Source: Mesorhizobium sp. | GTDB lineage: Bacteria; Pseudomonadota; Alphaproteobacteria; Rhizobiales; Rhizobiaceae | Assembly: GCF_004962245.1 (NCBI RefSeq) | Contig: NZ_SUHQ01000012.1 | Coordinates: 62,001 to 126,000 of the forward strand | DNA length: 64,000 nucleotides | Direction: 5' to 3' | Shown here: positions 1 to 64,000 of the stretch, in pieces | How positions within the stretch are numbered: the first letter of the stretch is position 1 | Layout of the letters: the number at the start of each line of letters is the position of its first letter | Position numbers and translations under genes: made by a program | Notes under the pieces: generated by a model | What the model was told of the DNA's origin: nothing | Database searches by the model: none | The model's input: only the letters and a program-made list of their open reading frames with translations

Positions 1-1
1 C

Positions 2-409
2 TCGGAAACCGCCGTGAAAAAATACGGCCTGACGCCAATCGCCCGCATTCTCGGCGGTGCGGCCGCCGGCGTGGCGCCGCGCATCATGGGCATCGGCCCT
101 GTGCCGGCGACGCAGAAGCTGTGTGCCCGGCTCGGTCTGAAGCCGGCAGATTTCGATGTCATCGAGCTCAACGAAGCCTTTGCTTCTCAAGGCATCGCGG
201 TGCTTCGCCAACTCGGCATTGCCGAGGACGCGGAGTACGTCAATCCGAATGGCGGCGCCATCGCGCTCGGCCATCCGCTCGGCATGTCGGGTGCGCGCAT
301 TACCGGCACCGCGGCGCTGGAACTTCGCGAGCGCGGCGGCCGCTATGCACTCGCCACCATGTGTATCGGCGTCGGCCAAGGCATCGCCGTGGCGCTGGAA
401 CGGCAGTGA
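2..409 (+). CDS. pcaF: Thiolase C-terminal part (beta-ketoadipyl-CoA / acetyl-CoA acyltransferase), 5' truncated by window
   Basis: The reading frame is open from base 2, so only about the last 135 residues of a roughly 400-residue thiolase are present; the GTG at 14 is internal. Thiolases cleave 3-ketoacyl-CoA with CoA. The C-terminal signatures are all visible: the substrate-loop stretch [11 protein letters not shown], the NEAFA motif, the His-bearing [11 protein letters not shown] and the Cys-bearing CIGVGQG of the active site. The wording [19 protein letters not shown] resembles PcaF-type beta-ketoadipyl-CoA thiolases (aromatic catabolism), but PhaA-like enzymes share it, so the symbol is tentative. 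The genes downstream give no pathway support. A small GC hairpin (421-434) follows the stop. Confidence 0.85.
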
Positions 410-420
410 GCAGCCTTATC

Positions 421-434
421 GCGCCCGGGGGCGC
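421..434 (+). terminator. Short GC hairpin after the thiolase gene
   Basis: GCGCCCGGGGGCGC lies 11 bases after the thiolase stop and can fold into a 5 bp GC stem with a 4-base loop. There is no T-tract, so at best it is a weak or factor-assisted 3' end. The rest of the 184 bp gap to the BMP gene shows nothing else recognisable. Confidence 0.3.
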
Positions 435-593
435 ATCTGCTTTAAGCGGCGCCTTTGCGCGAAGCTTCCGGCAGCAGCTCTGCGCCTGCAAATTTGACCA
501 TGTGGACAAAGGTGAGGCTCCGTTACATAGTCGCCCAGCGGATATTCCAGAGAACAAAGCCGGCTCGCACGGCGCCAATCAGAGGGGCATGCA

Positions 594-1625
594 ATGGAAA
601 ATGGGAAGAGCAAAATCCAATTGAAACGCGAAGGGTTTTCGCGACGCAACGTGCTGGAATTGGGTGCGCTCGGCCTGGCGGCGGCCATGTTGCCGGGCCA
701 AGTCTTGGCGCAGGACAAGAAGCTGAAGGTGGCGGCGATCTTCGCCACGCCGATCGAGGAGCCATGGGATCACCAGATCCACGTCGCCCTGCAGAAGGCC
801 GAGAAGGAACTCGGCATCGAATACAAATGGTCGGAGAAAGTGCAGACGGCCGATTTCAGCCGCGTGATGCGCGAATATGCGCAAGGCGGCTATGAGCTGG
901 TGCTGGGCGATGCTTTCGCCGCAGAACGCGAATCGCGCCGGACCGCCAAGCAGTTTCCGAAGGTTGCCTTCCTGTTCGGCTCCGGTGCCGGGCCGGCCGA
1001 ACCGAATTTCGGGGTCTTCGACAATTGGATCCACGAACCTGCCTATCTTTCCGGCCTGATCGCCGGAAAGATGTCGAAATCGGGCATGATCGGCGCCGTC
1101 GCTGCGATGGGCATTCCGGAAGTGAACCGGCTGGTCAACGCTTTCTTTGCCGGTGCAAGGGAAGTCAATCCGGATATCAAGAGGAAGGTTGCTTTCATCG
1201 GCTCCTTCTTCGACCCGCCGAAGGCGAAGGAAGCAGCGATCGCCCAGATCGACGCCGGCGTCGACGTGATCTATGCCGAGCGCTTCGGCGTCATCGAAGC
1301 GGCGGTGGAGAGGAAGATCCTCGCAATTTCCAACATGTCCGACCAGTCGAGCCTTGGCCCCGACACGGTGATCACCGGCCCGGTCTGGGACATGTATCCG
1401 ACGGTCCAGCAAGCGATCAAGCTGGTCAAGGCGGGTGTCTTTACCGCGCAGGACTACGGTGATTTCTCGCGCATGGCCAAGGGGGGTTCCTCTTTGGCGC
1501 CCTACCACAAATTCGACAAGACGCTGCCCGCAGACGTCAAGGAGCTAGTCGAAAAGAAAAAGGCCGAGATCCTCGACGGCAATTTCCGCGTCGACGTGGA
1601 TGAGAATACGCCGGTTTCGGATTGA
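594..1625 (+). CDS. BMP-family ABC transporter substrate-binding protein
   Basis: Periplasmic binding protein of the basic membrane protein (PnrA-like) family, 343 aa. It begins with a positively charged stretch and a twin-arginine-like signal (SRRNVLELGALGLAA) ending near VLAQ, so Tat or Sec export is likely. The BMP fold follows: AAIFATPIEEPWDHQ, a DAGVDVIYAERFG hinge region and a C-terminal GNFRVDVDENTPVSD tail. An AGAGGGG ribosome site sits 7 bases before ATG 594. It heads an importer with an ATPase and two permeases. BMP systems usually import purine nucleosides or bases; this particular ligand is not known. A palindromic element separates it from the ATPase gene. Confidence 0.9.
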   Translation: MENGKSKIQLKREGFSRRNVLELGALGLAAAMLPGQVLAQDKKLKVAAIFATPIEEPWDHQIHVALQKAEKELGIEYKWSEKVQTADFSRVMREYAQGGYELVLGDAFAAERESRRTAKQFPKVAFLFGSGAGPAEPNFGVFDNWIHEPAYLSGLIAGKMSKSGMIGAVAAMGIPEVNRLVNAFFAGAREVNPDIKRKVAFIGSFFDPPKAKEAAIAQIDAGVDVIYAERFGVIEAAVERKILAISNMSDQSSLGPDTVITGPVWDMYPTVQQAIKLVKAGVFTAQDYGDFSRMAKGGSSLAPYHKFDKTLPADVKELVEKKKAEILDGNFRVDVDENTPVSD

Positions 1626-1630
1626 GCGAG

Positions 1631-1780
1631 GATATCCCTCCCTCTTGAGGGGAGGGTGGCCCGCAGGGCCGGGTGGGGTCCGCTGTGACGCGCACCATCT
1701 CAATATCAACGTCGAGGCGGTTGAGGCGACCCCTCCCGCCTCGCTTCGCTCGGCACCCTCCCCTCGAGGGGGAGGGGTAT
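1631..1780. repeat. Palindromic intergenic element (about 150 bp, GC-rich arms)
   Basis: The outer arms, 1631-1680 and 1728-1780, are imperfect inverted copies: GAGGGGAGGGTGGC on one side against GCACCCTCCCCTCGAG on the other, ending in matching GGGGTC/GACCCC blocks. The centre (about 47 bp) is unrelated. The element starts a few bases after the BMP stop and ends 26 bp before the ATPase start, so the transcript of this operon must carry a long hairpin here. The size, symmetry and intergenic position fit the palindromic repeats of rhizobial genomes. It keeps one frame open, which makes the ORF-track call for the ATPase too long at its 5' end. Confidence 0.75.
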
Positions 1781-1806
1781 CCGCGCCAACGCCTAGGATC
1801 CTGCCC

Positions 1807-3324
1807 TTGTCAACGCCCGCCCCTCTCATTGAAATGCGCGGCATCTCCAAGAGCTTCGGCGCCGTCAAGGCAAACGAAGCCGTCGATCTCAGCGTTGCGC
1901 CGGGCGAAATCCTTGGGCTGCTGGGTGAAAACGGCGCCGGCAAGACGACGCTGATGAACGTGCTGTTTGGCGCCTATGCACCGGACGCCGGTGAAATCCT
2001 GGTTCAGGGCCGGCCGGTGACGATCAACAGTTCGGCCGATGCGCTCGCCGCCGGCATCGGCATGGTTCATCAGCATTTCCATCTTGCGCCGCGACTGTCA
2101 GTGCTGGAAAACCTGCTGATCGGCATTCCCGGAAAGTCAGGCCGGATCGACCGCGCCGGCGGGCTGGCGCGGCTCGACGAGATCGGCCGGCAGCACGGGC
2201 TTGCGCTCGATCCGGACCTTCCCGTCTCGGCGCTGTCGGTCGGCGAGCAGCAGCGGCTCGAAATCGTCAAGGCGCTGTTTCGCGGCGCAAGGCTGCTGAT
2301 CCTCGACGAGCCGACAGCGGTGCTGGCGCCGACAGAGGTCGACGGCCTGTTTTCAGCACTGCGGTCGATGGCGACCCAGGGCCTCGGCATCATCTTCATC
2401 TCGCACAAGCTCAACGAGGTCAGGGCGCTGACCCATCGCTGCGTGGTGCTGCGGCATGGCCGTGTGACCGGGCGCGTCGACGCGCCTGCCAGCACGACGT
2501 CCTCGGAGATGGCTCGGCTAATGTGCGGCCACGAGATCGTTCCGCCGGCCAGGGGACCATCGACGCCGGGTGCCGCGGTGCTGATCCTGGACGGCATCTC
2601 GACATCGCGTCATTCCGGCATGCCGCTGCGCGCGGTGTCGCTCGCCGTGCGTGCCGGCGAGATCCTCGGCATTGCAGGCGTCTCGGGCAATGGCCAGCGG
2701 GCGCTGGCCGAGGTGATCTCCGGTATTCACGCGCCCGATGCCGGCCGTATGACGATAGCCGGCAAAATTGTATCGCGGTTCTCGCCGCGCGAGGTGCAGG
2801 CGCTCGGCCTCGGGCGCATCCCGGAGGACCGGATGACGACCGGGCTGGTCACCAATCTGCCGCTCGCCGATTCGATGGTGTTGCCGCGGATCGGCACGGG
2901 GGCGTTCAGCCGCAACGGTCTGCTCAGGCCGGATGCGATCCGCGCTTTCGCCGCGGAACAGATCAAGGCCTACGACATACGCTGCCCCGGGCCGATGACG
3001 CGAGCCGGGGCGCTGTCCGGCGGCAACCTGCAAAAGGCGCTGCTGGCGCGTGAACTCGCCTTCGATCCGAAGGTGCTGATCGTGTCGCAGCCGACGCGCG
3101 GTCTCGACATCGGTGCGGCGCGCTTCATCCACGAAAAGTTTCTCGCCATGCGGGCCAAGGGCTGCGGCATCATCGTCATCGGCGAGGATCTCGAAGAGTT
3201 GCTCATGCTCTGCGACCGCATTGCGGTGATGTATGAGGGCCGCATTGCCGGCACGCTCGACAGCGCGGAGGCCACGATCGCGCGGCTCGGCCTGATGATG
3301 ACCGGGGCGGAGGGGAGGGCGTGA
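1807..3324 (+). CDS. ABC importer ATPase with two nucleotide-binding domains (BMP/nucleoside type)
   Basis: Duplicated ATPase of the carbohydrate/nucleoside importer (CUT2-like) class, 505 aa from TTG 1807. Domain 1 has Walker A GENGAGKTT, signature LSVGEQQR and Walker B LLILDEPTAVL. Domain 2 has a degenerate Walker A (GVSGNGQRA), signature LSGGNLQKALLAREL and QPTRGLDIGA, as usual for this class. The track start at 1600 lies upstream of the palindromic element and overlaps the BMP gene, so it is rejected; TTG 1807 has AGGA upstream, and ATG 1834 is the alternative. Its stop overlaps the permease start. Confidence 0.9.
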   Translation: MSTPAPLIEMRGISKSFGAVKANEAVDLSVAPGEILGLLGENGAGKTTLMNVLFGAYAPDAGEILVQGRPVTINSSADALAAGIGMVHQHFHLAPRLSVLENLLIGIPGKSGRIDRAGGLARLDEIGRQHGLALDPDLPVSALSVGEQQRLEIVKALFRGARLLILDEPTAVLAPTEVDGLFSALRSMATQGLGIIFISHKLNEVRALTHRCVVLRHGRVTGRVDAPASTTSSEMARLMCGHEIVPPARGPSTPGAAVLILDGISTSRHSGMPLRAVSLAVRAGEILGIAGVSGNGQRALAEVISGIHAPDAGRMTIAGKIVSRFSPREVQALGLGRIPEDRMTTGLVTNLPLADSMVLPRIGTGAFSRNGLLRPDAIRAFAAEQIKAYDIRCPGPMTRAGALSGGNLQKALLARELAFDPKVLIVSQPTRGLDIGAARFIHEKFLAMRAKGCGIIVIGEDLEELLMLCDRIAVMYEGRIAGTLDSAEATIARLGLMMTGAEGRA

Positions 3325-4379
3325 TGTTCCGTTTGGAAGCCCGCACCAGCACGCCCGCCTGGTTCAATCTCGCTCTGCCGCTGCTGGCGATCGGTACGAC
3401 ATTGGTGCTGTGCAGTGGTCTGATCGCACTGGCCGGCGCTGGCGTGATCGAGGCCTATGGCGTGATGTTTTCGGCGTCGCTGGGCGACAGCTACGCGATC
3501 ACCGAAACGCTGGTGCGCGCGACACCGATGATCTTCACCGGGCTTGCCGTCGCCGTCGCCTTCCGCGCCAAATTCTGGAACATCGGCGCCGAGGGGCAGT
3601 TGCTCGCCGGTGCGGTGGCGAGCTGCGCGGTCGGCGCCATCCCGATGCCGGGGCCGCTCGCCATGCTGCTCATGGCGGTGGCGGGCGCTGCCGCCGGTGC
3701 TGCGGTCGCCTTGGTGCCGGCGACGCTGCGGGTAAAATTCAGGGTTGATGACGTGGTCAGCTCGCTGCTGCTCAACTCGGTCATCTTCTACGCCCTGATG
3801 GCGCTGATCGAAGGCCCGTGGAAGGACAGTTTCAGCGGCTACCCGATCTCGCCGCCGATCGAGGATTCGGCGAATTTCCCGGTGCTGCTCGAAGGCACGC
3901 GGCTGCATCTCGGCGTCGTGGCGGCGTTCCTTGCCTCACCGCTGATCTGGTTCCTGATCGTGCGTACGACGCTCGGTTTCCGGATCAGGGTCATCGGCGA
4001 GAACCCCGAAGCCGCGCGTTATGGCGGCATCCATGTCGAGCGCGTGCTGATTTCGACGGCGCTGCTGTCCGGCGCGCTGGCCGGACTGGCCGGCGTCGGA
4101 GAGGTCGGCGGCGTGCATTTCCAGGTGATGAGCGACATCTCGCCGGGCTACGGCTATTCCGGCATCGTCGTCGCCATGTTGGCGAGGCTCAATCCGCTCG
4201 GCGTGGTGCCGGCGGCGATCTTCCTTGCCGCCGTCATGACCGGCGCCGAGGCGATGTCGCGGGCCACCGGCGTTCCAGCCTTCCTCAGCGACGTCATCCA
4301 GGGCACGGCGCTGCTCGCTATGCTTGTGGCGCTGCTGTTCACCGCTTATCGCATCCGCCGCGTGGGAACAGCCAAATGA
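3324..4379 (+). CDS. ABC transporter permease, BMP importer (first)
   Basis: Inner-membrane permease of the BPD_transp_2 family, 351 aa, with about eight to ten hydrophobic segments. Family landmarks are AKFWNIGAEGQLLAGA in the first half and the EAARYGGI loop in the second, the cytoplasmic contact with the ATPase. The ATG at 3324 overlaps the ATPase stop (TGATG); a GTG three bases earlier is the track start. It is the YufP/NupB-like partner of the next permease, and both are translationally coupled to the ATPase. Confidence 0.88.
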   Translation: MFRLEARTSTPAWFNLALPLLAIGTTLVLCSGLIALAGAGVIEAYGVMFSASLGDSYAITETLVRATPMIFTGLAVAVAFRAKFWNIGAEGQLLAGAVASCAVGAIPMPGPLAMLLMAVAGAAAGAAVALVPATLRVKFRVDDVVSSLLLNSVIFYALMALIEGPWKDSFSGYPISPPIEDSANFPVLLEGTRLHLGVVAAFLASPLIWFLIVRTTLGFRIRVIGENPEAARYGGIHVERVLISTALLSGALAGLAGVGEVGGVHFQVMSDISPGYGYSGIVVAMLARLNPLGVVPAAIFLAAVMTGAEAMSRATGVPAFLSDVIQGTALLAMLVALLFTAYRIRRVGTAK

Positions 4380-5320
4380 GCGTGGTGTTCGAGCAGATCT
4401 TTCAGGTCGGCTTCCTGGCCGCGATTATCCGCATAGCCACGCCCTTGGCCTTTGCGACGCTGGGCGAAATGTTCTCCGAGCGGGCCGGTGTGCTCAATCT
4501 CGGCATCGAAGGCATCATGCTGTTATCGGCGATGACCGGCTTCACGGCGACCAGCCTCAGCGGCAGCCTGTGGCTCGGCGTGCTTGCGGCGGTGCTGACT
4601 GGCGCGCTGATGGGCGGTGTGCACGCGCTGTTCACGGTGGCGCTGGGGCTGAGCCAGCATGTCTGCGGCATCGGCGTGACGCTGTTCTCCTCAGGGCTCG
4701 CCTATTTCCTCTACCGGCTGATCTTCGGCCAGCAGTCGGTTCCGCCGAGCATCAAGGGATTCGAGACGCTGCCGATCCCTGTTCTCTCCGATATCCCGGT
4801 GCTCGGACCGGCGGTGTTCAACCAGTTTTCACTGGTCTACATGGCGATCCTTGCCGTTCCCCTGGCCGCCTTTGTGCTCTACCGGACACCATGGGGACTG
4901 TCGGTGCGCATGGTCGGCGAAAATCCGCGCGCCGCCGACTCGGCGGGTGTCAGCGTCATTGCAACGCGCTTCCAGGCCGTGATCCTCGGCGGCGCGTTGA
5001 TGGGGCTGGCCGGCGCCTTCCTGTCGATGGTGCAGTTCAACGCCTTTACCTTCGGCCTTGTCTCGGGGCGTGGCTGGGTGGCGATCGCGCTCGTCGTCTT
5101 CGGCCGCTGGGATCCCTGGCGTTCGGCGGGAGCAGCGCTGCTGTTTGCCTTCGTCGACGCCCTGCAGTTGCGCATGCAGGCGAGCGGGCTCGGCCACATC
5201 CCTTACGAGGCGTTCCTGATGCTGCCCTTCATCTTCACCATCGTCGCCATGGCGGTGATGTCGCGCAATGCCGTCGCACCCTCGGCGCTGCTCAAGCCGT
5301 TTCGCCGGGAAGAACGCTGA
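4376..5320 (+). CDS. ABC transporter permease, BMP importer (second)
   Basis: Second BPD_transp_2 permease, 314 aa. It contains RAGVLNLGIEGIMLL near the N-terminus and MVGENPRAADSAGV in the cytoplasmic loop, hallmarks of YufQ/NupC-like BMP importer subunits. The start is the ATG at 4376, which overlaps the previous stop by 4 bases (ATGA); the 500-aa version in the ORF track is an unrelated frame that happens to stay open upstream. It completes the binding protein, ATPase, permease, permease set. It ends one base before the convergent NmrA-like gene, with no terminator between. Confidence 0.9.
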   Translation: MSVVFEQIFQVGFLAAIIRIATPLAFATLGEMFSERAGVLNLGIEGIMLLSAMTGFTATSLSGSLWLGVLAAVLTGALMGGVHALFTVALGLSQHVCGIGVTLFSSGLAYFLYRLIFGQQSVPPSIKGFETLPIPVLSDIPVLGPAVFNQFSLVYMAILAVPLAAFVLYRTPWGLSVRMVGENPRAADSAGVSVIATRFQAVILGGALMGLAGAFLSMVQFNAFTFGLVSGRGWVAIALVVFGRWDPWRSAGAALLFAFVDALQLRMQASGLGHIPYEAFLMLPFIFTIVAMAVMSRNAVAPSALLKPFRREER

Positions 5321-6199
5321 CTAGCTGAGGAATGCCGGCTTCAATATGTCCTCGCACCATTGGCGGAAGCTGGTGGGGGTGGTGGACTGCGGCGTGCGCG
5401 GCTCGGCATTGTCGAGACCCTTGTCCTTGGCCAGCATCATGTCGGTCATTCCCTGCGCGAATGCCTTGGAGGCGCCGCGTTCGATGAAGCCCGCTTTGAA
5501 TGCTTCGAAGGAGATCTGTTGGAGGCGGACCCGCTTGCCCAGCACCTCGGACATGATTTGCGCCATGTCGTTGAAGGACAGGTCCTCGGGGCCGAGGATT
5601 GGGACACTGTTTTGCCCACTCCAGGAGGGGTCGAGCAACAGCTTCGCGGCGATGGCGGCGATGTCGCGGATGGCGCAGGTCGGAAGCTTGCGGTCCGCCG
5701 AAATCGGCGAGAAGAACATGCCCTGGCTCTTGATCGGCTCTACCTGGCGCAGGATGTTGTCCATGAACGAAGGCATCGTCAGCGCCCGGTAGCTTACGCC
5801 CGTACTCGCGATCAGGTCGTCCATTGCCAGCGACGCCGAGACCATTCCGGCGTTCCTCGCTACCCCGCGGCCCAGGGCCGAGACGCCGACCACTCGTTTT
5901 ACTTTCCGGCTCTTGATTGCGTCGCACGCCGGCCGGGTGAAATTCACATAGGCTGCCTCGATGGTCTCGGCGTGGAAGTCCGGGGGCACCAGCCAGAACA
6001 CGGCGTCGGCGCCCGCGAACGCCTGGTTGACGACGTCGATGTCGCCGTGGGACCCCTGCACGACCTCGACGCGCTCGCGTGTGCGCGAGGAGAGACGGGA
6101 GGGGTCGCGCGCGATCACGCGGATGGGTTCGCCACTGTCGAGGAGATTCTCGAGGACTTGGTGGCCGATGCCGCCTGTGGGTGTGGTGACGACGATCAT
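5321..6199 (-). CDS. NmrA-like NAD(P)-binding protein (atypical SDR)
   Basis: A 292-aa Rossmann-fold protein starting at ATG 6199 (MIVVTTPTGGIGHQV). The N-terminal TPTGGIGHQVLENLL resembles the GxxGxxG dinucleotide site of NmrA/HSCARG and QOR2-type atypical SDRs, and VIARDPSRL follows as the second beta strand. No canonical YxxxK catalytic pair is obvious. It probably acts as a redox sensor or quinone reductase. It lies 100 bp downstream of, and on the same strand as, the molybdenum hydroxylase genes and may be cotranscribed. The track ORF extends upstream without support. Confidence 0.75.
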   Translation of the reverse strand: MIVVTTPTGGIGHQVLENLLDSGEPIRVIARDPSRLSSRTRERVEVVQGSHGDIDVVNQAFAGADAVFWLVPPDFHAETIEAAYVNFTRPACDAIKSRKVKRVVGVSALGRGVARNAGMVSASLAMDDLIASTGVSYRALTMPSFMDNILRQVEPIKSQGMFFSPISADRKLPTCAIRDIAAIAAKLLLDPSWSGQNSVPILGPEDLSFNDMAQIMSEVLGKRVRLQQISFEAFKAGFIERGASKAFAQGMTDMMLAKDKGLDNAEPRTPQSTTPTSFRQWCEDILKPAFLS

Positions 6200-6299
6200 A
6201 GGAATCTCTGACTTCTTAATCTCTGGCTTCGTGTCGTGACCGCATTCGCGATCGCTTCGATTTGGCGCAACGAGGCGAGGGAGAGCACCTTCCAAAAAT

Positions 6300-8519
6300 T
6301 CAGGCGTTGAGCGCCTCCAGCACCCGCTCCGGCAGGAACGGATAGTGCCGCAGCCGCACGCCACCGGTGAGCCGCGCCACCGCGTTGGCGATCGCGGGAC
6401 CGATCGGCGGCAGGCCGACTTGGCCCATGCCCCCGATCGGACTCCCGGGCGTTGGGACCACAGCGACCTGGATATCGGGCGCCTCGGACATGCGTATCAC
6501 CCGATAGGTGTCGAAGTTCGATTCCTGCACCTCGCCATTGACGATGTTGATCTGCTCGAACAGCGCGTGGCTGGCACCGTTTGTGATCCCGGTAATCATC
6601 AGTGCCTCGATGTTGCGTGGCTGTATCGCTGTTCCCGGATCGACAGCGCACCACACGGTGTGCACGCGGATTTCGCCGGTTTCCCGGTCAACCGACACCT
6701 CGGCGATCTCAGCGCAATGGGAGCCAAAGGCATCGGAATAGGCGACGCCCAACGCCCGCCCGTCGCGTTGGCGGTCCCATTCCGCCATCTGGGCGACGGT
6801 CTCGATGACCTTGCGCGCCCGCGGCTGGTCCTTCAGGAGCTCCAGCCGAAGCGCCACGGGATCGACGCCCTTGGCGGCGGCGATCTCGTCGATGACGCAT
6901 TCGATGCCGAACCTGGTGTAGCCAACCCCGACCGCGAACCAGAAGCCTACGTCCAGGCCGTTATCCTGGCGGATGTACTCGATCTGATGCGCAGGAACGG
7001 CATAGTTGAAATGCGCGCCCTCGGTCACCACACTGTCGTGTCCCCCTTCGCTCTCGAACAGCTGAGGCATCGTGCGGGCGAAAATGGAATCCGCCACGAT
7101 GCGGTGCCGCCAGCCGACGATGTTGCCGTCGGCATCGAGCCCGACCTGCACATGTTGCGCCTCGAGCGGGCGGTACTTGCCATGCTGGACATCGTCTTCG
7201 CGGCTCCAGATGACCTTGACCGGGCGGCCTTGCACCGCCTTGGCGAGCGACACCGCATCGATGATGAAGTCGGCCTCGGCTTTGCGACCAAAGCCGCCGC
7301 CGAGCAGGGTGGTGTTCACCTTGACCTTGTCGGGGGTGGTGCCGGCCACCTCCGCGGCAAAGCCCTGGGTGCCCGTCGGGCCTTGCGTCGGCGCCCAGAC
7401 TTCAACCGTATCGCCGGTCACGAGCGCCGTGGCGTTCATCGGCTCCATGGTTGCATGGTGAACATGGTCGCTCATGTAATCGACCGCGATGACCGTTGCG
7501 GCCTTCGAGATCGCAGTTCGTGCGTCACCTTCCGTGGCAGCGTTGACGCCGGTTTGGGCGAGGTCGCGGCCAACGCTACGATACGCTTCCAACAGCCGAT
7601 CGCTGGTGTAACTGCGAATCCGCGACGACGTACTCCACGTAACGTCGAGCAGATCCTTGGCCCGCTTCGTCGCCTCGACCGTTTCGCCGATGATGCCGAC
7701 GCCGTAGGAAAGCGGAACGATGTGCGTGATGCCCAGCACGGCCCTGGCTTCGGCATCGTCGATGGTTTCCGGCTGCTCGCCCTGAACGGGCGCCCGCAGC
7801 ACCGCTCCGTACAGCATGTCCGGAAGCTGCACGTCGATGCCGAAGATCGCGGTGCCGTCGACCTTCGAGGGCACGTCGACACGCGGTACCGTCAGATACC
7901 CGATATAGCGCCACTGGTCGCTCGGCTTCAGATCGGCATCGGTCGCCTGCGGCAATGGATCGGGAAGCGCGCCGGCCGCGGCGACCTCGCCGTAGTCGAG
8001 CGAGCGGCCCGACCGCGCGTGCACGACCCGGTTGGGCTGCGTGGTGAGTTCGCCCACCGGAACGTTCAGCATGGCGGCGGCACTTGCCAGGATGACCTTG
8101 CGCGTCTGGGCGCCGACCAGGCGCAGCATATTGTAGTAACCCCGCGTGGATTCGCTGCCGCCGGTGAGCTGTACGCCGTAAAAGCCGGGATTGCCGTACT
8201 TCTCCGCGTCGGACGGAGCCTGGACGACGCGAACCTTGTCCCAATCGGCGTCCATGTCCTCAGCGATGAGCAGCGGCAGCGTCGTCATGATGCCCTGCCC
8301 CATCTCGGAGGCGGGTGACATGATCGTCACCGTGCCGTCGGCCGCGATGGTCAGCCAGGCGTTCGGCCGGTAGCCGCCCTCGACCGCCGGTGCCACGCTG
8401 GCGCCCGAGGCATCCTGGGGCAAGCCGCCGAACGCAACCGAGATGCCGACGCCGCCGACGGTGATGAGGAAGTTGCGCCGCGAGAGCGCTCTGGTGTGAA
8501 GCTGCAATGTCCCGGTCAT
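6300..8519 (-). CDS. iorB: Molybdopterin-binding oxidoreductase large subunit (isoquinoline 1-oxidoreductase beta-like)
   Basis: A 739-aa large subunit of the xanthine-dehydrogenase-related IorB/aldehyde-dehydrogenase class. It starts with a twin-arginine signal (ALSRRNFLITVGG), so the folded holoenzyme is probably exported. Molybdopterin-contact motifs are visible: LGGGFGRKAEADF mid-protein and GGMGQVGLPPIGPAIANAV near the C-terminus. No FAD subunit is encoded nearby, matching the two-subunit IorAB type that passes electrons to a cytochrome. It starts 3 bases after the stop of the [2Fe-2S] subunit gene. The substrate could be an N-heterocycle or an aldehyde; the sequence does not decide. Confidence 0.88.
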   Translation of the reverse strand: MTGTLQLHTRALSRRNFLITVGGVGISVAFGGLPQDASGASVAPAVEGGYRPNAWLTIAADGTVTIMSPASEMGQGIMTTLPLLIAEDMDADWDKVRVVQAPSDAEKYGNPGFYGVQLTGGSESTRGYYNMLRLVGAQTRKVILASAAAMLNVPVGELTTQPNRVVHARSGRSLDYGEVAAAGALPDPLPQATDADLKPSDQWRYIGYLTVPRVDVPSKVDGTAIFGIDVQLPDMLYGAVLRAPVQGEQPETIDDAEARAVLGITHIVPLSYGVGIIGETVEATKRAKDLLDVTWSTSSRIRSYTSDRLLEAYRSVGRDLAQTGVNAATEGDARTAISKAATVIAVDYMSDHVHHATMEPMNATALVTGDTVEVWAPTQGPTGTQGFAAEVAGTTPDKVKVNTTLLGGGFGRKAEADFIIDAVSLAKAVQGRPVKVIWSREDDVQHGKYRPLEAQHVQVGLDADGNIVGWRHRIVADSIFARTMPQLFESEGGHDSVVTEGAHFNYAVPAHQIEYIRQDNGLDVGFWFAVGVGYTRFGIECVIDEIAAAKGVDPVALRLELLKDQPRARKVIETVAQMAEWDRQRDGRALGVAYSDAFGSHCAEIAEVSVDRETGEIRVHTVWCAVDPGTAIQPRNIEALMITGITNGASHALFEQINIVNGEVQESNFDTYRVIRMSEAPDIQVAVVPTPGSPIGGMGQVGLPPIGPAIANAVARLTGGVRLRHYPFLPERVLEALNA

Positions 8520-8522
8520 GGC

Positions 8523-8975
8523 TCAGGCCTCCCGTGCGGCGCGCTGAATGGCGCTGATGATCCGCACATAGGTCCCGCAGCGGCAGATGTTGCCGTCCAT
8601 GTGTTCGACGATCTCATCGCGGGTGGGGTTGGGATTGCTCTTGAGGAGCGCCGCCGCCTGCATGATCTGCCCGGACTGGCAATAACCGCATTGCGGCACC
8701 TGCTCGGCGATCCAGGCTTGCTGCAGCGGATGGCTGGCATCCGGCGACAGGCCTTCGATCGTCGTCACCTTCCTGCCGGCCACGTCCTGAAGCAGGGTTA
8801 TGCAGGAGCGCGTCGGCTCACCGTCGACGTGAACGGTGCAGGCGCCACACTGCGCGATGCCGCAGCCGAATTTTGTGCCGGTAAGCTTCAGATGCTCCCG
8901 TATCACCCACAAGAGCGGCGTATCTGGCTCGGCGGCGAGATCCACCGCCCGTCCATTGATCGTGAACGCTGTCAT
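8523..8975 (-). CDS. iorA: [2Fe-2S] small subunit of the molybdenum hydroxylase (IorA-like)
   Basis: A 150-aa iron-sulfur subunit. The N-terminal plant-ferredoxin-type cluster motif is [17 protein letters not shown] with a further Cys at RSCITL. The C-terminal helical domain carries the second cluster with [13 protein letters not shown] and [10 protein letters not shown]. This two-cluster layout is standard for the xanthine dehydrogenase family small subunit. It is the first gene of the leftward operon iorA-iorB-(nmrA-like). The 312 bp region in front of it is shared with the divergent AraC regulator. Confidence 0.92.
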
Positions 8976-9102
8976 GGTTCTTGTTCCCTTATCTGGCGCT
9001 TTCTAGATAGGCAATAATCGCTGCGCGCTGAGTTGCATCGGGGATGTCGACTGCCATCTCCTCTGCGGTATACTTAGACGATAGGACCTTTGGCAAAGGT
9101 GA

Positions 9103-9140
9103 TCTATGCTGCAAAGTTCATATTACATTTGCAATCGTCC
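9103..9140 (+). repeat. 38 bp direct repeat, copy 1, candidate regulator site
   Basis: TCTATGCTGCAAAGTTCATA... matches the copy at 9241-9278 (TCTATGCTGTAAAGTCCGTA...) at 32 of 38 positions by eye, and both end in GCAATCGTCC. The offset between copies is 138 bp. AraC-family regulators commonly bind direct repeats, so an operator pair is a reasonable guess; a simple duplication of the regulator's leader is the alternative. Confidence 0.55.
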
Positions 9141-9240
9141 TGATGTCGCTCGGTTATGTGGGCATAGCACGGTTTATTACTTGATCGAGGATCACGTTCA
9201 CAGAGACGTTATTATTAAATAACCAATTGAGGAAACGCGG

Positions 9241-9278
9241 TCTATGCTGTAAAGTCCGTATTATCTTCGCAATCGTCC
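9241..9278 (+). repeat. 38 bp direct repeat, copy 2, next to the regulator start
   Basis: Second copy of the repeat at 9103-9140, with six mismatches, ending 9 bases before ATG 9288. In this position a bound protein would cover the ribosome-binding region or the promoter, which would fit autoregulation. Confidence 0.55.
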
Positions 9279-9287
9279 GGAACCCTC

Positions 9288-10265
9288 ATGGATCCGCTCT
9301 CAGATGTGCTGTCGCTGCTGAAACCGCGCAGTTATGTGTCCGCTGGCTTCGACGCGGGCGGAAACTGGTCGATCCAGTTCTCCGACCAGCACGAACGCAT
9401 CAAATGCTACGCTGTGGTTTCCGGCGGGTGCTGGCTCTCCGTGCAAGGCGTTCCCGATGCGGTACGCCTGGAGCAGGGGGACTGTTTCGTGCTGCCGAGT
9501 GGACGGCCTTTCCGCCTGGCAAGCGACATGACTTTGACGCCTGTCGAAGCCGGCACGATTTTTCCCCCCGCACGCGCTGGCGGCGTCGTGACGTACAATG
9601 GCGGCGGTGATTTCTTTCTCGTCGGCAGCCGCTTCGCCGTTAGCGGCAATCATGCCGGCATCCTGTTGGGCATGCTGCCGCCCATTGTGCATATCCGGAA
9701 AGAAACAGATCAGGCGGCGCTGCGCTGGTCGGTGGAGCGGATGATGCAGGAGCTGCACGAGCCGCAGCCGGGCGGATTTCTGGTTGCGCAACACCTCGCC
9801 CACATGATGTTGGTTCAGGCCCTGCGCCTGCATTTGGCGGAAGGGCTGGGAGGTGGCGTCGGATGGTTTTTCGCCCTTGCGGACAAGCAGATGAGCGCTG
9901 CGATCAACGCCATGCACGACGATCCGGCGTATCGCTGGACATTACAGGAGCTGGCGGAGCGTGCCGGCATGTCGCGCTCGACCTTTGCCCTGAAATTCAA
10001 AGAGATGGTTGGGACGTCACCGATGGAGTACCTGACGAACTGGCGAATGCTGCTGGCAGGTGACAGGCTGGCGAATTCCAGCGATCCAATCTCCGTCATT
10101 GCTCTGTCGCTCGGCTACGAATCCGAAAGCGCCTTCAGCACGGCCTTCAAGAGGGTCATGGACTGTACGCCACGGCAATATGGCCGTGGCCGCAATCCCG
10201 CTTCCCCTTCAAATGGCGAGGGGAAAGCCGCTCGCCCCGGTCGGCTCGAATCCACCGCAGGCTGA
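9288..10265 (+). CDS. AraC-family transcriptional regulator (cupin_6 type)
   Basis: A 325-aa regulator. The N-terminal cupin-like sensor domain (about residues 10-190) has alternating beta strands, for example GGCWLSVQGVP and LEQGDCFVLPSGRPF. The C-terminal AraC DNA-binding domain (about 200-300) has two helix-turn-helix units: LQELAERAGMSRSTFALKFK and ISVIALSLGYESESAFSTAFKR, ending with the PRQYGRG family tail. It is divergent from iorA, and regulators of this subfamily often sit next to the oxidoreductase they control. The final 25 or so residues are low-complexity and dispensable-looking. Confidence 0.88.
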   Translation: MDPLSDVLSLLKPRSYVSAGFDAGGNWSIQFSDQHERIKCYAVVSGGCWLSVQGVPDAVRLEQGDCFVLPSGRPFRLASDMTLTPVEAGTIFPPARAGGVVTYNGGGDFFLVGSRFAVSGNHAGILLGMLPPIVHIRKETDQAALRWSVERMMQELHEPQPGGFLVAQHLAHMMLVQALRLHLAEGLGGGVGWFFALADKQMSAAINAMHDDPAYRWTLQELAERAGMSRSTFALKFKEMVGTSPMEYLTNWRMLLAGDRLANSSDPISVIALSLGYESESAFSTAFKRVMDCTPRQYGRGRNPASPSNGEGKAARPGRLESTAG

Positions 10266-10319
10266 TAGACGCGGGTGGCGGCGCTGGGATGTCGATCCGG
10301 TCCGAGCCGAAGGGAATTC

Positions 10320-10640
10320 TCAGCCACCGCCGAGCGCCCGCATCACATTCGGCAGCGCCGGCAGCGTCAACAAAACCGTGCCGGCAAGCCAGATAGACGA
10401 GACGACGATGCTCCTGGGTTGCGCCGACCAGCGCTCATAAAGGGCAGCCGGCACGCCGGCGAGCATAATGGTCACCGTCGACAGGATCAGCGCACTTGCC
10501 ATGTAAACGATCTGACTTAGGGGAGGCGCCCAGCCCGGATACCAGATCGGATAGAACAGGAATACCATCAGCACCCACGGCGAAAAGATACCGTTGACGA
10601 TGGCGACCGCCATGACGGGTACAAGAGCGTTTCTGTCCAT
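10320..10640 (-). CDS. Small membrane protein of unknown function (106 aa)
   Basis: A three-TM small protein from ATG 10640 (MDRNALVPVMAVAIVNGIF), with AAGGGG placed 9 bases upstream. The track's TTG start at 10673 would overlap the preceding gene and is less likely. Hydrophobic segments are at about residues 8-30, 42-62 and 75-100. No family is recognised. It follows the next gene by 4 bases and is surely co-translated with it. Both lie downstream of a strong terminator that ends the symporter operon. Confidence 0.6.
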   Translation of the reverse strand: MDRNALVPVMAVAIVNGIFSPWVLMVFLFYPIWYPGWAPPLSQIVYMASALILSTVTIMLAGVPAALYERWSAQPRSIVVSSIWLAGTVLLTLPALPNVMRALGGG

Positions 10641-10644
10641 TGCC

Positions 10645-10953
10645 TCAAACCCCTTGTGAAGCCATCGGCGCAAGGCCGAAATTGATCAGCAAGACGAGAT
10701 AGCCCACGCGCAAGGCCATAAGCCAGAGCACGCTGAAGACGATCACCACCGGCTGGGTCAGGATCGACGGCGTGATGGTCCGCACGATCCGCAGGAACGG
10801 GTCCGTGACGGCCTTGAAGAAGCGCCAGATGTAATTGTCCCAGCTTTCGGGCACGAAGAGGCCGAGCAGGAGGCGCCCCATCAGCGTGTACATCACGGCG
10901 GCAAGGATGAAATTCGGTATGTGGAAATACCAGTAGGACCAGAAATCGTTCAT
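10645..10953 (-). CDS. Small membrane protein, distantly YggT-like (102 aa)
   Basis: A 102-aa protein with an N-terminal hydrophobic segment (FILAAVMYTLMGRLLLGLF), a cytoplasmic-looking stretch FFKAVTDPFLRIVRTITP and a second hydrophobic part. The middle stretch recalls the YggT pattern ([14 protein letters not shown] in the true YggT gene at 47816), so a remote relationship is possible but unproven. It is the first gene of a two-gene unit with the 106-aa membrane protein. Its role, perhaps related to the neighbouring symporter, is unknown. Confidence 0.6.
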   Translation of the reverse strand: MNDFWSYWYFHIPNFILAAVMYTLMGRLLLGLFVPESWDNYIWRFFKAVTDPFLRIVRTITPSILTQPVVIVFSVLWLMALRVGYLVLLINFGLAPMASQGV

Positions 10954-11009
10954 ATGGAATTTTCCAAGGAGCGGCGCCGCGTTATGACAGCGGCGCCCTT
11001 GAAATGAAA

Positions 11010-11033
11010 GCGGGGTCCGTCGCCGGACCCCGC
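11010..11033 (-). terminator. Rho-independent terminator of the symporter operon
   Basis: Read leftward, GCGGGGTCCG and CGGACCCCGC form a perfect 10 bp stem with a 4-base loop, followed by TTTCATTTC. It lies 25 bases after the symporter stop on the same strand. A second 8 bp GC inverted repeat (10973-10997) follows just before the next gene. Confidence 0.8.
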
Positions 11034-11058
11034 CTCGAGCGCCGGTCCCTACGCGGGA

Positions 11059-12924
11059 TCAGGCTATCTTTTCTTCCATCATCTGCTTGCCGCGAGGTAC
11101 GCGGATTTCCTCGATGAAATCCTGCATATCCCGGGATGGCGCCTTGGTGAGAAGGCTGACAATGATCATTACGGCGAAGCCCACCGGCAGTCCGAAAGTC
11201 GCCGACGAGATGTTCTTCACCCCCCACCACAGTTCCATGTTCGGCGTAGCCTTGTCGAAGTCGGCGCCGTACTGGGTCATCACCAGATAGAAGAGGGTGA
11301 TGCCGAAGCCTGCGATCATGCCGGCGACAGCGCCCGCCGAGTTGGCACGCTTCCACCAGACGCCGAGCACCAGCGCCGGGAAAAGGCCGCCGGCGGCAAG
11401 CGAGAACGCCCATGAAACCATCGACAGGATGTCGGACGGCTTGGTCGATGCGACGTAGGCGGCCAGCACCGCGACCATAACCAGCAAGATGCGGGACACG
11501 ATCAGACGCCGCGACGTAGGCGCATGCTGGTCGATCATCTTGTAGTAGATGTCGTGGCTGAGCGCATTGGCGATGGCGAGCAGCAGACCGTCCGCCGTCG
11601 AGAGCGCGGCGGCAAGACCGCCGGCGGCGACGAGGCCCGAGATGACGTAAGGCATGCCGGCCATTTCCGGCGTGGCCAGGACGATCATGTCGGCATTCAG
11701 GTTGATGTCGGCAAACGAAAGTGCCGTCACGCCCTTTTCAGCGCAGGCCGCTACGATCGCCGCGGTGTCTGTCGCCGCCTTGCCGCAGATCTGCACGAGC
11801 GTATTGTCGGCAGCGGCCCAGCGCATCATCCATCCGGCTTTCTCGCCGATGTTTTCAGGTGTCAGGCCCGACGCCACCAGGTCGAGCATCGTCCACTTGG
11901 CGAACGCCGCATAGGCGGGCGCCGTAAAGTAGAGGATGAAAATGAACAGCAGCGACCAGGCGACCGAGACACGCGCTTCCCGCACCGACGGGGTGGTGAA
12001 GTAGCGCATCAGGACGTGCGGCAGCGACGCCGTGCCGACCATCAGGCAGAGGATGAGCAGGAAATAGTTCTTCGCATCATATCCGCCATGCGAGAACGGT
12101 GTCGCGTGGCCGGGCACGATGTTTTGCGCGGCTTCAAGGGCCGCGATGCCCTGCAAGGCCTGACCCTGCATGAGCTGCGGGATAGGAATGCCCGTCTTTA
12201 CCGTGGACATCCAGATGACGGGGATCAGGTAGGCGATGATCAGCACGATGTACTGGGCGACCTGCGTCCAGGTGACGGCGCGCATGCCGCCGAGCATCGA
12301 GCAGACGAGAATGCCGGCCAGGCCGACATACACGGCGACGTTGAAGTCGATGCCCAGGAAGCGCGAGGAGATGATGCCGGTCCCGAATATCTGCGCCACC
12401 ACATAGGTGAAGGAGCAGGAAAACAACACGATCACACCGATGAAGCGCGCCAGATTGCCGCCATAGCGCGCCGACAGGAAGTCGGGGACGGTATAGGCGC
12501 CGAACTTGCGCAGATAGGGCGCAACGAGGATGGCCACGAGCACGTAGCCGCCGGTCCAGCCCAGCACGAAGGCCAATCCGTCATAGCCGAGCAGGTAGAG
12601 CGAGCCGGCCATGCCGATGAATGAAGCCGCCGACATCCAGTCCGCGCCGGTCGCCATGCCGTTGTAGAGCGCCGGTACGCGACGCCCAGCGACGTAATAT
12701 TCGCCGACGTGCATGGTACGGCTCAGAATGCCGATCACCGCGTAGATGACGATGGTGAAGCCCATGAATAGGTAGCCGATTATGACATTCTCGACGCCCA
12801 TGGCGCTCAAGATAGCCATCAGGATGATGAAGGCTATGAAACCGCCGGTGTAGATGCCGTAGATGCGGCCGAGATTGGAGGTGAAGTCGCCTCCACCTGC
12901 CGTGGTCGATGTCGTGTTAGCCAT
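11059..12924 (-). CDS. Sodium:solute symporter (acetate/monocarboxylate permease type)
   Basis: A 621-aa SSS-family carrier with about 13 TM segments. The start is ATG 12924 with GGGGGA 8 bases upstream; the track TTG at 12942 overlaps the small-subunit gene. Family features include the GADWMSAASFIGMAG sodium-site helix, GWTGGYVLVAILVAPYLRKFG and STADGLLLAIANALSHD. An unusually long periplasmic-looking insertion around residues 360-420 contains two Cys. Carriers of this subclass pair with a DUF4212 subunit, encoded immediately upstream, much as ActP pairs with YjcH. Likely substrates are acetate, propionate, pyruvate or lactate; the sequence does not choose. Confidence 0.88.
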   Translation of the reverse strand: MANTTSTTAGGGDFTSNLGRIYGIYTGGFIAFIILMAILSAMGVENVIIGYLFMGFTIVIYAVIGILSRTMHVGEYYVAGRRVPALYNGMATGADWMSAASFIGMAGSLYLLGYDGLAFVLGWTGGYVLVAILVAPYLRKFGAYTVPDFLSARYGGNLARFIGVIVLFSCSFTYVVAQIFGTGIISSRFLGIDFNVAVYVGLAGILVCSMLGGMRAVTWTQVAQYIVLIIAYLIPVIWMSTVKTGIPIPQLMQGQALQGIAALEAAQNIVPGHATPFSHGGYDAKNYFLLILCLMVGTASLPHVLMRYFTTPSVREARVSVAWSLLFIFILYFTAPAYAAFAKWTMLDLVASGLTPENIGEKAGWMMRWAAADNTLVQICGKAATDTAAIVAACAEKGVTALSFADINLNADMIVLATPEMAGMPYVISGLVAAGGLAAALSTADGLLLAIANALSHDIYYKMIDQHAPTSRRLIVSRILLVMVAVLAAYVASTKPSDILSMVSWAFSLAAGGLFPALVLGVWWKRANSAGAVAGMIAGFGITLFYLVMTQYGADFDKATPNMELWWGVKNISSATFGLPVGFAVMIIVSLLTKAPSRDMQDFIEEIRVPRGKQMMEEKIA

Positions 12925-12938
12925 TGACGTTCCCCCGA

Positions 12939-13193
12939 TCAATCTTCATGGACACCATGCTCTTCGTCGATCGCGTTCTGGCGCCGTGCGAACCAGAACA
13001 GCATGATGACGAAGGCGATGAGCGAACCCTGAGCGGCCATGTAGAAGCCGAGCGGAAAGCCAAAAATGACGATGGTGTTGAGTTGCTCCACGAACATGTG
13101 GATGACGTAGCCGAAGAACACCCACAGGCCCAACATGACGAACATGAGGCTCTTGGTCTTGTTCCAATAACTTATACGGTCTGGCGTCGCCAT
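12939..13193 (-). CDS. DUF4212 sodium:solute symporter small subunit
   Basis: An 84-aa two-TM protein from ATG 13193, preceded by AGGGAGGG. The motif YWNKTKSLMFVMLGLWVFFGYVIHMFVEQLN is cut in two by family-typical conserved W and F residues, and FARRQNAIDEEHGV closes the protein. This is the small subunit found beside SSS symporters in proteobacteria (DUF4212). Its stop lies 14 bases before the symporter ATG, and both start from the 13194-13479 promoter region. Confidence 0.88.
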   Translation of the reverse strand: MATPDRISYWNKTKSLMFVMLGLWVFFGYVIHMFVEQLNTIVIFGFPLGFYMAAQGSLIAFVIMLFWFARRQNAIDEEHGVHED

Positions 13194-13335
13194 AGCGTTG
13201 AACCCTCCCTTGGTTGGGCAGCTTGCGAACCGTCTCGACCGCAAGGCGCCGTTTAAAGCTTGCCTCTTCCGCTAACGCGGAAGCCCTCCGGCATATGTTG
13301 CGGCCGGGTATAGAATCAGCCGACCGTAACTTTAT

Positions 13336-13350
13336 AGAAGTAACACTTCT
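13336..13350. promoter_or_regulatory. Perfect inverted repeat AGAAGT-AAC-ACTTCT
   Basis: A perfect 6 bp inverted repeat with 3-base spacer in the AT-richer region between the leftward symporter operon and the rightward 13480 gene. Its size and position fit a dimeric repressor or activator site. No regulator is encoded beside it. Confidence 0.4.
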
Positions 13351-13374
13351 TGCCGCTGCTGTTCATACGACTTT

Positions 13375-13414
13375 AGAATCGGTGAGAGGACTGGAGAATC
13401 GGTGAGAGGACTAG
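13375..13414 (+). repeat. Tandem 20 bp direct repeat
   Basis: AGAATCGGTGAGAGGACTGG is followed directly by AGAATCGGTGAGAGGACTAG (19 of 20 identical). The pair lies between the inverted repeat at 13336 and the start of the 13480 gene. It could be paired regulator sites or a slippage duplication. Confidence 0.7.
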
Positions 13415-13479
13415 CGGTGCGGCGTGGCGAAGGCTAAACGGTTGACATCGGTTGGAAACAAAACCGAAGGGAGAGCGCC

Positions 13480-14109
13480 ATGGGCCTGCTGAACGATCTG
13501 TTGCCCGAGTTCCTGCGCAAACCGCAGCCGATCGGCAACGTCGGCGAACTGGCTGACTTCATGGACTCGCGCGCTGCCTTCCTGGCGCAGAAAAGCATCG
13601 TCGAGTTCTGCCGCGTCAGGGCAGGGGTCTACTGGCAGAAGCTGTTCAGCGAGAAGGATTTCCAGACTGCGCTGAACCATTCACGCTGGCGCGCCTACCC
13701 TGCGTGCTACGCCATCGTGGCGGAAATGGTAGAGGGGGCGCTGCGCGAACCCGCCGGCCTGCGCCAGCGAGGCCTGCCAGCGGCGCTGGAAAAGGTGGCC
13801 CTGGCAAGCTTCTCCAAATATGCCGTTCCGGAGGGTTCGCCTCCCGCCTTCTGGGAGGACGCCGCCGAGTTGACACGACAGCGGCTCGCCGCCACGCAGG
13901 CCGGTCCGTCGCGGCCGGTGCGTGAAATCCCCGAGCCGCTGGCGCGAACGGTTTTCGAAGCGGTCCCGATCCACCCCAATCTCCTGACCAACGACTACGA
14001 CTATATTTTCAACTTCCTGAGAATGAACCTGCTGCGTGCGCATGAGGATTTCCTTGCGCAGGCTGACCGCAGCGCTCTGGTCGATGAATTGCTTGGCGCC
14101 GCCCGCTGA
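13480..14109 (+). CDS. Conserved hypothetical protein (209 aa)
   Basis: Soluble, mostly helical 209-aa protein with no signal peptide or TM segment. It has a good ribosome site (GGGAGAG) before ATG 13480. Recognisable stretches are SIVEFCRVRAGVYWQKLF and HPNLLTNDYDYIFNFLRM. No enzymatic motif is evident, and I do not recognise the family. It lies between the symporter/DUF4212 operon and the exonuclease-CBS-DUF294 gene, converging on the latter with 65 bases between. A link to that system is possible by position only. Confidence 0.7.
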   Translation: MGLLNDLLPEFLRKPQPIGNVGELADFMDSRAAFLAQKSIVEFCRVRAGVYWQKLFSEKDFQTALNHSRWRAYPACYAIVAEMVEGALREPAGLRQRGLPAALEKVALASFSKYAVPEGSPPAFWEDAAELTRQRLAATQAGPSRPVREIPEPLARTVFEAVPIHPNLLTNDYDYIFNFLRMNLLRAHEDFLAQADRSALVDELLGAAR

Positions 14110-14174
14110 ATTTGTTCCACCACGCCGATATTCCAAGGTTTCCCTTCGACCGTGCACCGTCCGGGCGTCGCCGG

Positions 14175-16304
14175 CTATGCGAACATCAGGTCCCGCACCA
14201 GGTCGGATGCTGACTGAAGGTGCTTGATGAGTCTTTTGAGCTCTGCCTGCTGCTCGCGCGTAAGGGCATCGATCTCGATGCGGTTGGAGGCAGGAATGCC
14301 GGCGTAGATGTCATGCGTCTGCTGACCGAGCAGCAACCCGATCAGCATGGCATGGCCAGCCAGCATTGCCTTCATGTCGCGCTCGCCGCCAATGTCCAGC
14401 GCGACGAGTTTCTCGAACCGGGCACGTGTGCTCCGCTCGCGGATGCCGTGGCGAATTGCAAGAGTGCGCGCGGTCGCAACGATCGGAAAAAGGCCATGTT
14501 TCTTGATGTCCAGCCGGCCATTTTCAAGCTGGAAGCCACCAAAAAGAGTGAAGGGATTGCCGGCTGTTATCTGCTCGCCGAGAAGCTTCGCGAACACCGG
14601 CTCGGCGTGGCCGCGGTCATATGCATGTTCGATGAACTGGGCGGCCAGCGTCATGTCGCCGTGAACCGGCCTCAGGTCGTAAACGATATCGACATTGAGG
14701 AGGTCCTCCGGCCGGTGGCGGCGAACCCAATCTTCGACGCGCCCCTTCCAGGTGTCGAGGCTTCCGCGGAATGCCGCATTCACGGCCATTACCCCACCTT
14801 TGCAATACGGCACGCCGGAGATGTCGAGCATGTCGGCGAGCTTGGCACCGAGATTCTTGAACCAGGCGTCTTCCGGCCCGTCCGGCCTACCATGTGCGAA
14901 GACGATTGCGTTGTCCTGGTCGGGTGCCATCAGGCTTTCGCCACGGCCGCCGGAGCCGAGCACGAGCACGGCATAGGCACAGGGCGGCGGGCCGTGGCCT
15001 TCGGTCTGCATCTGTTGTTGCGCAAGCACAGCAGCGCGGCGCGTAATCGAGCAAAGTTCCTCGCTGATGATTTCCGCCACCACGCGGGGGTCGATCTCCT
15101 CGCCGATGAGCGAACGCACGACGCCCGGCAGCATCGACCAGGCGGCCGCCAATTCGGCGACGTCCTTGGCATGCTCGATCGTGTCGTCGAGATTGATGGC
15201 CGCGGTGGCGCGGAGCCTCAGCAGGTCGCGCGCCGAAAGCATGCCGACCAGCATGCCCCCATCGTCGCGGACGGCGAGGTGGCGAACTTTCAGCCGATCC
15301 ATGCGCCCGATCGCTCGATAAGCGAATGCGGCGGCGCGGATGCTTATCAGTGGTCGCGTAGCGATGCTTCCGATCGGCAGGTCAAAAACGCGCTCGGCGT
15401 CGGATGATATGCGGCGCATCAGATCGCGCTCGGTAACGATGCCGTACTCCACGACCGGTTGATCTGGCGTCCCTCGGTCGGACACGAGGACCGAGCTGAT
15501 CTTGCGCTTGACCATAAGGTCGATGACCTGCCTTGTCGGTTTGGTCGATTTCACCACGACTGGTGGGTCGCTCATAAGGCTGCCGACGCGATGGCGATAG
15601 GCATATGGATCTACCGGCTGAAACGCGGGAACCTGGGGGCGCGACACCGGCTCAACCCAGCCGGCGCGATGGCCGGCTTCGAGAGTGTGCGAAAGGGCAA
15701 GGCAGGCGACCTCAGCCTCTCCGAGTGTCCGGATGTTGCGCTTGCGCAACTCCGGAATCAACGCGGCAAAGATGTCTCCCGCCGCGATCGCATCGCCCAG
15801 AGCCGAATGGCGGCCAGCTATCTCCAGGCGAAGCCAGGCGGCGATCATTTCCAGCGAATGGTCTGCCAGATCGGGATTTGCTATGGTTGCAAGAAGCCGG
15901 ACGCACAGCGACCGAGGCTTTTTCCATGGCAAATGGGCGCGTCGGCATTCGCGTTTCAACACCGCCAGGTCGAAGCCGATCGAGTGGCCGACGAGGATGC
16001 GGTCTCCAGCGAACTCTTGGAATTGCGCCCATGCATCCAAGAAGCTCCCGGCTCCGTCAACATCGGCATCCGTGATGCCGTGGACGAGCGAGGCCTCAGG
16101 CGGGATCGCTTCACCAGGATCGATGAGGAGATTGAACTGAGGTTCCCGGACGACCTTGCCATGCGCGATGCCGATTGCGCCAATCTGGACCACGCGTGCC
16201 TTTGTGGCGTCGAGCCCAGTTGTTTCGGTGTCGACGGCCGCAGCCGCTATGGCTATCAGTGGTGTCGCGCCGGTCGCCCGCTTCATTCCCGTCCCCTTCG
16301 ACAT
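14175..16304 (-). CDS. DnaQ-like exonuclease - CBS pair - DUF294 nucleotidyltransferase-like fusion protein
   Basis: A 709-aa four-part protein. Residues about 18-190 form a DEDDh exonuclease: VDTETTGLD (Exo I), GHSIGFDLAVL (Exo II) and HSALGDA (Exo III). About 245-365 is a CBS pair (MSDPPVVVKST, YGIVTERDLMRR, VGMLSARDLLRL). About 385-540 is a DUF294 nucleotidyltransferase-like domain with GSGGRGESLMAPDQDNAIVF. About 560-705 is the DUF294 C-terminal substrate-binding-like domain. All exonuclease acidic residues appear present. In gammaproteobacteria, from memory, CBS-DUF294 proteins and DnaQ-like exonucleases are separate genes next to DUF4212/SSS symporters; here they are one chain near the same symporter type. 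A role in signalling (adenosine nucleotides, second messengers) is inferred. Confidence 0.88.
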   Translation of the reverse strand: MSKGTGMKRATGATPLIAIAAAAVDTETTGLDATKARVVQIGAIGIAHGKVVREPQFNLLIDPGEAIPPEASLVHGITDADVDGAGSFLDAWAQFQEFAGDRILVGHSIGFDLAVLKRECRRAHLPWKKPRSLCVRLLATIANPDLADHSLEMIAAWLRLEIAGRHSALGDAIAAGDIFAALIPELRKRNIRTLGEAEVACLALSHTLEAGHRAGWVEPVSRPQVPAFQPVDPYAYRHRVGSLMSDPPVVVKSTKPTRQVIDLMVKRKISSVLVSDRGTPDQPVVEYGIVTERDLMRRISSDAERVFDLPIGSIATRPLISIRAAAFAYRAIGRMDRLKVRHLAVRDDGGMLVGMLSARDLLRLRATAAINLDDTIEHAKDVAELAAAWSMLPGVVRSLIGEEIDPRVVAEIISEELCSITRRAAVLAQQQMQTEGHGPPPCAYAVLVLGSGGRGESLMAPDQDNAIVFAHGRPDGPEDAWFKNLGAKLADMLDISGVPYCKGGVMAVNAAFRGSLDTWKGRVEDWVRRHRPEDLLNVDIVYDLRPVHGDMTLAAQFIEHAYDRGHAEPVFAKLLGEQITAGNPFTLFGGFQLENGRLDIKKHGLFPIVATARTLAIRHGIRERSTRARFEKLVALDIGGERDMKAMLAGHAMLIGLLLGQQTHDIYAGIPASNRIEIDALTREQQAELKRLIKHLQSASDLVRDLMFA

Positions 16305-16497
16305 AGCCGAAAGCCTCCCTGCCGGATGTCTTGCAGCATAAGGCGCGCCGACAGGCCGCGTCGACGGCTGAATTTCAGGCTATAGCGTTCGCAACGATAC
16401 GCCGGGTCGGCGGAACTGCGTGCCCATTCGCCTTAAAGTGATTTGATATGGTCGAAGCACGTGCACATTCTTGGCCAGTTTGTTGCCGAGGCAGCCG

Positions 16498-16890
16498 ATG
16501 AACGAGATCAGACGGGTTGCTGTGGAGTGCATCGGGCGCGCCGTAATGTTCGGATCGCTTGCCATCGGCTGTGTCATGATCGGCTTCTCCTTCAACCCGG
16601 TATCTGCCTTTCGTTCCGGCGCGTTCCTTACGCTGACCATGGCACTGGCACTGATGTGGAAAGCCATGACCGCTGGCATCAAGAATCCCAAACACACCGA
16701 AGTCTGGCTCTATCTCGACGAGAAATCGCGCCCAGTCGATGGCTCGGCGCGACGGGTGTTCGGCACCATCTTGAGCGACGTTTACAAACTCTACGCCCGG
16801 ATTGCGCTCGGCGCGGCTGTTGGCTTCTTCCTGGTGTCGCTCGCCCTGATGCTGTTCGGTCTGGAAGGCTACATGCCGCCCAGCAAATAG
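16498..16890 (+). CDS. Two-TM membrane protein of unknown function (130 aa)
   Basis: A 130-aa protein from ATG 16498, with GAGG upstream; the track start 27 bases earlier lacks support. There are hydrophobic segments at about residues 15-50 (close-spaced hairpin) and 100-122, and a polar middle with KNPKHTEVWLYLDEKSRP. No family recognised. It is divergent from the exonuclease-CBS-DUF294 gene across 193 bp. Confidence 0.65.
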   Translation: MNEIRRVAVECIGRAVMFGSLAIGCVMIGFSFNPVSAFRSGAFLTLTMALALMWKAMTAGIKNPKHTEVWLYLDEKSRPVDGSARRVFGTILSDVYKLYARIALGAAVGFFLVSLALMLFGLEGYMPPSK

Positions 16891-17197
16891 GAGATCGCTT
16901 CGCCAGCCCGTGACGCCGCATTCCCGCTTGCGCGGCGATGCTATGCCTCATGCACCGGCCGGCTAAACGAAACAGCCGGACACGGCGAACTCTTTTCCGA
17001 CGACAGCATCGGGCGACGGCGGCGACAGGGGCGAAGTTGGCAAGGCGGATTCGCGCCGACCGGTCCAGTGCAACGAAATTCAGTAAGAAAAACCAATTTC
17101 TTGCAGATTTTGAGGGGTTCATTCTAACGATTGCGAAAAAATAGCACTCGACAAAGTCTACTGATTTTATAGATTAATTGCCGAGACGGAGGTCGAT
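16891..17197. other. Intergenic region, 307 bp, no gene seen
   Basis: The first 200 bases are GC-rich and hold no convincing ORF; the 68-codon frame at 16938 is basic, unlike a real protein, and has no ribosome site. The last 90 bases become AT-rich (AAAAAATAGCACTCGACAAAG... TTTTATAGATTAATT) and probably carry the promoter of the 51-residue microprotein; TCGACA and TAGATT, 16 bases apart, are candidate -35/-10 boxes. Confidence 0.4.
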
Positions 17198-17353
17198 ATG
17201 TCCTATATCCAGAACGCCCAGACTGCCCGCAAAGGCCAGAGGCTGGGTTCCGACCAGACTTGGCGTCCGGCCTATGCAGGCGCCTTTGCCTATCTCGTCT
17301 TTGCCTTTGCCTTCGTGTTCACCGGGGCAGTCGTTCTGGGCCTTATTCCCTGA
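17198..17353 (+). CDS. Single-TM membrane microprotein (51 aa), absent from the ORF track
   Basis: ATG 17198 is preceded by a near-ideal ribosome site (GGAGGTCGAT-ATG). The 51-residue product has a polar N-terminus (MSYIQNAQTARKGQRLGSDQ), then one hydrophobic helix of about 25 residues rich in A, F and V, ending GLIP. No function is recognised. The very good Shine-Dalgarno, an AT-rich promoter-like upstream region and the clean single-TM design argue it is real. It lies 135 bp upstream of, and on the same strand as, the luciferase-like monooxygenase. Confidence 0.65.
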   Translation: MSYIQNAQTARKGQRLGSDQTWRPAYAGAFAYLVFAFAFVFTGAVVLGLIP

Positions 17354-17488
17354 TCATGGGGTCCCGAGCCATCGGGTCCTGGCTTACAGGGATAGCGACC
17401 TGCCGCTTTCAGAATTCCGGAGTTGAATGAACCGAATGCCGGTACGCTTTTGCGCGTCGGTGATCCCAACGTGATGGAGGAGATGGCA

Positions 17489-18433
17489 ATGCCGATCGAG
17501 TTCACGCATGTTCCCGGTAAAACTCAGCCTGCCGATTCAACCGTGCCTTTCTTCTACGATTTCGCGGAAACCGCGACAAAGCTGTCGCTGATCGAGGACA
17601 TCGGTTTCCAGAAGACCGTCGTCGACGATCCGGCCGGGCTGCTAACCAATATGGATATTGCCGCCCGGGCGTTGGATCGCACTTCATCCCTTGAGGTCGT
17701 TCTCACGCATTGGGCAGGTGTGATCGAGCCGATCGTGGCGGCACGGCAATTGGCGGCCCTCGATGCGAGATGCGGCGGGCGGCTGTCGCTCAGGATGCTC
17801 AGCGAGCCGCTGAGCGACGACGATGCCGAAACACGTCCGGTCGGCCAGACGGTCGTCTGGCAGCGGATAGACGAATATCTGGTGCTGCTGAAGCGGTTGT
17901 GGTCGAACGACAGGCCGTTCGATCATGAAGGCGCCTTCTACAGCGTCAAAGGCGGCTATGTGCCTCGCAAGGGACCGCATGGCGCCGACATGACCATCCG
18001 CATGGGCGGACAGTCCGGAACGGCGCTCAGGGTCGCCGGACGACATGCCGATGTCTTCGAGCTGACGCCGGGTTCGCTCGACGAGATCCGGCAGTTGATG
18101 GAACGGGTGCGCAGTGCCGCCGCCGAACACGGCCGGGCCGGCAAGCTGCGTTTCGCGCTTCCCGTCCGGGTCCGTTCGGAGGACATCGCTGCCGTCTCCT
18201 GCCAAAAAGCGGTCGAAATCGCCGGGCCGCCGGCGCAGATTGCATTGTCGCTGCTTCCTTATGCGGCTTTGGGAATCCAGGAATTCATGATGGGCGGCAT
18301 CGACCAGCCGCGCGAGATCGCGACGGCGGGCCGCGAAACGATCGCGCTTCTGCACAATACCCTGGCGCGCCGCGAGGCTCCGCAGCCCGGGGCGTTTATG
18401 TCCCGCGTGAGCCGGGAAGCACGCGCCGGCTGA
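17489..18433 (+). CDS. Luciferase-like flavin-dependent monooxygenase (LLM class)
   Basis: About 314 aa from ATG 17489 (MPIEFTHVPG), chosen because GGAGGA lies 7 bases upstream; the track TTG at 17423 is weaker. It is a TIM-barrel bacterial-luciferase-fold protein close to alkanesulfonate monooxygenases (SsuD-like): HWAGVIEPIVAARQLAALD, RIDEYLVLLKRLWSNDRPFDHEG and FYSVKGGYV match the family barrel and the flavin-contact loops. The likely cofactor is FMNH2 supplied by a separate reductase; the substrate is unknown and no reductase gene is adjacent. It converges on the GYD gene with a 7-base gap. Confidence 0.85.
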   Translation: MPIEFTHVPGKTQPADSTVPFFYDFAETATKLSLIEDIGFQKTVVDDPAGLLTNMDIAARALDRTSSLEVVLTHWAGVIEPIVAARQLAALDARCGGRLSLRMLSEPLSDDDAETRPVGQTVVWQRIDEYLVLLKRLWSNDRPFDHEGAFYSVKGGYVPRKGPHGADMTIRMGGQSGTALRVAGRHADVFELTPGSLDEIRQLMERVRSAAAEHGRAGKLRFALPVRVRSEDIAAVSCQKAVEIAGPPAQIALSLLPYAALGIQEFMMGGIDQPREIATAGRETIALLHNTLARREAPQPGAFMSRVSREARAG

Positions 18434-18440
18434 ATGCTGG

Positions 18441-18779
18441 CTATTTCAGGACGCGTTCGACAATCGCGCCGAAGGTCGACGGGTCGAATGCCGGCAGGAT
18501 GAGGGGCTCGACGAAGCCGTCGCGCCGAGCCGTCAGCACATATTGCATCATGGCCTCGTTATCAGGCATTTCGAAGACTTGGACGAAGTCATAGGCGCCG
18601 AGCGTGGCATAGAAGGCGAGAGATCTGCCGCCAAGTGCCGCGACCCGCTCCTCGCTGACTTTCCGGCGATCGGGGCTGCCGGCGAGTTCGGCTAGTCCTT
18701 TGTTCGTCAACCGCATCAGTGAGACGTAAAGCCGGCTGGTCGCAGCCGCGGGAGGTGCGTTGGCAATCTCGTCAGGCAT
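18441..18779 (-). CDS. GYD-domain protein
   Basis: A 112-aa protein of the GYD family: MRLTNKGLAELAGSPDRR, LYATLGAYDF-type core (here FYATLGAYDFVQVFEMP) and LPAFDPSTFGAIV. These small ferredoxin-fold-like proteins have no settled function. The start follows the cysteine hydrolase stop by one base, so it is translationally coupled and the last gene of the LacI-linked operon. Confidence 0.85.
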   Translation of the reverse strand: MPDEIANAPPAAATSRLYVSLMRLTNKGLAELAGSPDRRKVSEERVAALGGRSLAFYATLGAYDFVQVFEMPDNEAMMQYVLTARRDGFVEPLILPAFDPSTFGAIVERVLK

Positions 18780-18780
18780 A

Positions 18781-19455
18781 TCAGTGCACCTTGCCGGAGA
18801 GCTGCGACAGCGCCGCGACGACGGCGGTAGAATCCGTCAGCGCACCGAAGATGCCGTTTTCGACCGTCACCATGTGGAGTGCGGCCTCATGGGCCTTCTG
18901 GTCGCCGCTGGCGCAGGCGTCCGAGATCGTCAGGCACTGGAAATTCCGGTCGCAGGCTTCACGCAACGTCGTGTGGACGCAAACGTCGGTCGTGCATCCC
19001 GAAAACAGCAGATGGGTGATGCCCTGCGCGCGCAGCACATGCTCGAAATCCGTGTAGGTGAAGGCGCCGTTGCAGGTCTTGTCGACGATGATGTCTTGCG
19101 GTGCGACGTCGATCTCCGGAACGATCTGGAAGCCGGGGCTCGAACGCAGCAGGATTTCGGTTCCTTCCAGGCCGGCCCGCTTGCGGCGCCACTTCTCGTA
19201 AGGCGTCATGTCGGCCATATCGGCCCGATAGCCTTGCCGTGTGTGGATAATGGTGAGCCCGGCGGCACGCGCGGCCGCGATCAGGCGGTTGACCGTCGGC
19301 AGGATGGCTCGCAATGGGCTCGGATCGTATCCCTGCTTGGCGAAATAGCCAGATGTCGACAGGAAATCCTCCTGCAGATCGATGACAACCAGCGCGGTGT
19401 TTTCGGCAACCAGCCTGCCGTCATAGGGAAAATCAAAAGGTGTGGCCTTGATCAT
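18781..19455 (-). CDS. Isochorismatase-fold cysteine hydrolase (biuret/carbamoyl-amide hydrolase-like)
   Basis: A 224-aa hydrolase from ATG 19455 (the track extends too far). The Asp-Lys-Cys triad is visible: Asp in ALVVIDLQEDF, Lys in IIVDKTCNGAF and Cys in GCTTDVCVHTT. The family includes biuret hydrolase, N-carbamoylsarcosine amidase and ureidoacrylate amidohydrolase, all of which cleave ureido or carbamoyl C-N bonds. Placed after an amidinohydrolase-fold enzyme and its transporter, it could hydrolyse a carbamoyl product. The exact substrate is not determined. Confidence 0.85.
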   Translation of the reverse strand: MIKATPFDFPYDGRLVAENTALVVIDLQEDFLSTSGYFAKQGYDPSPLRAILPTVNRLIAAARAAGLTIIHTRQGYRADMADMTPYEKWRRKRAGLEGTEILLRSSPGFQIVPEIDVAPQDIIVDKTCNGAFTYTDFEHVLRAQGITHLLFSGCTTDVCVHTTLREACDRNFQCLTISDACASGDQKAHEAALHMVTVENGIFGALTDSTAVVAALSQLSGKVH

Positions 19456-19489
19456 TTTTCTCTCTTCCCTCGAGATATGTTTCGCCGGC

Positions 19490-20569
19490 TCAAGACCCTG
19501 ACGCTTCGCCAGGGAGGACGCCAATGGCGGAGGGATGTATCCGGCAATCGACAACCTGTCCGGGCGCAGCGGCGACGGCTGCTTCCGAACGCAGCGTCGC
19601 AACCATCTCTTCGCCATCCACCGTCTTCAGCAGGATACGTTCAACCGCGCCGACAAAGGAATTCTCGACGACCGTCGCCCGAAAGCCGATCTCATCGCCC
19701 GTCGCCTGTCCGATGCGGATGTCCTCGGGGCGCACCCAGACAGTGAGCGTGTCGCCGGGCCGCTCGCGGTGGCCTCTCAGGGGCGCAAAGCCGAAGCGCG
19801 TGCCGAATGCCTCGACCATCGTCTCGTCATCGTCGGCGCGGTGGCCCGACAGGAAATTGTTCTCGCCGAGAAAGCCGGCGACGAAGCGCGTCGACGGTTT
19901 CTTGTACAGGTCCCGTGGCGGTCCGACTTCAACGATGCGGCCATGGTTGAACACGGCGATGCGATCGGACATCGCGATCGCCTCCTCCTGGTCGTGGGTG
20001 ACATAGACGAAGGTCACCCCGGTCTCGCGATGCAGCCGCTTCAACTCCTTCTGCATCGTTTCCCGCAGCATGCGGTCGAGCGCCGAGAGCGGCTCGTCGA
20101 GCAGCAGGATGCGCGGCCCGAAGGCCAGGGCGCGGGCGATGGCGACACGCTGCTGCTGGCCGCCGGACAGTTCGCGCGGCTTGCGCTCGGCCAGATTGTC
20201 GAGGCCGACCAGCGACAGCATCTCGGTCACCCGTGCCGCGATCTTCGCCTTCTCCCATTTGCGGACCCTGAGCGAGAAGGCGATGTTGTTGGCGACGGTG
20301 AGATGCGGGAACAGCGCATAACCCTGGAAGACGAAGCCGAAATTGCGGTCCTCCGGATCGACATGGGTGATGTTCTTGCCGTCGAGGCGGATCGTCCCCT
20401 TGCTCGGCGTGGTGAAGCCGGCCAGCGACATCAGAAGCGTCGTCTTGCCGGACCCGGAAGGCCCGAGCAAGGTGACGAATTCTCCTGCCTCGACCGAGAG
20501 ATTGATCCCGGCCAAGGCCGTGACCTTGTCATAGGTCTTTGCCAGATCCTCGATGACCAGCAATGCCAT
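19490..20569 (-). CDS. Polyamine-type ABC transporter ATPase (PotA-like)
   Basis: A 359-aa ATPase with Walker [11 protein letters not shown]-loop [12 protein letters not shown], signature [15 protein letters not shown], Walker [13 protein letters not shown] and switch [15 protein letters not shown]. The C-terminal 110 residues form the TOBE regulatory domain ([10 protein letters not shown]). This is the CUT1/PotA class that serves spermidine/putrescine-like importers. It pairs with the two permeases and binding protein upstream. Its ATG is reached through an unusual tandem TGACATG repeat after the deiminase stop, so its translation probably depends on reinitiation. Confidence 0.9.
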
Positions 20570-20606
20570 GTCAGTTCGGGGCCATGTCAGTTCGGGACCA
20601 TGTCAG
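20566..20606 (-). repeat. Tandem 16 bp repeat forming two 4-codon stop/restart ORFs
   Basis: Read leftward, the sequence is TGAC-ATGGTCCCGAACTGAC-ATGGCCCCGAACTGAC-ATGGCATTG. The deiminase TGA is followed by C and an ATG opening M-V-P-N-stop, then C and ATG opening M-A-P-N-stop, then C and the ATG of the ATPase gene. The two 16-base units differ by one base. No Shine-Dalgarno sequence separates them. Confidence 0.85.
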
Positions 20607-21610
20607 ACCGGGTCTCTGATCAGCGGCGCCGTCGAGCAATGCAGCCCGCCGCCGCCAAGCTCGACTGTCTCGTAATTGCAGGTCAGCACGGTGATCCCCG
20701 CGGCGTCGAGCCTGTCAGCCAAGCGCTTCGATCGGCTGCCATGCATGATCACGCGACCGGGCGCGACGGCCAGGCAGTTGAGCGACATGGCGCTGTCCTC
20801 GGGGGGCAGTTCGATCATCTTGATGCCGCGCTTCTCCAGATATTCGATGAACGGGTATGGCAGTTCGTTGACATTGACGATCGCCGTCTCGACGTCGACC
20901 ATGATGAAGCTGCCGTCGATGTGAATACGGTATCCCGGCATCGGTACCTTGATCAGCGTCACGCCGAGGCCGGCGAGAATGCTCTCGACCTGCCGCACGC
21001 CTTCCGGGTTGCAGGCGATCGAGACCGTGCAGACGGCGGTCTTGGAATCGATGAAGGCAAAGCCGCCGCCTTCGAAGACGGCCGAGCCGTGGATGGTGCC
21101 GAGGATCGGGCATCCGGCCTTGGCCAGCGCCCGGGTCACCGGCAGTTCCTCGCCACGGCGCACCCGCCGCGCCAGGCGTGTGACGATGGCGCCGCCCGGA
21201 ATGCCGATGACGCTGTCGCGCGTGTAGATCTGCTTCATCGCGCCGGGGGCTGCCTTGTCGACGAGGATGACATCGACGCCTTCCGAACGCAGCAAATTGG
21301 TGAACTCGTCATGGGCGCGCTGCATAGCGGGCAGGTCGGGCATGGTGCGGCCCATCCAGTACCAGCCCTTCTCAGGATCGCCGAAACCGCCAATCTCGGG
21401 CATCGGCTTGTTCTCGACGACGGAAAGCTCGTCTCCGGGTCGATGCATCAGCACGGCGCGCAGCTTGCCGACATCGTTCGAGCAGCCCCAATGACGGCCC
21501 CACACCGGGATCTGTTCCTCAGCCGTGTCGAAGCCCGGTTCCGGAACGGAGCCGAAGATGCTGAAGAACTTATTCTCGCGGTATTCGTTGTCGCTCATCG
21601 CGGTGCTCAT
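20603..21610 (-). CDS. Arginine deiminase / amidinotransferase-fold enzyme
   Basis: A 335-aa pentein-fold enzyme from ATG 21610 (AGGAAAGGAA upstream); the 635-aa track version reads out of frame through the permease gene. Pentein landmarks: MPDLPAMQRAHDEF, YTRDSVIGIPGGAI (Asp), GSAVFEGGGFAFID, HIDGSFIMVD (catalytic His) and the C-terminal GGGGLHCSTAPLIRD with the nucleophilic Cys. The family hydrolyses or transfers guanidino groups (arginine, agmatine, methylarginines, glycocyamine). It sits inside an ABC importer operon, followed by a carbamoyl-type hydrolase, suggesting deimination of an imported guanidino compound to a ureido product. Confidence 0.88.
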   Translation of the reverse strand: MSTAMSDNEYRENKFFSIFGSVPEPGFDTAEEQIPVWGRHWGCSNDVGKLRAVLMHRPGDELSVVENKPMPEIGGFGDPEKGWYWMGRTMPDLPAMQRAHDEFTNLLRSEGVDVILVDKAAPGAMKQIYTRDSVIGIPGGAIVTRLARRVRRGEELPVTRALAKAGCPILGTIHGSAVFEGGGFAFIDSKTAVCTVSIACNPEGVRQVESILAGLGVTLIKVPMPGYRIHIDGSFIMVDVETAIVNVNELPYPFIEYLEKRGIKMIELPPEDSAMSLNCLAVAPGRVIMHGSRSKRLADRLDAAGITVLTCNYETVELGGGGLHCSTAPLIRDPV

Positions 21611-21651
21611 GGATATTCCTTTCCTTTTCGATTGGTTCCGAGGTGTTTGCG

Positions 21652-22455
21652 TTAGAACTTCTGTTGCCGTTGCCTGCGTTCGACCAGCGCGCGTGCAACC
21701 AGCGCTAGCACGGTGACGACGAGCAGGACGGTGGCGATCGCCGCCAACGCCGGATCGACGGCATCCTGGATGCTTGTCCAGATGCGGCGCGGCAGCGTGA
21801 CGACGGCGCGTCCGGTGATGAAAAGCGTCACGGTGATCTCGTCCCAGGACGCGACGAAGGCGAGCAGCGCGCCGGCGGCAACGCCCGGAACGATGTTCGG
21901 CAGGATCACCTTGCCGAACACCGTCATCGGTCTGGCACCGAGGCTTCTGGCCGCCTGCACCAGCCTCTGGTCGAGATTGGACAGTGATGCGCCGATCGCC
22001 AGCACGGTCAGCGGCAAGGCCAGCACGACATGCACCAGGACGACGCCGGTATAGCTGTCGAGCAGCGACAGGCGTGCCCACAGCTTGACCATGCCGACGG
22101 CGTAGATGATCGGCGGCACGATCATCGGCGACAACAGGAGTATGCGCATGAAGGACGGCCACCAGCCGCCCGCCGCCCAGGCGCCGACGGCGAAGGTGAC
22201 GCCAAGCGCCGTCGCGATCACTGCGCAGGCCAGCGCGATGCCGGCGCTGGTCAGCATGCTTGGCAGCCAGCCCTTGCCCCAGTCGGCAAGTGCTGCGAAA
22301 TGCTCCGTCGACATGCCGTCCTGCGGCAGCGACAGGTAATCGCGGTCGGTGAGCGCGACCGGGATCACCACCAGGATCGGAACGAACAGGAAGCCGAGCA
22401 GGCACCAGGCCAAAAGGCGCGGCAGGCCGACCTCGATGATGCGCCGCGGCCTCAT
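21652..22455 (-). CDS. Polyamine-type ABC permease (PotC-like)
   Basis: A 267-aa permease with six TM segments. The ATPase-contact EAA-like loop is QRLVQAARSLGARPMTVFGKVILPNIVPG. GALLAFVASWDEITVTLFITG is the family motif following the loop. It overlaps the first permease gene by 4 bases (ATGA). Together with that permease it forms the heterodimeric channel for the binding protein at 23351. Confidence 0.9.
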   Translation of the reverse strand: MRPRRIIEVGLPRLLAWCLLGFLFVPILVVIPVALTDRDYLSLPQDGMSTEHFAALADWGKGWLPSMLTSAGIALACAVIATALGVTFAVGAWAAGGWWPSFMRILLLSPMIVPPIIYAVGMVKLWARLSLLDSYTGVVLVHVVLALPLTVLAIGASLSNLDQRLVQAARSLGARPMTVFGKVILPNIVPGVAAGALLAFVASWDEITVTLFITGRAVVTLPRRIWTSIQDAVDPALAAIATVLLVVTVLALVARALVERRQRQQKF

Positions 22456-23294
22456 TGTTGCGGCCTCGCGACGAAAGCGGCGCGCAGCGCCGGGCTGCGC
22501 ATGGCGGCAAAGACGATGATGCCGACCACCAGCAGCAGCATGGTCGACAGCGATGTCGCCAGGTCCCAGCGCGAGGTGCTCGAAATCTGCACCGAGATGT
22601 ATTCGGCGATCATCAGGGTCTTGCCGGCGCCGAGCAAAGCCGGCGTGACCAGGAAGCCGAGCGAGAAGACGAAGACGAACAAGGTCGCCAGCGCGATGCC
22701 AGGCAGGCTGAGCGGCAGCCAGATGCGCCAGAAGATCGTGGCCGGGCGTGCACCCAGCGAGCGCGCCGCCTGCATGATGCGCCGGTCGATGTCGGACAAA
22801 TTGGCGTAGAGCAGCAGGATGGCGAACGGCATCATGTAATGGACCATGCCGATGGTGACGCCGAAGAGATTGTAGACCAGGTCCAGCGGGGTCGAGATGA
22901 TGCCCAAATCCATCAAGGTGCTGTTGAGGACGCCGCGCCGGCGCAGGATGGTGATCCAGGAAAACGCCCTGACCAGCACCGATATCCAGAACGGCATCAG
23001 CACCAGGAACAGCGAGATGCGGCGCCAGCCGGCCGACATATGGATGATGGCGAATGCCACGATGTAACTCGCCAGCACGGTGAGCACCGTCGTCATCACA
23101 GACACTTTGAGCGTCGTCATGACGACACGCCCGACCGCCGCGTTGGCGAACAGGCTCTGGTAGTTGGCCAGACCAAGCTTCGGCTCGGTCAGGCTCAATG
23201 CCAGGACCTGCAGGATCGGTGCCGCATACAGCCCGATCGCCACCAGGCTGGCGGGGACAGTCAGCAGCAGGGCTGTTGTCTTGAAATTTCGCAT
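22452..23294 (-). CDS. Polyamine-type ABC permease (PotB-like)
   Basis: A 280-aa permease from ATG 23294; the track ORF reads on, out of frame, across the binding-protein gene. The EAA loop is RRIMQAARSLGARPATIFWRIWLPLSLPG, and FVFVFSLGFLVTPALLG follows. It is the membrane partner of the PotC-like gene. A hairpin separates it from the upstream binding-protein gene, a usual way to keep binding protein in excess over permeases. Confidence 0.9.
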   Translation of the reverse strand: MRNFKTTALLLTVPASLVAIGLYAAPILQVLALSLTEPKLGLANYQSLFANAAVGRVVMTTLKVSVMTTVLTVLASYIVAFAIIHMSAGWRRISLFLVLMPFWISVLVRAFSWITILRRRGVLNSTLMDLGIISTPLDLVYNLFGVTIGMVHYMMPFAILLLYANLSDIDRRIMQAARSLGARPATIFWRIWLPLSLPGIALATLFVFVFSLGFLVTPALLGAGKTLMIAEYISVQISSTSRWDLATSLSTMLLLVVGIIVFAAMRSPALRAAFVARPQQ

Positions 23295-23301
23295 CGGATA
23301 T

Positions 23302-23331
23302 GGGCTGCCGCCGCTTTGCCGAAGGCAGCCC
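23302..23331 (-). terminator. Intergenic hairpin between binding-protein and permease genes
   Basis: GGGCTGCC and GGCAGCCC form a perfect 8 bp inverted repeat with 14-base loop, 20 bases after the binding-protein stop and 8 before the permease start. Such hairpins act as partial terminators or as 3' stabilisers of the binding-protein mRNA. No T-run follows, so read-through into the permeases is expected. Confidence 0.5.
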
Positions 23332-23350
23332 TTCCCTGTTGGTTTGTCTG

Positions 23351-24463
23351 TCAGCTCGAGATGAAATCCAGATACTTGTTCTGGAGCTCTGTTTCGTGTT
23401 CCGCGTAGTAGGCGGGATTGAGCATGATCTGCGAGGTCGCGTTCTCCTTCGTCGTCGGGTTCACGGCGGCGTCTTCCGGCGTCATCAAGGCCAGGGTCTT
23501 GGGGTTGGAAGGCCCATTGCCCATGATCTGCAGCAGCACGAGCTGGCCGGCCGGATCGAGCGTCGAGTTGATGAATTCGAACACTTTCTTGCCGGCGGGA
23601 TTGCCCTTGGGAACCGACCAGGCGCTGGCCGAAAGGATGTTCTGCTCCCAGATCCACTTGAACTTGTCGGGCGTCTCTTTGTTGAGGAGGTTGGCGCGGG
23701 TGTGCCAGATGTTGCCCATGACGACTTCGCCTTCGCGGAACAATTGCTGGGTCTGCGCGCCGCCTTCCCAGAAGATGATGTCGGCCAGCATTGGCTTGAG
23801 CTTCTTGAACGCCCGGTCGACATCGAGCGGGTAGAGATCGGCGGGCGCAACGCCGTCCGCCATGAGGACGAATTCGAGCTGGCCCTGGATCCATTTGCAC
23901 ATGGTGCGCTTGCCCGGGAATTTCGCAGTGTCGAAGAAGTCGGCCCAGCCTGTCGGCGCGACCCCTTTGGTGGCGTCGGCGTCGTAGGCGAGCACGTTCG
24001 AATAGACATAGTTCGAGACGCCGAATTCGCCGGCGAAATTCTCCGGCACCTGCGATTTGTCGACGATCGAGTAGTCGATCTTCTCGACCAGATTGCCCTT
24101 GCCCAGCGTCAGCGAGTCGATCATGCCACCGTCGGTGGCGTCCCAGATGACCTTGCCGGATTCGACCATGGCGCGGATGGTGCCGACCGCCGGGCCGGCC
24201 CCGTCGATCACCACCTTCATGCCGCTCTTCTTGGTGAAGGGGTCGCCATAGGCCTTGGCGAAGGCGTCTGTTGCAGCACCGCCCCAATTGCAGACGACGA
24301 TTTCGGACGCATCGGCCGAAGCAATGCCCGGCTTGAAGGCGGCCGCCAGTCCGAGGCCGCCCAAGGCAACGAGGAAAGAGCGGCGATCGATTTCACCGCG
24401 ACTGAACTTCTCCAACGCGATCTGCGCCGCGTCCTGTGCGAAATGCGAGATTGTCATTTTCAT
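23351..24463 (-). CDS. Polyamine-type ABC substrate-binding protein (PotD-like)
   Basis: A 370-aa periplasmic binding protein. A Tat-like signal lies at the N-terminus (DRRSFLVALGGLGLAAAF), cut after about residue 48. The start of the mature fold is EIVVCNWGGAATDAFAKAYGDPF; further family stretches are VVIDGAGPAVGTIRAMVESGKVIWDATDG and GEVVMGNIWHTRANLL. Transported ligands in this class are polyamines, opines, guanidino or quaternary compounds. It heads the operon, downstream of candidate LacI operators. Confidence 0.9.
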   Translation of the reverse strand: MKMTISHFAQDAAQIALEKFSRGEIDRRSFLVALGGLGLAAAFKPGIASADASEIVVCNWGGAATDAFAKAYGDPFTKKSGMKVVIDGAGPAVGTIRAMVESGKVIWDATDGGMIDSLTLGKGNLVEKIDYSIVDKSQVPENFAGEFGVSNYVYSNVLAYDADATKGVAPTGWADFFDTAKFPGKRTMCKWIQGQLEFVLMADGVAPADLYPLDVDRAFKKLKPMLADIIFWEGGAQTQQLFREGEVVMGNIWHTRANLLNKETPDKFKWIWEQNILSASAWSVPKGNPAGKKVFEFINSTLDPAGQLVLLQIMGNGPSNPKTLALMTPEDAAVNPTTKENATSQIMLNPAYYAEHETELQNKYLDFISS

Positions 24464-24544
24464 GCTCCCATTGTTGATGTCGATGGCAGGCTTTTGCGGA
24501 GTTGATCCGTCTTTAACTTATTGTTTTAACTGCGGTTTCTTTCC

Positions 24545-24557
24545 GGAACCGGTTTCC
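24545..24557. promoter_or_regulatory. Candidate LacI-family operator before the transporter operon
   Basis: GGAACCGGTTTCC has an AACCGGTT palindromic core with the central CG typical of LacI-family operators, about 80 bases before the binding-protein start. A weaker AACTGCGGTT lies just beside it. The same AACCGGTTT core recurs in the promoter region of the lacI gene (25727-25736). Confidence 0.55.
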
Positions 24558-24582
24558 CCCTTTTTGGGTCATGGTCTAGAAT

Positions 24583-25653
24583 TCAGCTCTTATCGGCGTG
24601 GTTGTCGGATGAGGCGTTTCCAGCCGGTTCCCATTGTCTTATGCGCGGCGCGGCCACCGAGTGACGCACGACAAGCTTGACCGTGACCGGCTCTGCGTCC
24701 GGAATCTCGGCGCCGTTGATGTGGTCGATCAGCAAGCCGACCGCCCGGCGCCCGAATTCCTCTGCGGATTGGTGGATGGCCGTCAGCGGCGGATCGAGAA
24801 GATCGACATTGCGGATGTCGTCAAAACCGACCAGCGACAGATCGGCCGGCACTTTGATGCCGAGCTTGCGGCATCCTTGCAAAATCCCCAGCGCCAGCAT
24901 GTCGGCGGAGGCGAAGATGGCGGTCGGCGGATTGTCGAGGGCGGCAAACTGCAGAATGGCACGCAGGCCTGAATGTTCGTCATAATCGCCGAAGAAGACG
25001 TGGTCGGGGTTCACCCTCAGACCGCTATGTCCAAGACTGTCCTTGAAAGCCCCGAACCGTTCCTTGCTGCTGAGCAGCGCCGGCGGGCCGCCGACAAAGG
25101 CGATCGCCTCGTGCCCGTGCGCCAGAAGATGGTCGGTGGCAAGCTGGGCGCCGAGACGATTGTCGGCAAACAGGCGCGGCGCGATGGCGCCCGGAACGTC
25201 CTCGTCGACCAGGACGACATTGCTGCAGGCATTGATCTTTTCGACCAGCGCACCATCGTCCGGATGGTTGGTCATCAGCAGAATGCCGTCCACTTGCGCG
25301 TCGTCGATGCGCGACAGGAAGGCCAGTTCCTTGGCCGCGATGTTGCGGCTGTTGAACATCACCAGGCTGTAGCCGAGACGGCTTGCTTCCTCTTCCGCCG
25401 CGCTCGCGATGGCGGCGAAAAACGGATAGGAGATGTCGGAGACGATCAGGCCGATGGTTTCGCTGCTGCCTTTGCTCAGGCGCCGCGCAATGGCGTTGGG
25501 GCGGTACTCCAGCTTCGCCACGGCCGCCCTGATGCGCTCGCTGGTTTCGGCGGGCAGCTTGATGCGGCCGTTCAGGTGACGTGACACGGTGGTGACCGAC
25601 ACGCCGGCCGCGTGCGCCACATTCCTGATCGTCGATGCCGTAGGCTTCTTCAT
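24583..25653 (-). CDS. LacI-family transcriptional regulator
   Basis: About 356 aa from ATG 25653 (MKKPTASTIRNVA); an in-frame ATG at 25686 is the track start, and neither has a strong ribosome site. The N-terminal LacI helix-turn-helix is clear: TIRNVAHAAGVSVTTVSRHLNG, then the hinge region YRPNAIARRLSKGSSETIGL. The effector domain is periplasmic-binding-protein-like, with SLVGFDDIRNVDLLDPPLTAIHQ near the end. It lies just upstream of, and on the same strand as, the transporter-deiminase operon and most likely represses it. Confidence 0.9.
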   Translation of the reverse strand: MKKPTASTIRNVAHAAGVSVTTVSRHLNGRIKLPAETSERIRAAVAKLEYRPNAIARRLSKGSSETIGLIVSDISYPFFAAIASAAEEEASRLGYSLVMFNSRNIAAKELAFLSRIDDAQVDGILLMTNHPDDGALVEKINACSNVVLVDEDVPGAIAPRLFADNRLGAQLATDHLLAHGHEAIAFVGGPPALLSSKERFGAFKDSLGHSGLRVNPDHVFFGDYDEHSGLRAILQFAALDNPPTAIFASADMLALGILQGCRKLGIKVPADLSLVGFDDIRNVDLLDPPLTAIHQSAEEFGRRAVGLLIDHINGAEIPDAEPVTVKLVVRHSVAAPRIRQWEPAGNASSDNHADKS

Positions 25654-25711
25654 AAGGCGGCTTGGCCAGCGTTCCCTGCTGGTCATGATATCAGCACACG
25701 AAATGCGGCTT

Positions 25712-25736
25712 GTAAACCGCTTTACTAAACCGGTTT
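25712..25736. promoter_or_regulatory. Pair of LacI-type operators upstream of lacI
   Basis: GTAAACCGCTTTAC (25712-25725) and AAACCGGTTT (25727-25736) are adjacent palindromes centred on CG, 25 to 50 bases upstream of the ATG at 25686. They share the TAAACCG half-site. With the matching site at 24545 they suggest one LacI protein controlling both itself and the transporter operon. Confidence 0.6.
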
Positions 25737-25933
25737 CGTAAGATTAGTCTCGATCTCTTGAGACGGCGGCGTGGCCACAGCCAAGCACGGCTGGCAGTGA
25801 TGCCGTTGCGATCAACAGCCCGCGGCGCGCAGCCGCGGCACTTCGGATCGCATCGCGACCAGAACCAACCACCATCTCGGCACGCCTCACTTTTTCGAAT
25901 TTCGGCGCAATCAGGCGCGTCACGACATTTTGT

Positions 25934-25973
25934 TGACTCAAAAAGTCATCTTCATTGTTGACTAGTAAAGTCA
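25934..25973 (+). promoter_or_regulatory. Two IRO boxes (RirA-type iron operator)
   Basis: TGACTCAAAAAGTCA (25934-25948) and TGACTAGTAAAGTCA (25959-25973) are 15 bp palindromes of the form TGA-N9-TCA, centres 25 bp apart, 61 to 100 bases before the ATPase start. TGA-N9-TCA is the known iron-responsive operator bound by RirA in rhizobia. The downstream genes (siderophore-type ATPase, ExbB, ExbD, TonB) are classical iron-regulated genes. Confidence 0.75.
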
Positions 25974-26033
25974 TGTTTCATAGTCAACCGGGCATCGGCG
26001 CCGAAACCGGATTGCCGAAAAGCGGATTTCGCT

Positions 26034-26858
26034 ATGCGCGCGCAAAGCTGGAGAGAGGCCAAGACCGTGGCAGGAATTCATGCCCAGACTGCCTTCCATG
26101 TCGAAGCGGTGCGTTTCGCTGTCGGCGAGCGGACGCTGCTCGGTCCTGTTTCGCTCGAACTGCAACGCTCGCGCGTCTACGGGCTGATCGGGCACAACGG
26201 TTCGGGCAAGTCGACGCTGATCAAGCTGCTTGCACGCCAGCAGCCGGCAAGCTCGGGCGGCATCACCTTCGCGCAGCGTCCGCTGGTGGAGTGGGGTGCG
26301 CGGGAGCTCGCCCGTGCGCTTGCCTATCTGCCGCAGACGACGCCGGCGGCGACCGGCTTGACCGTGCGCGAACTGGCGACGCTCGGCCGCTATCCCTGGC
26401 ATGGCGCGCTCGGCCGTTTCGGGCATGAGGACAGGCGCCATGTCGACGAGGCGCTTGCCCTGACCGACATGGCGGATTTTACCGACCGGCTGGTGGACGA
26501 ATTGTCCGGCGGCGAGCGGCAGCGCGCGTGGCTGGCCATGCTGGTAGCGCAGAATGCCGGCGTCATGCTGCTCGACGAGCCGATCTCGGCGCTTGACATC
26601 GCCCATCAGGTCGAGGTGCTGGGGCTGGTCAGGGACCTCAGCCGCAAACGCGACCTGTGTGTCGTCGTCGTGCTGCATGATCCCAACATGGCGGCCCGCT
26701 ACTGCGACGAATTGATCGCCCTGAAGGACGGCAGGCTGCTGACGCGCGGCACGCCCGACCAGATCATGCAGGGCGACGTGCTCAAAGGTATTTTCGGCGT
26801 GGAGATGGGCGTGTTCGCGCACCCCGTCACCGGCCAGCCCATCGGCTATGTGCAATGA
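26034..26858 (+). CDS. Iron-siderophore/heme-type ABC ATPase (FhuC/FecE-like), without permease nearby
   Basis: A 274-aa ATPase with Walker A GHNGSGKST, signature LSGGERQRAWLAMLVAQ, Walker B VMLLDEPISALD and switch His in VVVVLHDPN. The FhuC-like stretch LPQTTPAATGLTVRELATLGRYPW is present. A GTG at 26067 with GAGAGG upstream is an alternative start. The matching binding protein and permease are not in the window, so it serves a transporter encoded elsewhere or is a remnant of a longer operon. It precedes exbB by 8 bases or less, behind two IRO boxes. Confidence 0.88.
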   Translation: MRAQSWREAKTVAGIHAQTAFHVEAVRFAVGERTLLGPVSLELQRSRVYGLIGHNGSGKSTLIKLLARQQPASSGGITFAQRPLVEWGARELARALAYLPQTTPAATGLTVRELATLGRYPWHGALGRFGHEDRRHVDEALALTDMADFTDRLVDELSGGERQRAWLAMLVAQNAGVMLLDEPISALDIAHQVEVLGLVRDLSRKRDLCVVVVLHDPNMAARYCDELIALKDGRLLTRGTPDQIMQGDVLKGIFGVEMGVFAHPVTGQPIGYVQ

Positions 26859-26865
26859 GGCCGCT

Positions 26866-27822
26866 GTGAGAATAAGGAAGAAACCCTTGTCCAGACATGG
26901 TTTGTTCGCCGCGTTGATCGCATCCATCATCCTGTCGGCTGGTGGCGCTGCCGCTCAGGAGCAACCGGGTGCGGCCCCGGCGATCGAGGCGCCCGCTACC
27001 GCGCCTGGAGAGGCTGCGCCGGAAGCGGTCGCTCCACCGGCGACGCAGCTCGGCGTGACCACGCCCAACGAGACCACGCCTATCGAGACGGGTCCTTCGA
27101 CGGCGGCGTCTCAGACCCTGCCGCACGACCTGTCGCCATGGGGCATGTTCATGGCGGCCGACATCGTCGTGAAAGCGGTGATGATCGGCCTGGCCTTTGC
27201 GTCCTTCGTCACCTGGACGATATGGCTGGCCAAGTCGCTGGAGATCCTTGGCGGCAAGCTGCGCGCCCGCCGCGCGGCACAAGCGATCGACAATGCCGCG
27301 ACGCTGAACCAGGCCGGGCGCGCGCTTGGCCACAATAGCGGCCCCGGCGCCTTGCTGGTGCGGGCGGCGGAGGAAGAGACCGCGCTTTCGGCAGGCTCGC
27401 TCGATCATGTATCCGGCGACGGGCTGAAGGAACGGGTCACCTCGCGCCTGTCGCGCATCGAGGCAGCGGCGGCGCGGCGCATGTCGCGTGGCACCGGCGT
27501 GCTGGCAACGATCGGCTCGACCGCGCCCTTTGTCGGCCTATTCGGCACGGTCTGGGGCATCATGAACGCCTTCATCGGCATCTCGCAGGCGCAGACCACC
27601 AATCTCGCCGTCGTTGCCCCGGGCATCGCGGAAGCCTTGCTGGCCACCGCGATGGGCCTTGTCGCGGCGATCCCGGCGGTAGTCACCTATAACGTCTTCG
27701 CACGATCGATAGCCGGCTACAGGCAGATCCTCGCCGACGCTTCGGCAGGGGTCGAACGGCTGGTCAGCCGGGATCTGGATTTCCGCACGGTCGCGCCGGC
27801 AAAGCCGATGGCCGCGGAATGA
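26866..27822 (+). CDS. exbB: TonB-system energiser ExbB
   Basis: About 318 aa from GTG 26866, chosen for GAGG five bases upstream; ATG 26848 overlaps the ATPase gene and TTG 26887 also has a good AAGGAAG site. A signal peptide ends at GGAAAQ, then comes a Pro/Ala/Thr-rich periplasmic linker to about residue 85, the long N-terminal extension usual in alphaproteobacterial ExbB. Three TM helices follow: MGMFMAADIV..., GTGVLATIGSTAPFVGLFGTV with the conserved TAPFVGLFGTVWGI, and AEALLATAMGLVAAIPAV. It forms the proton channel with ExbD that energises TonB. Confidence 0.92.
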   Translation: MRIRKKPLSRHGLFAALIASIILSAGGAAAQEQPGAAPAIEAPATAPGEAAPEAVAPPATQLGVTTPNETTPIETGPSTAASQTLPHDLSPWGMFMAADIVVKAVMIGLAFASFVTWTIWLAKSLEILGGKLRARRAAQAIDNAATLNQAGRALGHNSGPGALLVRAAEEETALSAGSLDHVSGDGLKERVTSRLSRIEAAAARRMSRGTGVLATIGSTAPFVGLFGTVWGIMNAFIGISQAQTTNLAVVAPGIAEALLATAMGLVAAIPAVVTYNVFARSIAGYRQILADASAGVERLVSRDLDFRTVAPAKPMAAE

Positions 27823-27837
27823 ACACGGAGCGACGCC

Positions 27838-28296
27838 ATGGCGGCTAGAATTCGAGAGAACATCGACGGCGATCTCGAGGAAAACCACGAGATCAACGTC
27901 ACGCCGTTCATCGACGTCATCCTGGTGCTGCTGATCATCTTCATGGTCGCGGCGCCATTGGCGACAGTGGACGTCAATGTCGACCTGCCGGGCTCGACCG
28001 CGACGCCGGCTCCGCGGCCGGAGACGCCGCTGTTCCTAACGCTGAAAAACGACCTCAGCCTGGCGATCGGCAACGACACCGTGCCGCGCGAAACTTTCGC
28101 CGTCGCGCTCGTAGGCAGGACAAAAGGCGACAGGCAGACGCGCATCTTCCTGCGCGCCGACAAGGCGGTGGGCTATGGCGAGCTGATGGAGGTGATGAAC
28201 CTCTTGCGAGGCGCCGGCTATCTGAAGATCGCGCTGGTCGGTCTCGAGACCGCGGCCGGCGATGCCGCGGTACCGCAAAATGGAACGGGCCAATAA
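27838..28296 (+). CDS. exbD: TonB-system energiser ExbD
   Basis: A 152-aa protein with one N-terminal TM helix. The motif INVTPFIDVILVLLIIFMV contains the conserved Asp that carries protons, followed by the periplasmic domain with FLRADKAVGYGELMEVMNLLRGAG. It starts 15 bases after exbB, and its stop overlaps the tonB start. Confidence 0.94.
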   Translation: MAARIRENIDGDLEENHEINVTPFIDVILVLLIIFMVAAPLATVDVNVDLPGSTATPAPRPETPLFLTLKNDLSLAIGNDTVPRETFAVALVGRTKGDRQTRIFLRADKAVGYGELMEVMNLLRGAGYLKIALVGLETAAGDAAVPQNGTGQ

Positions 28297-29237
28297 TGTC
28301 GCCGGCGGCCGCCCTGCCCATGGTCGATCAGCCGCGCTTCGGCGTGCGCGAGATGGCCTGGTGGGCGGGCGCGGCAGCGCTGGTTCTGGTGGCGCATGCC
28401 GCGATCGCCTATGCGATGCAGAGCTGGCGCCCGGCCGAGCCCGACGGCGGGTCGCCGCCGGCGCAGGTGATCGAGCTGTCGCCAATGGCGGTCACGCCGG
28501 CCATGCCGGCGCCGATGCCGGACGAGGTGGCGCCCGATCAGCCGGATCCAGTCGAGGAGCCCGAGACAGCCGAAACGGAGCCTCCGCCCGAGCCGCCCGT
28601 CGAGCGGGCAGAGCCGATCACAGAGCCGTCGGAAACCGTTCCGGCCGACGCAATCGAGCCCACGCCACCGACCGTGGCGGAACGGGTCGACCAGCCGCCG
28701 CTCGAGGAGGTTGTGCCTGACGTTGCCGAGGCCGTCACGCCGGAAGTGGTCATTCCGCTGCCGCAGCCGAGACCGGTCGACGCACCCGTCGAGACCAAGG
28801 CAAGGAAGCAGGCGAAGGCCAAGGTGAAGGAGCCCGTCGAAAAGGCCAAACCGAAAAGGGAAAAAGCCGAACCGCCCCGGACGACAGCCAGCGTCGCTGC
28901 GAAACCCGCAGCCAGGGCGGCTGCACCGAAATCGATCAAAGCAGCCTCGGGATCCCGCGGGGACTCCAAGAAGTGGAACTCGCAACTGACAAGGTGGATC
29001 AATCGGCACAAGCGCTATCCGAAGGCCGCTAAAGCCCGCCACTCGGAAGGAACTGTGAGGGTCTCTTTCATGGTGGCCGGCTCCGGCCGAGTGACGTCCG
29101 TTCGCATCACTCGTTCCTCCGGCGACCCTGATCTGGACCGCGGTGTACTCGATCTGCTGCAGGGCGCTACAGTGCCGGCACCGCCGGAAGGCGTTAGCTC
29201 GCGCGTCGATGTGCCCTTGACGTTCAGCCTGCGGTAA
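28296..29237 (+). CDS. tonB: Energy transducer TonB
   Basis: A 313-aa protein. An N-terminal TM anchor lies at about residues 24-42. A long periplasmic Pro/Glu/Lys-rich spacer follows (about 50-215: acidic first, then a basic KAKPKREKAEPP part). The C-terminal TonB domain is YPKAAKARHSEGTVRVSF, ending in VDVPLTFSLR. The ATG shares a base with the exbD stop (TAATG). TonB couples the ExbB-ExbD proton channel to outer-membrane iron receptors, none of which is in the window. Confidence 0.92.
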   Translation: MSPAAALPMVDQPRFGVREMAWWAGAAALVLVAHAAIAYAMQSWRPAEPDGGSPPAQVIELSPMAVTPAMPAPMPDEVAPDQPDPVEEPETAETEPPPEPPVERAEPITEPSETVPADAIEPTPPTVAERVDQPPLEEVVPDVAEAVTPEVVIPLPQPRPVDAPVETKARKQAKAKVKEPVEKAKPKREKAEPPRTTASVAAKPAARAAAPKSIKAASGSRGDSKKWNSQLTRWINRHKRYPKAAKARHSEGTVRVSFMVAGSGRVTSVRITRSSGDPDLDRGVLDLLQGATVPAPPEGVSSRVDVPLTFSLR

Positions 29238-29288
29238 TTAGGCGGCACGACGGTGCAGTGGCAGCGGTCTTGATGTCGAGCGGCCCGG

Positions 29289-30539
29289 TCAGCAAACAGC
29301 GTCGAAAACGACCTTCTGGGAAAGACCACCACCGGCGCGGTTTTCCAGTGTGACGGTGCCGCCGTAGCGTTCGATGATTTCCTTGGCGATGGCGAGGCCA
29401 AGGCCTGCGCCCGGAACGGATTGCCTGCGGCCGGGATCGACCCGAAAGAAGGGCTCGAACGCCTTGTTCAGCAGTTCCTGCGGGATACCCGGCCCGCGAT
29501 CGGCGATGGTGAGGACGGCGTGATTGCCCGCTGCGGAGAGAGAGATACTGCAGCCCTTGCCGTGGGTGGCGGCGTTGACGATCAGATTGCGCAGTGCCCG
29601 GCGAAGGCCGAGCGCGCCTGCCCTGACCGAGACCTTGTCGAGATGCGCGATCGACACGGCGTGACCGAGCGAAATCATCTCGGCCTCGATGTCCCGGACC
29701 AGCCTTTCGAGGTCGACCGGTTCGACGGCGTCCTGGTCGACCTCCTCGCGCACCAGCCGGATGGCGCTGTCGGCGATGCGGTCGAGCTCCTCGAGATCGT
29801 GCAGCCATTTTTCGCGTTCTTCGTCCGCCAGGAACTCGGCGCGCAGCCGCATACGCGTCATCGGTGTTCTCAAATCATGGCCCGCCGCGGCGACGAGGCG
29901 CATGCGGCTCTCCATGGCCGATTTGAGCTGCGTCGAAAGCTGGTTCAGCGCCCGTGCGGTGGCGCGGACCTCGCCGGGGCCCTCTTCCGGCAGAGGGGCA
30001 AGAATGCCATCCGGCCCGATGCGCGCTGTCGCGGATTCCAGCATGACCAGGGGCCGCGTCAGCACCGTCGCGAAGTAGAGCGAAACGGCGGTGGCGCCAA
30101 GCACGATGAGCGTGATCCAGCCGGCCAGGACCAGCCAGCGGTTGGCCGGCGGCGAGAAGTCGGGAATATCGACGGCCATCCAGCGGCCATCCGGGAGTTG
30201 CACCGAGGCGACCATGCCCGGTTTGCCCTCGACCCGCACGACGGTGGTGGGAAACGCTGTCCCGCTGTGTTCCAGCGCTCGGTTGAGAAAACGTGTTGCG
30301 CGTTCGTCTTCCTGCCCCTTTGCCGGTTGATCACCGAGCTCGATCTGGACATCGTTTGCGCCGGCGACATGGCCGGGAAGCGACTGCGCCAGAAGCCTGA
30401 TCTGCCGGGCGACCGGCTCTATCGTGGCTTCGGGTGCTGGTCCTCGCACCACGCTGACGACCGCAAGCGTCGCCAGAGCCACCACACCGACGATCGACGC
30501 TACCAGAAGCAGCGCAATCCGCGCCCTGAGCGAGGTCAT
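29289..30539 (-). CDS. Sensor histidine kinase of the OmpR/EnvZ class
   Basis: A 416-aa membrane kinase. TM1 lies near residues 8-28, a periplasmic sensor of about 110 residues follows, TM2 at about 135-158, then HAMP, the dimerisation domain with H-box AAGHDLRTPMTRMRLRAEF, and the ATPase domain with N-box LRNLIVNAATHG, G1 DRGPGIP and G2 GAGLGLAIAKEI. Its ATG overlaps the response regulator stop by 4 bases. The signal is unknown; the neighbouring efflux pump and Spy-like protein suggest envelope or drug stress. Confidence 0.92.
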   Translation of the reverse strand: MTSLRARIALLLVASIVGVVALATLAVVSVVRGPAPEATIEPVARQIRLLAQSLPGHVAGANDVQIELGDQPAKGQEDERATRFLNRALEHSGTAFPTTVVRVEGKPGMVASVQLPDGRWMAVDIPDFSPPANRWLVLAGWITLIVLGATAVSLYFATVLTRPLVMLESATARIGPDGILAPLPEEGPGEVRATARALNQLSTQLKSAMESRMRLVAAAGHDLRTPMTRMRLRAEFLADEEREKWLHDLEELDRIADSAIRLVREEVDQDAVEPVDLERLVRDIEAEMISLGHAVSIAHLDKVSVRAGALGLRRALRNLIVNAATHGKGCSISLSAAGNHAVLTIADRGPGIPQELLNKAFEPFFRVDPGRRQSVPGAGLGLAIAKEIIERYGGTVTLENRAGGGLSQKVVFDAVC

Positions 30540-31261
30540 GCCGGCGCGTCCACGGTCTCGACGCGGACGGTCAACTGATAACCGCCATTGCGCACCGTCT
30601 TGAAAAGCGGCTCTGCGGCATCCTCGCCAAGCTTGCGCCTCAGCCGGCTCATCAGCACGTCGACGGAGCGATCGAGCGGCTCGCGCTCGCGCCCTTGCGT
30701 GAGATCGAGAAGCTGGTCGCGCGACAGAACGCGGCCTGGTCTGTCGACAAAGACCTGCAGCAGGTCAAATTCCGCACCGGTCAGGTCGATCGCCTCTCCC
30801 TTGGCATTTGCCACGCGGCGGATTTCCGGCTCCATCGTGTAGCCGGCAAAGTGATAGATGCGGGCCATGGCGGGTGCTGCCTGGTCCTGCGCCGAGCGCC
30901 GCAGCACGGCGCGGATGCGGGCGGTCAGCTCACGCGGGTTGAACGGCTTACCAAGATAGTCGTCGGCGCCAAGCTCCAATCCGATGATGCGGTCGACATC
31001 CTCCTTCAGCGCCGTCAGCAGGATGACGGGAATGTGGGGTTTGCGATCCCGCAGGGCGCGGCAGATATCGAGCCCCGAGCCGTCGGGCAGCATGACGTCG
31101 AGCACGATCAGGTCGAATTGGCCGGTGGCCAGCCTGTGCTCGCACTCGCGCCGGTCCGCCGCCACCGAAACACGAAAACCTTGACCGTCGAGATAGCGCC
31201 CGAGAAGCGTCCTGATCTCGCGGTCGTCGTCGACGACAAGGATTTGGGGTTGTGACTGCAT
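30536..31261 (-). CDS. OmpR-type response regulator
   Basis: A 241-aa regulator. The receiver domain has the acidic pair VVDDDREI, phospho-Asp in LIVLDVMLPDGSG, Thr in ILLTALKE and Lys in LGKPFNPREL. The winged-helix output domain starts at about residue 135 (YTMEPEIRRVANAKGE) and ends with VRNGGYQL. It is the first gene of the two-gene unit with the kinase and divergent from the Spy-like gene; a candidate operator of GGAAAC repeats lies in the 219 bp between them. Confidence 0.93.
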   Translation of the reverse strand: MQSQPQILVVDDDREIRTLLGRYLDGQGFRVSVAADRRECEHRLATGQFDLIVLDVMLPDGSGLDICRALRDRKPHIPVILLTALKEDVDRIIGLELGADDYLGKPFNPRELTARIRAVLRRSAQDQAAPAMARIYHFAGYTMEPEIRRVANAKGEAIDLTGAEFDLLQVFVDRPGRVLSRDQLLDLTQGREREPLDRSVDVLMSRLRRKLGEDAAEPLFKTVRNGGYQLTVRVETVDAPA

Positions 31262-31340
31262 TATCTGCCCGGTGCCGTTTGCGCTGTTCGTTACAGATTA
31301 TAGGGAGAGCCGGCGGCCAGCGGCATGGAAAATTGCAACC

Positions 31341-31380
31341 GAATGTTTCCAACCCAGAAGCGGAAACATTCGGAAACAAA
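31341..31380. promoter_or_regulatory. Candidate response-regulator operator (GGAAAC repeats)
   Basis: GAATGTTTCC (31341-31350) and GGAAACATTC (31362-31371) form a perfect 10 bp inverted repeat with an 11-base spacer. The right arm is also the first of two direct repeats, CGGAAACATT-CGGAAACAAA, with a 10-base period, the spacing used by OmpR/PhoB-type regulators. A further GGAAAC follows near 31400. It lies between the divergent response regulator and Spy-like genes. Confidence 0.6.
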
Positions 31381-31480
31381 TCTCCCTTTCCTGGAAACCT
31401 TCGGCAACAGAGCGAAGCAAACGGGAAAAAGGCGCCTCCTATCCTCTCCCCATCCGAAGCATGTGGGAAAGGATTACATC

Positions 31481-32161
31481 ATGCAAAGCAGACTTTTTGC
31501 TCTCGGCCTTTTTTCCGTCGCGACCATTCATCCCGCTCTGGCGCAGCCAATCGATTTTGCCGCGGCGCCCGGCGGGAAACCGCCTGAAGTCGTGATGCAG
31601 GACGGCGCCAATCAAGGCCCGATGCCCGGGCCTGGCCCGCATCGGCTGACGCGGCATGGGCCGGACGGTTTCGGCCGGCAACATATGGGGCCGCCGCCGG
31701 AATTCAGGCTCGCAGCCCGGCTTTCCGCGCTCGAGACCCGCATCGGCGTCAGGGCCGAGCAGCTCGATGCCTGGCGCGATTATACCAGCGCGCTGCAGGC
31801 GGTGCTGGCACGGCCCGATCACGGCCCGGATGGTCCCGGCAGGCGCGGCCCGGATGCGGGAGTTCGCGGCGGTCCGGGCAGCGATGCCGATCACGGAACC
31901 CGCGATCCCTTCGCCTTCCAGGAAAGGCTGGCTGACGATCTTACCGAACGCGCGGCTTCGGCCGTAAAGCTGAAGCAGGCGATCGCCGCGCTTCGCGTCA
32001 AGCTCACGCCCGAACAGCTCGAAATCCTTGCTTCGGCGGACCAGCCGCACGGGCCACCCCCCGGCCCGTGGGGCAATCCGCCGGACGATGCAGCCGGCCC
32101 CGGAGGCCTGCCCGGTCCTGGCAGGCAGCTCCCGCCACCCTGGACAGGCGAGCAACTCTGA
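31481..32161 (+). CDS. Periplasmic Spy/CpxP-like (LTXXQ) protein
   Basis: A 226-aa exported protein from ATG 31481 (AAAGGA upstream); the 278-aa track version includes the promoter region. A signal peptide ends near HPALAQ. The mature part is very rich in Pro, Gly, Asp and His, around a helical core (LSALETRIGVRAEQLDAWRDYTSAL... LTPEQLEILA) that contains the LTxxQ motif of CpxP/Spy/CnrX-like proteins. The abundance of His and Asp could bind metal. It is divergent from a two-component system and upstream of an RND pump, so it may be a sensor or chaperone in that envelope response. Confidence 0.75.
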   Translation: MQSRLFALGLFSVATIHPALAQPIDFAAAPGGKPPEVVMQDGANQGPMPGPGPHRLTRHGPDGFGRQHMGPPPEFRLAARLSALETRIGVRAEQLDAWRDYTSALQAVLARPDHGPDGPGRRGPDAGVRGGPGSDADHGTRDPFAFQERLADDLTERAASAVKLKQAIAALRVKLTPEQLEILASADQPHGPPPGPWGNPPDDAAGPGGLPGPGRQLPPPWTGEQL

Positions 32162-32172
32162 CCGGCTGCACC

Positions 32173-32214
32173 GGCCGGCCCGCTGATCTGCCCCCGCTGT
32201 CGAGCGGGCCGGCC
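32173..32214. terminator. Perfect 12 bp GC inverted repeat after the Spy-like gene
   Basis: GGCCGGCCCGCT and AGCGGGCCGGCC are perfect inverted copies with an 18-base loop, starting 11 bases after the Spy-like stop. No T-tract follows. It may act as a factor-dependent end or attenuator in front of the efflux operon. Confidence 0.5.
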
Positions 32215-32260
32215 CTCGACTGATGAGATTAGGCCTTGGGGCCGATGAAAGAGGACTTCC

Positions 32261-32461
32261 ATGTGGGAAATGTTCGTGACGCTGCGGCTGCTGATGGCGG
32301 TCGCGCCTGAGCAGCGGCGCGGCACCGTGACGGCGCTGCGCTCGCTGCAGGCCTTCACTGGGGCGACCAGGCTCGTCTTCGGCACCTGGCGGCTTTCGCT
32401 CGGCGTTCCCCATTTCGAGAAAACCAGTTCAACCGACGGCGAAAAGACCCATGGCCGCTAG
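32261..32461 (+). CDS. Possible small leader protein of the RND operon (66 aa)
   Basis: A 66-codon frame with an AGAGGA ribosome site 7 bases before the ATG; its stop overlaps the start of the adaptor gene (ATGGCCGCTAG). The product is basic, with no recognised domain and only weak hydrophobic character (MWEMFVTLRLLMAVA). The position and overlap suggest translational coupling, but the protein itself may be unimportant or the frame fortuitous. Confidence 0.4.
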   Translation: MWEMFVTLRLLMAVAPEQRRGTVTALRSLQAFTGATRLVFGTWRLSLGVPHFEKTSSTDGEKTHGR

Positions 32462-33617
32462 ATTATCGCGCAAGAAATACCTGCTGCTTTTGGCCGTCAT
32501 TCTCGCCATCGCGATTGCCGCCATGCTCAAGGCCTACGGGCGCGGCACTGTCGATGCGAACGGGGCCGATGCGACCGCGCACAAGACACCTGTGCAGGCT
32601 GCCTCGCTGACAGTTTCGGTCGAAAAGGTGCGCAAGGATGAAATCGCCTCGGTGATCACCGCCACCGGCACGGTTCAGGCATGGCAGGAAGCCACGATCG
32701 GCTCGCAGACGAGCGGCCTGCAACTGACCGAGGTTCTCGTTGCCGAGGGCGATCATGTCAGCAAGGGTGATGTGATCGCGCGTCTCGACGATACCGTTCT
32801 GAGAGCCGAACTCGCCGAACAGAAGGCAGCCGTCGAGCAGGCGCATGCCACATTGGAGGCGGCCGAGACGGCTTCGGCGCGCGCCCAAAAGCTTATCGCC
32901 AGCAACGCGATCAGCACTGAGACGGCCGAGGAAAGAGCGACGACGGTCAAGACAAGCCGGGCACAACTCGTCCAGGCGCAGGCGGCGGCGGACAACATCG
33001 CCGCGCAACTCGCGCGGACCGAAATCCGCTCGCCCTTCGACGGTACGGTTTCCACCAGGCCGGCAGTCGCCGGTTCCATCGTTCAGTCCGGCACGGAACT
33101 GATGAGGATCGTGCGCGCCGGCAAGGTCGAGGTCGCCGTCCAGATGCCCGAGAAGGATCTGGCTGCGATCACCGCCGACCAGGCGGCGACCATTACCGAC
33201 GCCTCCGGCAGGGCGTTTTCCGGCAGAGTCAGCTCGATCGCCGAGAAGGTCGACGGCACCACCCGTCTGGGTACCGTCTATGTCGCGCCGCAGGACAATT
33301 CCGGGCTCAGGCCCGGCATGTTCGCCCGCGTCTCGATCGCCACGTCCGCGGCGCAAGTCCTGAACGTCGCGGAAAGCGCGCTGACATGGCGCGATGGCAA
33401 GCCGAGCGTTTTCGTCGTCGGCCAGGACGGCAAGGTCGCGGCCCGCGCGGTGGAGACCGGCAGCCGCAAGAACGGCCGCGTCGCCATCGTCTCCGGGCTG
33501 GCCGAAGGCGACAGCGTCGTCGTCTCCGGCGCGGGCCTGCTCAATGACGGCAATCTCGTTCGCGTCGCGGCGGGCGATGCCGGCCAGGCCGCATCGGGGA
33601 CGGAGACGGTGCGATGA
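32451..33617 (+). CDS. RND efflux periplasmic adaptor (membrane fusion protein)
   Basis: A 388-aa adaptor with an N-terminal membrane anchor (LLLLAVILAIAIAAML). The biotinyl-lipoyl halves are around GSQTSGLQLTEVLVAEGDHVSKGDVIARLDD (split here by a beta strand) and TEIRSPFDGTVSTRPAVAGSIVQSG, separated by a helical hairpin (EQAHATLEAAETASARAQKL). The beta-barrel and membrane-proximal domains follow (RPGMFARVSIATS). It connects the RND pump to the outer-membrane channel. It overlaps the pump gene by 4 bases. Confidence 0.92.
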   Translation: MAARLSRKKYLLLLAVILAIAIAAMLKAYGRGTVDANGADATAHKTPVQAASLTVSVEKVRKDEIASVITATGTVQAWQEATIGSQTSGLQLTEVLVAEGDHVSKGDVIARLDDTVLRAELAEQKAAVEQAHATLEAAETASARAQKLIASNAISTETAEERATTVKTSRAQLVQAQAAADNIAAQLARTEIRSPFDGTVSTRPAVAGSIVQSGTELMRIVRAGKVEVAVQMPEKDLAAITADQAATITDASGRAFSGRVSSIAEKVDGTTRLGTVYVAPQDNSGLRPGMFARVSIATSAAQVLNVAESALTWRDGKPSVFVVGQDGKVAARAVETGSRKNGRVAIVSGLAEGDSVVVSGAGLLNDGNLVRVAAGDAGQAASGTETVR

Positions 33618-36600
33618 ACGCCATTTCCTCCTGGTCGATCCGCAATCCGGTTCCGACCATCGTCTTGTTCCTGTCGCTGACGATCGCCGGCCTCTACGGC
33701 TTCATGCAGCTCAGAACCAACAACATGCCTGACATCGACCTGCCGACGGTCACCGTCACGGTGACGCAGACGGGCGCCGCACCCAGCGAGATGGAAGTGC
33801 AGGTCGCGCAGGTCATCGAGAATGCCGTGGCGAGCCTGGAAGGCGTCGACGATGTGTCGACCTCGATCAGCGAAGGCTCCTCGGTCACATCAGTCGAATT
33901 CACGCTCGACACCGACCCCGAGACGGCCACCAACAACGTGCGCAACGCGGTCTCCAGTGTCCAGTCCAGCCTGCCGGCCGCTGCCACCACGCCCGTCGTG
34001 ACGAAGGTCAATGCATCAGGCAATTCGGTGCTGACCTACGTGATCGAGGCGCCGGTCATGTCGCCCGACGCGCTGAGCTGGTACATCGACAACGACGTTG
34101 CCAAGGCGATGCTGGGCGTCGATGGCGTGTCCAAGATCACCCGTTCGGGCGGCGTTGACAGGGTCATCCGCGTCGAGCTCGATCCCGACCGCCTTGCTGC
34201 GCTCGGCATCAGCGCCGGCGATGTCAGTCAGACGCTCGCCGCCAACAACGTCAACCAGCCGGGCGGCCGCGCCACCATCGGCAGCCAGGAGCAATCGGTT
34301 CGCACGCTGGCCAGTGCCCAGACCGTCGAGGCGCTGGCCGATACGCGCATCGCGCTTGCGGGCACCGGCGACGTCAAGCTCTCCGACCTCGGCACGGTGG
34401 TCGACAGCTGGGAAAAGCCACGCCAGGCGGCCTATCTCGATGGCAAGCAAGTCGTTGCCTTCAATATCTACCGGTCCGTCGGTTCAAGCGAGATCGACGT
34501 GGTCAAGGCCGCGCGCGCCGCGATTGCCGAGATGGGCGCCAAGACAGATGCAGCCAAATTCACAGAGGTCACCTCGTCTTCCGGCTTTGTCCAGGAAAGT
34601 TACGATGCCGCGTTCGAGGCGCTGTGGCTTGGCGCGCTGCTCGCCATTGGCGTCGTCTGGCTGTTCCTGCGCGACATCAGGGCGACGCTGGTGTCGGCGG
34701 TCGCGATGCCGCTGTCGCTGGTCCCGACCTTCGCGGTGATGGCGGCGTTCGACATCTCGCTCAACAACATCACGTTGCTGGCCTTGTCGCTGGTGGTCGG
34801 CATCCTTGTCGACGACGCCATCGTCGAGATCGAGAACATCGTGCGCCATATGCGCCAGACCGGCGCCAGCGCCTATCAGGCGGCGATCGAGGCCGCCGAC
34901 GAGATCGGGCTCGCCGTGGTGGCGACCACCGCCACGATCGTCGCCGTCTTCCTGCCGGTGGCCTTCATGCCGGGCATTCCCGGAAAATTCTTCTTCAGCT
35001 TCGCGGTTGCGGTGTGCGTGTCGGTTCTGTTCTCGCTGCTGGTGGCGCGCATGCTGACCCCGCTGATGGGCGCCTACCTCGTGCGCGCCGGCGGTCACCG
35101 CGAGGAGGACACGCCAGCCTGGGTGCCGACCTATCTCTGGCTGCTGCGCAAGGCGCTCGACCATCGCTGGATCACGCTTGTTGCCGGCATCGCCTTCTTC
35201 GCCGGCTCGATGGCGCTGGCGACGCAACTGCCGACCGAGTTCATGGCGGCGACGGATCGCGGCCGCTCGATGATCTCGGTCGAGCTGCAACCGGGATCGA
35301 CGATCGAGCAGACGACGGCCGTGGTGCAGGACATCATCAGGCGCCTGGAAGGCGAACCGGCGGTCGACAGCATCTTTGCCACGATCGGCACGGCAGCCGA
35401 GTCGGGCGGCGGGCCGACCCGCGGATCGACATCGGCCGAAGTGCGCAGCGCCAATGTCACCGTCAATCTGAAGCCGCGCGACGAGCGGGCTGTCAGTCAG
35501 CAGGAATTCGAGGCCGCGGCCTCACCGAAGCTCAACGATATTCCCGGTGCGCGCATCCAGTTCGGCGCCGACGGCTTTTCGGGCGCCAAGGTGTCGATCA
35601 CGCTGGTGGGCGACAATGGCGTTGCGCTGCAGAAGACCAGCGACGCGCTGATCGACCAGATGAAGTCGGTTCCCGGCCTCAGCAATCCGACATCGACTGC
35701 GGCAACGACCAAGCCCGAGCTGATCGTGCGCCCCGACAGCGCAAAGGCGGCCGAGCTCGGCATCACGCCGACCGAGATCGCCGAGACGGTGAAGATCGCC
35801 ACCGTCGGCGATACCGACACCAGCCTGCCGAAATTCAATCTCGGCGACCGCCAGGTGTCGATCGTCGTGACCTTGCCCGACGGCGCCATCGACGACCCTT
35901 CGAAGCTCGCCATCCTGCCGTTGACCGGCAGCAAGGGCACCGTGCCGCTTGCCGCGATCGCCGACATCAACTTCAGCGCTGGTCCGAACAGCATTGCGCG
36001 GGTGGATCGCAGCCGCAGCGCCACCGTCGAGGCGGATCTCTCCGGCATTACGCTCGGCGAGGCGACCACCGCCATCCGCGCCTTGCCGGCAATGCAGGAC
36101 CTGCCCGCGGGCGTGCATGAACTGGCGCGCGGCGACGCCGCCCGCATGCAGGAACTGTTCTCCGGCTTTGCCACGGCAATCGCCGCAGGCATCCTACTGA
36201 TGTACCTGACGCTGGTGCTTCTGTTCCGTAGCTTCGTGCAGCCGGTGACGATCCTGGTCGCGCTGCCGCTCTCGGTCGGCGGTGCGCTCGGCTTCATGCT
36301 GATCACCGGCAAGGCGCTTGGGCTTTCGCCGCTGATCGGCCTGCTGATGCTGATGGGCATCGCGGCCAAGAACTCGATCCTGCTGGTCGAGTACGCTCTG
36401 GTGGCGGAGAAGGAACGTGGCATGAGCCGCTTCGAGGCGCTGATCGACGCCGCTCGCAAGCGGGCGCGGCCGATCGTCATGACATCGATCGCCATGGGCG
36501 CCGGCATGCTGCCGATCGCGCTCGGCATCGGCGCCGATGCCGAAACGCGCGCGCCAATGGCCATTGCCGTCATCGGCGGGCTGCTGTCCTCGACGGTGCT

Positions 36601-36745
36601 CAGCCTGGTCTATGTGCCGGTGGTCTACACCTTCATGGACGACATCCGGCGCTTCCTCGGCCGCCATCTGCGCAAGCTGCTGGTGGAACGATCCGATGCC
36701 GAGGCAGCAACTGAGCTGCCGGACGCTCGCACCGAAAAGGTGTGA
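33614..36745 (+). CDS. RND efflux pump, inner-membrane subunit (AcrB/MdtBC-like)
   Basis: A 1043-aa pump with the expected 12 TM helices and two large periplasmic loops. Motifs: TNNMPDIDLPTVTVTV near the N-terminus, TM4 proton-relay region LVVGILVDDAIVEIENIVRHM (Asp pair) and TM10 LLMLMGIAAKNSILLVEYA (Lys). Full length, with no disruption. Overlaps the adaptor gene (ATGA) and is followed by a NodT-type outer-membrane channel, making a complete tripartite pump. The substrate range, drugs or plant compounds, cannot be told from sequence. Confidence 0.94.
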   Translation: MNAISSWSIRNPVPTIVLFLSLTIAGLYGFMQLRTNNMPDIDLPTVTVTVTQTGAAPSEMEVQVAQVIENAVASLEGVDDVSTSISEGSSVTSVEFTLDTDPETATNNVRNAVSSVQSSLPAAATTPVVTKVNASGNSVLTYVIEAPVMSPDALSWYIDNDVAKAMLGVDGVSKITRSGGVDRVIRVELDPDRLAALGISAGDVSQTLAANNVNQPGGRATIGSQEQSVRTLASAQTVEALADTRIALAGTGDVKLSDLGTVVDSWEKPRQAAYLDGKQVVAFNIYRSVGSSEIDVVKAARAAIAEMGAKTDAAKFTEVTSSSGFVQESYDAAFEALWLGALLAIGVVWLFLRDIRATLVSAVAMPLSLVPTFAVMAAFDISLNNITLLALSLVVGILVDDAIVEIENIVRHMRQTGASAYQAAIEAADEIGLAVVATTATIVAVFLPVAFMPGIPGKFFFSFAVAVCVSVLFSLLVARMLTPLMGAYLVRAGGHREEDTPAWVPTYLWLLRKALDHRWITLVAGIAFFAGSMALATQLPTEFMAATDRGRSMISVELQPGSTIEQTTAVVQDIIRRLEGEPAVDSIFATIGTAAESGGGPTRGSTSAEVRSANVTVNLKPRDERAVSQQEFEAAASPKLNDIPGARIQFGADGFSGAKVSITLVGDNGVALQKTSDALIDQMKSVPGLSNPTSTAATTKPELIVRPDSAKAAELGITPTEIAETVKIATVGDTDTSLPKFNLGDRQVSIVVTLPDGAIDDPSKLAILPLTGSKGTVPLAAIADINFSAGPNSIARVDRSRSATVEADLSGITLGEATTAIRALPAMQDLPAGVHELARGDAARMQELFSGFATAIAAGILLMYLTLVLLFRSFVQPVTILVALPLSVGGALGFMLITGKALGLSPLIGLLMLMGIAAKNSILLVEYALVAEKERGMSRFEALIDAARKRARPIVMTSIAMGAGMLPIALGIGADAETRAPMAIAVIGGLLSSTVLSLVYVPVVYTFMDDIRRFLGRHLRKLLVERSDAEAATELPDARTEKV

Positions 36746-36874
36746 TCGGAACGCCGGTCACCGAAGCCCGCCGCCCTTCCTTCGCCGCCTCACCGTCGAG
36801 TTTACGAAACGCGGGTGGGCGCGCCGGCGGATGCCGGTGGCAAGCAGTAGTCAATCGGAATTGAGGGTAGACGC

Positions 36875-38401
36875 ATGAAAAATGAAGGCCAAGTCGGCTC
36901 GACGGCAGGAGCATCCGAGAAAGCACGGGCAGGGATGCGAATTGCTGTCCTGATGCTGACCGCAACAGCCCTTGCGGGATGCGTCGTCGGCCCGGACTAT
37001 CGGAAGCCAATTCTGGCGATGCCGGCCATGTGGAGCGGCCAGAAATCGTCAAAGCCCGTCAAGCCGCCGCAATTGTCGAAATGGTGGCAGCGCCTGCGCG
37101 ATCCCCAGCTGAATGCGCTTGTCGACGAGGCGGTTGCCGGCAATCTCGACGTTGCCACCGCAAAAGCCAAGATCCGCGAGGCGCGCGCCAGCTATCGCCA
37201 GAGCGCCGGCACATTGTTCCCGTCCGCCGACGGTTCCGGGTCCGCCACCCGTAACAAGGACAGCTCGTCCACATCGGGCGGAACCGCCAGCGATGCCTAT
37301 AGCCAGTACCAGGCCGGCTTCGACGCCAGTTGGGAGCTCGACCTGTTCGGTGCCAATCGCAGGAAGGTCGAGGCCGCCCGCTACGGGCTGGATGCGTCCG
37401 AGGAAGAGCTTCGTTCGACGCTTCTCACCCTGATCGGCGATGTTGCATCCTACTATGCCGAGGCGCGCGGCTATCAGGCGCGCATCGGCCTCGCCCGGCG
37501 TGCAGCCGCGTCGCAAATGCAAACCGCAGCGCTCACCCGCTCCATGGCGCAAGCCGGCATGTCAACGGCGGCGGATGTCGCGAAGGCCATCGGTCAGGCA
37601 AGCAGCACGGAGGCAGACGTTCCGACGCTGGAGGCAGGCTATGCCGAAGCGGTGCATCGGCTTTCCGTGCTCACGGGACGCCCGCCGGCGGCATTGACCG
37701 AGCGGCTGAAGCGCGTTGCGCCGATACCAACGCCGCGTCTGCCCATCCCGACCGGGATTCCTGCCGACATTCTACTCTCCCGCCCCGACGTCCGTATGGC
37801 GGAGCGGCAATATGCGCAATATACCGCCAAGATCGGCCAGGCTGAGGCGGCTCGCTATCCCAGCGTCAGTCTGACCGGAGACATCGACACGACCGCCTTC
37901 AAGGTCGGTGATCTCGGCAAGAATTCCACGATCGGCTGGTCCTTCGGGCCGACGCTGAGCGTGCCGGTGTTCAACGGTGGCCAGTTGAAGGCGGCCGTCG
38001 AGGTGGCGAGAGCCCAGCGCGATCAGTATTTCATCGCCTACAGATCGTCCGTGCTGACGGCACTCGAAGACGTGGAAAACGCGCTCGTTTCGCTGCGCCA
38101 GGAGCGAATCCGGAATTCCAAGCTTGCGTCCTCGGCGAAATCCTATGGCGACGCCGCGCGTATCGCGCGTACCCTTTACAAGTCCGGGGAAACGAGCCTT
38201 CTCGATGTGCTGGACACCGAACGATCGCTCTATTCGGCCGAGGACGATCTGCTGCAAAGCCGCATTGCAATTGCGACCGACTACATCGCCCTCAACAAGG
38301 CGCTCGGCGGCGGCTGGGATGGCACCATCGAGACCGCCAAACCCGAGATCGTCGACGTCAAGACCGGTCCCCGGCTGGCTTCCGAGCCTATGACGCAGTG
38401 A
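36875..38401 (+). CDS. Outer-membrane efflux channel lipoprotein (NodT/OprM family)
   Basis: A 508-aa TolC-like protein. A signal peptide with lipobox ALAGC at about residues 29-33 marks it as a lipoprotein. The following VVGPDYRKP is the usual NodT-family opening, and duplicated OEP repeats contain FDASWELDLFGANRRKVEAA and GPTLSVPVFNGGQLKAAVEVARAQ (paraphrased in short pieces). It starts 129 bp after the pump gene and completes the pump. Confidence 0.92.
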   Translation: MKNEGQVGSTAGASEKARAGMRIAVLMLTATALAGCVVGPDYRKPILAMPAMWSGQKSSKPVKPPQLSKWWQRLRDPQLNALVDEAVAGNLDVATAKAKIREARASYRQSAGTLFPSADGSGSATRNKDSSSTSGGTASDAYSQYQAGFDASWELDLFGANRRKVEAARYGLDASEEELRSTLLTLIGDVASYYAEARGYQARIGLARRAAASQMQTAALTRSMAQAGMSTAADVAKAIGQASSTEADVPTLEAGYAEAVHRLSVLTGRPPAALTERLKRVAPIPTPRLPIPTGIPADILLSRPDVRMAERQYAQYTAKIGQAEAARYPSVSLTGDIDTTAFKVGDLGKNSTIGWSFGPTLSVPVFNGGQLKAAVEVARAQRDQYFIAYRSSVLTALEDVENALVSLRQERIRNSKLASSAKSYGDAARIARTLYKSGETSLLDVLDTERSLYSAEDDLLQSRIAIATDYIALNKALGGGWDGTIETAKPEIVDVKTGPRLASEPMTQ

Positions 38402-38540
38402 AGGAGGTGCGCCATAGTTCGGCACGGGGTCGTCTTCGGGCGCTGAACATTTGCGGGATGAAGAGGATGAGCCGCTTGCCCGTGTCATTCGGCTGTCATA
38501 TGTTCGCCGTATATATCCATAGTTCCGGATTTAAAGATAC

Positions 38541-38873
38541 ATGGATAAGAACACCGCTCTCCTTGCATTGGCAGCCCTTGGCCAGGACACCAGGCTCGAG
38601 GTGTTTCGTCTGCTGGTCCGAGCGGGCGCAGACGGCGTGCCAGCCGGCGAGATCGCCTCGCGCCTCGATACGGTGCAGAACACCATGTCGGCGCATCTGA
38701 AGGTCCTCGGCCATGCCGGTCTCGTGCGCGCCGAGCGCGACGGCCGAACGATCCGCTATGTTGCCGACATGACCGGCTTCCGCGACCTGCTTGCCTATCT
38801 CATGGAGGATTGCTGCAACGGTGCGCCGGAACTGTGCCGGCCCGTCATTCAAGCTGTCACTTGCGAATGTTGA
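38541..38873 (+). CDS. arsR: ArsR-family arsenic-responsive repressor (first)
   Basis: A 110-aa winged-helix repressor: ALGQDTRLEVFRLLV, recognition region ASRLDTVQNTMSAHLKVL, wing VRAERDGRTIRYVA. The C-terminus carries a CC pair (MEDCCNG), a further Cys (ELCRP) and a CEC end, suitable for binding As(III). It heads the operon arsC-aqpS-arsC-arsH. The upstream 139 bp include ATCC-N8-GGAT-type symmetry near 38514-38529, a possible operator. Confidence 0.9.
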   Translation: MDKNTALLALAALGQDTRLEVFRLLVRAGADGVPAGEIASRLDTVQNTMSAHLKVLGHAGLVRAERDGRTIRYVADMTGFRDLLAYLMEDCCNGAPELCRPVIQAVTCEC

Positions 38874-38886
38874 AGGAGGATGCGCG

Positions 38887-39393
38887 ATGAGTGAGCCATA
38901 CAATGTTCTTTTTCTCTGCACCGGCAATTCGGCACGATCGATCCTTGCCGAAGCCATTCTCAATCGGGTCGGAGCCGGCAAGTTCAAAGCCTATTCGGCC
39001 GGATCGCACCCGAAGGGCGAGGTCCATCCGTTCGCGCTCCAGCTCTTGAAGACCCTCAACCACGACACGTCTTTCGCCCGTTCGAAAGACTGGGAGGAAT
39101 TTGCGGCTCCCGGCGCCCCTGAAATGAACTTCGTTTTCACCGTCTGCGACAACGCGGCCAATGAATCCTGTCCGGTCTGGCCGGGACAACCGATGACGGC
39201 GCATTGGGGCGTGCCCGATCCGGCGGCCGTGGAAGGCACCGACGCCGAAAAGCATCTGGCCTTCGCCGAAGCCTATCGCATGCTCAACAATCGGATCTCG
39301 ATTTTCGTCAGCCTGCCGATGAACGCGATCGACAAGCTCGCCCTGCAGAAACGGCTGGATGAAATCGGCCGCGATCTGCCGAAAGCCGGCTAA
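38887..39393 (+). CDS. arsC: Arsenate reductase, LMW-phosphatase (thioredoxin-type) class
   Basis: A 168-aa enzyme from ATG 38887, 13 bases after arsR; the track start is inside arsR. The P-loop CTGNSAR gives the CX5R nucleophile, and HWGVPDPA holds the general-acid Asp. A further Cys pair region (VCDNAANESCPVW) could supply the resolving cysteines. It reduces arsenate to arsenite. Confidence 0.92.
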   Translation: MSEPYNVLFLCTGNSARSILAEAILNRVGAGKFKAYSAGSHPKGEVHPFALQLLKTLNHDTSFARSKDWEEFAAPGAPEMNFVFTVCDNAANESCPVWPGQPMTAHWGVPDPAAVEGTDAEKHLAFAEAYRMLNNRISIFVSLPMNAIDKLALQKRLDEIGRDLPKAG

Positions 39394-39397
39394 CATC

Positions 39398-40087
39398 ATG
39401 GCGGCAGACATGCCCCGGCGCATCGTCGCGGAAGCGCTCGGCACCGCGATGCTCGTCGCTACGGTTGTCGGGTCCGGGATCATGGCGGATCGGCTGACGG
39501 ATGACGTGGGTCTCGCCTTGCTCGGCAACACCTTGCCGACTGGAGCCATTTTGGTCGTGCTTATCACCATACTCGGACCGATTTCCGGGGCGCATTTCAA
39601 TCCGGCGGTGACGCTGGTCTTCGCTCTCAGGCGCGAAATCGACGCAACCGCAGCCTTGGCCTACGTCATCGCCCAGATTGTGGGCGGCGTCGCTGGAACG
39701 TTGCTGGCGCACGCCATGTTCGAACTGCCGGTTCTACAGATCTCCCAAACCGTGCGGACCGGAAACGGACAATGGCTTGCGGAGTTGGTGGCCGCCTTCG
39801 GCCTGGTCTTCACCATTCTTGCAGGCCTTCGCTTCCGTTCGGATGCGATTCCATGGCTGGTTGGGCTCTACATCACAGCGGCCTACTGGTTTACGGCTTC
39901 GACCTCCTTTGCCAATCCGGCCGTTGCCATCGCGCGAGCCGTTTCCAACACCTTCGCGGGCATCCGTCCGGTTGACCTGCCGGGGTTCATCTTCGCCGAA
40001 CTTCTGGGCGCGCTGCTCGCCATGGCCTTGGCAGGATGGCTGCTCAGTGAGCCTAAGTCGGTCACGCAGATGAAAGCAGCAAAATGA
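39398..40087 (+). CDS. aqpS: Aquaglyceroporin AqpS (arsenite channel)
   Basis: A 229-aa MIP-family channel from ATG 39398, four bases after the first arsC. It has six TM helices and two NPA boxes: GAHFNPAVTLVFAL in the first half and SFANPAVAIAR in the second. In Sinorhizobium meliloti the ars operon uses AqpS, in place of ArsB, to let arsenite formed inside the cell leave down its gradient; the same arrangement is seen here. Its stop overlaps the next arsC start by 4 bases. Confidence 0.93.
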   Translation: MAADMPRRIVAEALGTAMLVATVVGSGIMADRLTDDVGLALLGNTLPTGAILVVLITILGPISGAHFNPAVTLVFALRREIDATAALAYVIAQIVGGVAGTLLAHAMFELPVLQISQTVRTGNGQWLAELVAAFGLVFTILAGLRFRSDAIPWLVGLYITAAYWFTASTSFANPAVAIARAVSNTFAGIRPVDLPGFIFAELLGALLAMALAGWLLSEPKSVTQMKAAK

Positions 40088-40506
40088 CCATCACCATCTA
40101 TCACAACCCCAACTGCGGCACCTCGCGCAACACGCTCGCCATCATCCGGCAGTCCGGCGAAGAGCCCGATGTGATCGAGTATCTGAAAAACCCGCCGTCG
40201 CGAGAGCGGCTGGTCGAGTTGATCACCGCGATGGGGATGACGCCGCGCGAATTGCTGCGCGAGAAGGGTACGCCTTACGCCGAACTCAATCTCGGTGATC
40301 CCAAATGGACCGATGACGAGATCCTCGATTTCATGCTGGCGCATCCGATCCTGATCAACCGGCCGATTGTCGTCACACCGCTCGGCACCATGCTTGCACG
40401 GCCGTCCGAAGCCGTTCTCGACATCCTGCCCAATCCGGATATAGGGCCATTCACCAAGGAAGACGGCGAAGTCGTCATCGACGAACAGGGCAAGCGCATT
40501 GCCTGA
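40084..40506 (+). CDS. arsC: Arsenate reductase, glutaredoxin-type class
   Basis: A 140-aa ArsC of the Spx/ArsC thioredoxin fold. The catalytic Cys is in [10 protein letters not shown], and the anion-binding Arg region is [14 protein letters not shown] with [12 protein letters not shown] following. This is a different, unrelated fold from the first arsC in the same operon. It overlaps aqpS by 4 bases and arsH by 8. Confidence 0.94.
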
Positions 40507-41227
40507 CCACGTGCCCGAAGATTCCTTGCCGAACGTGGACGAAGATCAGTTCCGGCCGATCGACCTGCAGGCGCTGCTGGATGTGCCGCGGTCGATCCAC
40601 AAGCCTCGCGTGCTGATGCTCTACGGTTCGCTACGCGAGCGGTCCTACTCCCGGCTCGCGACGGAGGAGGCCGCTCGCATCTTGCGTCGGCTGGGCGCCG
40701 AGGTGCGCATTTACAATCCCTCTGGCCTGCCGCTGCCGGATTCGACATCGGCCGGTCACCCAAAAGTCCAGGAGCTGCGAACCCTGTCGATCTGGTCGGA
40801 AGCACAGGTCTGGTGCTCGCCGGAGCGGCATGGTGCCATGACGGGAGTGATGAAGGCGCAGATCGACTGGCTACCGCTCTCGGCTGGCGGCGTCAGGACG
40901 ACGCAAGGCCGCACGCTCGCGGTGATGCAGGTTTCCGGCGGTTCGCAGAGCTTCAACGCGGTCAACCAGCTCCGCATCCTTGGCCGCTGGATGCGGATGG
41001 TCACCATCCCCAACCAGTCGTCGGTGGCCAAGGCTTTCAACGAGTTCGACGAGGCCGGCCGCATGAAGCCGTCCCCGTACTATAACCGGATCGTCGACGT
41101 GATGGAGGAGCTGATGAAGTTCACGCTGCTCCTGCGCGATCGGTCCGCCTATCTCACGGACCGTTATTCCGAGCGCGTCGAAAGCGCCGAAGAGGTCGCC
41201 AAGCGGGTCAGCCAGCGCTCGATTTGA
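40499..41227 (+). CDS. arsH: ArsH, NADPH-dependent FMN reductase / organoarsenical oxidase
   Basis: A 242-aa flavodoxin-like protein: [26 protein letters not shown] (FMN phosphate loop GSLRERSYS), [22 protein letters not shown] and [13 protein letters not shown]. ArsH oxidises trivalent organoarsenicals and contributes to arsenic tolerance. The track start is TTG 40499; GTG 40511 is an equally likely start. Last gene of the first ars operon. Confidence 0.93.
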
Positions 41228-41317
41228 GGGTGATTGCCGATCCACGATCATCCTGATCGGTCACACACGCGTCTTTGCAGCGCAGCCAAGCGGCTGCGAT
41301 TGGATACCGGTATACAT

Positions 41318-41341
41318 CTATTTCGAGAATTTTCGAAATAG
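41318..41341. promoter_or_regulatory. ArsR operator and promoter of the second ars unit
   Basis: CTATTTCGA (41318-41326) and TCGAAATAG (41333-41341) are perfect 9 bp inverted arms with a 6-base spacer. TTGACG (41344-41349) follows directly, and TAGCTT lies 17 bases further as possible -10, with the arsR ATG at 41379. The position, touching the -35 box, is typical of ArsR/SmtB repressor sites. Confidence 0.7.
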
Positions 41342-41378
41342 TATTGACGCGGCATTGTTCCGGTACTAGCTTATTTCC

Positions 41379-41699
41379 ATGAAACTCGAACAAGCAGCAA
41401 AACAGCTCGAGGCGCTCGGCAATCCGAAGCGGCTCAATCTCTATCGCACACTGGTGAGGGCAGGTGAGGCCGGGCGACCGGTCGGTTACCTGCAGGAGAC
41501 GCTCGGCATCGCTCCATCGACCTTGTCGCATCACCTCCACCGGCTCATCCTGACCGGCCTAGTCACCCAGGAACGTCAGGCGACGACCCTGATCTGCCGT
41601 GCCAATTATCCGGTGATGGACGATCTCCTTGGTTTCCTCGCCGACGAATGTTGTGCCGATGCCGCATGCGGCCCGGCTGTCGGCGAGGCGGCTGCGTAA
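41379..41699 (+). CDS. arsR: ArsR-family repressor (second)
   Basis: A 106-aa ArsR/SmtB protein not closely similar to the first: ALGNPKRLNLYRTLV, recognition helix TLGIAPSTLSHHLHRLIL, wing TGLVTQERQATTLICRANYP. The C-terminal DECCADAACGP gives three Cys as a probable As(III)/Sb(III) site. It heads the flavin monooxygenase-MFS unit, behind a clear palindromic operator. Confidence 0.92.
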   Translation: MKLEQAAKQLEALGNPKRLNLYRTLVRAGEAGRPVGYLQETLGIAPSTLSHHLHRLILTGLVTQERQATTLICRANYPVMDDLLGFLADECCADAACGPAVGEAAA

Positions 41700-41752
41700 C
41701 CTCTTTTTTTGACGAATATTTCCATAATCCTAGAAACATAGAAGGTGCCATC

Positions 41753-43192
41753 ATGGTTCCCAGCAGAAACCTCCCGGTCGCCATCATCGGCGGCGGACCT
41801 GTCGGCCTGGCGGCGGCCGCCCAACTCGTCCGCCGCGGCCTTCCGGTCAAGCTCTACGAGGCCGGTTCCGCGGTTGGGTCGAACCTTCTGGACTGGGGCC
41901 ATGTGCGGGTTTTCACGCCGTGGCGCTATTGTGTCGATGCGGTCGCCCGAAAACTTCTCGAGAGCCACGGCTGGCAAATGCCGGAGCCGGAGGCGTTCCC
42001 CACGGCCGGAGAGATAGTCGACCAGTACCTCGCGCCGCTCGCAAAGCTTGCCGAACTGGCGCCATCGATCGAGACCAATGCCCGTGTTGTCGCCATTTCG
42101 CGGTGGGGGGCCGACAAAGTGTTGAGCAAGGCGCGCGAGACGCGGCCGTTCATGCTTCTGGTCGAAACGGTCAAGGGCACGCGCCGGGACAGCGCTCGTG
42201 CCGTCATCGATGCATCCGGCACCTGGCAAACGCCGAATCCGCTGGGCGCGGGTGGGTTGCCGGCCGAAGGTGAGGTGGAATTTGCAAACCGCATCGCCTA
42301 CGGCATACCGGATGTCTTGGGACGCGACCGTCATCTCTATGCAGGCCGCACGACATTGGTGGTGGGCGCCGGCCATTCCGCCGCCAATGCCTTGCTGGAA
42401 TTGGCCAGGCTTGCGGAAACCGAACCGGGCACCTCGGCCCTATGGGCGACGCGCAGCACCGATCTCGTCCGCATCTATGGTGGCGGCGATGCCGACGCCT
42501 TGCCGGCGCGGGGCGAGCTTGGTTCCGATGTTCGGGAGCTCGCCGAGAGCGGTCGCGTACGGCTGGTGACGGGCTTTGCCACGGTCGCCATCCGCGAGGT
42601 CGACGGCCGCCTGGTTGTCGAAGGCCAGACAAAGGACGGATTGCGCACGCTCGGCCCCGTCGACCGGATCATCGCAGCGACGGGTCAGCGCCCCGATCTC
42701 GCCTTGACCCGGGAGCTTCGGCTGGATCTCGATCCATGGCTCGAAGGCGTCAAGGCGCTCGGGCCGCTGATCGACCCCAATGAGCATTCCTGTGGCGACG
42801 TGCCGCCGCATGGTCACCGCGAGCTCAGCCACCCCGAGCCCGATTTCTACACGGTCGGCGTCAAAAGCTATGGCCGCGCCCCGACGTTCCTGTTGCTGAC
42901 AGGCTATGAGCAGGTCCGCTCGGTCGCCGCGGCGATCGCCGGCGACATGGCGGCGGCTGATGCCGTGCAGCTGGTGTTGCCCGAGACCGGCGTTTGCACG
43001 GTGCCGGTATCCGCGTTCGGAACCTCATCCGAAGGCTGCTGCGGCGGACCAGCGCCGGCCTCTGTCGATGCCTGCTGTGTCGACGACGCCAAGGCAAAGG
43101 CGGGCGGCAAGTCAGGCTGCGATTGCGGCGGCACGCAAGCGATCGCCGCGGCGCGCAGCGGCGATCTCGAGATCGCGGACGCCGCCGAATGA
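41753..43192 (+). CDS. FAD/NADPH flavoprotein monooxygenase with Cys-rich tail (ArsO-like)
   Basis: A 479-aa protein from ATG 41753. An N-terminal FAD site is IIGGGPVGLAAAAQL; a second dinucleotide site is VVGAGHSAANALLEL; ATGQRPDLA follows. This is the layout of flavin-containing monooxygenase-like proteins linked to arsenic loci (ArsO). The C-terminal 65 residues carry three cysteine pairs (GCCGG, DACCVD, GCDCGG), an unusual addition likely to bind arsenite or a metal. It overlaps the MFS gene start by 4 bases and follows arsR in one transcript. Confidence 0.85.
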   Translation: MVPSRNLPVAIIGGGPVGLAAAAQLVRRGLPVKLYEAGSAVGSNLLDWGHVRVFTPWRYCVDAVARKLLESHGWQMPEPEAFPTAGEIVDQYLAPLAKLAELAPSIETNARVVAISRWGADKVLSKARETRPFMLLVETVKGTRRDSARAVIDASGTWQTPNPLGAGGLPAEGEVEFANRIAYGIPDVLGRDRHLYAGRTTLVVGAGHSAANALLELARLAETEPGTSALWATRSTDLVRIYGGGDADALPARGELGSDVRELAESGRVRLVTGFATVAIREVDGRLVVEGQTKDGLRTLGPVDRIIAATGQRPDLALTRELRLDLDPWLEGVKALGPLIDPNEHSCGDVPPHGHRELSHPEPDFYTVGVKSYGRAPTFLLLTGYEQVRSVAAAIAGDMAAADAVQLVLPETGVCTVPVSAFGTSSEGCCGGPAPASVDACCVDDAKAKAGGKSGCDCGGTQAIAAARSGDLEIADAAE

Positions 43193-44427
43193 GCGACCGG
43201 AGGATCCCGGCTGCCGCGCTTTGGGCATTGGGGCTGACGCAGATCATCGGCTACGGCACGCTCTATTACAGCTTCAGCATCCTGGTGCCGTCCATCGCGC
43301 TCGAGTTCGCCTGGCCGGAGCAATGGGTTTTCGGTGCCCTGTCGGCGTCGCTGCTGGTGGGGGGCCTGTTTGCTCCCACAGCCGGGCGCTGGGCCGATCG
43401 CTTCGGCGCCGGCCGCGTGATGACCTTTGGCTCGGCAGCGGCCGCAGCAGCGCTTGTCGCGTGCGCGGTAGCACCCGGCCGGGTGACCTTCGTGCTGGCC
43501 CTGGTGACGATGGAGCTGGCGTCGGCGTTCGTGCTCTACAGCGCCGCTTTCGTGGCGATCGTCCAGATCGGCGGAGCCAAGGCGTTGCGCAGCATCACCC
43601 ATCTGACGCTGATCGCCGGCTTCGCCTCGACGCTGTTCTGGCCGTTGACGGCTGCGCTGCACGAATACCTGACCTGGCGCGAGGTCTACCTCGTCTTTGC
43701 CGCCGTCAATCTCGCCATCTGCCTTCCCATCCATGCCTGGCTGGCGCGGCTGTCGCGTCGGACAGGCGAAAGCGCTTCGGTGACACCGGCGGCCATCGGG
43801 TCAACAGGCGGTCCGGTCGCCTTCACCCCGCGCGACCGCAGCAGAGTGTTTCTGCTCATGCTTGGCGGCTTCGCGGTCGAAGGTTTCGTGCTGTCCTCGA
43901 TCCTCGTGCACATGGTCCCGCTGACGGCGGCGCTCGGGCTTGGCTCGGCCGGGCTTGTCGTAACCACGCTTTTCGGGCCGTCGCAGGTGGCAAGCCGGTT
44001 GACCAATATGCTGTTCGGCGGCCAGCTGGCGCAGACCTGGCTCGCGGTGATCGGCGCGACACTGCTGCCGCTCGGCCTTGTCGTCCTGCTGGCGACGACA
44101 CCATCGGTGCCTGGAGCCGTCGCCTTCGTCATCCTGTTCGGGTTGGGCTCGGGCCTCGCCAGCATCGTCGGCGGCACGCTGCCGCTGGAACTGTTCGGGC
44201 GGGAGCGCTACGGCGCCCGGCTCGGCTGGGTGACGGCCGCGCGTCAGTTTTCTTCTGCACTCGCGCCCTTTGCTCTCGCCATGGCGATGGCAGGCATGGG
44301 CGTCCAACCATCGCTCTGGTTGACCGCCGGCGTCGGCATGCTCGGCATACTGGCTTTCTCGGCGATCGTCCTGATCAAGCGGCGACCCCTCGCGCATGTC
44401 CCCGCAATGCTTACGTCGGCGACCTGA
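43189..44427 (+). CDS. MFS transporter of the arsenic locus (possible arsenical exporter)
   Basis: A 412-aa 12-TM carrier from ATG 43189, overlapping the monooxygenase stop. The loop 2-3 motif is GRWADRFGAGRVM, and YGTLYYSFSILVPSIALEF is the first-helix region. MFS exporters such as ArsK or ArsJ are known in ars operons; this gene's coupling to arsR and the flavoprotein makes an arsenical exporter role likely, but the family membership cannot be fixed by eye. Confidence 0.82.
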   Translation: MSDRRIPAAALWALGLTQIIGYGTLYYSFSILVPSIALEFAWPEQWVFGALSASLLVGGLFAPTAGRWADRFGAGRVMTFGSAAAAAALVACAVAPGRVTFVLALVTMELASAFVLYSAAFVAIVQIGGAKALRSITHLTLIAGFASTLFWPLTAALHEYLTWREVYLVFAAVNLAICLPIHAWLARLSRRTGESASVTPAAIGSTGGPVAFTPRDRSRVFLLMLGGFAVEGFVLSSILVHMVPLTAALGLGSAGLVVTTLFGPSQVASRLTNMLFGGQLAQTWLAVIGATLLPLGLVVLLATTPSVPGAVAFVILFGLGSGLASIVGGTLPLELFGRERYGARLGWVTAARQFSSALAPFALAMAMAGMGVQPSLWLTAGVGMLGILAFSAIVLIKRRPLAHVPAMLTSAT

Positions 44428-44539
44428 CCATCAAGGCCGCGCACGGCGCCCAGCTTGTGCGCAATACCGGGCGGCCGGCCATGGGCGCTCGACGGGCTGC
44501 TGTCCGGTTGGTAAGCCCTCGCCTAAGGAGAGTCGAGAC

Positions 44540-46039
44540 ATGACCGTTGCGATCGAGATGGGCCACACGACGGCGGGCGCCCCGGCGGCACTGGATCTTG
44601 AGGAGCTGCTGGCGACCCGCCTGCTGGTGCAGGGCAATTCGGGCTCCGGCAAATCCCACCTGCTGCGCCGGCTGCTGGAGCAGAGTGCGCCCTGGGTGCA
44701 GCAGACCATCATCGACCCCGAAGGCGATTTCGTGTCGCTGGGCGACCGGTTCGGCCATTTGGTGATCGATGCCGAGGAGCATACCGAGCGCGGCCTGCAG
44801 AGCGCCGGCGAGCGGGCGCGCATCCACCGTGTCTCCACGGTGCTCAATCTCGAAGGGCTCGACGCCGAGAACCAGATGCGGCGCGCCGCCGCCTTCCTCG
44901 GCGGGCTGTTCGAGGTCGCCCGCGACCATTGGTACCCGATGCTGGTGGTGGTGGACGAGGCGCAGCTGTTCGCGCCGGCGGTCGCCGGCGAGGTTTCGGA
45001 CGAGGCGCGCAAGCTCTCGCTCGGCGCCATGACCAACCTGATGTGCCGTGGCCGCAAACGCGGGCTTGCCGGGATCATCGCCACCCAGCGGCTGGCCAAG
45101 CTCGCCAAGAACGTCGCGGCCGAGGCTTCCAATTTCCTCATGGGCCGCACTTTTCTCGATATCGACATGGCGCGCGCCGCCGACCTTTTGGGCATGGAGC
45201 GGCGCCAGGCCGAGGCTTTCCGCGACCTGGAGCGCGGGCAATTCATGGCGCTCGGCCCGGCGCTGTCGCGCCGTCCGCTGGGGCTGCGCATCGGCCCGAC
45301 GGAGACAAGTCCGCGCAACGGCACCCCGCGGCTGATGCCGCTGCCGGAAGCGGCACTGGAGGATGCCCGCGCCATCATCCTGGCAGCCCCGCCGCCCGAG
45401 ACGGTGCGGCCGCAGCGCCGGTCGTCGCCGGACCTGCTCGATCAGCTGATGGCGGCAAAGTCGGCGGCGCTGGAAATCCGCCCCGAACCGGTGGAGCCGC
45501 CGATCAGCGCCGAGGATCTGGCGGAGCGGCGTGAGCGGGTGGACCGGGTCCTGCGCGCCGTGCTGGCGCAACCCGACGCGGGATTTCGCGTCATCGGCGT
45601 GCTCTACCAGGAGTTCGTCGTCCGCTGCCGCATAGAGGGCCTCGCCTCGGTCGTGCCGGACCTGCCGGAGTTCCGCCGCATGCTGACGCGCGCCCGCGCC
45701 GGGCTGGGCTCCGACATGACCGGCGATGACGCCTGGCAGGACGTCTCGGTGCGCGCCTCGCTTCTGCCCGAGGATATGCAGGGCGTGTTCATGATGATCG
45801 CCCGCGCGGCGAAGGAGGGCTGGCCCTGCCCAAGCGACGCGGCGATTGCCCGCGCCTATGGCTCGCACTCGTTGCGCCGCGCCCGGCGCCTGCTGACCTA
45901 TATCGAGGAGCAGGGGCTGATCGTGTGCCAGCTCGACGGGGTCGGAAGGCGGACGGTTACGCTGGTGGAACTGGCTTGGGCTACGGCGCCGGGGGATCCT
46001 AATGCCGAGGAGGCGGAGCAGGGGAGCTTGGCTGTGTGA
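44540..46039 (+). CDS. HerA-like / DUF87 ATP-binding protein
   Basis: A 499-aa P-loop ATPase from ATG 44540 (AAGGAG upstream). Walker A is GNSGSGKSHLLRRLLE; DPEGDFVSLGD follows as in HerA-like ATPases; Walker B is MLVVVDEAQLFAP; the sensor region is CRGRKRGLAGIIATQR. A C-terminal helical part (about 370-480) resembles a winged-helix unit. No NurA nuclease or SIR2 partner is adjacent, so the usual HerA repair or defence contexts are not seen. It starts 112 bp after the MFS gene and is probably a separate transcript. Confidence 0.82.
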   Translation: MTVAIEMGHTTAGAPAALDLEELLATRLLVQGNSGSGKSHLLRRLLEQSAPWVQQTIIDPEGDFVSLGDRFGHLVIDAEEHTERGLQSAGERARIHRVSTVLNLEGLDAENQMRRAAAFLGGLFEVARDHWYPMLVVVDEAQLFAPAVAGEVSDEARKLSLGAMTNLMCRGRKRGLAGIIATQRLAKLAKNVAAEASNFLMGRTFLDIDMARAADLLGMERRQAEAFRDLERGQFMALGPALSRRPLGLRIGPTETSPRNGTPRLMPLPEAALEDARAIILAAPPPETVRPQRRSSPDLLDQLMAAKSAALEIRPEPVEPPISAEDLAERRERVDRVLRAVLAQPDAGFRVIGVLYQEFVVRCRIEGLASVVPDLPEFRRMLTRARAGLGSDMTGDDAWQDVSVRASLLPEDMQGVFMMIARAAKEGWPCPSDAAIARAYGSHSLRRARRLLTYIEEQGLIVCQLDGVGRRTVTLVELAWATAPGDPNAEEAEQGSLAV

Positions 46040-46088
46040 GGCGGTAGGGCGCTGCGGGGTCAGAAACGAGGGTTTGCCAAAGATGAGG

Positions 46089-47282
46089 TCAGCTCAGAAG
46101 ATTGCGCGCCGTGCGCATGAAAATCTTTGACCCGATCGGGATCAGGTCGTCGGGAAAGTCATAGTCCGGATTGTGCAAAGCGGGGTGCCGCTCGCCCGCC
46201 CCCAGGAAGAACATCGCCGACGAGGCGCCGTGGCCGAACAGGCCGAAATCTTCCGAAGCGCGCATCGGCAGACCTTCCTCTTCCTGCACGATGCCCTCTT
46301 CGTGGAGCGCTTGCCGCAAATGTTCCACCGCATCCGGCGCGTTGACGCTGGCAACAAATATCTCGTGGTAGTCCCACCGGGCAGAAAGGCCATGTTGGCC
46401 CGCGATTTGTGTGACCAGCGATTCAGCGGTGGCGCACAGGTTTGCCATGCGTTCGTCGCGCCGGGTGCGCAGCGTCGCCCAGACCTCTGCATTGCCGGGC
46501 GCGATGCCGAACACGGCTTCGCCCATCGCGGCGTGGGTGACGGTCAGCATGCTGAAGTCGTCGTCGGCGAAGGTTCCGCGCCCGAGCGCGGGCAGAGCCG
46601 GCATCAACTGGCTGATTGCCATCATGGGCGAGATGCCGGTCTCGGGCATGGACGAATGCGCGGTCTTGCCCTCCAGCACAATACGCATGCCGCGCGAAGC
46701 ACAGTTGACCACCCCGGGTTTGAGCCGCACTTCACCGAACGGCACACCGGGCAGATTGTGCAATGAGAAAGCGAAATCCGGCGCGATTTCGCCAAAGCGC
46801 GGATCGGCGACGACGCCGGCCGCGCCATTGCCGGTTTCTTCCGCCGGCTGGAACATCAGCACGACGCGGCCGCGGGCAGGTCTCGCGCGCCCCAACTGCC
46901 GTCCCAATGCCGCCAGGATCGCGGTATGTCCGTCATGGCCGCACATATGCGACTTGCCCGGCACGAGCGATGAATGCGGCACGCCTGAAAGTTCTTCAAT
47001 CGGCAAGGCATCGAGTTCCGAGCGGAACATGACCGTCGGCCCCTCCTTGCCGCTTTCATATATAGCCGCTACGCCGTGTCCGCCTAATCCGGTCAGCACT
47101 TTGTCCGGCCTTGTATCGGCGAGGAAGTCGACGACCTCTCTAGCGGTCTTCTCCTCTTCATTCGAGATTTCCGGTTGCTGGTGCAGCTTGCGCCGCCACG
47201 CTATAAGCTCGACAATGTCTCGATTGGTAAGGGTCACGTTTTCCGACTCCGTTTGCGCACCATTCTCCACAAAAGCAGCCAT
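46089..47282 (-). CDS. M20-family amidohydrolase (hippurate hydrolase-like)
   Basis: About 397 aa from ATG 47282; GTG 47237 is an alternative, and the track start reads into the pseudogene upstream. Metal-site motifs of M20D peptidases are MCGHDGHTAILAALGR and QPAEETGNGAAGVV; dimerisation-domain stretch GKTAHSSMPETGISP; C-terminal MRASEDFGLFGHG. It hydrolyses N-acyl or N-aroyl amino acids in the cytoplasm. The only neighbour on the same strand is the permease pseudogene, perhaps a former operon partner. Confidence 0.88.
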   Translation of the reverse strand: MAAFVENGAQTESENVTLTNRDIVELIAWRRKLHQQPEISNEEEKTAREVVDFLADTRPDKVLTGLGGHGVAAIYESGKEGPTVMFRSELDALPIEELSGVPHSSLVPGKSHMCGHDGHTAILAALGRQLGRARPARGRVVLMFQPAEETGNGAAGVVADPRFGEIAPDFAFSLHNLPGVPFGEVRLKPGVVNCASRGMRIVLEGKTAHSSMPETGISPMMAISQLMPALPALGRGTFADDDFSMLTVTHAAMGEAVFGIAPGNAEVWATLRTRRDERMANLCATAESLVTQIAGQHGLSARWDYHEIFVASVNAPDAVEHLRQALHEEGIVQEEEGLPMRASEDFGLFGHGASSAMFFLGAGERHPALHNPDYDFPDDLIPIGSKIFMRTARNLLS

Positions 47283-47566
47283 TGCTCCAGCACCTTGGTC
47301 AAGGAGTTTCGAAATCCGGTGCGGCGCAAGGTGAAGACAATGAGGACGGCACGAACAACAGCAGCGCATTGAGCACGCCAGAGGTCAGGCCGGTGCCCAG
47401 CCAGGCCGGGAAGCGCGGGCGCCCGAAGCGATGACCGTTCGCTGATAGACCTGCACGCAGCCGGTCAGGCTGGTGCCGAGCGTCGGCGGGTGCACGCGAA
47501 AGACGCCGATGCCGTTGACCAGGCGATCAGCACTCCCGGCGCCAGCGCAATCAGAATCGCATCTTT
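47283..47566 (-). pseudogene. Frameshifted remnant of an RbsC-type ABC permease
   Basis: Read leftward in three frames this stretch gives, in order, [33 protein letters not shown]...[30 protein letters not shown] and VLIVFTLRRTGFRNSL. Joined, they match the middle-to-late part of BPD_transp_2 sugar permeases ([21 protein letters not shown]). At least three frameshifts and missing ends make it a pseudogene. It is bounded by tRNA-Ala on one side and the M20 gene on the other. Confidence 0.75.
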
Positions 47567-47578
47567 GGGAAATTCCGC

Positions 47579-47654
<76 letters not shown>

Positions 47655-47815
47655 GTCCAGCGGATGGGCGCATTTATCGGGCGCGGCGGTTTCCTGTCAA
47701 GACGGCGTTTGGCCCAAAAGGCGCGCGGCGAGCCATCGATCTGGCGTGCCGCGGCAGCTGGCTCTTGCCGCTTTCGCCCGCAATGGCTACATGTCGGCAA
47801 CAATCGGAGACCGGC

Positions 47816-48106
47816 ATGATAGCCCTCATTCAGACCATTGTCCTGGCGCTTGACATTTATTGGTGGATCATCATCGCTTCGGCGATTTTCTCCTGGCTCT
47901 ACGCTTTCAACGTCGTCAACTCGCGCAACCAGTTCGTCGACAGCGTCAGCAACATGCTCTTCCGGCTGACCGAGCCGGCGCTGCGGCCGATCCGTCGCTT
48001 CTTGCCTGACCTCGGCGGCATCGACATTTCGCCGATCATCCTGCTCCTGATCCTGTTCTTCCTCCGGCAGTTCCTGCTCACCACGGTGGCGCCGCTGGTC
48101 GTCTGA
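47816..48106 (+). CDS. yggT: YggT-family membrane protein
   Basis: A 96-aa protein from ATG 47816 (GGAG 7 bases upstream). Two hydrophobic regions flank the family signature [25 protein letters not shown] (quoted in part). YggT proteins are implicated in osmotic or cell-envelope functions in other bacteria. It is followed after 8 bases by the DUF167 gene, a very common bacterial pair. Confidence 0.9.
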
Positions 48107-48114
48107 GCCATTCG

Positions 48115-48429
48115 ATGAGCGCGCCGCTCCGCTTGCGCGACGACGGCGTCGATCTCTTCGTCCGGCTGACGCCGAAAGCAGCGATGGACAGGTTGGAAGG
48201 CATCGAGATATCGGCAGACGGGCGAAGCCATCTGAAGGCTCGCGTCCGCGCCGTGCCGGAAAACGGCGCCGCCAATCAAGCGCTCGAACGGCTGGTCGCC
48301 AAGGCGTTGGGAGTGCCGCGATCGGCTGTCTCGGTTGTCGCCGGCGGCACGGCCCGGCTGAAGACGCTGCGCGTGCTCGGCGATCCGGCCGCGCTGGCGA
48401 AGAGCGTCGAGCTGCTCGGCGATGCTTGA
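48115..48429 (+). CDS. DUF167 (YggU-like) protein
   Basis: A 104-aa protein: LFVRLTPKAAMDRLEG, then HLKARVRAVPENGAANQALERLVAKAL, the family signature with PxxGxAN, and VVAGGTARLKTLRVLGD. Function unknown. Coupled to yggT. Confidence 0.92.
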   Translation: MSAPLRLRDDGVDLFVRLTPKAAMDRLEGIEISADGRSHLKARVRAVPENGAANQALERLVAKALGVPRSAVSVVAGGTARLKTLRVLGDPAALAKSVELLGDA

Positions 48430-48772
48430 GTCGCGGGCGTCTTCGACGATGCTGAAGCCATCAAAACGACGCTGCCGGGCAATCCTGGATAGATGTTCCG
48501 CGACACAGTAATTTTGACTTCTTGGGAGCCGATCGGCGGCGAATGTCGATAGTCCCTTTCAGCGCAAAACCTTCGAGATTGGCCGAGACATCCCTCCCTT
48601 CGTCATCCCAGGGTCTGCGCCGCGTCGCTTCGCTCCTTGCTCCGCCCTGGGATGACGAAGGGAAGGAAGCTTCGGCCAATCCTAGAGGTTTGCGACAGGC
48701 GACTGGGATTTGCCACGATCGGCGTTCACTGCCGAAAGGCCCCGACCTGTCAAAATCACTGCGTCGCGGTCT
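48430..48772. other. Intergenic region, 343 bp, holding a palindromic repeat
   Basis: No gene is supported here. The region contains the palindromic element at 48595-48663 and otherwise unremarkable sequence between the DUF167 gene and the convergent M3 peptidase gene. The element may serve as the shared 3' end of both. Confidence 0.6.
48595..48663. repeat. Palindromic REP-like element (ATCCCAGGG arms)
   Basis: TCCCTTCGTCATCCCAGGG (48595-48613) and CCCTGGGATGACGAAGGGA (48645-48663) are perfect 19 bp inverted arms around a 31-base loop containing GCGTCGCTTCGCTC. A related element with the same CGTCATCCC...GGGATGACG ends and GGAGCGAAGCGACG loop occurs at 63222-63272. Confidence 0.85.
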
Positions 48773-50833
48773 CTACACCAGCCCGCGCTTGGCCATCATC
48801 GCCTCGGGCGACGGCATCTTGCCGCGGAAGGCGGTGTAGAGCTCTTCCGGGTCCTTCGAGCCGCCGGCGGCATAGATGTTCTTGCGCAGCCGCTCGGCAA
48901 GCGCCGGGTTGAACGGATCGCCCGTCTCCTCGAAGGCGGCGAATGCGTCGGCATCGAGCACCTCCGACCACATGTAGGAATAATAGCCGGCCGAATAGCC
49001 GTCGCCGGAAAATATGTGGCCGAAATGCGGGGTGCGATGGCGCATGGCGATGGTGTCGGGCATGTTGAGCTTCTCGAGCGTTTCGGCTTCGAAACGAAGC
49101 GGCTCATCCGGTGCATCCGGTCGCGCGTGATAAGCCATGTCGACCAACGCCGACGCGGTGAACTCGACCGTGGCGAAGCCGGCGCCGAAGGTGCGCGCCG
49201 CCAGCATCTTGTCGACCAGCGCCTTCGGCATCGGCTTGCCGGTCTTCACATGCAGCGCATGCTTTTCCAGCACCGCCGGAACCGTCAGCCAATGCTCGTA
49301 GAGTTGCGAAGGCAGTTCGACGAAATCGCGGCTAACCGAGGTGCCCGAGACCGATGGCCAGGTGACGTCGGTCAGCATGCCATGCAGGGCATGGCCGAAT
49401 TCGTGAAACAGGGTCTTGGCCTCGTCGACCGACAAAAGTGCTGCCTCGCCTTCCGGCGGCTTGGCGAAGTTCATGATGTTGTAGATGACCGGCTTGGAGC
49501 CATGGCCAAGATGATAGCCGGATTTCAGCGCGCTCATCCAGGCGCCGGAGCGCTTCGAGGGTCGCGCGAAATAGTCGGCCAGGAACAGCCCACGCTCGCT
49601 GCCGTCGGCATTCCTGACGACGAAAACACGTGCGTCCGGATGCCAGGTGGCAATGCCTTTCTTTTCCTCGAAGGTAATGCCGAACAATCGTGTCGCCACG
49701 TCGAAGCAGGCTTCGATGATGCGGTCGAGCTGCAGATAGGGCTTCAGCTCGGCCTCGTCGAAGGCGAACTTCTCGGCGCGCAGCTTCTCCTGGTAGAAGC
49801 GCCAGTCCCAGGCCGCGAATTTTTCGTTGCTGCCAGCCTCGGCCGCCAGCCGCTGCAACTCGGTCTGGTCGCTTGCTGCCTTTTCCAAGGCTTTCTCCCA
49901 CACCGGGTCGAGCAATGCATGGACCGCCTTCGGCGTCTTCGCCATGGTGTCATCGAGCTTCAGGGCGGCGAAGGAAGCGTAGCCGAGCAGTTTCGCTTTT
50001 TCGGCGCGCAGCCTCAGCATGTCCCGCACCACGGCGGTGTTGTCGGTGGCGCCGCCATTCTGGCCGCGCATGGTGAAAGCGCGGAAGGCGGTCTCGCGCA
50101 GGTCGCGCCGTTCGGAGAAAGTCGAGAACGGCTCGTAGATCGAACGCGACAGCGTGACGGCGTAACGGCCTTTCTGGCCGCGCATCTCGGCGGCCTCCGC
50201 CATCGCGCTTTTCAGGAATTCCGGCAGGCCGGCAAGGTCGGCTTCATCGAGGAACAGCGCCCAGTCTCGCTCGTCGGCAAGCAGGTTCTGGCTGAACGTG
50301 GTGCCGAGCGACGACAGTTCCTCATTGATCGTCGCCAGCCGTTTCTTACCCTCGGCGTCGAGCTTGGCGCCGGAGCGGACAAAGCTCTTCCAGGTCTTTT
50401 CCAGCACCCGCAGCGTCTCGGCATCGAGCTTCAGGGCTTCCCGGCGCTGATAGAGATCGTCGATGCGGGCAAACAGCCTCTCGTTCATCGAGATCGCCGA
50501 GGAATGCCGCGACATCTTTGGCGAGATGTCGCGCTCCAGCGCCTGGATCGCCTCGTTGGTGTGGGCGCCGGCCCGGCACCAGAAGATCGACGAGACATGG
50601 TCGAGCGCCTCGCCGCTGAGTTCCAGTGCCGCAAGCGTATTCTCGATGGTCGGCGTCTCGGCATTGCCTGATATCGCCTCGATCTCGGCCTCATGCGCCT
50701 TCAATGCAGCATCGAAGACCGGAGAAAAATCGCCATCGCCGATGCGGGTGAAATCGGGCAGGCCGAGCGGCACTTGCCAGACGGTCAGCGGATGGGTGGC
50801 GAGGTCGACGGCTTTCGTGGACGGCATGGGCAT
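48773..50833 (-). CDS. M3-family oligopeptidase (Dcp / oligopeptidase A-like)
   Basis: A 686-aa zinc metallopeptidase, full length for the family. The zinc site is TLFHEFGHALHGMLT (HExxH) and the third ligand lies in FVELPSQLYEHW. The N-terminal helical half lacks a signal peptide, so a cytoplasmic enzyme degrading peptides is expected. Dcp removes C-terminal dipeptides, OpdA cleaves oligopeptides; the sequence alone does not separate them with confidence. Confidence 0.92.
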   Translation of the reverse strand: MPMPSTKAVDLATHPLTVWQVPLGLPDFTRIGDGDFSPVFDAALKAHEAEIEAISGNAETPTIENTLAALELSGEALDHVSSIFWCRAGAHTNEAIQALERDISPKMSRHSSAISMNERLFARIDDLYQRREALKLDAETLRVLEKTWKSFVRSGAKLDAEGKKRLATINEELSSLGTTFSQNLLADERDWALFLDEADLAGLPEFLKSAMAEAAEMRGQKGRYAVTLSRSIYEPFSTFSERRDLRETAFRAFTMRGQNGGATDNTAVVRDMLRLRAEKAKLLGYASFAALKLDDTMAKTPKAVHALLDPVWEKALEKAASDQTELQRLAAEAGSNEKFAAWDWRFYQEKLRAEKFAFDEAELKPYLQLDRIIEACFDVATRLFGITFEEKKGIATWHPDARVFVVRNADGSERGLFLADYFARPSKRSGAWMSALKSGYHLGHGSKPVIYNIMNFAKPPEGEAALLSVDEAKTLFHEFGHALHGMLTDVTWPSVSGTSVSRDFVELPSQLYEHWLTVPAVLEKHALHVKTGKPMPKALVDKMLAARTFGAGFATVEFTASALVDMAYHARPDAPDEPLRFEAETLEKLNMPDTIAMRHRTPHFGHIFSGDGYSAGYYSYMWSEVLDADAFAAFEETGDPFNPALAERLRKNIYAAGGSKDPEELYTAFRGKMPSPEAMMAKRGLV

Positions 50834-50946
50834 CTTTCGCTGAGTGAGGGGGCTTTCGCCGAATGGCTGTAGAGGCGAGGTGGGACCTTCGCCGATGTAG
50901 GGCGCCGGCGTCCCGTACGCAATATCGCGGCTGGCCAGGTATCCGC

Positions 50947-51363
50947 TCAGTAGGCGTCGCAGGTTTCCGCGATCGCCGCCTGCGAACCGGCGGTGATGCG
51001 GTTGTCGGTGATCGAGAAGGTTTCCTGCATCAGCATGTCGTTGTTGGGGAAATCATAGCAGGCGATCACCGTGGTGACGCCGCCCTCGGTCTTCTCGATC
51101 CGATGCCGGATCGCGGCGCCCGCGACGGCATCTTGCCAATCGTCGATCGAGTCGATGAACTCCTGCTTGGTCTGCACGACGCCGAGGTCGTCGAGTTTTA
51201 TGCGGACGTCGTCTGCAAGCAAATCCGACAGTTCGGTGCGATCGGCGACCAGCAGCGCAGCATACCAGCGGCCGATGAGCGCGTGGTCGTCGGCGCGGGC
51301 GGTGATGATCGAAAGCAGCAGCGTTGCCGTGGCGAAAGCAATCGAGCGCCAATTCTGCATCAT
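50947..51363 (-). CDS. Secreted NTF2/SnoaL-like protein
   Basis: A 138-aa protein from ATG 51363 (GGAGG 6 bases upstream). A signal peptide ends at ITARADD. The mature part looks like a cone-shaped NTF2-like fold: LIGRWYAALLVADRTELSDLLADDVRI, then ITDNRITAGSQAAI. No catalytic residues can be assigned. A final Cys (ETCDAY) could pair with the one at ACYDF. Confidence 0.75.
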   Translation of the reverse strand: MMQNWRSIAFATATLLLSIITARADDHALIGRWYAALLVADRTELSDLLADDVRIKLDDLGVVQTKQEFIDSIDDWQDAVAGAAIRHRIEKTEGGVTTVIACYDFPNNDMLMQETFSITDNRITAGSQAAIAETCDAY

Positions 51364-51456
51364 GCGCCGCCTCCGTTCCATCGCGACGGACTCGATGGGC
51401 TCAATCTTCTTGTCTGATCGCGATCACATCCGAACCAAAGGGTTCGAGATCAGGGT

Positions 51457-52101
51457 CTATACCATTTCCGGCCGCTCGAAGTCACCGGTGTCCTTGTTCA
51501 TCACCCAGAGCTCGCCGGTCGAGATGTCGAACCAGGCGCCATGCAGCGACAGACGTCCCTTGCCCTCCAGGATCGAGACGCAGGGAAAGGTCCGCAGATT
51601 GGCGATCGAATAGCGGATCGAGATGCGTTCCAATGCGGTCTGGCGCTCCGTCGCTGTCATGAAGGTGCTGGAGGACACGGTCTCGGCAGCCGGCGCGATC
51701 AGGCTCATCCATTTGCCGATAAAGTCGCCGGACGAGAGGGGCGCGGCCGTGGTGTCGAGCGCCGCGCGGATGCCGCCGCAGCGGCCATGGCCCATCACCA
51801 CGATGTTCTTCACCTTGAGGCTCTGCACAGCGAATTCGAGCGCCGCCGAGGTCGAGTGGAATTCACCGTCGGGCGCATAGGGCGGCACCAGATTGCCGAC
51901 ATTGCGCAGCACGAAGAGTTCGCCCGGCCCAGCGTCGAAGATCGCTTCCGGAGCCGCTCGCGAATCACAGCAGGCGACGATCATCGTTTCCGGCGCCTGG
52001 CCATCCCGGGCAAGCGCGCGGTAGCGCCCGCTTTCGGCGAGATAGCGGCCGCTCATGAAATTTTGGTAGCCGGCGAGAAGGTGGTCAGGGAGATGAGACA
52101 T
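51457..52101 (-). CDS. Beta-class carbonic anhydrase
   Basis: A 214-aa enzyme. Zinc ligands and the Asp/Arg dyad are in CCDSRAAPE, and the His-Cys pair in MGHGRCGGIRAA. It interconverts CO2 and bicarbonate in the cytoplasm. The TAP-like C-terminus (WFDISTGELWVMNKDTG) is typical for plant-type bacterial beta-CAs. Confidence 0.94.
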   Translation of the reverse strand: MSHLPDHLLAGYQNFMSGRYLAESGRYRALARDGQAPETMIVACCDSRAAPEAIFDAGPGELFVLRNVGNLVPPYAPDGEFHSTSAALEFAVQSLKVKNIVVMGHGRCGGIRAALDTTAAPLSSGDFIGKWMSLIAPAAETVSSSTFMTATERQTALERISIRYSIANLRTFPCVSILEGKGRLSLHGAWFDISTGELWVMNKDTGDFERPEMV

Positions 52102-52283
52102 AGGCGGCGTCGGAGCCTTTCCGGATTAGAGGCGGCAGCTCTTCTAAGTCAGGAAGGCTCTAGCGGCAAAAGCCGGTCGCGAGCAATGCCAAATCACAGA
52201 GAACTGCAATTGCTATGCTGGAAGGCTCCTCATAGGGCCTTCGCCCAATGCAATTGCCTCGCCGATGGATGGGGCAAGGAAAT

Positions 52284-53057
52284 TCACGCCCAGATCGCCA
52301 CAGGGATGCCAAAACGGTCGGCGAGCGGGGGATCCGGAAACGGTCTTGCCTCGCCGCTGGCGATGCGGCCGGCGACCAGCATCATCGCAGCTGCGTCGAG
52401 GAAGTCATCAGCGGCCGCACCGCGCGGCGGCGTCTGGTCGAGAAAGCCCCTGAGATAACCGTGCCGGCCAAGCAGCGCCTTGCGTTCCACCATGCCCGCG
52501 GGGTTGACGGCGCCCTTGATCTTCTTCGGCAAGCGCATCGCCTGATCGCCGTTCAGCCGGCAGAAAGCGACCTCCGGATGCGATTCGAACACGCGGCTGC
52601 GCAACTCGGGCCGGGCGATCAGCACGGCATCGATCTCGCGGATCTTGGCAAAGATGCCGAAGGCCTGGATCGAGACGCCGCGTGGTGGATCGGAGGTCGC
52701 CTTCGCCACTTCGCTTGCCCGGCGATGCGCGGCATACCAGGCCTCGATCGTGGTGAAGTCATCCGTTTGCGCATAAAGTGCTGCACGCGAGGGGATGGCG
52801 AAGACGCTGGATTGCCGCGCGCCGAGCAGTGGCCGCACCAGTGCCTCCGGCCCGCGTCCGCCTTTTTGCGAAAGATCGGGCAGGCCGATCGGCATGTCTA
52901 CGGCCACCGTGGCATGGATCGGCAATGCATCGAGCAGTGCTGCGAAGCTCGGAAAAACACCTGCCGAGGGTGCGGCGCCCGGATCGCGGTAAACGGCGAT
53001 CCAGCCGGCCTTGCAGCCGTCGACACCGACAACCGTGACGCCATCCCTGGACGTCAC
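52284..53057 (-). CDS. DUF429 protein (predicted RNase H-fold nuclease)
   Basis: A 257-aa protein from GTG 53057, whose start codon overlaps the pdxY stop (GTGA). VVGVDGCKAGWIAVY at the N-terminus, TVAVDMPIGLP and HPEVAF are the DUF429 signatures; the acidic residues suggest an RNase H-like fold with metal sites. Function unknown. The longer track ORF continues through pdxY out of frame. Coupled to pyridoxal kinase. Confidence 0.85.
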   Translation of the reverse strand: MTSRDGVTVVGVDGCKAGWIAVYRDPGAAPSAGVFPSFAALLDALPIHATVAVDMPIGLPDLSQKGGRGPEALVRPLLGARQSSVFAIPSRAALYAQTDDFTTIEAWYAAHRRASEVAKATSDPPRGVSIQAFGIFAKIREIDAVLIARPELRSRVFESHPEVAFCRLNGDQAMRLPKKIKGAVNPAGMVERKALLGRHGYLRGFLDQTPPRGAAADDFLDAAAMMLVAGRIASGEARPFPDPPLADRFGIPVAIWA

Positions 53058-53938
53058 GCCCTTCTGTCCCGCCCCGGATGCAGGAGATGGCGAAGCTGCA
53101 CCATCGCCATCGGATGCGACAGGCTCTGTGCATCGGTTTCGAGCTGCAATTCGTCGCCGCCGCGCTTGGCGGTGCGCGCCAGGATCTCGTAGACCGCCGC
53201 CGTGGTCGACTGCAGTGCCTTGATCGCCGGCTGGCCGGACAGGATGCGTGCCAGATAGACGGCCGCCGTCAGATCGCCGAGCCCATTGGGCGGCTTGTCG
53301 ATGAGGCGATGTTCGGCCAGCAGCGCCTGGTTGCCGTTGAGCAGCAGATTGCCGGTGCCGCCGGCCATCATCGCCGGCGCCGAGGTGACCAGCATGGTCG
53401 GTGGCCCGGCTTGAATGGCGGCCGACATCACCGCTTTCAAGTCGGGCAGCGGCGCTCTCGCCATCCATTCCAGTTCGTAGCGGTTGGGCGTGGCAATGTC
53501 GGCGATCGGCATCAGCCGGTCACGCATGGCGACGGCTGTCGCCTCCGGCACATAGAGCCCACCCGAATCGCCCATCACCGGATCGCAGATATAGACGGCG
53601 TCCGGCGTCCTCGCCTTGACCGCGCCGACCAGTGAGGCGACGGCGTCCGCCTGGCCGGCCTCGCCGAGATAGCCCGACAGCACCGCGCCGACCTCGCCCA
53701 GCCACGGCGCGCGCTCGAGATCTGCCATCAGCGCCTTGAATTGATCGAGCGGCGGCACGATGCGCGTCGCCCGACCATGGCCCGGATGCCAGGGCAGGAT
53801 GACGGTCGGCACCGCCCATACCGGAAAGCCCAGCGTCTCCAGCGCAAAGACGGCGGCGCGGTTGCCGACCGAGCCGCGCGCGACATGGCTGGAAATGACG
53901 ATGACCGCGCGCGGCGCGTCGGTTTGTTCGATGCTCAC
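53054..53938 (-). CDS. pdxY: Pyridoxal kinase
   Basis: A 294-aa PfkB/ribokinase-fold kinase. ISSHVARGSVGNRAAVFALE at the N-terminus binds pyridoxal; YICDPVMGD, TPNRYELEWM and the anion-hole region PPNGLGDLTAAVYLARIL (Asp as base; GxGD) are present. It phosphorylates pyridoxal in vitamin B6 salvage. It may be cotranscribed with the DUF429 gene downstream. Confidence 0.93.
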   Translation of the reverse strand: MSIEQTDAPRAVIVISSHVARGSVGNRAAVFALETLGFPVWAVPTVILPWHPGHGRATRIVPPLDQFKALMADLERAPWLGEVGAVLSGYLGEAGQADAVASLVGAVKARTPDAVYICDPVMGDSGGLYVPEATAVAMRDRLMPIADIATPNRYELEWMARAPLPDLKAVMSAAIQAGPPTMLVTSAPAMMAGGTGNLLLNGNQALLAEHRLIDKPPNGLGDLTAAVYLARILSGQPAIKALQSTTAAVYEILARTAKRGGDELQLETDAQSLSHPMAMVQLRHLLHPGRDRRA

Positions 53939-53945
53939 GGGATTC

Positions 53946-54194
53946 CTAACTTTGGATGACGAAAAGCACGAGCCAGATCAGCAGGCCAATGGCGACAATG
54001 AGCCCCAGCGCCCGGCCAATGCGAGTGCCCCAATATTCGATCGGGTCCGACTGGTCGGCATCCGCCGCAGTGACGTGATCGCGCGCGCCCTTCGCGCTCC
54101 GCGCAAGGAACGACGTGCCGCTCGGATCGGTCTCACGTGCCACGCGCTCGATGATGCGGCGCGATTCGCTGTCGTTGTCCTGGCGTCCCGCCAT
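53946..54194 (-). CDS. Tail-anchored small membrane protein (82 aa)
   Basis: An 82-aa protein with a good ribosome site (AAAAGGA, 8 bases). The N-terminal 55 residues are polar and charged, and one TM helix occupies the last 20 (ALGLIVAIGLLIWLVLFVIQ). No family function recognised. It ends 8 bases upstream of the pdxY start, so it heads that transcript. Confidence 0.7.
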   Translation of the reverse strand: MAGRQDNDSESRRIIERVARETDPSGTSFLARSAKGARDHVTAADADQSDPIEYWGTRIGRALGLIVAIGLLIWLVLFVIQS

Positions 54195-54354
54195 GGCGAT
54201 GTCCTTTTCACGGCGACGTTAACCCGTTCGCCCGGCCAATCACAGGGCCTGGCAGTGAATGATAGAGAACCAGTAACGCTCCCGCCGGAGGTCATGTTCT
54301 TGCGTGCGGATTGTGGTAATGCTTCGCCTGCCTGTCATACCGAGGGATCTTACC

Positions 54355-54993
54355 ATGCTTGCCCAGCGCCTTGCCTCTCCTTTCGTCTTCCGCAACCTGC
54401 CGGCCCTGCTGATGATGGCCATACTGTTGCCGCTGCTTGCCGGCTGCGGCTACAACACCATCCCGACGGCGGAAGAAAACGCCAAGGCCGCATGGAGCCA
54501 GGTACTAAACCAGTACCAGCGCCGGGCCGATCTCATCCCCAATCTGGTCGAGACGGTCAAGGGCTATGCCGCGCACGAGAAGGATACGCTCGATGCCGTG
54601 GTCGAGGCGCGCGCCAAGGCGACGCAGGTGACGGTGACGCCGGAAACGCTGAGCGATCCGGAAGCCTTCAAGAAATTCCAGGACAGCCAAGCCGGCCTGA
54701 CCAGCGCGCTGTCGCGGCTGCTGGCCGTGGTGGAGAATTACCCCGACCTCAAGGCCAACCAGAATTTTCTGGCGCTGCAGGCGCAGCTCGAAGGCACCGA
54801 AAACCGCATCGCGGTCGCCCGCCGCGACTACATCGAGGCGGTGAGGGAGTACAATTTGACGCTGAGGACCTTCCCGTCGGTGATTTGGGCGACCTTGTGG
54901 TTCCGCAGCAATCAGCCGTTCGCGAACTTCACCATCGAGGAAGACAAGATGCAGACGCCGAAGGTCGATTTCGGCGCCAAGCAGGGCGGGTGA
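54355..54993 (+). CDS. LemA-family lipoprotein
   Basis: A 212-aa protein from ATG 54355 (GAGGGA upstream; the track start is earlier). The lipobox is LLAGC. The LemA core is AAWSQVLNQYQRRADLIPNLVETVKGYA, and LEGTENRIAVARRDYIEAVREYN the later helix. LemA proteins commonly precede TPM-domain (YgcG-like) genes, as here; the function is unclear, probably membrane-protein quality control or envelope maintenance. Confidence 0.9.
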   Translation: MLAQRLASPFVFRNLPALLMMAILLPLLAGCGYNTIPTAEENAKAAWSQVLNQYQRRADLIPNLVETVKGYAAHEKDTLDAVVEARAKATQVTVTPETLSDPEAFKKFQDSQAGLTSALSRLLAVVENYPDLKANQNFLALQAQLEGTENRIAVARRDYIEAVREYNLTLRTFPSVIWATLWFRSNQPFANFTIEEDKMQTPKVDFGAKQGG

Positions 54994-55038
54994 CCGGCGC
55001 TTAGTGAGCGCAGTCTCTATTTGACCTTGTACTCCGTC

Positions 55039-55197
55039 CCACCCCCCTCTGTCCCGCCGGACATCTCCCCCGCAAGGGGGGAGATCGGCCGTCATCTGCG
55101 CTTTCGCCAATCTCCCGCGTCTGAAGGCGCGAGCCGGCAAGGAAGCTGCCAATCTCCCCCCTTGCGGGGGAGATGTCCGGCAGGACAGAGGGGGGTG
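55039..55197. repeat. Long-armed palindromic element abutting the first TPM gene
   Basis: Arms 55039-55085 and 55151-55197 are near-perfect inverted copies of about 47 bp (CACCCCCCTCTGTC, CCGGACATCTCCCCC and their complements, with few mismatches). The 65-base centre is unrelated. The right arm ends exactly at the GTG used as start of the TPM gene and supplies its purine-rich ribosome site (GACAGAGGGG). Confidence 0.85.
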
Positions 55198-56010
55198 CGA
55201 AGGAACGCCAGCCTGATAATCTTGGGCTTCGTTCTAAGCCTTCTTTTCCTCCCCCTCACCGCCCTCACCGCCCTTGCCGCCGAATTGCCTGTTCTGACCG
55301 GGCGGGTCGTCGACAATGCGGGCATCATCGATGCCGCGACCAAGACGGCGCTGACCCAGAAGCTCGCCGACTTCGAGGCCAAGAGCTCTGACCAGATCGT
55401 CGTCGCAACGATTCCCAGCCTCGACGGCGAGGAGATCGAACCCTTTGCAAACCGGCTGTTCCGCGCCTGGAAGCTCGGCCAGGCCGGCGAGGACAATGGC
55501 GTGCTTTTGCTGGTCGCCAAGAACGACCGCAAGATGCGCATCGAGGTCGGTTATGGGCTGGAAGGCACTCTGACCGACCTGCACACCAAGCTGATCATCG
55601 AAAACGACATGGTGCCGGCCTTCCGCGCCGGCGATTTCTCCGGCGGCATAGCCAAGGCCGTCGACGACATGGTCATGGTGCTGGAAGGCAATCCGGAGGA
55701 GCTGGAAGCGCGCGGCGAACGCAACCAGCAGCCGCCATTCAACGCCGACGACCTGTTCTTTGCGATCTTCATAAGCATCTGGGCCATCATCTTCTTCGGC
55801 AGCATCGCCGTCTCTATCCTGCCGCCGATCTTCGGCAAGAGGATCGGTCCTGGCCGCTATCGCTGGCTGGGCATGACCTTCGAGCCGAGCCGGCGCTCGT
55901 CCGGTGGCGGAGGCTGGTCTTCGGGCGGGGGAGGCTGGTCCTCAGGCGGTGGCGGCTTTTCCGGCGGCGGTGGCTCGTCCGGCGGCGGCGGCTCATCAGG
56001 AAGCTGGTGA
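55195..56010 (+). CDS. TPM-domain membrane protein (YgcG-like), copy 1
   Basis: About 271 aa from GTG 55195; upstream codons in the track come from the palindromic element. A signal peptide ends ALTALAA, then the TPM domain (about 30-165) with VDNAGIIDAATK, SSDQIVVATIPSLDG, NGVLLLVAKNDRKMRIEVGYGLEG in short form. A TM helix lies at about 185-210, and a Gly/Ser/Trp-rich tail of GGGGWSS-type repeats ends in SGSW. TPM proteins partner with LemA. Most of the TPM domain is nearly identical at DNA level to copy 2. Confidence 0.88.
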   Translation: MRRNASLIILGFVLSLLFLPLTALTALAAELPVLTGRVVDNAGIIDAATKTALTQKLADFEAKSSDQIVVATIPSLDGEEIEPFANRLFRAWKLGQAGEDNGVLLLVAKNDRKMRIEVGYGLEGTLTDLHTKLIIENDMVPAFRAGDFSGGIAKAVDDMVMVLEGNPEELEARGERNQQPPFNADDLFFAIFISIWAIIFFGSIAVSILPPIFGKRIGPGRYRWLGMTFEPSRRSSGGGGWSSGGGGWSSGGGGFSGGGGSSGGGGSSGSW

Positions 56011-56014
56011 CGAG

Positions 56015-56890
56015 ATGACAAGATACGCCATCCGCCCACCGATGTCCGACCGCTTCACCACCGTCGGTGCTGCCTTGGTGGCCATGGCGGTGCTGTTGCT
56101 GGTCGGCTTCACCGCTCTCGCCGCCGAACTGCCTGCGCTAACCGGGCGGCTCGTCGACAATGCCGGCATCATCGATGCCGCGACCAAGGCGGCGCTGACC
56201 CAGAAGCTCGCCGACTTCGAGGCCAAGAGCTCTGACCAGATCGTCGTCGCAACGATTCCCAGCCTCGACGGCGAGGAGATCGAACCCTTTGCAAACCGGC
56301 TGTTCCGCGCCTGGAAGCTCGGCCAGGCCGGCGAGGACAATGGCGTGCTTTTGCTGGTCGCCAAGAACGACCGCAAGATGCGGATCGAGGTCGGTTACGG
56401 GCTGGAAGGCACGCTGACCGACCTGCACACCAAGCTGATCATCGAAAACGACATGGTGCCGGCCTTCCGCGCCGGCGATTTCTCCGGCGGCATAGCCAAG
56501 GCCGTCGACGACATGGTCATGGTGCTGGAAGGCAATCCGGAGGAACTGGAAGCGCGCGGCGAACGCAATCCGGCCGACAGCTTTTCCGTTGATCCCATCG
56601 TCGTGCTGTTCATCATCGTGTGGGCGACGCTGTTTTTGGGCGGCCTGGCGATGGCGTTCCTGCCGCCGATCTTCGGCACAAAGCTGTCGCCGGGCGTGTA
56701 TAAATGGCTGGGCATGACATTCCGTTATGGCCAAAGGCGTTCCTCGTCCTCGGGCGGCGCCTGGACGACCGGTACTGGCAGCGGCTGGTCATCGGGCCGT
56801 TCCGGCGGCTGGTCGTCAGGCGGTGGTGGCGGCGGGTTTTCGGGCGGCGGCGGCTCGTCCGGTGGCGGCGGTTCTTCAGGAAGCTGGTGA
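56015..56890 (+). CDS. TPM-domain membrane protein (YgcG-like), copy 2
   Basis: A 291-aa tandem paralogue of the previous gene, from ATG 56015 (4 bases after its stop). Signal or anchor at about residues 15-36, TPM domain, TM at about 195-220, and a longer Gly/Ser tail. The TPM part is identical in protein sequence to copy 1 over about 125 residues, while the signal peptide, TM helix and tail differ clearly. This pattern argues for gene conversion or a partial recent duplication. Confidence 0.88.
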   Translation: MTRYAIRPPMSDRFTTVGAALVAMAVLLLVGFTALAAELPALTGRLVDNAGIIDAATKAALTQKLADFEAKSSDQIVVATIPSLDGEEIEPFANRLFRAWKLGQAGEDNGVLLLVAKNDRKMRIEVGYGLEGTLTDLHTKLIIENDMVPAFRAGDFSGGIAKAVDDMVMVLEGNPEELEARGERNPADSFSVDPIVVLFIIVWATLFLGGLAMAFLPPIFGTKLSPGVYKWLGMTFRYGQRRSSSSGGAWTTGTGSGWSSGRSGGWSSGGGGGGFSGGGGSSGGGGSSGSW

Positions 56891-56898
56891 GGCACGAC

Positions 56899-57537
56899 AT
56901 GGCAACACGACCGATCAGCCCCGAGGATCATCACCGCATCGCCGAAGCGATCCGCGCCGCCGAATCAAAGACCGATGGCGAAATCTACTGCGTGGTGGCG
57001 CTTGCCAGCGCCGGCTATTTCTTCCCGGCCGCCTTCATGGCGACGCTGGCCATGCTCTTCGTCAGCCTTGCAGTCGCCTATGGGCTGGAAGCCTGGTGGC
57101 TGTCGATCCGCGTGCCGCATTTCGTCATTGCCCAGCTTTTGGCGCTGGTCAGCATGCTTGTCCTGTTGTGGACAATGCCCGGCTTGCGCATCCACCTCGT
57201 GCCGAGGCGGCTGCGCTACCAGGCCGCGCACGCCAATGCGAGAAAGCAGTTCCTCGCCCGCAACGTCCATCGCACCACGGCACGCACCGGCGTGCTGGTC
57301 TTCGTCTCGATTGCCGAGCGCTACGCCGAGGTGGTCGCCGACAGCGGCATCGATGCCCAAGTCGGCCAGGATGTCTGGGACGGCGTCGTCAGCGACCTGA
57401 CCGCCCATGCCGGTGACGATCGTCTCGCCGACGGCTTCGTCAAGGCGATCGAAGCGACGGGCGCGGTGCTGGCCGAACATTTCCCGGTCTCGTCCGGCGA
57501 CAGCAACGAACTCGACGATCATCTGGTCGAGATTTGA
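56899..57537 (+). CDS. TPM-like membrane protein (third gene of the LemA operon)
   Basis: A 212-aa protein from ATG 56899, 8 bases after copy 2. The N-terminal part IAEAIRAAESKTDGEIYCVVA begins a TPM-like fold that is interrupted by two to three TM helices (about 42-105) and resumes with RTGVLVFVSIAERYAEVVADSGI and GVVSDLTAHAGDDRLADGFVKAI. This split form is the usual third member of lemA-TPM operons. Confidence 0.85.
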   Translation: MATRPISPEDHHRIAEAIRAAESKTDGEIYCVVALASAGYFFPAAFMATLAMLFVSLAVAYGLEAWWLSIRVPHFVIAQLLALVSMLVLLWTMPGLRIHLVPRRLRYQAAHANARKQFLARNVHRTTARTGVLVFVSIAERYAEVVADSGIDAQVGQDVWDGVVSDLTAHAGDDRLADGFVKAIEATGAVLAEHFPVSSGDSNELDDHLVEI

Positions 57538-57657
57538 GTCGATTCCAAACGTGTCCTGACAGCATCTCTGCGGACCAGTCGATCGCCTGTGCGAAAGCAT
57601 CGCACCGGCTGACCGGACTCTTGCATTCGGGCGATGCCGGTTTATGGTTAGCCAATT

Positions 57658-58164
57658 ATGAACACGCTGAGCATCGATATCAGGAAGGCCGAGCCGCGCG
57701 ACGCGGATGCCATCGCCGACGTGCATCAGCAGGCCTGGCGCGGCGCCTATGCCGGCATCATTCCGCATCGCACGCTGACGTCGATGATCAATCGCCGCGG
57801 CGCCGCCTGGTGGGCGAACGCCATCCGTCGCGCCGCCACCGTGCTGGTCGTCGAGATCGGCGGCAAGATCGCCGGTTACGCCACGATCGGCAAGAACCGT
57901 GCCCGTGAACTCAGGCAGCAGGGCGAGATCTACGAACTTTACCTGCGCCCGGAATATCAGGGCATCGGCCTCGGCAGCCGGCTATTCTCGGCCGCACGGG
58001 CGAGGCTGGCCGACCACGGCCTGAAAGGCATGGTGGTGTGGGCGCTGGAGGACAACCAGAACGCGCTCGCCTTCTATGCCGGCGCCGGCGGCCGCGACGT
58101 CGCCGAGGGCGTCGAGATCTTCGAGCAGAAGGCGCTGAAGAAGGTCGCCTTCGTCTGGGAATAA
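57658..58164 (+). CDS. GNAT-family N-acetyltransferase
   Basis: A 168-aa acetyltransferase of the RimI/ArgA-like fold. IRKAEPRDADAIADVHQQAWRGAYAGIIP opens it, ELYLRPEYQGIGLGSRLFSAAR holds the acetyl-CoA pyrophosphate loop (QGIGLG), and VWALEDNQNALAFYAGAG the late strand. Substrate unknown. Stands alone, 120 bp after the LemA/TPM operon. Confidence 0.9.
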   Translation: MNTLSIDIRKAEPRDADAIADVHQQAWRGAYAGIIPHRTLTSMINRRGAAWWANAIRRAATVLVVEIGGKIAGYATIGKNRARELRQQGEIYELYLRPEYQGIGLGSRLFSAARARLADHGLKGMVVWALEDNQNALAFYAGAGGRDVAEGVEIFEQKALKKVAFVWE

Positions 58165-58274
58165 TGGCCCGGCATTCCTCTCCATAGGCTCTCAGTCTGC
58201 CTCAGCACCATTCGCCGCATTGCACCATGCGCCGCCGCCCGCTATCGGTCTCCAATCGAAAGAGGGATAAAGCC

Positions 58275-58808
58275 ATGCGTATCCAAGCCATAGCCACCGG
58301 AAAGAACCCGCCGGAGGACGTCAACGTCATCATCGAGGTGCCGATCGGCGGCGAGCCGATCAAGTACGAGATGGACAAGGAGGCCGGCACGCTGTTCGTC
58401 GACCGCTTTCTGCACACCTCGATGCGCTATCCCGGCAATTACGGTTTCGTGCCGCACACGCTGTCAGGTGACGGCGACCCGATCGACGTTCTGGTCTGCA
58501 ACACGCGCGCGCTGGTGCCGGGCTGCGTGATCAATGTACGGCCGATTGGTGTGCTGATCATGGAAGACAATGCCGGCCTGGATGAGAAGATCATCGCGGT
58601 GCCTTCGCCCAAGCTGACGCTACGCTACGAGAACGTCACCGAATACACGCACCTGCCGGATATCACACGCGACCAGGTGCAGCATTTCTTCCAGCACTAC
58701 AAGGATCTCGAACCCGGAAAATGGGTCAAGATCGAGGGCTGGCACGATGCCGCCTACGCCAAGAAGATGATCGTCGAGGCGATCGAGCGGGCCAAGGCGA
58801 GCAAGTAG
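58275..58808 (+). CDS. ppa: Inorganic pyrophosphatase (family I)
   Basis: A 177-aa enzyme from ATG 58275 (AGAGGGA upstream). Active-site regions: [28 protein letters not shown], and the metal-binding D-G-D-P-I-D-V-L motif. It hydrolyses pyrophosphate to drive biosynthesis. Full length for the soluble bacterial family. Confidence 0.96.
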
Positions 58809-58867
58809 CCCAACTGCCAAAGCGCCAGACGTCGGCGGGACAGCACCCGCGGGGGAGACCGTTGCCG

Positions 58868-59458
58868 CTAATTGTCGACGCGGCCGAAGTCCGGCGCCTT
58901 GCCGATGACGACGCGCATGTCCTTGCCGCAGGCAAAGGTCCGCGCCTTCTCGTCGGCGAGCTTGCGTGCCCGGTCGTTGGCACTGGGGTCGCCTGTGGCC
59001 AGCACCAGGCCGACGGTGCAGCCCTCATGGGTTTCCGGCTGGGCGACCTTGGCGACGATCAGCACTTCGGTCGGTTTATTCTCGTCTTCGGGATTGCTAA
59101 TCGAGCGACGGTGGATGACCGCGAAAGGAACGGCGCGATCACCGTTCGTCTCGATGCGCCACTCGATCCTGGGGCCGGCCGAATTGAAGCCGATAAAGCT
59201 TTCCCAGACTGCGGTCATGTCGCTGGACGGAAATCCGTAGAACAGCGATTCCCGGGCATCGTCGTAAGCGATCAGCACCGGGTAGCCGCGGTAGCCCGAG
59301 CAGGCGAGACTGGCCCAGTCGCCGTCGCCTTCCTCTGCCTGCGCGTAGGTCACGCAGTCCTTCTTCCAGTCGAGATCGGTGTAGGCGCTGGAAACGTCGC
59401 CGGCCTGGGCAGCCTGGCTGAGGCCGGCGAGGGCTAGCGGGATCAAAAGGGTACGCAT
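58868..59458 (-). CDS. Secreted protein of unknown function (196 aa)
   Basis: A 196-aa protein with a clear signal peptide (LLIPLALAGLSQAAQAGD). The mature part is acidic with Cys at DCVTY, LACSG, EGCTV and FACGK, likely two disulfides. Aromatic-rich stretches such as AVWESFIGFNS suggest a compact beta fold. No family recognised. It lies between ppa (convergent) and the TetR gene. Confidence 0.75.
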   Translation of the reverse strand: MRTLLIPLALAGLSQAAQAGDVSSAYTDLDWKKDCVTYAQAEEGDGDWASLACSGYRGYPVLIAYDDARESLFYGFPSSDMTAVWESFIGFNSAGPRIEWRIETNGDRAVPFAVIHRRSISNPEDENKPTEVLIVAKVAQPETHEGCTVGLVLATGDPSANDRARKLADEKARTFACGKDMRVVIGKAPDFGRVDN

Positions 59459-59501
59459 GCGGGCATCTCCGTTTTCGGGCTGCCCAGCGTATCGTCTAAC
59501 G

Positions 59502-60119
59502 CTATTTCTTCAAGCTCGCCCCGATCAGCAGATCGGCATTCCTGGCCACCGATTGCGCGGGCCCGCCGAGCCCGAACAACTGGCCGCTGATATAGGCGCC
59601 CTCGATCAGGAGCAGCAGCCCGTCGCCCAGCGTGTCGGCGTCGGCGGCGCCCATCGCGGCCGCCATGGCGCGCAGGCGGCGGCGCAATTCCTGTTTGTTG
59701 GCCTCGCTCACGATGCGTGCCGGGTGGCTCCGCTCGGGATATTCGACGGCCGCATTGGTCATGCCGCAGCCACGATAATCGGCTTTTTGCGTGCGCTTGC
59801 CGACGCGGGTCAGGAAAGCGGCGATCTGCGCGCGCGGATCGCCGGGATGGGCAGCCACCGCCTCATCGAAGCGGTCCCAGAACTCGAGGTCGTATTGCCG
59901 GAGATAGGAGGCGGCCAGCTCGTCCTTGGACGGAAAGCTGCGGTAGAGGCTGGGCTTGGTGACGCCGGCACGCTTGACGATTTCGTCGACGCCGATAGCC
60001 CTGATGCCTTGCCGGTAGAACAGGTCACGCGCCACGCTCAGAATCTTCTGAGCGGCCCGGGGTGGTGGCGCCACATCATCCGCGTTGATCGTCGGTTCAA
60101 TGCTTTTCATTCTCGACAT
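59502..60119 (-). CDS. TetR-family repressor
   Basis: A 205-aa regulator. The N-terminal helix-turn-helix is ILSVARDLFYRQGIRAIGVDEIVKRAGVTKPSLYRSFPSKDEL (family pattern, quoted in part), followed by an all-helical ligand domain. An internal ATG at 60110 is an alternative start. It is divergent from an MFS transporter with 74 bp between, filled by two matching palindromic sites; it almost certainly represses both. Confidence 0.9.
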   Translation of the reverse strand: MSRMKSIEPTINADDVAPPPRAAQKILSVARDLFYRQGIRAIGVDEIVKRAGVTKPSLYRSFPSKDELAASYLRQYDLEFWDRFDEAVAAHPGDPRAQIAAFLTRVGKRTQKADYRGCGMTNAAVEYPERSHPARIVSEANKQELRRRLRAMAAAMGAADADTLGDGLLLLIEGAYISGQLFGLGGPAQSVARNADLLIGASLKK

Positions 60120-60131
60120 GGCGTTGTCCGG

Positions 60132-60193
60132 TTGACAATGTTACCGATCGGTACGTATACATTTGACCCATCAGCAACGTACCGGTCAGTAAC
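60132..60193 (+). promoter_or_regulatory. TetR operators and MFS promoter
   Basis: GTTACCGATCGGTACGT (60140-60156) and ACGTACCGGTCAGTAAC (60177-60193) are inverted copies matching at 15 of 17 positions, each itself a palindrome around CGATCG or CGGTCA. TTGACA (60132) and TATACA (60156), 18 bases apart, form a promoter for the MFS gene with the first site between them; the second site ends at the base before its ATG. Confidence 0.8.
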
Positions 60194-61477
60194 ATGATAG
60201 TCCACTCCCGTCCGTTTGGCCAGCGCTACGCTTTCGTCGTGGTCGCCGTCATTTTCCTCTGTCTGCTGATCGCGGCGGGCCTCCGGTCGGCGCCGGCGGT
60301 CATGATGCTGCCGCTGGAGGAGAGCTTCGGCTGGCGGCGCGACGTCGTCTCGCTCGCCGCTGCCATAGGCATCTTCCTCTACGGTCTGACCGGACCGTTT
60401 GCCGCGGCCTTGATGGAACGGGTCGGGCTGCGCCGCACGCTGCTGGCGGCGCTGGTGCTGATGTCGGGTTCGACGGCGCTCAGCCTGTTGATGACCCAGC
60501 CATGGCACCTGCTTCTCACCTGGGGCGTATTTTCCGGCGTCGGTTCCGGCGCGGTCGCCACGGTGCTTGGCGCCACCATCGTCAACCGCTGGTTCAAGAC
60601 CAATCGCGGCCTGGTGATGGGGCTGATGTCGGCCTCCGCAGCTACCGGCCTGCTGGTGTTCCTGCCGCTGCTCGCCGCGCTCGCCCAGTCGGGCGGCTGG
60701 AAGCCGGTGGCCATCACTATTGCGGTCGCCACCGCCTGCCTGGTGCCACTGGTCTATCTGCTGGTGCCGGAGCGTCCTGCCTCGATCGGCATGGTGCGCT
60801 ACGGCGCCGAAGCCGACGACGTGCCGCCGGTTCCGCCGGCCTCGCAGGGCAATTTCCTGATGCACACGCTCAACACGCTGCGCCGTGCCGCCGGCACACG
60901 CGTGTTCTGGTATCTGTTCGCCACCTTCTTCATCTGCGGCTTCACCACCAATGGACTGGTCGGCACGCACCTGATCGCGTTTTGCGGCGATATGGGCATC
61001 GGCGAGGTGCAAGCCGCCGGCCTGTTGTCGCTGATGGGTATCTTCGACCTGATCGGCACGACGCTGTCGGGCTGGCTCACCGACCGCTTCGACCCGCGCA
61101 AGCTGCTCGGCGTCTATTATGCGATCCGCGGCCTGTCGCTGATCTATCTGCCTTACTCCGGCTTCTCGTCGACCAGCCTGATTATCTTCGCCGTGCTCTA
61201 CGGATTGGACTGGATCGCCACCGTGCCGCCGACGCTCAGGCTGTCGAACGAGGCGTTCGGCGACCGCAGCGGGCCGATCGTCTTCGGCTGGATCGTCGCC
61301 GGTCATCAGGTGGGCGCTGCGACCGCCGCCCTGTTCGGCGGCACCATGCGCGAATTGCAGGGCAATTATGAACTTGCCTTCCTCATCGCCGGCATGACGG
61401 CAATAGCCGCAGCCTGCATCTCGCTGTTGATCAACACCAGCCAGCCGGCCTTCGAGCCGGAACCGCAGGCGGCTTAA
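60194..61477 (+). CDS. MFS transporter (monocarboxylate/oxalate-formate type)
   Basis: A 427-aa 12-TM carrier. GLRSAPAVMMLPLEESFGWRRDVVS is the typical first loop of this MFS group (LPLEESFGW), MERVGLRRTLL the loop 2-3 motif, and SGWLTDRFDPRKLLG the second-half repeat. Controlled by the adjacent TetR protein, so either drug export or regulated metabolite transport is possible. Confidence 0.88.
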   Translation: MIVHSRPFGQRYAFVVVAVIFLCLLIAAGLRSAPAVMMLPLEESFGWRRDVVSLAAAIGIFLYGLTGPFAAALMERVGLRRTLLAALVLMSGSTALSLLMTQPWHLLLTWGVFSGVGSGAVATVLGATIVNRWFKTNRGLVMGLMSASAATGLLVFLPLLAALAQSGGWKPVAITIAVATACLVPLVYLLVPERPASIGMVRYGAEADDVPPVPPASQGNFLMHTLNTLRRAAGTRVFWYLFATFFICGFTTNGLVGTHLIAFCGDMGIGEVQAAGLLSLMGIFDLIGTTLSGWLTDRFDPRKLLGVYYAIRGLSLIYLPYSGFSSTSLIIFAVLYGLDWIATVPPTLRLSNEAFGDRSGPIVFGWIVAGHQVGAATAALFGGTMRELQGNYELAFLIAGMTAIAAACISLLINTSQPAFEPEPQAA

Positions 61478-61496
61478 GCTGCTACGGTTGAGCGCT

Positions 61497-61531
61497 AATC
61501 TCCCCCCTCAAGGGCCCTCAAGGGGGAGATT
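61497..61531. terminator. Perfect hairpin after the MFS gene
   Basis: AATCTCCCCCCTCAAGGG pairs with CCCTCAAGGGGGAGATT (one base off-centre) within 35 bp, 19 bases after the MFS stop. The AATCTCCCCC/GGGGGAGATT ends also occur in the long-armed element at 55039, so it may be a reduced relative that serves as terminator. Confidence 0.6.
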
Positions 61532-61635
61532 CGTCAGCCTGTTGATCGTCAGAAAACCTTCATCGTTTCGAGATGTGCCTGAAACATTGAGGCTGGACCT
61601 TGGTGGCGACGTTCAATGCCATCCAGGAGACAGCC

Positions 61636-63210
61636 ATGAACACAATCTCGATGACGCGGCGCGCTTTCGTCATGTCGGCGAGCGCCGTTGGCCTCGTCGG
61701 CGCCTCGGGCCTCGCGCTTCCCTATTATTCCCGCGCCAATCAGCGGCCGGCTTTCACCCATGGCGTCCAGTCCGGCGACGTCGACGCCACCAGCGGCATG
61801 GTCTGGACGCGCACCGATCGTCCGTCGCGCGTCATGTTCGAAGTGTCATCGACGGAGAATTTCGCCAACGCCGTTCGTCTTGCGCCGCTCGATACGTCGC
61901 CGGCCAGCGATTACACGGTGAAGCGGCTGCTCACCGACCTCGCCTCCGATCAGGACATCTTCTACCGCATGATCGCGGCCGATCTCGCCGACATCAACGC
62001 TGTCTCCGAGCCGATCATCGGCCGCTTCCGCACGGCGCCAGCCTCGAAGCGCGACATCCGGTTCGCCTGGTCGGGCGACACCGCCGGCCAGGGCTGGGGC
62101 ATCGACGAGACCGGCATGAAGACCTACGCCACGATCGGCAAGCATACGCCCGACTTCTTCCTGCATTCCGGCGACACCATCTATGCCGACGGCGCGATGA
62201 AGGACGAGGTCGATCTTCCCGGCGGCGGCAAGTGGAAGAACGCCGTCCTCATCGATGAAAAGCGCAAGGTTGCCGAGACGCTGGACGAGTACCGGGGTCA
62301 GTGGAAATACAACATGATGGACAGGAACGTGCTGGGGCTCAACGCCATCTGCCCGACCTTCTACCAGTGGGACGACCACGAGGTGGTGAACAACTGGTCG
62401 GATTCGAAGGACCTGAGCGCCGACGACCGCTATTCGGAAAAGTCCATCCATATGCTGGCGGCACGCGCGGCGCGCGCCTTCCACGAAATGACGACGATCC
62501 GCTACGAGCCATCGCAACCCGGCCGTGTCTATCGCAAGATCGCCTACGGGCCGCTGCTCGACGTGTTCTTCCTCGACATGCGTTCCTATCGCGGCCCCAA
62601 TGGTCCGGGTATGCAGGATACGGTGACGCCGCAATCGCGCATTCTCGGCGAACAGCAGACGAGGTGGCTGAAGCGTGAACTGGCAAACTCCAACGCGACC
62701 TGGAAAATCATTGCAGCCGACATGCCGCTGGGTCTCATCGTCTGGAACGACGCCACCGGGAAGTCCGGGGCCGAGGCCGTCAGCAATGGCGATAATGGCC
62801 CGGCCAAGGGCCGCGAACTGGAAATTGCCGACCTCCTTCGCTATATAAAGAATGCTGGCATCAGCAACACCGTATGGCTGACCGCCGACGTGCACTACAC
62901 GGCGGCGCACTACTACAATCCGGACAAGGCGCAGTTCCAGGATTTCAATCCGTTCTGGGAATTCGTCTCAGGTCCGCTCCACGCGGGGACATTCGGTCCC
63001 AACGATTTCGATATGACCTTCGGCCCGGAGCTGAAATTCATCAAGGCGCCGACCGCCGAGCAAGGACAAAACGTACCGCCCTCGGCCGGCCTGCAGTTCT
63101 TTGGCCTCGTCGATATCGACGGCGCCACCGAACAGATGACGGTGCGGCTGATGGATCGCGACGACAACGAACTCTACAAGGTCACGCTCGATCCGGTGCA
63201 GTCGGCGTAA
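61636..63210 (+). CDS. PhoD-like alkaline phosphatase / phosphodiesterase, Tat-exported
   Basis: A 524-aa enzyme from ATG 61636 (AGGAGA upstream). A twin-arginine signal (MTRRAFVMSASAVGLVG) starts it. The Fn3-like N-terminal domain begins FTHGVQSGDVDATSGMVWTR. Metal sites of PhoD: WSGDTAGQGWG, FLHSGDTIYADG, the DDHEVVNNW motif and LTADVHYTAAHYYNP. It releases phosphate from esters in the periplasm. No Pho box was identified upstream. Confidence 0.92.
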   Translation: MNTISMTRRAFVMSASAVGLVGASGLALPYYSRANQRPAFTHGVQSGDVDATSGMVWTRTDRPSRVMFEVSSTENFANAVRLAPLDTSPASDYTVKRLLTDLASDQDIFYRMIAADLADINAVSEPIIGRFRTAPASKRDIRFAWSGDTAGQGWGIDETGMKTYATIGKHTPDFFLHSGDTIYADGAMKDEVDLPGGGKWKNAVLIDEKRKVAETLDEYRGQWKYNMMDRNVLGLNAICPTFYQWDDHEVVNNWSDSKDLSADDRYSEKSIHMLAARAARAFHEMTTIRYEPSQPGRVYRKIAYGPLLDVFFLDMRSYRGPNGPGMQDTVTPQSRILGEQQTRWLKRELANSNATWKIIAADMPLGLIVWNDATGKSGAEAVSNGDNGPAKGRELEIADLLRYIKNAGISNTVWLTADVHYTAAHYYNPDKAQFQDFNPFWEFVSGPLHAGTFGPNDFDMTFGPELKFIKAPTAEQGQNVPPSAGLQFFGLVDIDGATEQMTVRLMDRDDNELYKVTLDPVQSA

Positions 63211-63221
63211 AAGGCCTCGTT

Positions 63222-63272
63222 TCGTCATCCCTGGGCGGAGCGAAGCGACGTCGCGAAGACGCTGGGATGACG
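63222..63272. repeat. Palindromic REP-like element (ATCCC/GGGAT arms)
   Basis: CGTCATCCC near 63223 and GGGATGACG near 63264 are inverted arms around a GGGCGGAGCGAAGCGACGTCGCGAAGACG centre; loop and arms are related to the element at 48595. It lies between the PhoD stop and the convergent small exported-protein gene and may end both transcripts. Confidence 0.8.
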
Positions 63273-63298
63273 ATCGCCGTCGGCGATCGTCAGTATCG

Positions 63299-63580
63299 TC
63301 AATCTGGATAGCAGACGGTTGGAATGTTGGGCCAGACCGCGCTGTCGCAGCCGGCGTTTTCCTGCCTCCGTTTGAAGGCGGCGCTGACCGGCCCGGTCAC
63401 CACCGGGTCGACGCCATCGGGAGCATCGGCAAAAAGCTGCTCCGCCGAACGCGTATCGGACGGCAGGGCAGGGCGTGCCTCGTTGAGGGTCGCAGCCGAT
63501 TGCGCGGCGCCTGCCGCAAGGAGAACCGCAAGGGCGGCCCATGCGAGGATTGGCCGGTATCTGATGCCCGTGTTGGTCAT
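63299..63580 (-). CDS. Small exported or anchored protein (93 aa)
   Basis: A 93-aa protein with an N-terminal hydrophobic signal or anchor (ILAWAALAVLLAAGAAQSAA). The mature 60 residues are hydrophilic, with Cys at GCDS and VCYP near the end that could form a disulfide. No family recognised; the signal sequence and isolated non-shadow position favour a real gene. Confidence 0.65.
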   Translation of the reverse strand: MTNTGIRYRPILAWAALAVLLAAGAAQSAATLNEARPALPSDTRSAEQLFADAPDGVDPVVTGPVSAAFKRRQENAGCDSAVWPNIPTVCYPD

Positions 63581-63684
63581 GAAATTTGAACTGCCCCGAC
63601 CCTGAAAGGTTCCGCATTGGTTAATAATTTCATTTCATACCAAGACGCTTAAGATTTGGTGACCATGTATTTGGTGACACGCCT

Positions 63685-63735
63685 CCTCTTTCGCAATTGC
63701 GAAAAACCCTGTATGAGCCGCGCAACCGAAAGAGG
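63685..63735 (+). promoter_or_regulatory. Structured leader upstream of typA
   Basis: CCTCTTTCG (63685-63693) and CGAAAGAGG (63727-63735) are perfect 9 bp inverted arms. The palindrome TTCGCAATTGCGAA (63690-63703) overlaps the left arm, so two alternative hairpins are possible. The structure lies 46 bases before the typA start. Upstream, TTTGGTGAC occurs twice (near 63654 and 63670). Confidence 0.45.
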
Positions 63736-63780
63736 CAGCGCCTTTTGGCCTGCTGCCTGCAACGCTCCCGAGACCACAAC

Positions 63781-64000
63781 ATGAAACTCCGCAATATCGC
63801 GATCATCGCGCACGTCGACCATGGAAAAACCACCCTCGTCGACCAGCTGCTGAAGCAGTCCGGCTCGTTCCGCGACAACCAGCGCGTCGCCGAACGCGCC
63901 ATGGATTCGAACGACCTGGAAAAGGAACGCGGCATCACCATCCTGGCCAAGGCGACCTCGGTCGACTGGAAGGATACCCGCATCAATATCGTCGACACCC
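63781..64000 (+). CDS. typA: Ribosome-associated GTPase TypA/BipA, 3' truncated by window
   Basis: The first 73 codons of a translational GTPase: P-loop [12 protein letters not shown], switch I region [16 protein letters not shown] and the G3 start NIVDTP at the window end. The spelling [17 protein letters not shown] distinguishes TypA/BipA from LepA and EF-G. TypA aids ribosome assembly at low temperature or stress. Absent from the forward ORF track because it runs off the end. Confidence 0.95.

Follow-up and report, generated by a model that had tools for sequence, protein, structure and literature searches.

The analyzed window, a stretch of 64,000 nucleotides of Mesorhizobium DNA, encodes a protein that joins a DEDDh exonuclease, a CBS pair, and a DUF294 nucleotidyltransferase followed by a DUF294_C domain in one chain (14175 to 16304, minus strand; Pfam, alignment, and model). 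This fusion probably regulates the nearby symporter, which is composed of a DUF4212 small subunit and an SSS/SLC5 large subunit. We propose, more tentatively, that its transferase and exonuclease halves write and erase a nucleotide tag, a chemistry that seems possible yet falls somewhat short of probable, and the conjunction of symporter regulation with this chemistry is put forward with the same reserve.

The gene is a single uninterrupted open reading frame of 709 amino acids starting with ATG, and Pfam matches, every one above its curated cutoff, place RNase_T, the CBS pair, DUF294, and DUF294_C in that order. The original prediction of an exonuclease, a CBS pair, and a DUF294 domain in one chain near a DUF4212 symporter is thereby borne out, the symporter genes lying at 11059 to 13244 on the same minus strand. 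The DEDDh (RNase_T/DnaQ-like) domain spans residues 24 to 179 (15768 to 16235, minus strand; E = 6.5e-30), and the CBS pair covers about residues 240 to 365 (15210 to 15587, minus strand; two CBS matches from residue 240, 2.1e-17). The pol-beta nucleotidyltransferase domain DUF294 follows at residues 393 to 532 (14709 to 15128, minus strand; E = 1.6e-33, with GSGGR and D462/D464), and the helical DUF294_C domain, of the HEPN/KNTase_C clan (PMC3710099), occupies residues 572 to 703 (14196 to 14591, minus strand; E = 4.4e-26). We found no Pfam match in the fusion to the cyclic-nucleotide-binding domain (PF00027), nor to the HD domain or ACT pair that are traits of the bifunctional uridylyltransferase GlnD.

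Both active sites appear intact. All five DEDDh residues are present, as had been claimed (D25, E27, D112, H166, and D171), and they are invariant in 55 aligned fused proteins, as are the transferase residues G450, S451, R454, D462, D464, and D543. Among aligned relatives, the DEDDh residues are kept in 156 to 157 of 158 exonucleases, and GS..R, D462, D464, and D543 in 162 to 163 of 163 transferases. The fusion therefore carries the G-S-x2-R, D-x-D, and distal D of CBS-DUF294 GlnD/GlnE-like nucleotidyltransferases. D543 lies just past the end of the DUF294 Pfam match and is the likelier third carboxylate, since the alternative D539, which fused forms conserve, gives way to S or A in proteins with a cyclic-nucleotide (cNMP) domain. 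Nucleotidyl transfer by the DUF294 half and 3'-5' exonuclease activity of the DEDDh domain are predicted from these residues.

An AlphaFold2 model of the fusion, built on an alignment of 55 window and locus sequences, has a mean pLDDT of 91.6 and a pTM of 0.90. In a PDB search, the exonuclease part finds DnaQ and RNase T (best, DnaQ 8h2f, TMt 0.87), sharing with this family its fold and all five catalytic residues, and the closest solved relative of the CBS pair is the AMP-bound protein PAE2072 (2rif, 32% identity). The transferase and DUF294_C part matches both halves of Escherichia coli GlnE (1v4a, E = 1.5e-8; 3k7d, E = 1.6e-8), as well as Legionella DrrA (6yx5). The fusion thus combines a GlnE-like fold, seen in the PDB search, with the DUF294_C helical domain assigned by Pfam, and a survey of HEPN domains places DUF294_C together with the C-terminal domains of GlnD and GlnE (PMC3710099). 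GlnE and DrrA are protein-AMPylating enzymes, and such a predicted fold favors a protein tag over a free oligonucleotide.

Misassembly or a frameshift does not account for the fusion, because fused relatives (48 to 94% identity) occur in 80 listed loci from many genera and the model is confident along the whole chain. In a scan of GTDB species genomes, 526 encoded relatives of the fusion were recovered. The best 80 of these 526 belong mainly to Hyphomicrobiales, including Mesorhizobium, Aminobacter, Aurantimonas, Chelativorans, Nitratireductor, Rhodobium, and others, with Xanthobacteraceae, Bradyrhizobium, and Thalassobaculum also represented; they are essentially full-length, two having broken frames. 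The nearest named relative among the matches listed is from M. helmanticense (94% identity). The two broken genes, from M. wenxiniae (L159:10001-12116) and M. prunaredense (L191:9905-12147), may be pseudogenes or reflect sequencing errors. One further fused gene (L205) lies on a contig binned as Acidobacteria; this contig is probably misbinned, because the protein groups with Xanthobacteraceae-type sequences in the tree.

Upstream of the SSS/SLC5 large subunit (11059 to 12942, minus strand; TIGR03648, VC_2705 family, 705 bits against a cutoff of 321), which bears an N-terminal extension, lies the gene for the DUF4212 small subunit (12939 to 13244, minus strand; Pfam and NCBIfam), and the family models TIGR03647 and TIGR03648 both score above cutoff at this pair. 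A YGGT-family membrane protein (10645 to 10953, minus strand; Pfam) follows downstream, as it also does in the linked fused loci L032, L044, L045, and L047. Between symporter and fusion, divergent from DUF4212, sits a gene for a conserved 209-amino-acid protein, here called g209 (13480 to 14109, plus strand), which emerges from locus comparison as the third member of the module. It matches nothing in Pfam or NCBIfam; its model is all-helical (pLDDT 91.6), and the best PDB fold match, at E = 0.56, is not convincing. Symporters linked to g209 share an N-terminal extension, GDFxxNLGRIYGxYTGGF, that is missing from the other symporter type. In addition, g209 remains beside the DUF4212-SSS genes in all nine loci inspected in which the fusion is located elsewhere (L267 to L275), and the family also occurs in genomes without the exonuclease and transferase.

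With the opposite-strand g209 gene intervening, the fusion stands outside the symporter transcription unit. The usual alphaproteobacterial order is <SSS <DUF4212 / g209> exonuclease> CBS-DUF294>, or g209> fusion>. Since g209 and the fusion are co-oriented in the majority of related linked loci from organisms other than Mesorhizobium and its close relatives, the fusion gene appears to have been inverted in the Mesorhizobium lineage.

The link to the symporter is most apparent from gene content. In a sample of 121 genomes from the window's family, 31 contain a strong DUF294 gene, which is fused in 25 (the window included) and of the cNMP type only in 6. DUF4212 is present in 29 of these 31 genomes, against 10 of the 90 others (Fisher p = 3e-17), and across alphaproteobacterial families the two occur together in 30 of 37 DUF294-bearing families (p about 1e-13 to 1e-14), with genomes and families taken as independent in these statistics, without tree correction. 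Among genomes with the fused form only, 23 of 25 carry DUF4212. The original prediction had named a lack of co-occurrence with DUF4212 symporters across genomes as one refutation; what we observe is strong co-occurrence. We count this in favor of our model. Most fused genes were not seen beside the symporter (5 of the 25 in the family sample were seen beside it in the stretches read, and 20 were not), yet the genome nearly always has one. In the wider class sample, DUF4212 occurs in 39 of 52 DUF294 genomes and in 28 of 237 others. Counter-cases exist on both sides: 13 of those 52 genomes lack DUF4212, and about eleven class-sample genomes have g209 and the type-II symporter without DUF294. Within Mesorhizobium (147 species), DUF294 is found in 17 species, DUF4212 in 16, and both in 16, a co-occurrence that largely reflects physical linkage, as the two share a contig at a distance of about 2 kb; the block is patchy in the genus. 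In the only Mesorhizobium with a DUF294 match and without DUF4212 (L305, G805:C2), the DUF294 gene is a different one that scores higher and lies on a second contig.

Exonuclease and CBS-DUF294 genes are close companions where they are separate. For the 53 DUF294 genes in the alphaproteobacterial class sample, the exonuclease is fused in 11, at most 700 bp away in 33 (44 of 53 loci for the two together), and within 10 kb in 5; it was not found for 4. CBS-DUF294 proteins are common, a strong DUF294 match being obtained in 109 of 299 genomes of the phylum sample. Among the 28 top-scoring loci inspected there, the exonuclease immediately follows the DUF294 gene in about 19, and an SSS gene immediately precedes it in about 11. 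These counts support the earlier claim of neighboring genes insofar as the two adjoin each other and, often, SSS symporters. In unfused alphaproteobacteria the neighbors are often co-oriented, sometimes overlapping, and frequently located behind the g209 gene.

The same prediction held that the exonuclease had replaced a usual N-terminal cyclic-nucleotide domain, which the phylogeny does not support. In a tree of the CBS-DUF294 part, the cNMP-bearing proteins form a clade of their own, with a support of 99; the fused proteins branch outside it, among forms without a cyclic-nucleotide domain. The quick tree implies three changes and so could suggest several independent fusions; a single fused clade, however, is not rejected (AU p = 0.63) and has the better likelihood, so one origin is enough. 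Because the fused forms fall in the cNMP-less region and the split exonuclease is usually next door, the simplest history is that the exonuclease was joined on from the adjacent gene, the fusion thus descending from a neighboring exonuclease/transferase pair.

Joining an exonuclease to a CBS-DUF294 module sets the fusion apart from DnaQ and RNase T, and its split counterparts differ in a further way. A predicted transmembrane segment, often two, precedes the exonuclease domain in 32 of the 42 split exonucleases of the tree set, as judged by a simple hydropathy window rather than a trained predictor, and some split forms show a weak PAS-like match. Two such exonucleases (L058:11631-13778 and L143:7874-9265) adjoin CBS-DUF294 genes and have two predicted transmembrane segments along with weak PAS-like matches. 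The predicted anchoring of most split exonucleases suggests that they work near the membrane; an anchor of this kind would be unusual in a DNA repair enzyme and would suit a target in the membrane.

The divergent promoter between g209 and DUF4212 contains a conserved operator-like site, TACGACTTTAG (13366 to 13376, plus strand; locus comparison), which is the only exact copy in the genome, where a control pattern occurs five times. The core TACGACTTT recurs upstream of DUF4212 in many alphaproteobacterial loci, including distant ones and the type-I symporter loci L057 and L058. The site resembles one half of the CrbR ACTU sequences, TACGACTAAAGTCTAAA being an example; the window does not contain the complete inverted repeat, and a CrbR-like reading is therefore suggestive only. 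A spaced GAC-N5-GTC palindrome was also considered as the CrbR site and gave only scattered matches, the conserved part being the TACGACTTT half. The same promoter holds two direct repeats, GAATCGGTGAGAGGACT (13376 to 13392 and 13396 to 13412), of which diverged copies (up to three) are seen in L148, L150, L152, and L154.

A comparable gene pair is known from Pseudomonas. PP_0354/PP_0353 of P. putida and Pflu5625, of the MxtR/ErdR (CrbS/R) regulon, likewise involve a CBS-DUF294 transferase and an RNase_T exonuclease linked to SLC5 symporters and to the use of monocarboxylates (PMC9927547, PMC5715377). There the genes are separate and the transferase has a cyclic-nucleotide domain, whereas Mesorhizobium has one chain without that domain, accompanied by DUF4212 and g209; the P. 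aeruginosa PAO1 homologs adjoin actP and yjcH, unlike the Mesorhizobium fusion. P. putida grows more slowly on pyruvate when it lacks the exonuclease PP_0353 or ActP-I, but not when it lacks the transferase PP_0354 (PMC9927547). Such an asymmetry would follow from inhibition by the transferase and relief by the exonuclease, and it serves as an analogy only, since the pair is of the cNMP type and goes with ActP/DUF485.

We propose that the fusion would act as a cytoplasmic regulator of the two-subunit, monocarboxylate-type symporter. Its GlnE/GlnD-like DUF294 half would place a nucleotide, probably AMP, on the symporter or on a partner such as the g209 protein, thereby lowering uptake, and the DEDDh half would remove the tag by cutting its phosphodiester bond. 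DnaQ-type exonucleases hydrolyze p-nitrophenyl-TMP, a compound that mimics a tyrosine-linked nucleotide. The CBS pair, binding adenylates, would set the balance of writing and erasing; its likeness to an AMP-bound CBS protein is why we count adenylate sensing for the model. We infer the substrate, the direction of control, and the CBS ligand in this scheme. Like the fusion, GlnE (the glutamine synthetase adenylyltransferase/adenylyl-removing enzyme) and GlnD combine a pol-beta transferase with a helical C-terminal domain, and they hold two opposed activities in one chain, as the fusion would if the model is right. In those enzymes, erasing is done by a second GlnE domain or by an HD domain, and sensing by ACT or PII, where the fusion would use DEDDh and CBS. 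To our knowledge, nucleotidylation has been demonstrated for no DUF294 protein, and we know of no target of CBS-DUF294 proteins. Alignments of DUF4212, SSS (tails included), and g209 contain no tyrosine conserved as expected of a target, and a specific nucleotidylated tyrosine in these proteins was accordingly dropped as a candidate. The write/erase model would account for the retention of both active sites, for two genes that stay together and fuse, and for the P. putida asymmetry. The specific form of a one-chain, GlnE-like switch, with an exonuclease of the DNA-proofreading type as de-nucleotidylase and the symporter controlled by adenylate level, is slightly more doubtful than the chemistry itself. 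Aravind and Koonin (1999, as cited in PMC5715377) had already predicted the transferase to be a nucleotidylating regulator; what we add is the proposal that the exonuclease does the erasing.

Control could instead act on RNA, with the DEDDh domain trimming or degrading an mRNA of the symporter or of central metabolism, or a small RNA, the transferase extending RNA 3' ends or serving as a regulatory module, and CBS sensing energy. The discoverers of PP_0353 proposed mRNA decay for it (PMC9927547), and the RNase T/DnaQ-like fold has nucleic-acid-bound relatives. However, among the listed top PDB matches the transferase fold resembles GlnE and DrrA rather than CCA- or poly(A)-polymerases, a membrane anchor is predicted for many partner exonucleases, and a general RNA enzyme is not expected to couple tightly with one symporter class, so we consider this reading unlikely. 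Less likely again is a messenger, a short oligonucleotide or nucleotide conjugate made by the transferase, degraded by the exonuclease, and gating the symporter, an idea that goes back to the original prediction. With a synthase and a 3'-5' exonuclease in the same chain, a futile-cycle signal would be feasible, but the structures closest to the transferase half are those of enzymes that modify proteins, and no receptor was identified in the conserved neighborhood.

The enzymes might also act on other proteins of acetate/pyruvate metabolism within a CrbS/R-like regulon, the symporter being merely co-regulated. In several linked loci we observe an SSS-type (SLC5) hybrid histidine kinase of about 1,170 amino acids with PAS, HisKA, HATPase, and receiver domains, and another contig of the window genome encodes one relative (52% across the full length); the CrbR-like site precedes DUF4212, and the Pseudomonas pair belongs to the MxtR/ErdR regulon with acs and scpC (PMC9927547, PMC5715377). 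Yet that site is found only upstream of DUF4212 and not of the fusion in unlinked loci, and the partner measured by presence and absence is the symporter, which leaves co-regulation about as improbable as RNA-level control. A chance joining of adjacent genes with no coupled chemistry would need only one mutation, the split genes being adjacent and sometimes overlapping, but it is the least credible of these readings, given a fused form kept across many genomes and genera with both active sites intact.

New here are the conserved third gene (13480 to 14109), the predicted membrane-anchored split exonucleases, and the CrbR-like site upstream of DUF4212; a literature search, with subscription journals mostly outside its reach, returned nothing on DUF4212 or on the fused architecture. 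Fusion and co-inheritance tie both enzymes to one symporter class. If true, the write/erase model would mean that uptake of the acetate/pyruvate type is switched posttranslationally, and it would give DnaQ-like exonucleases a new role.
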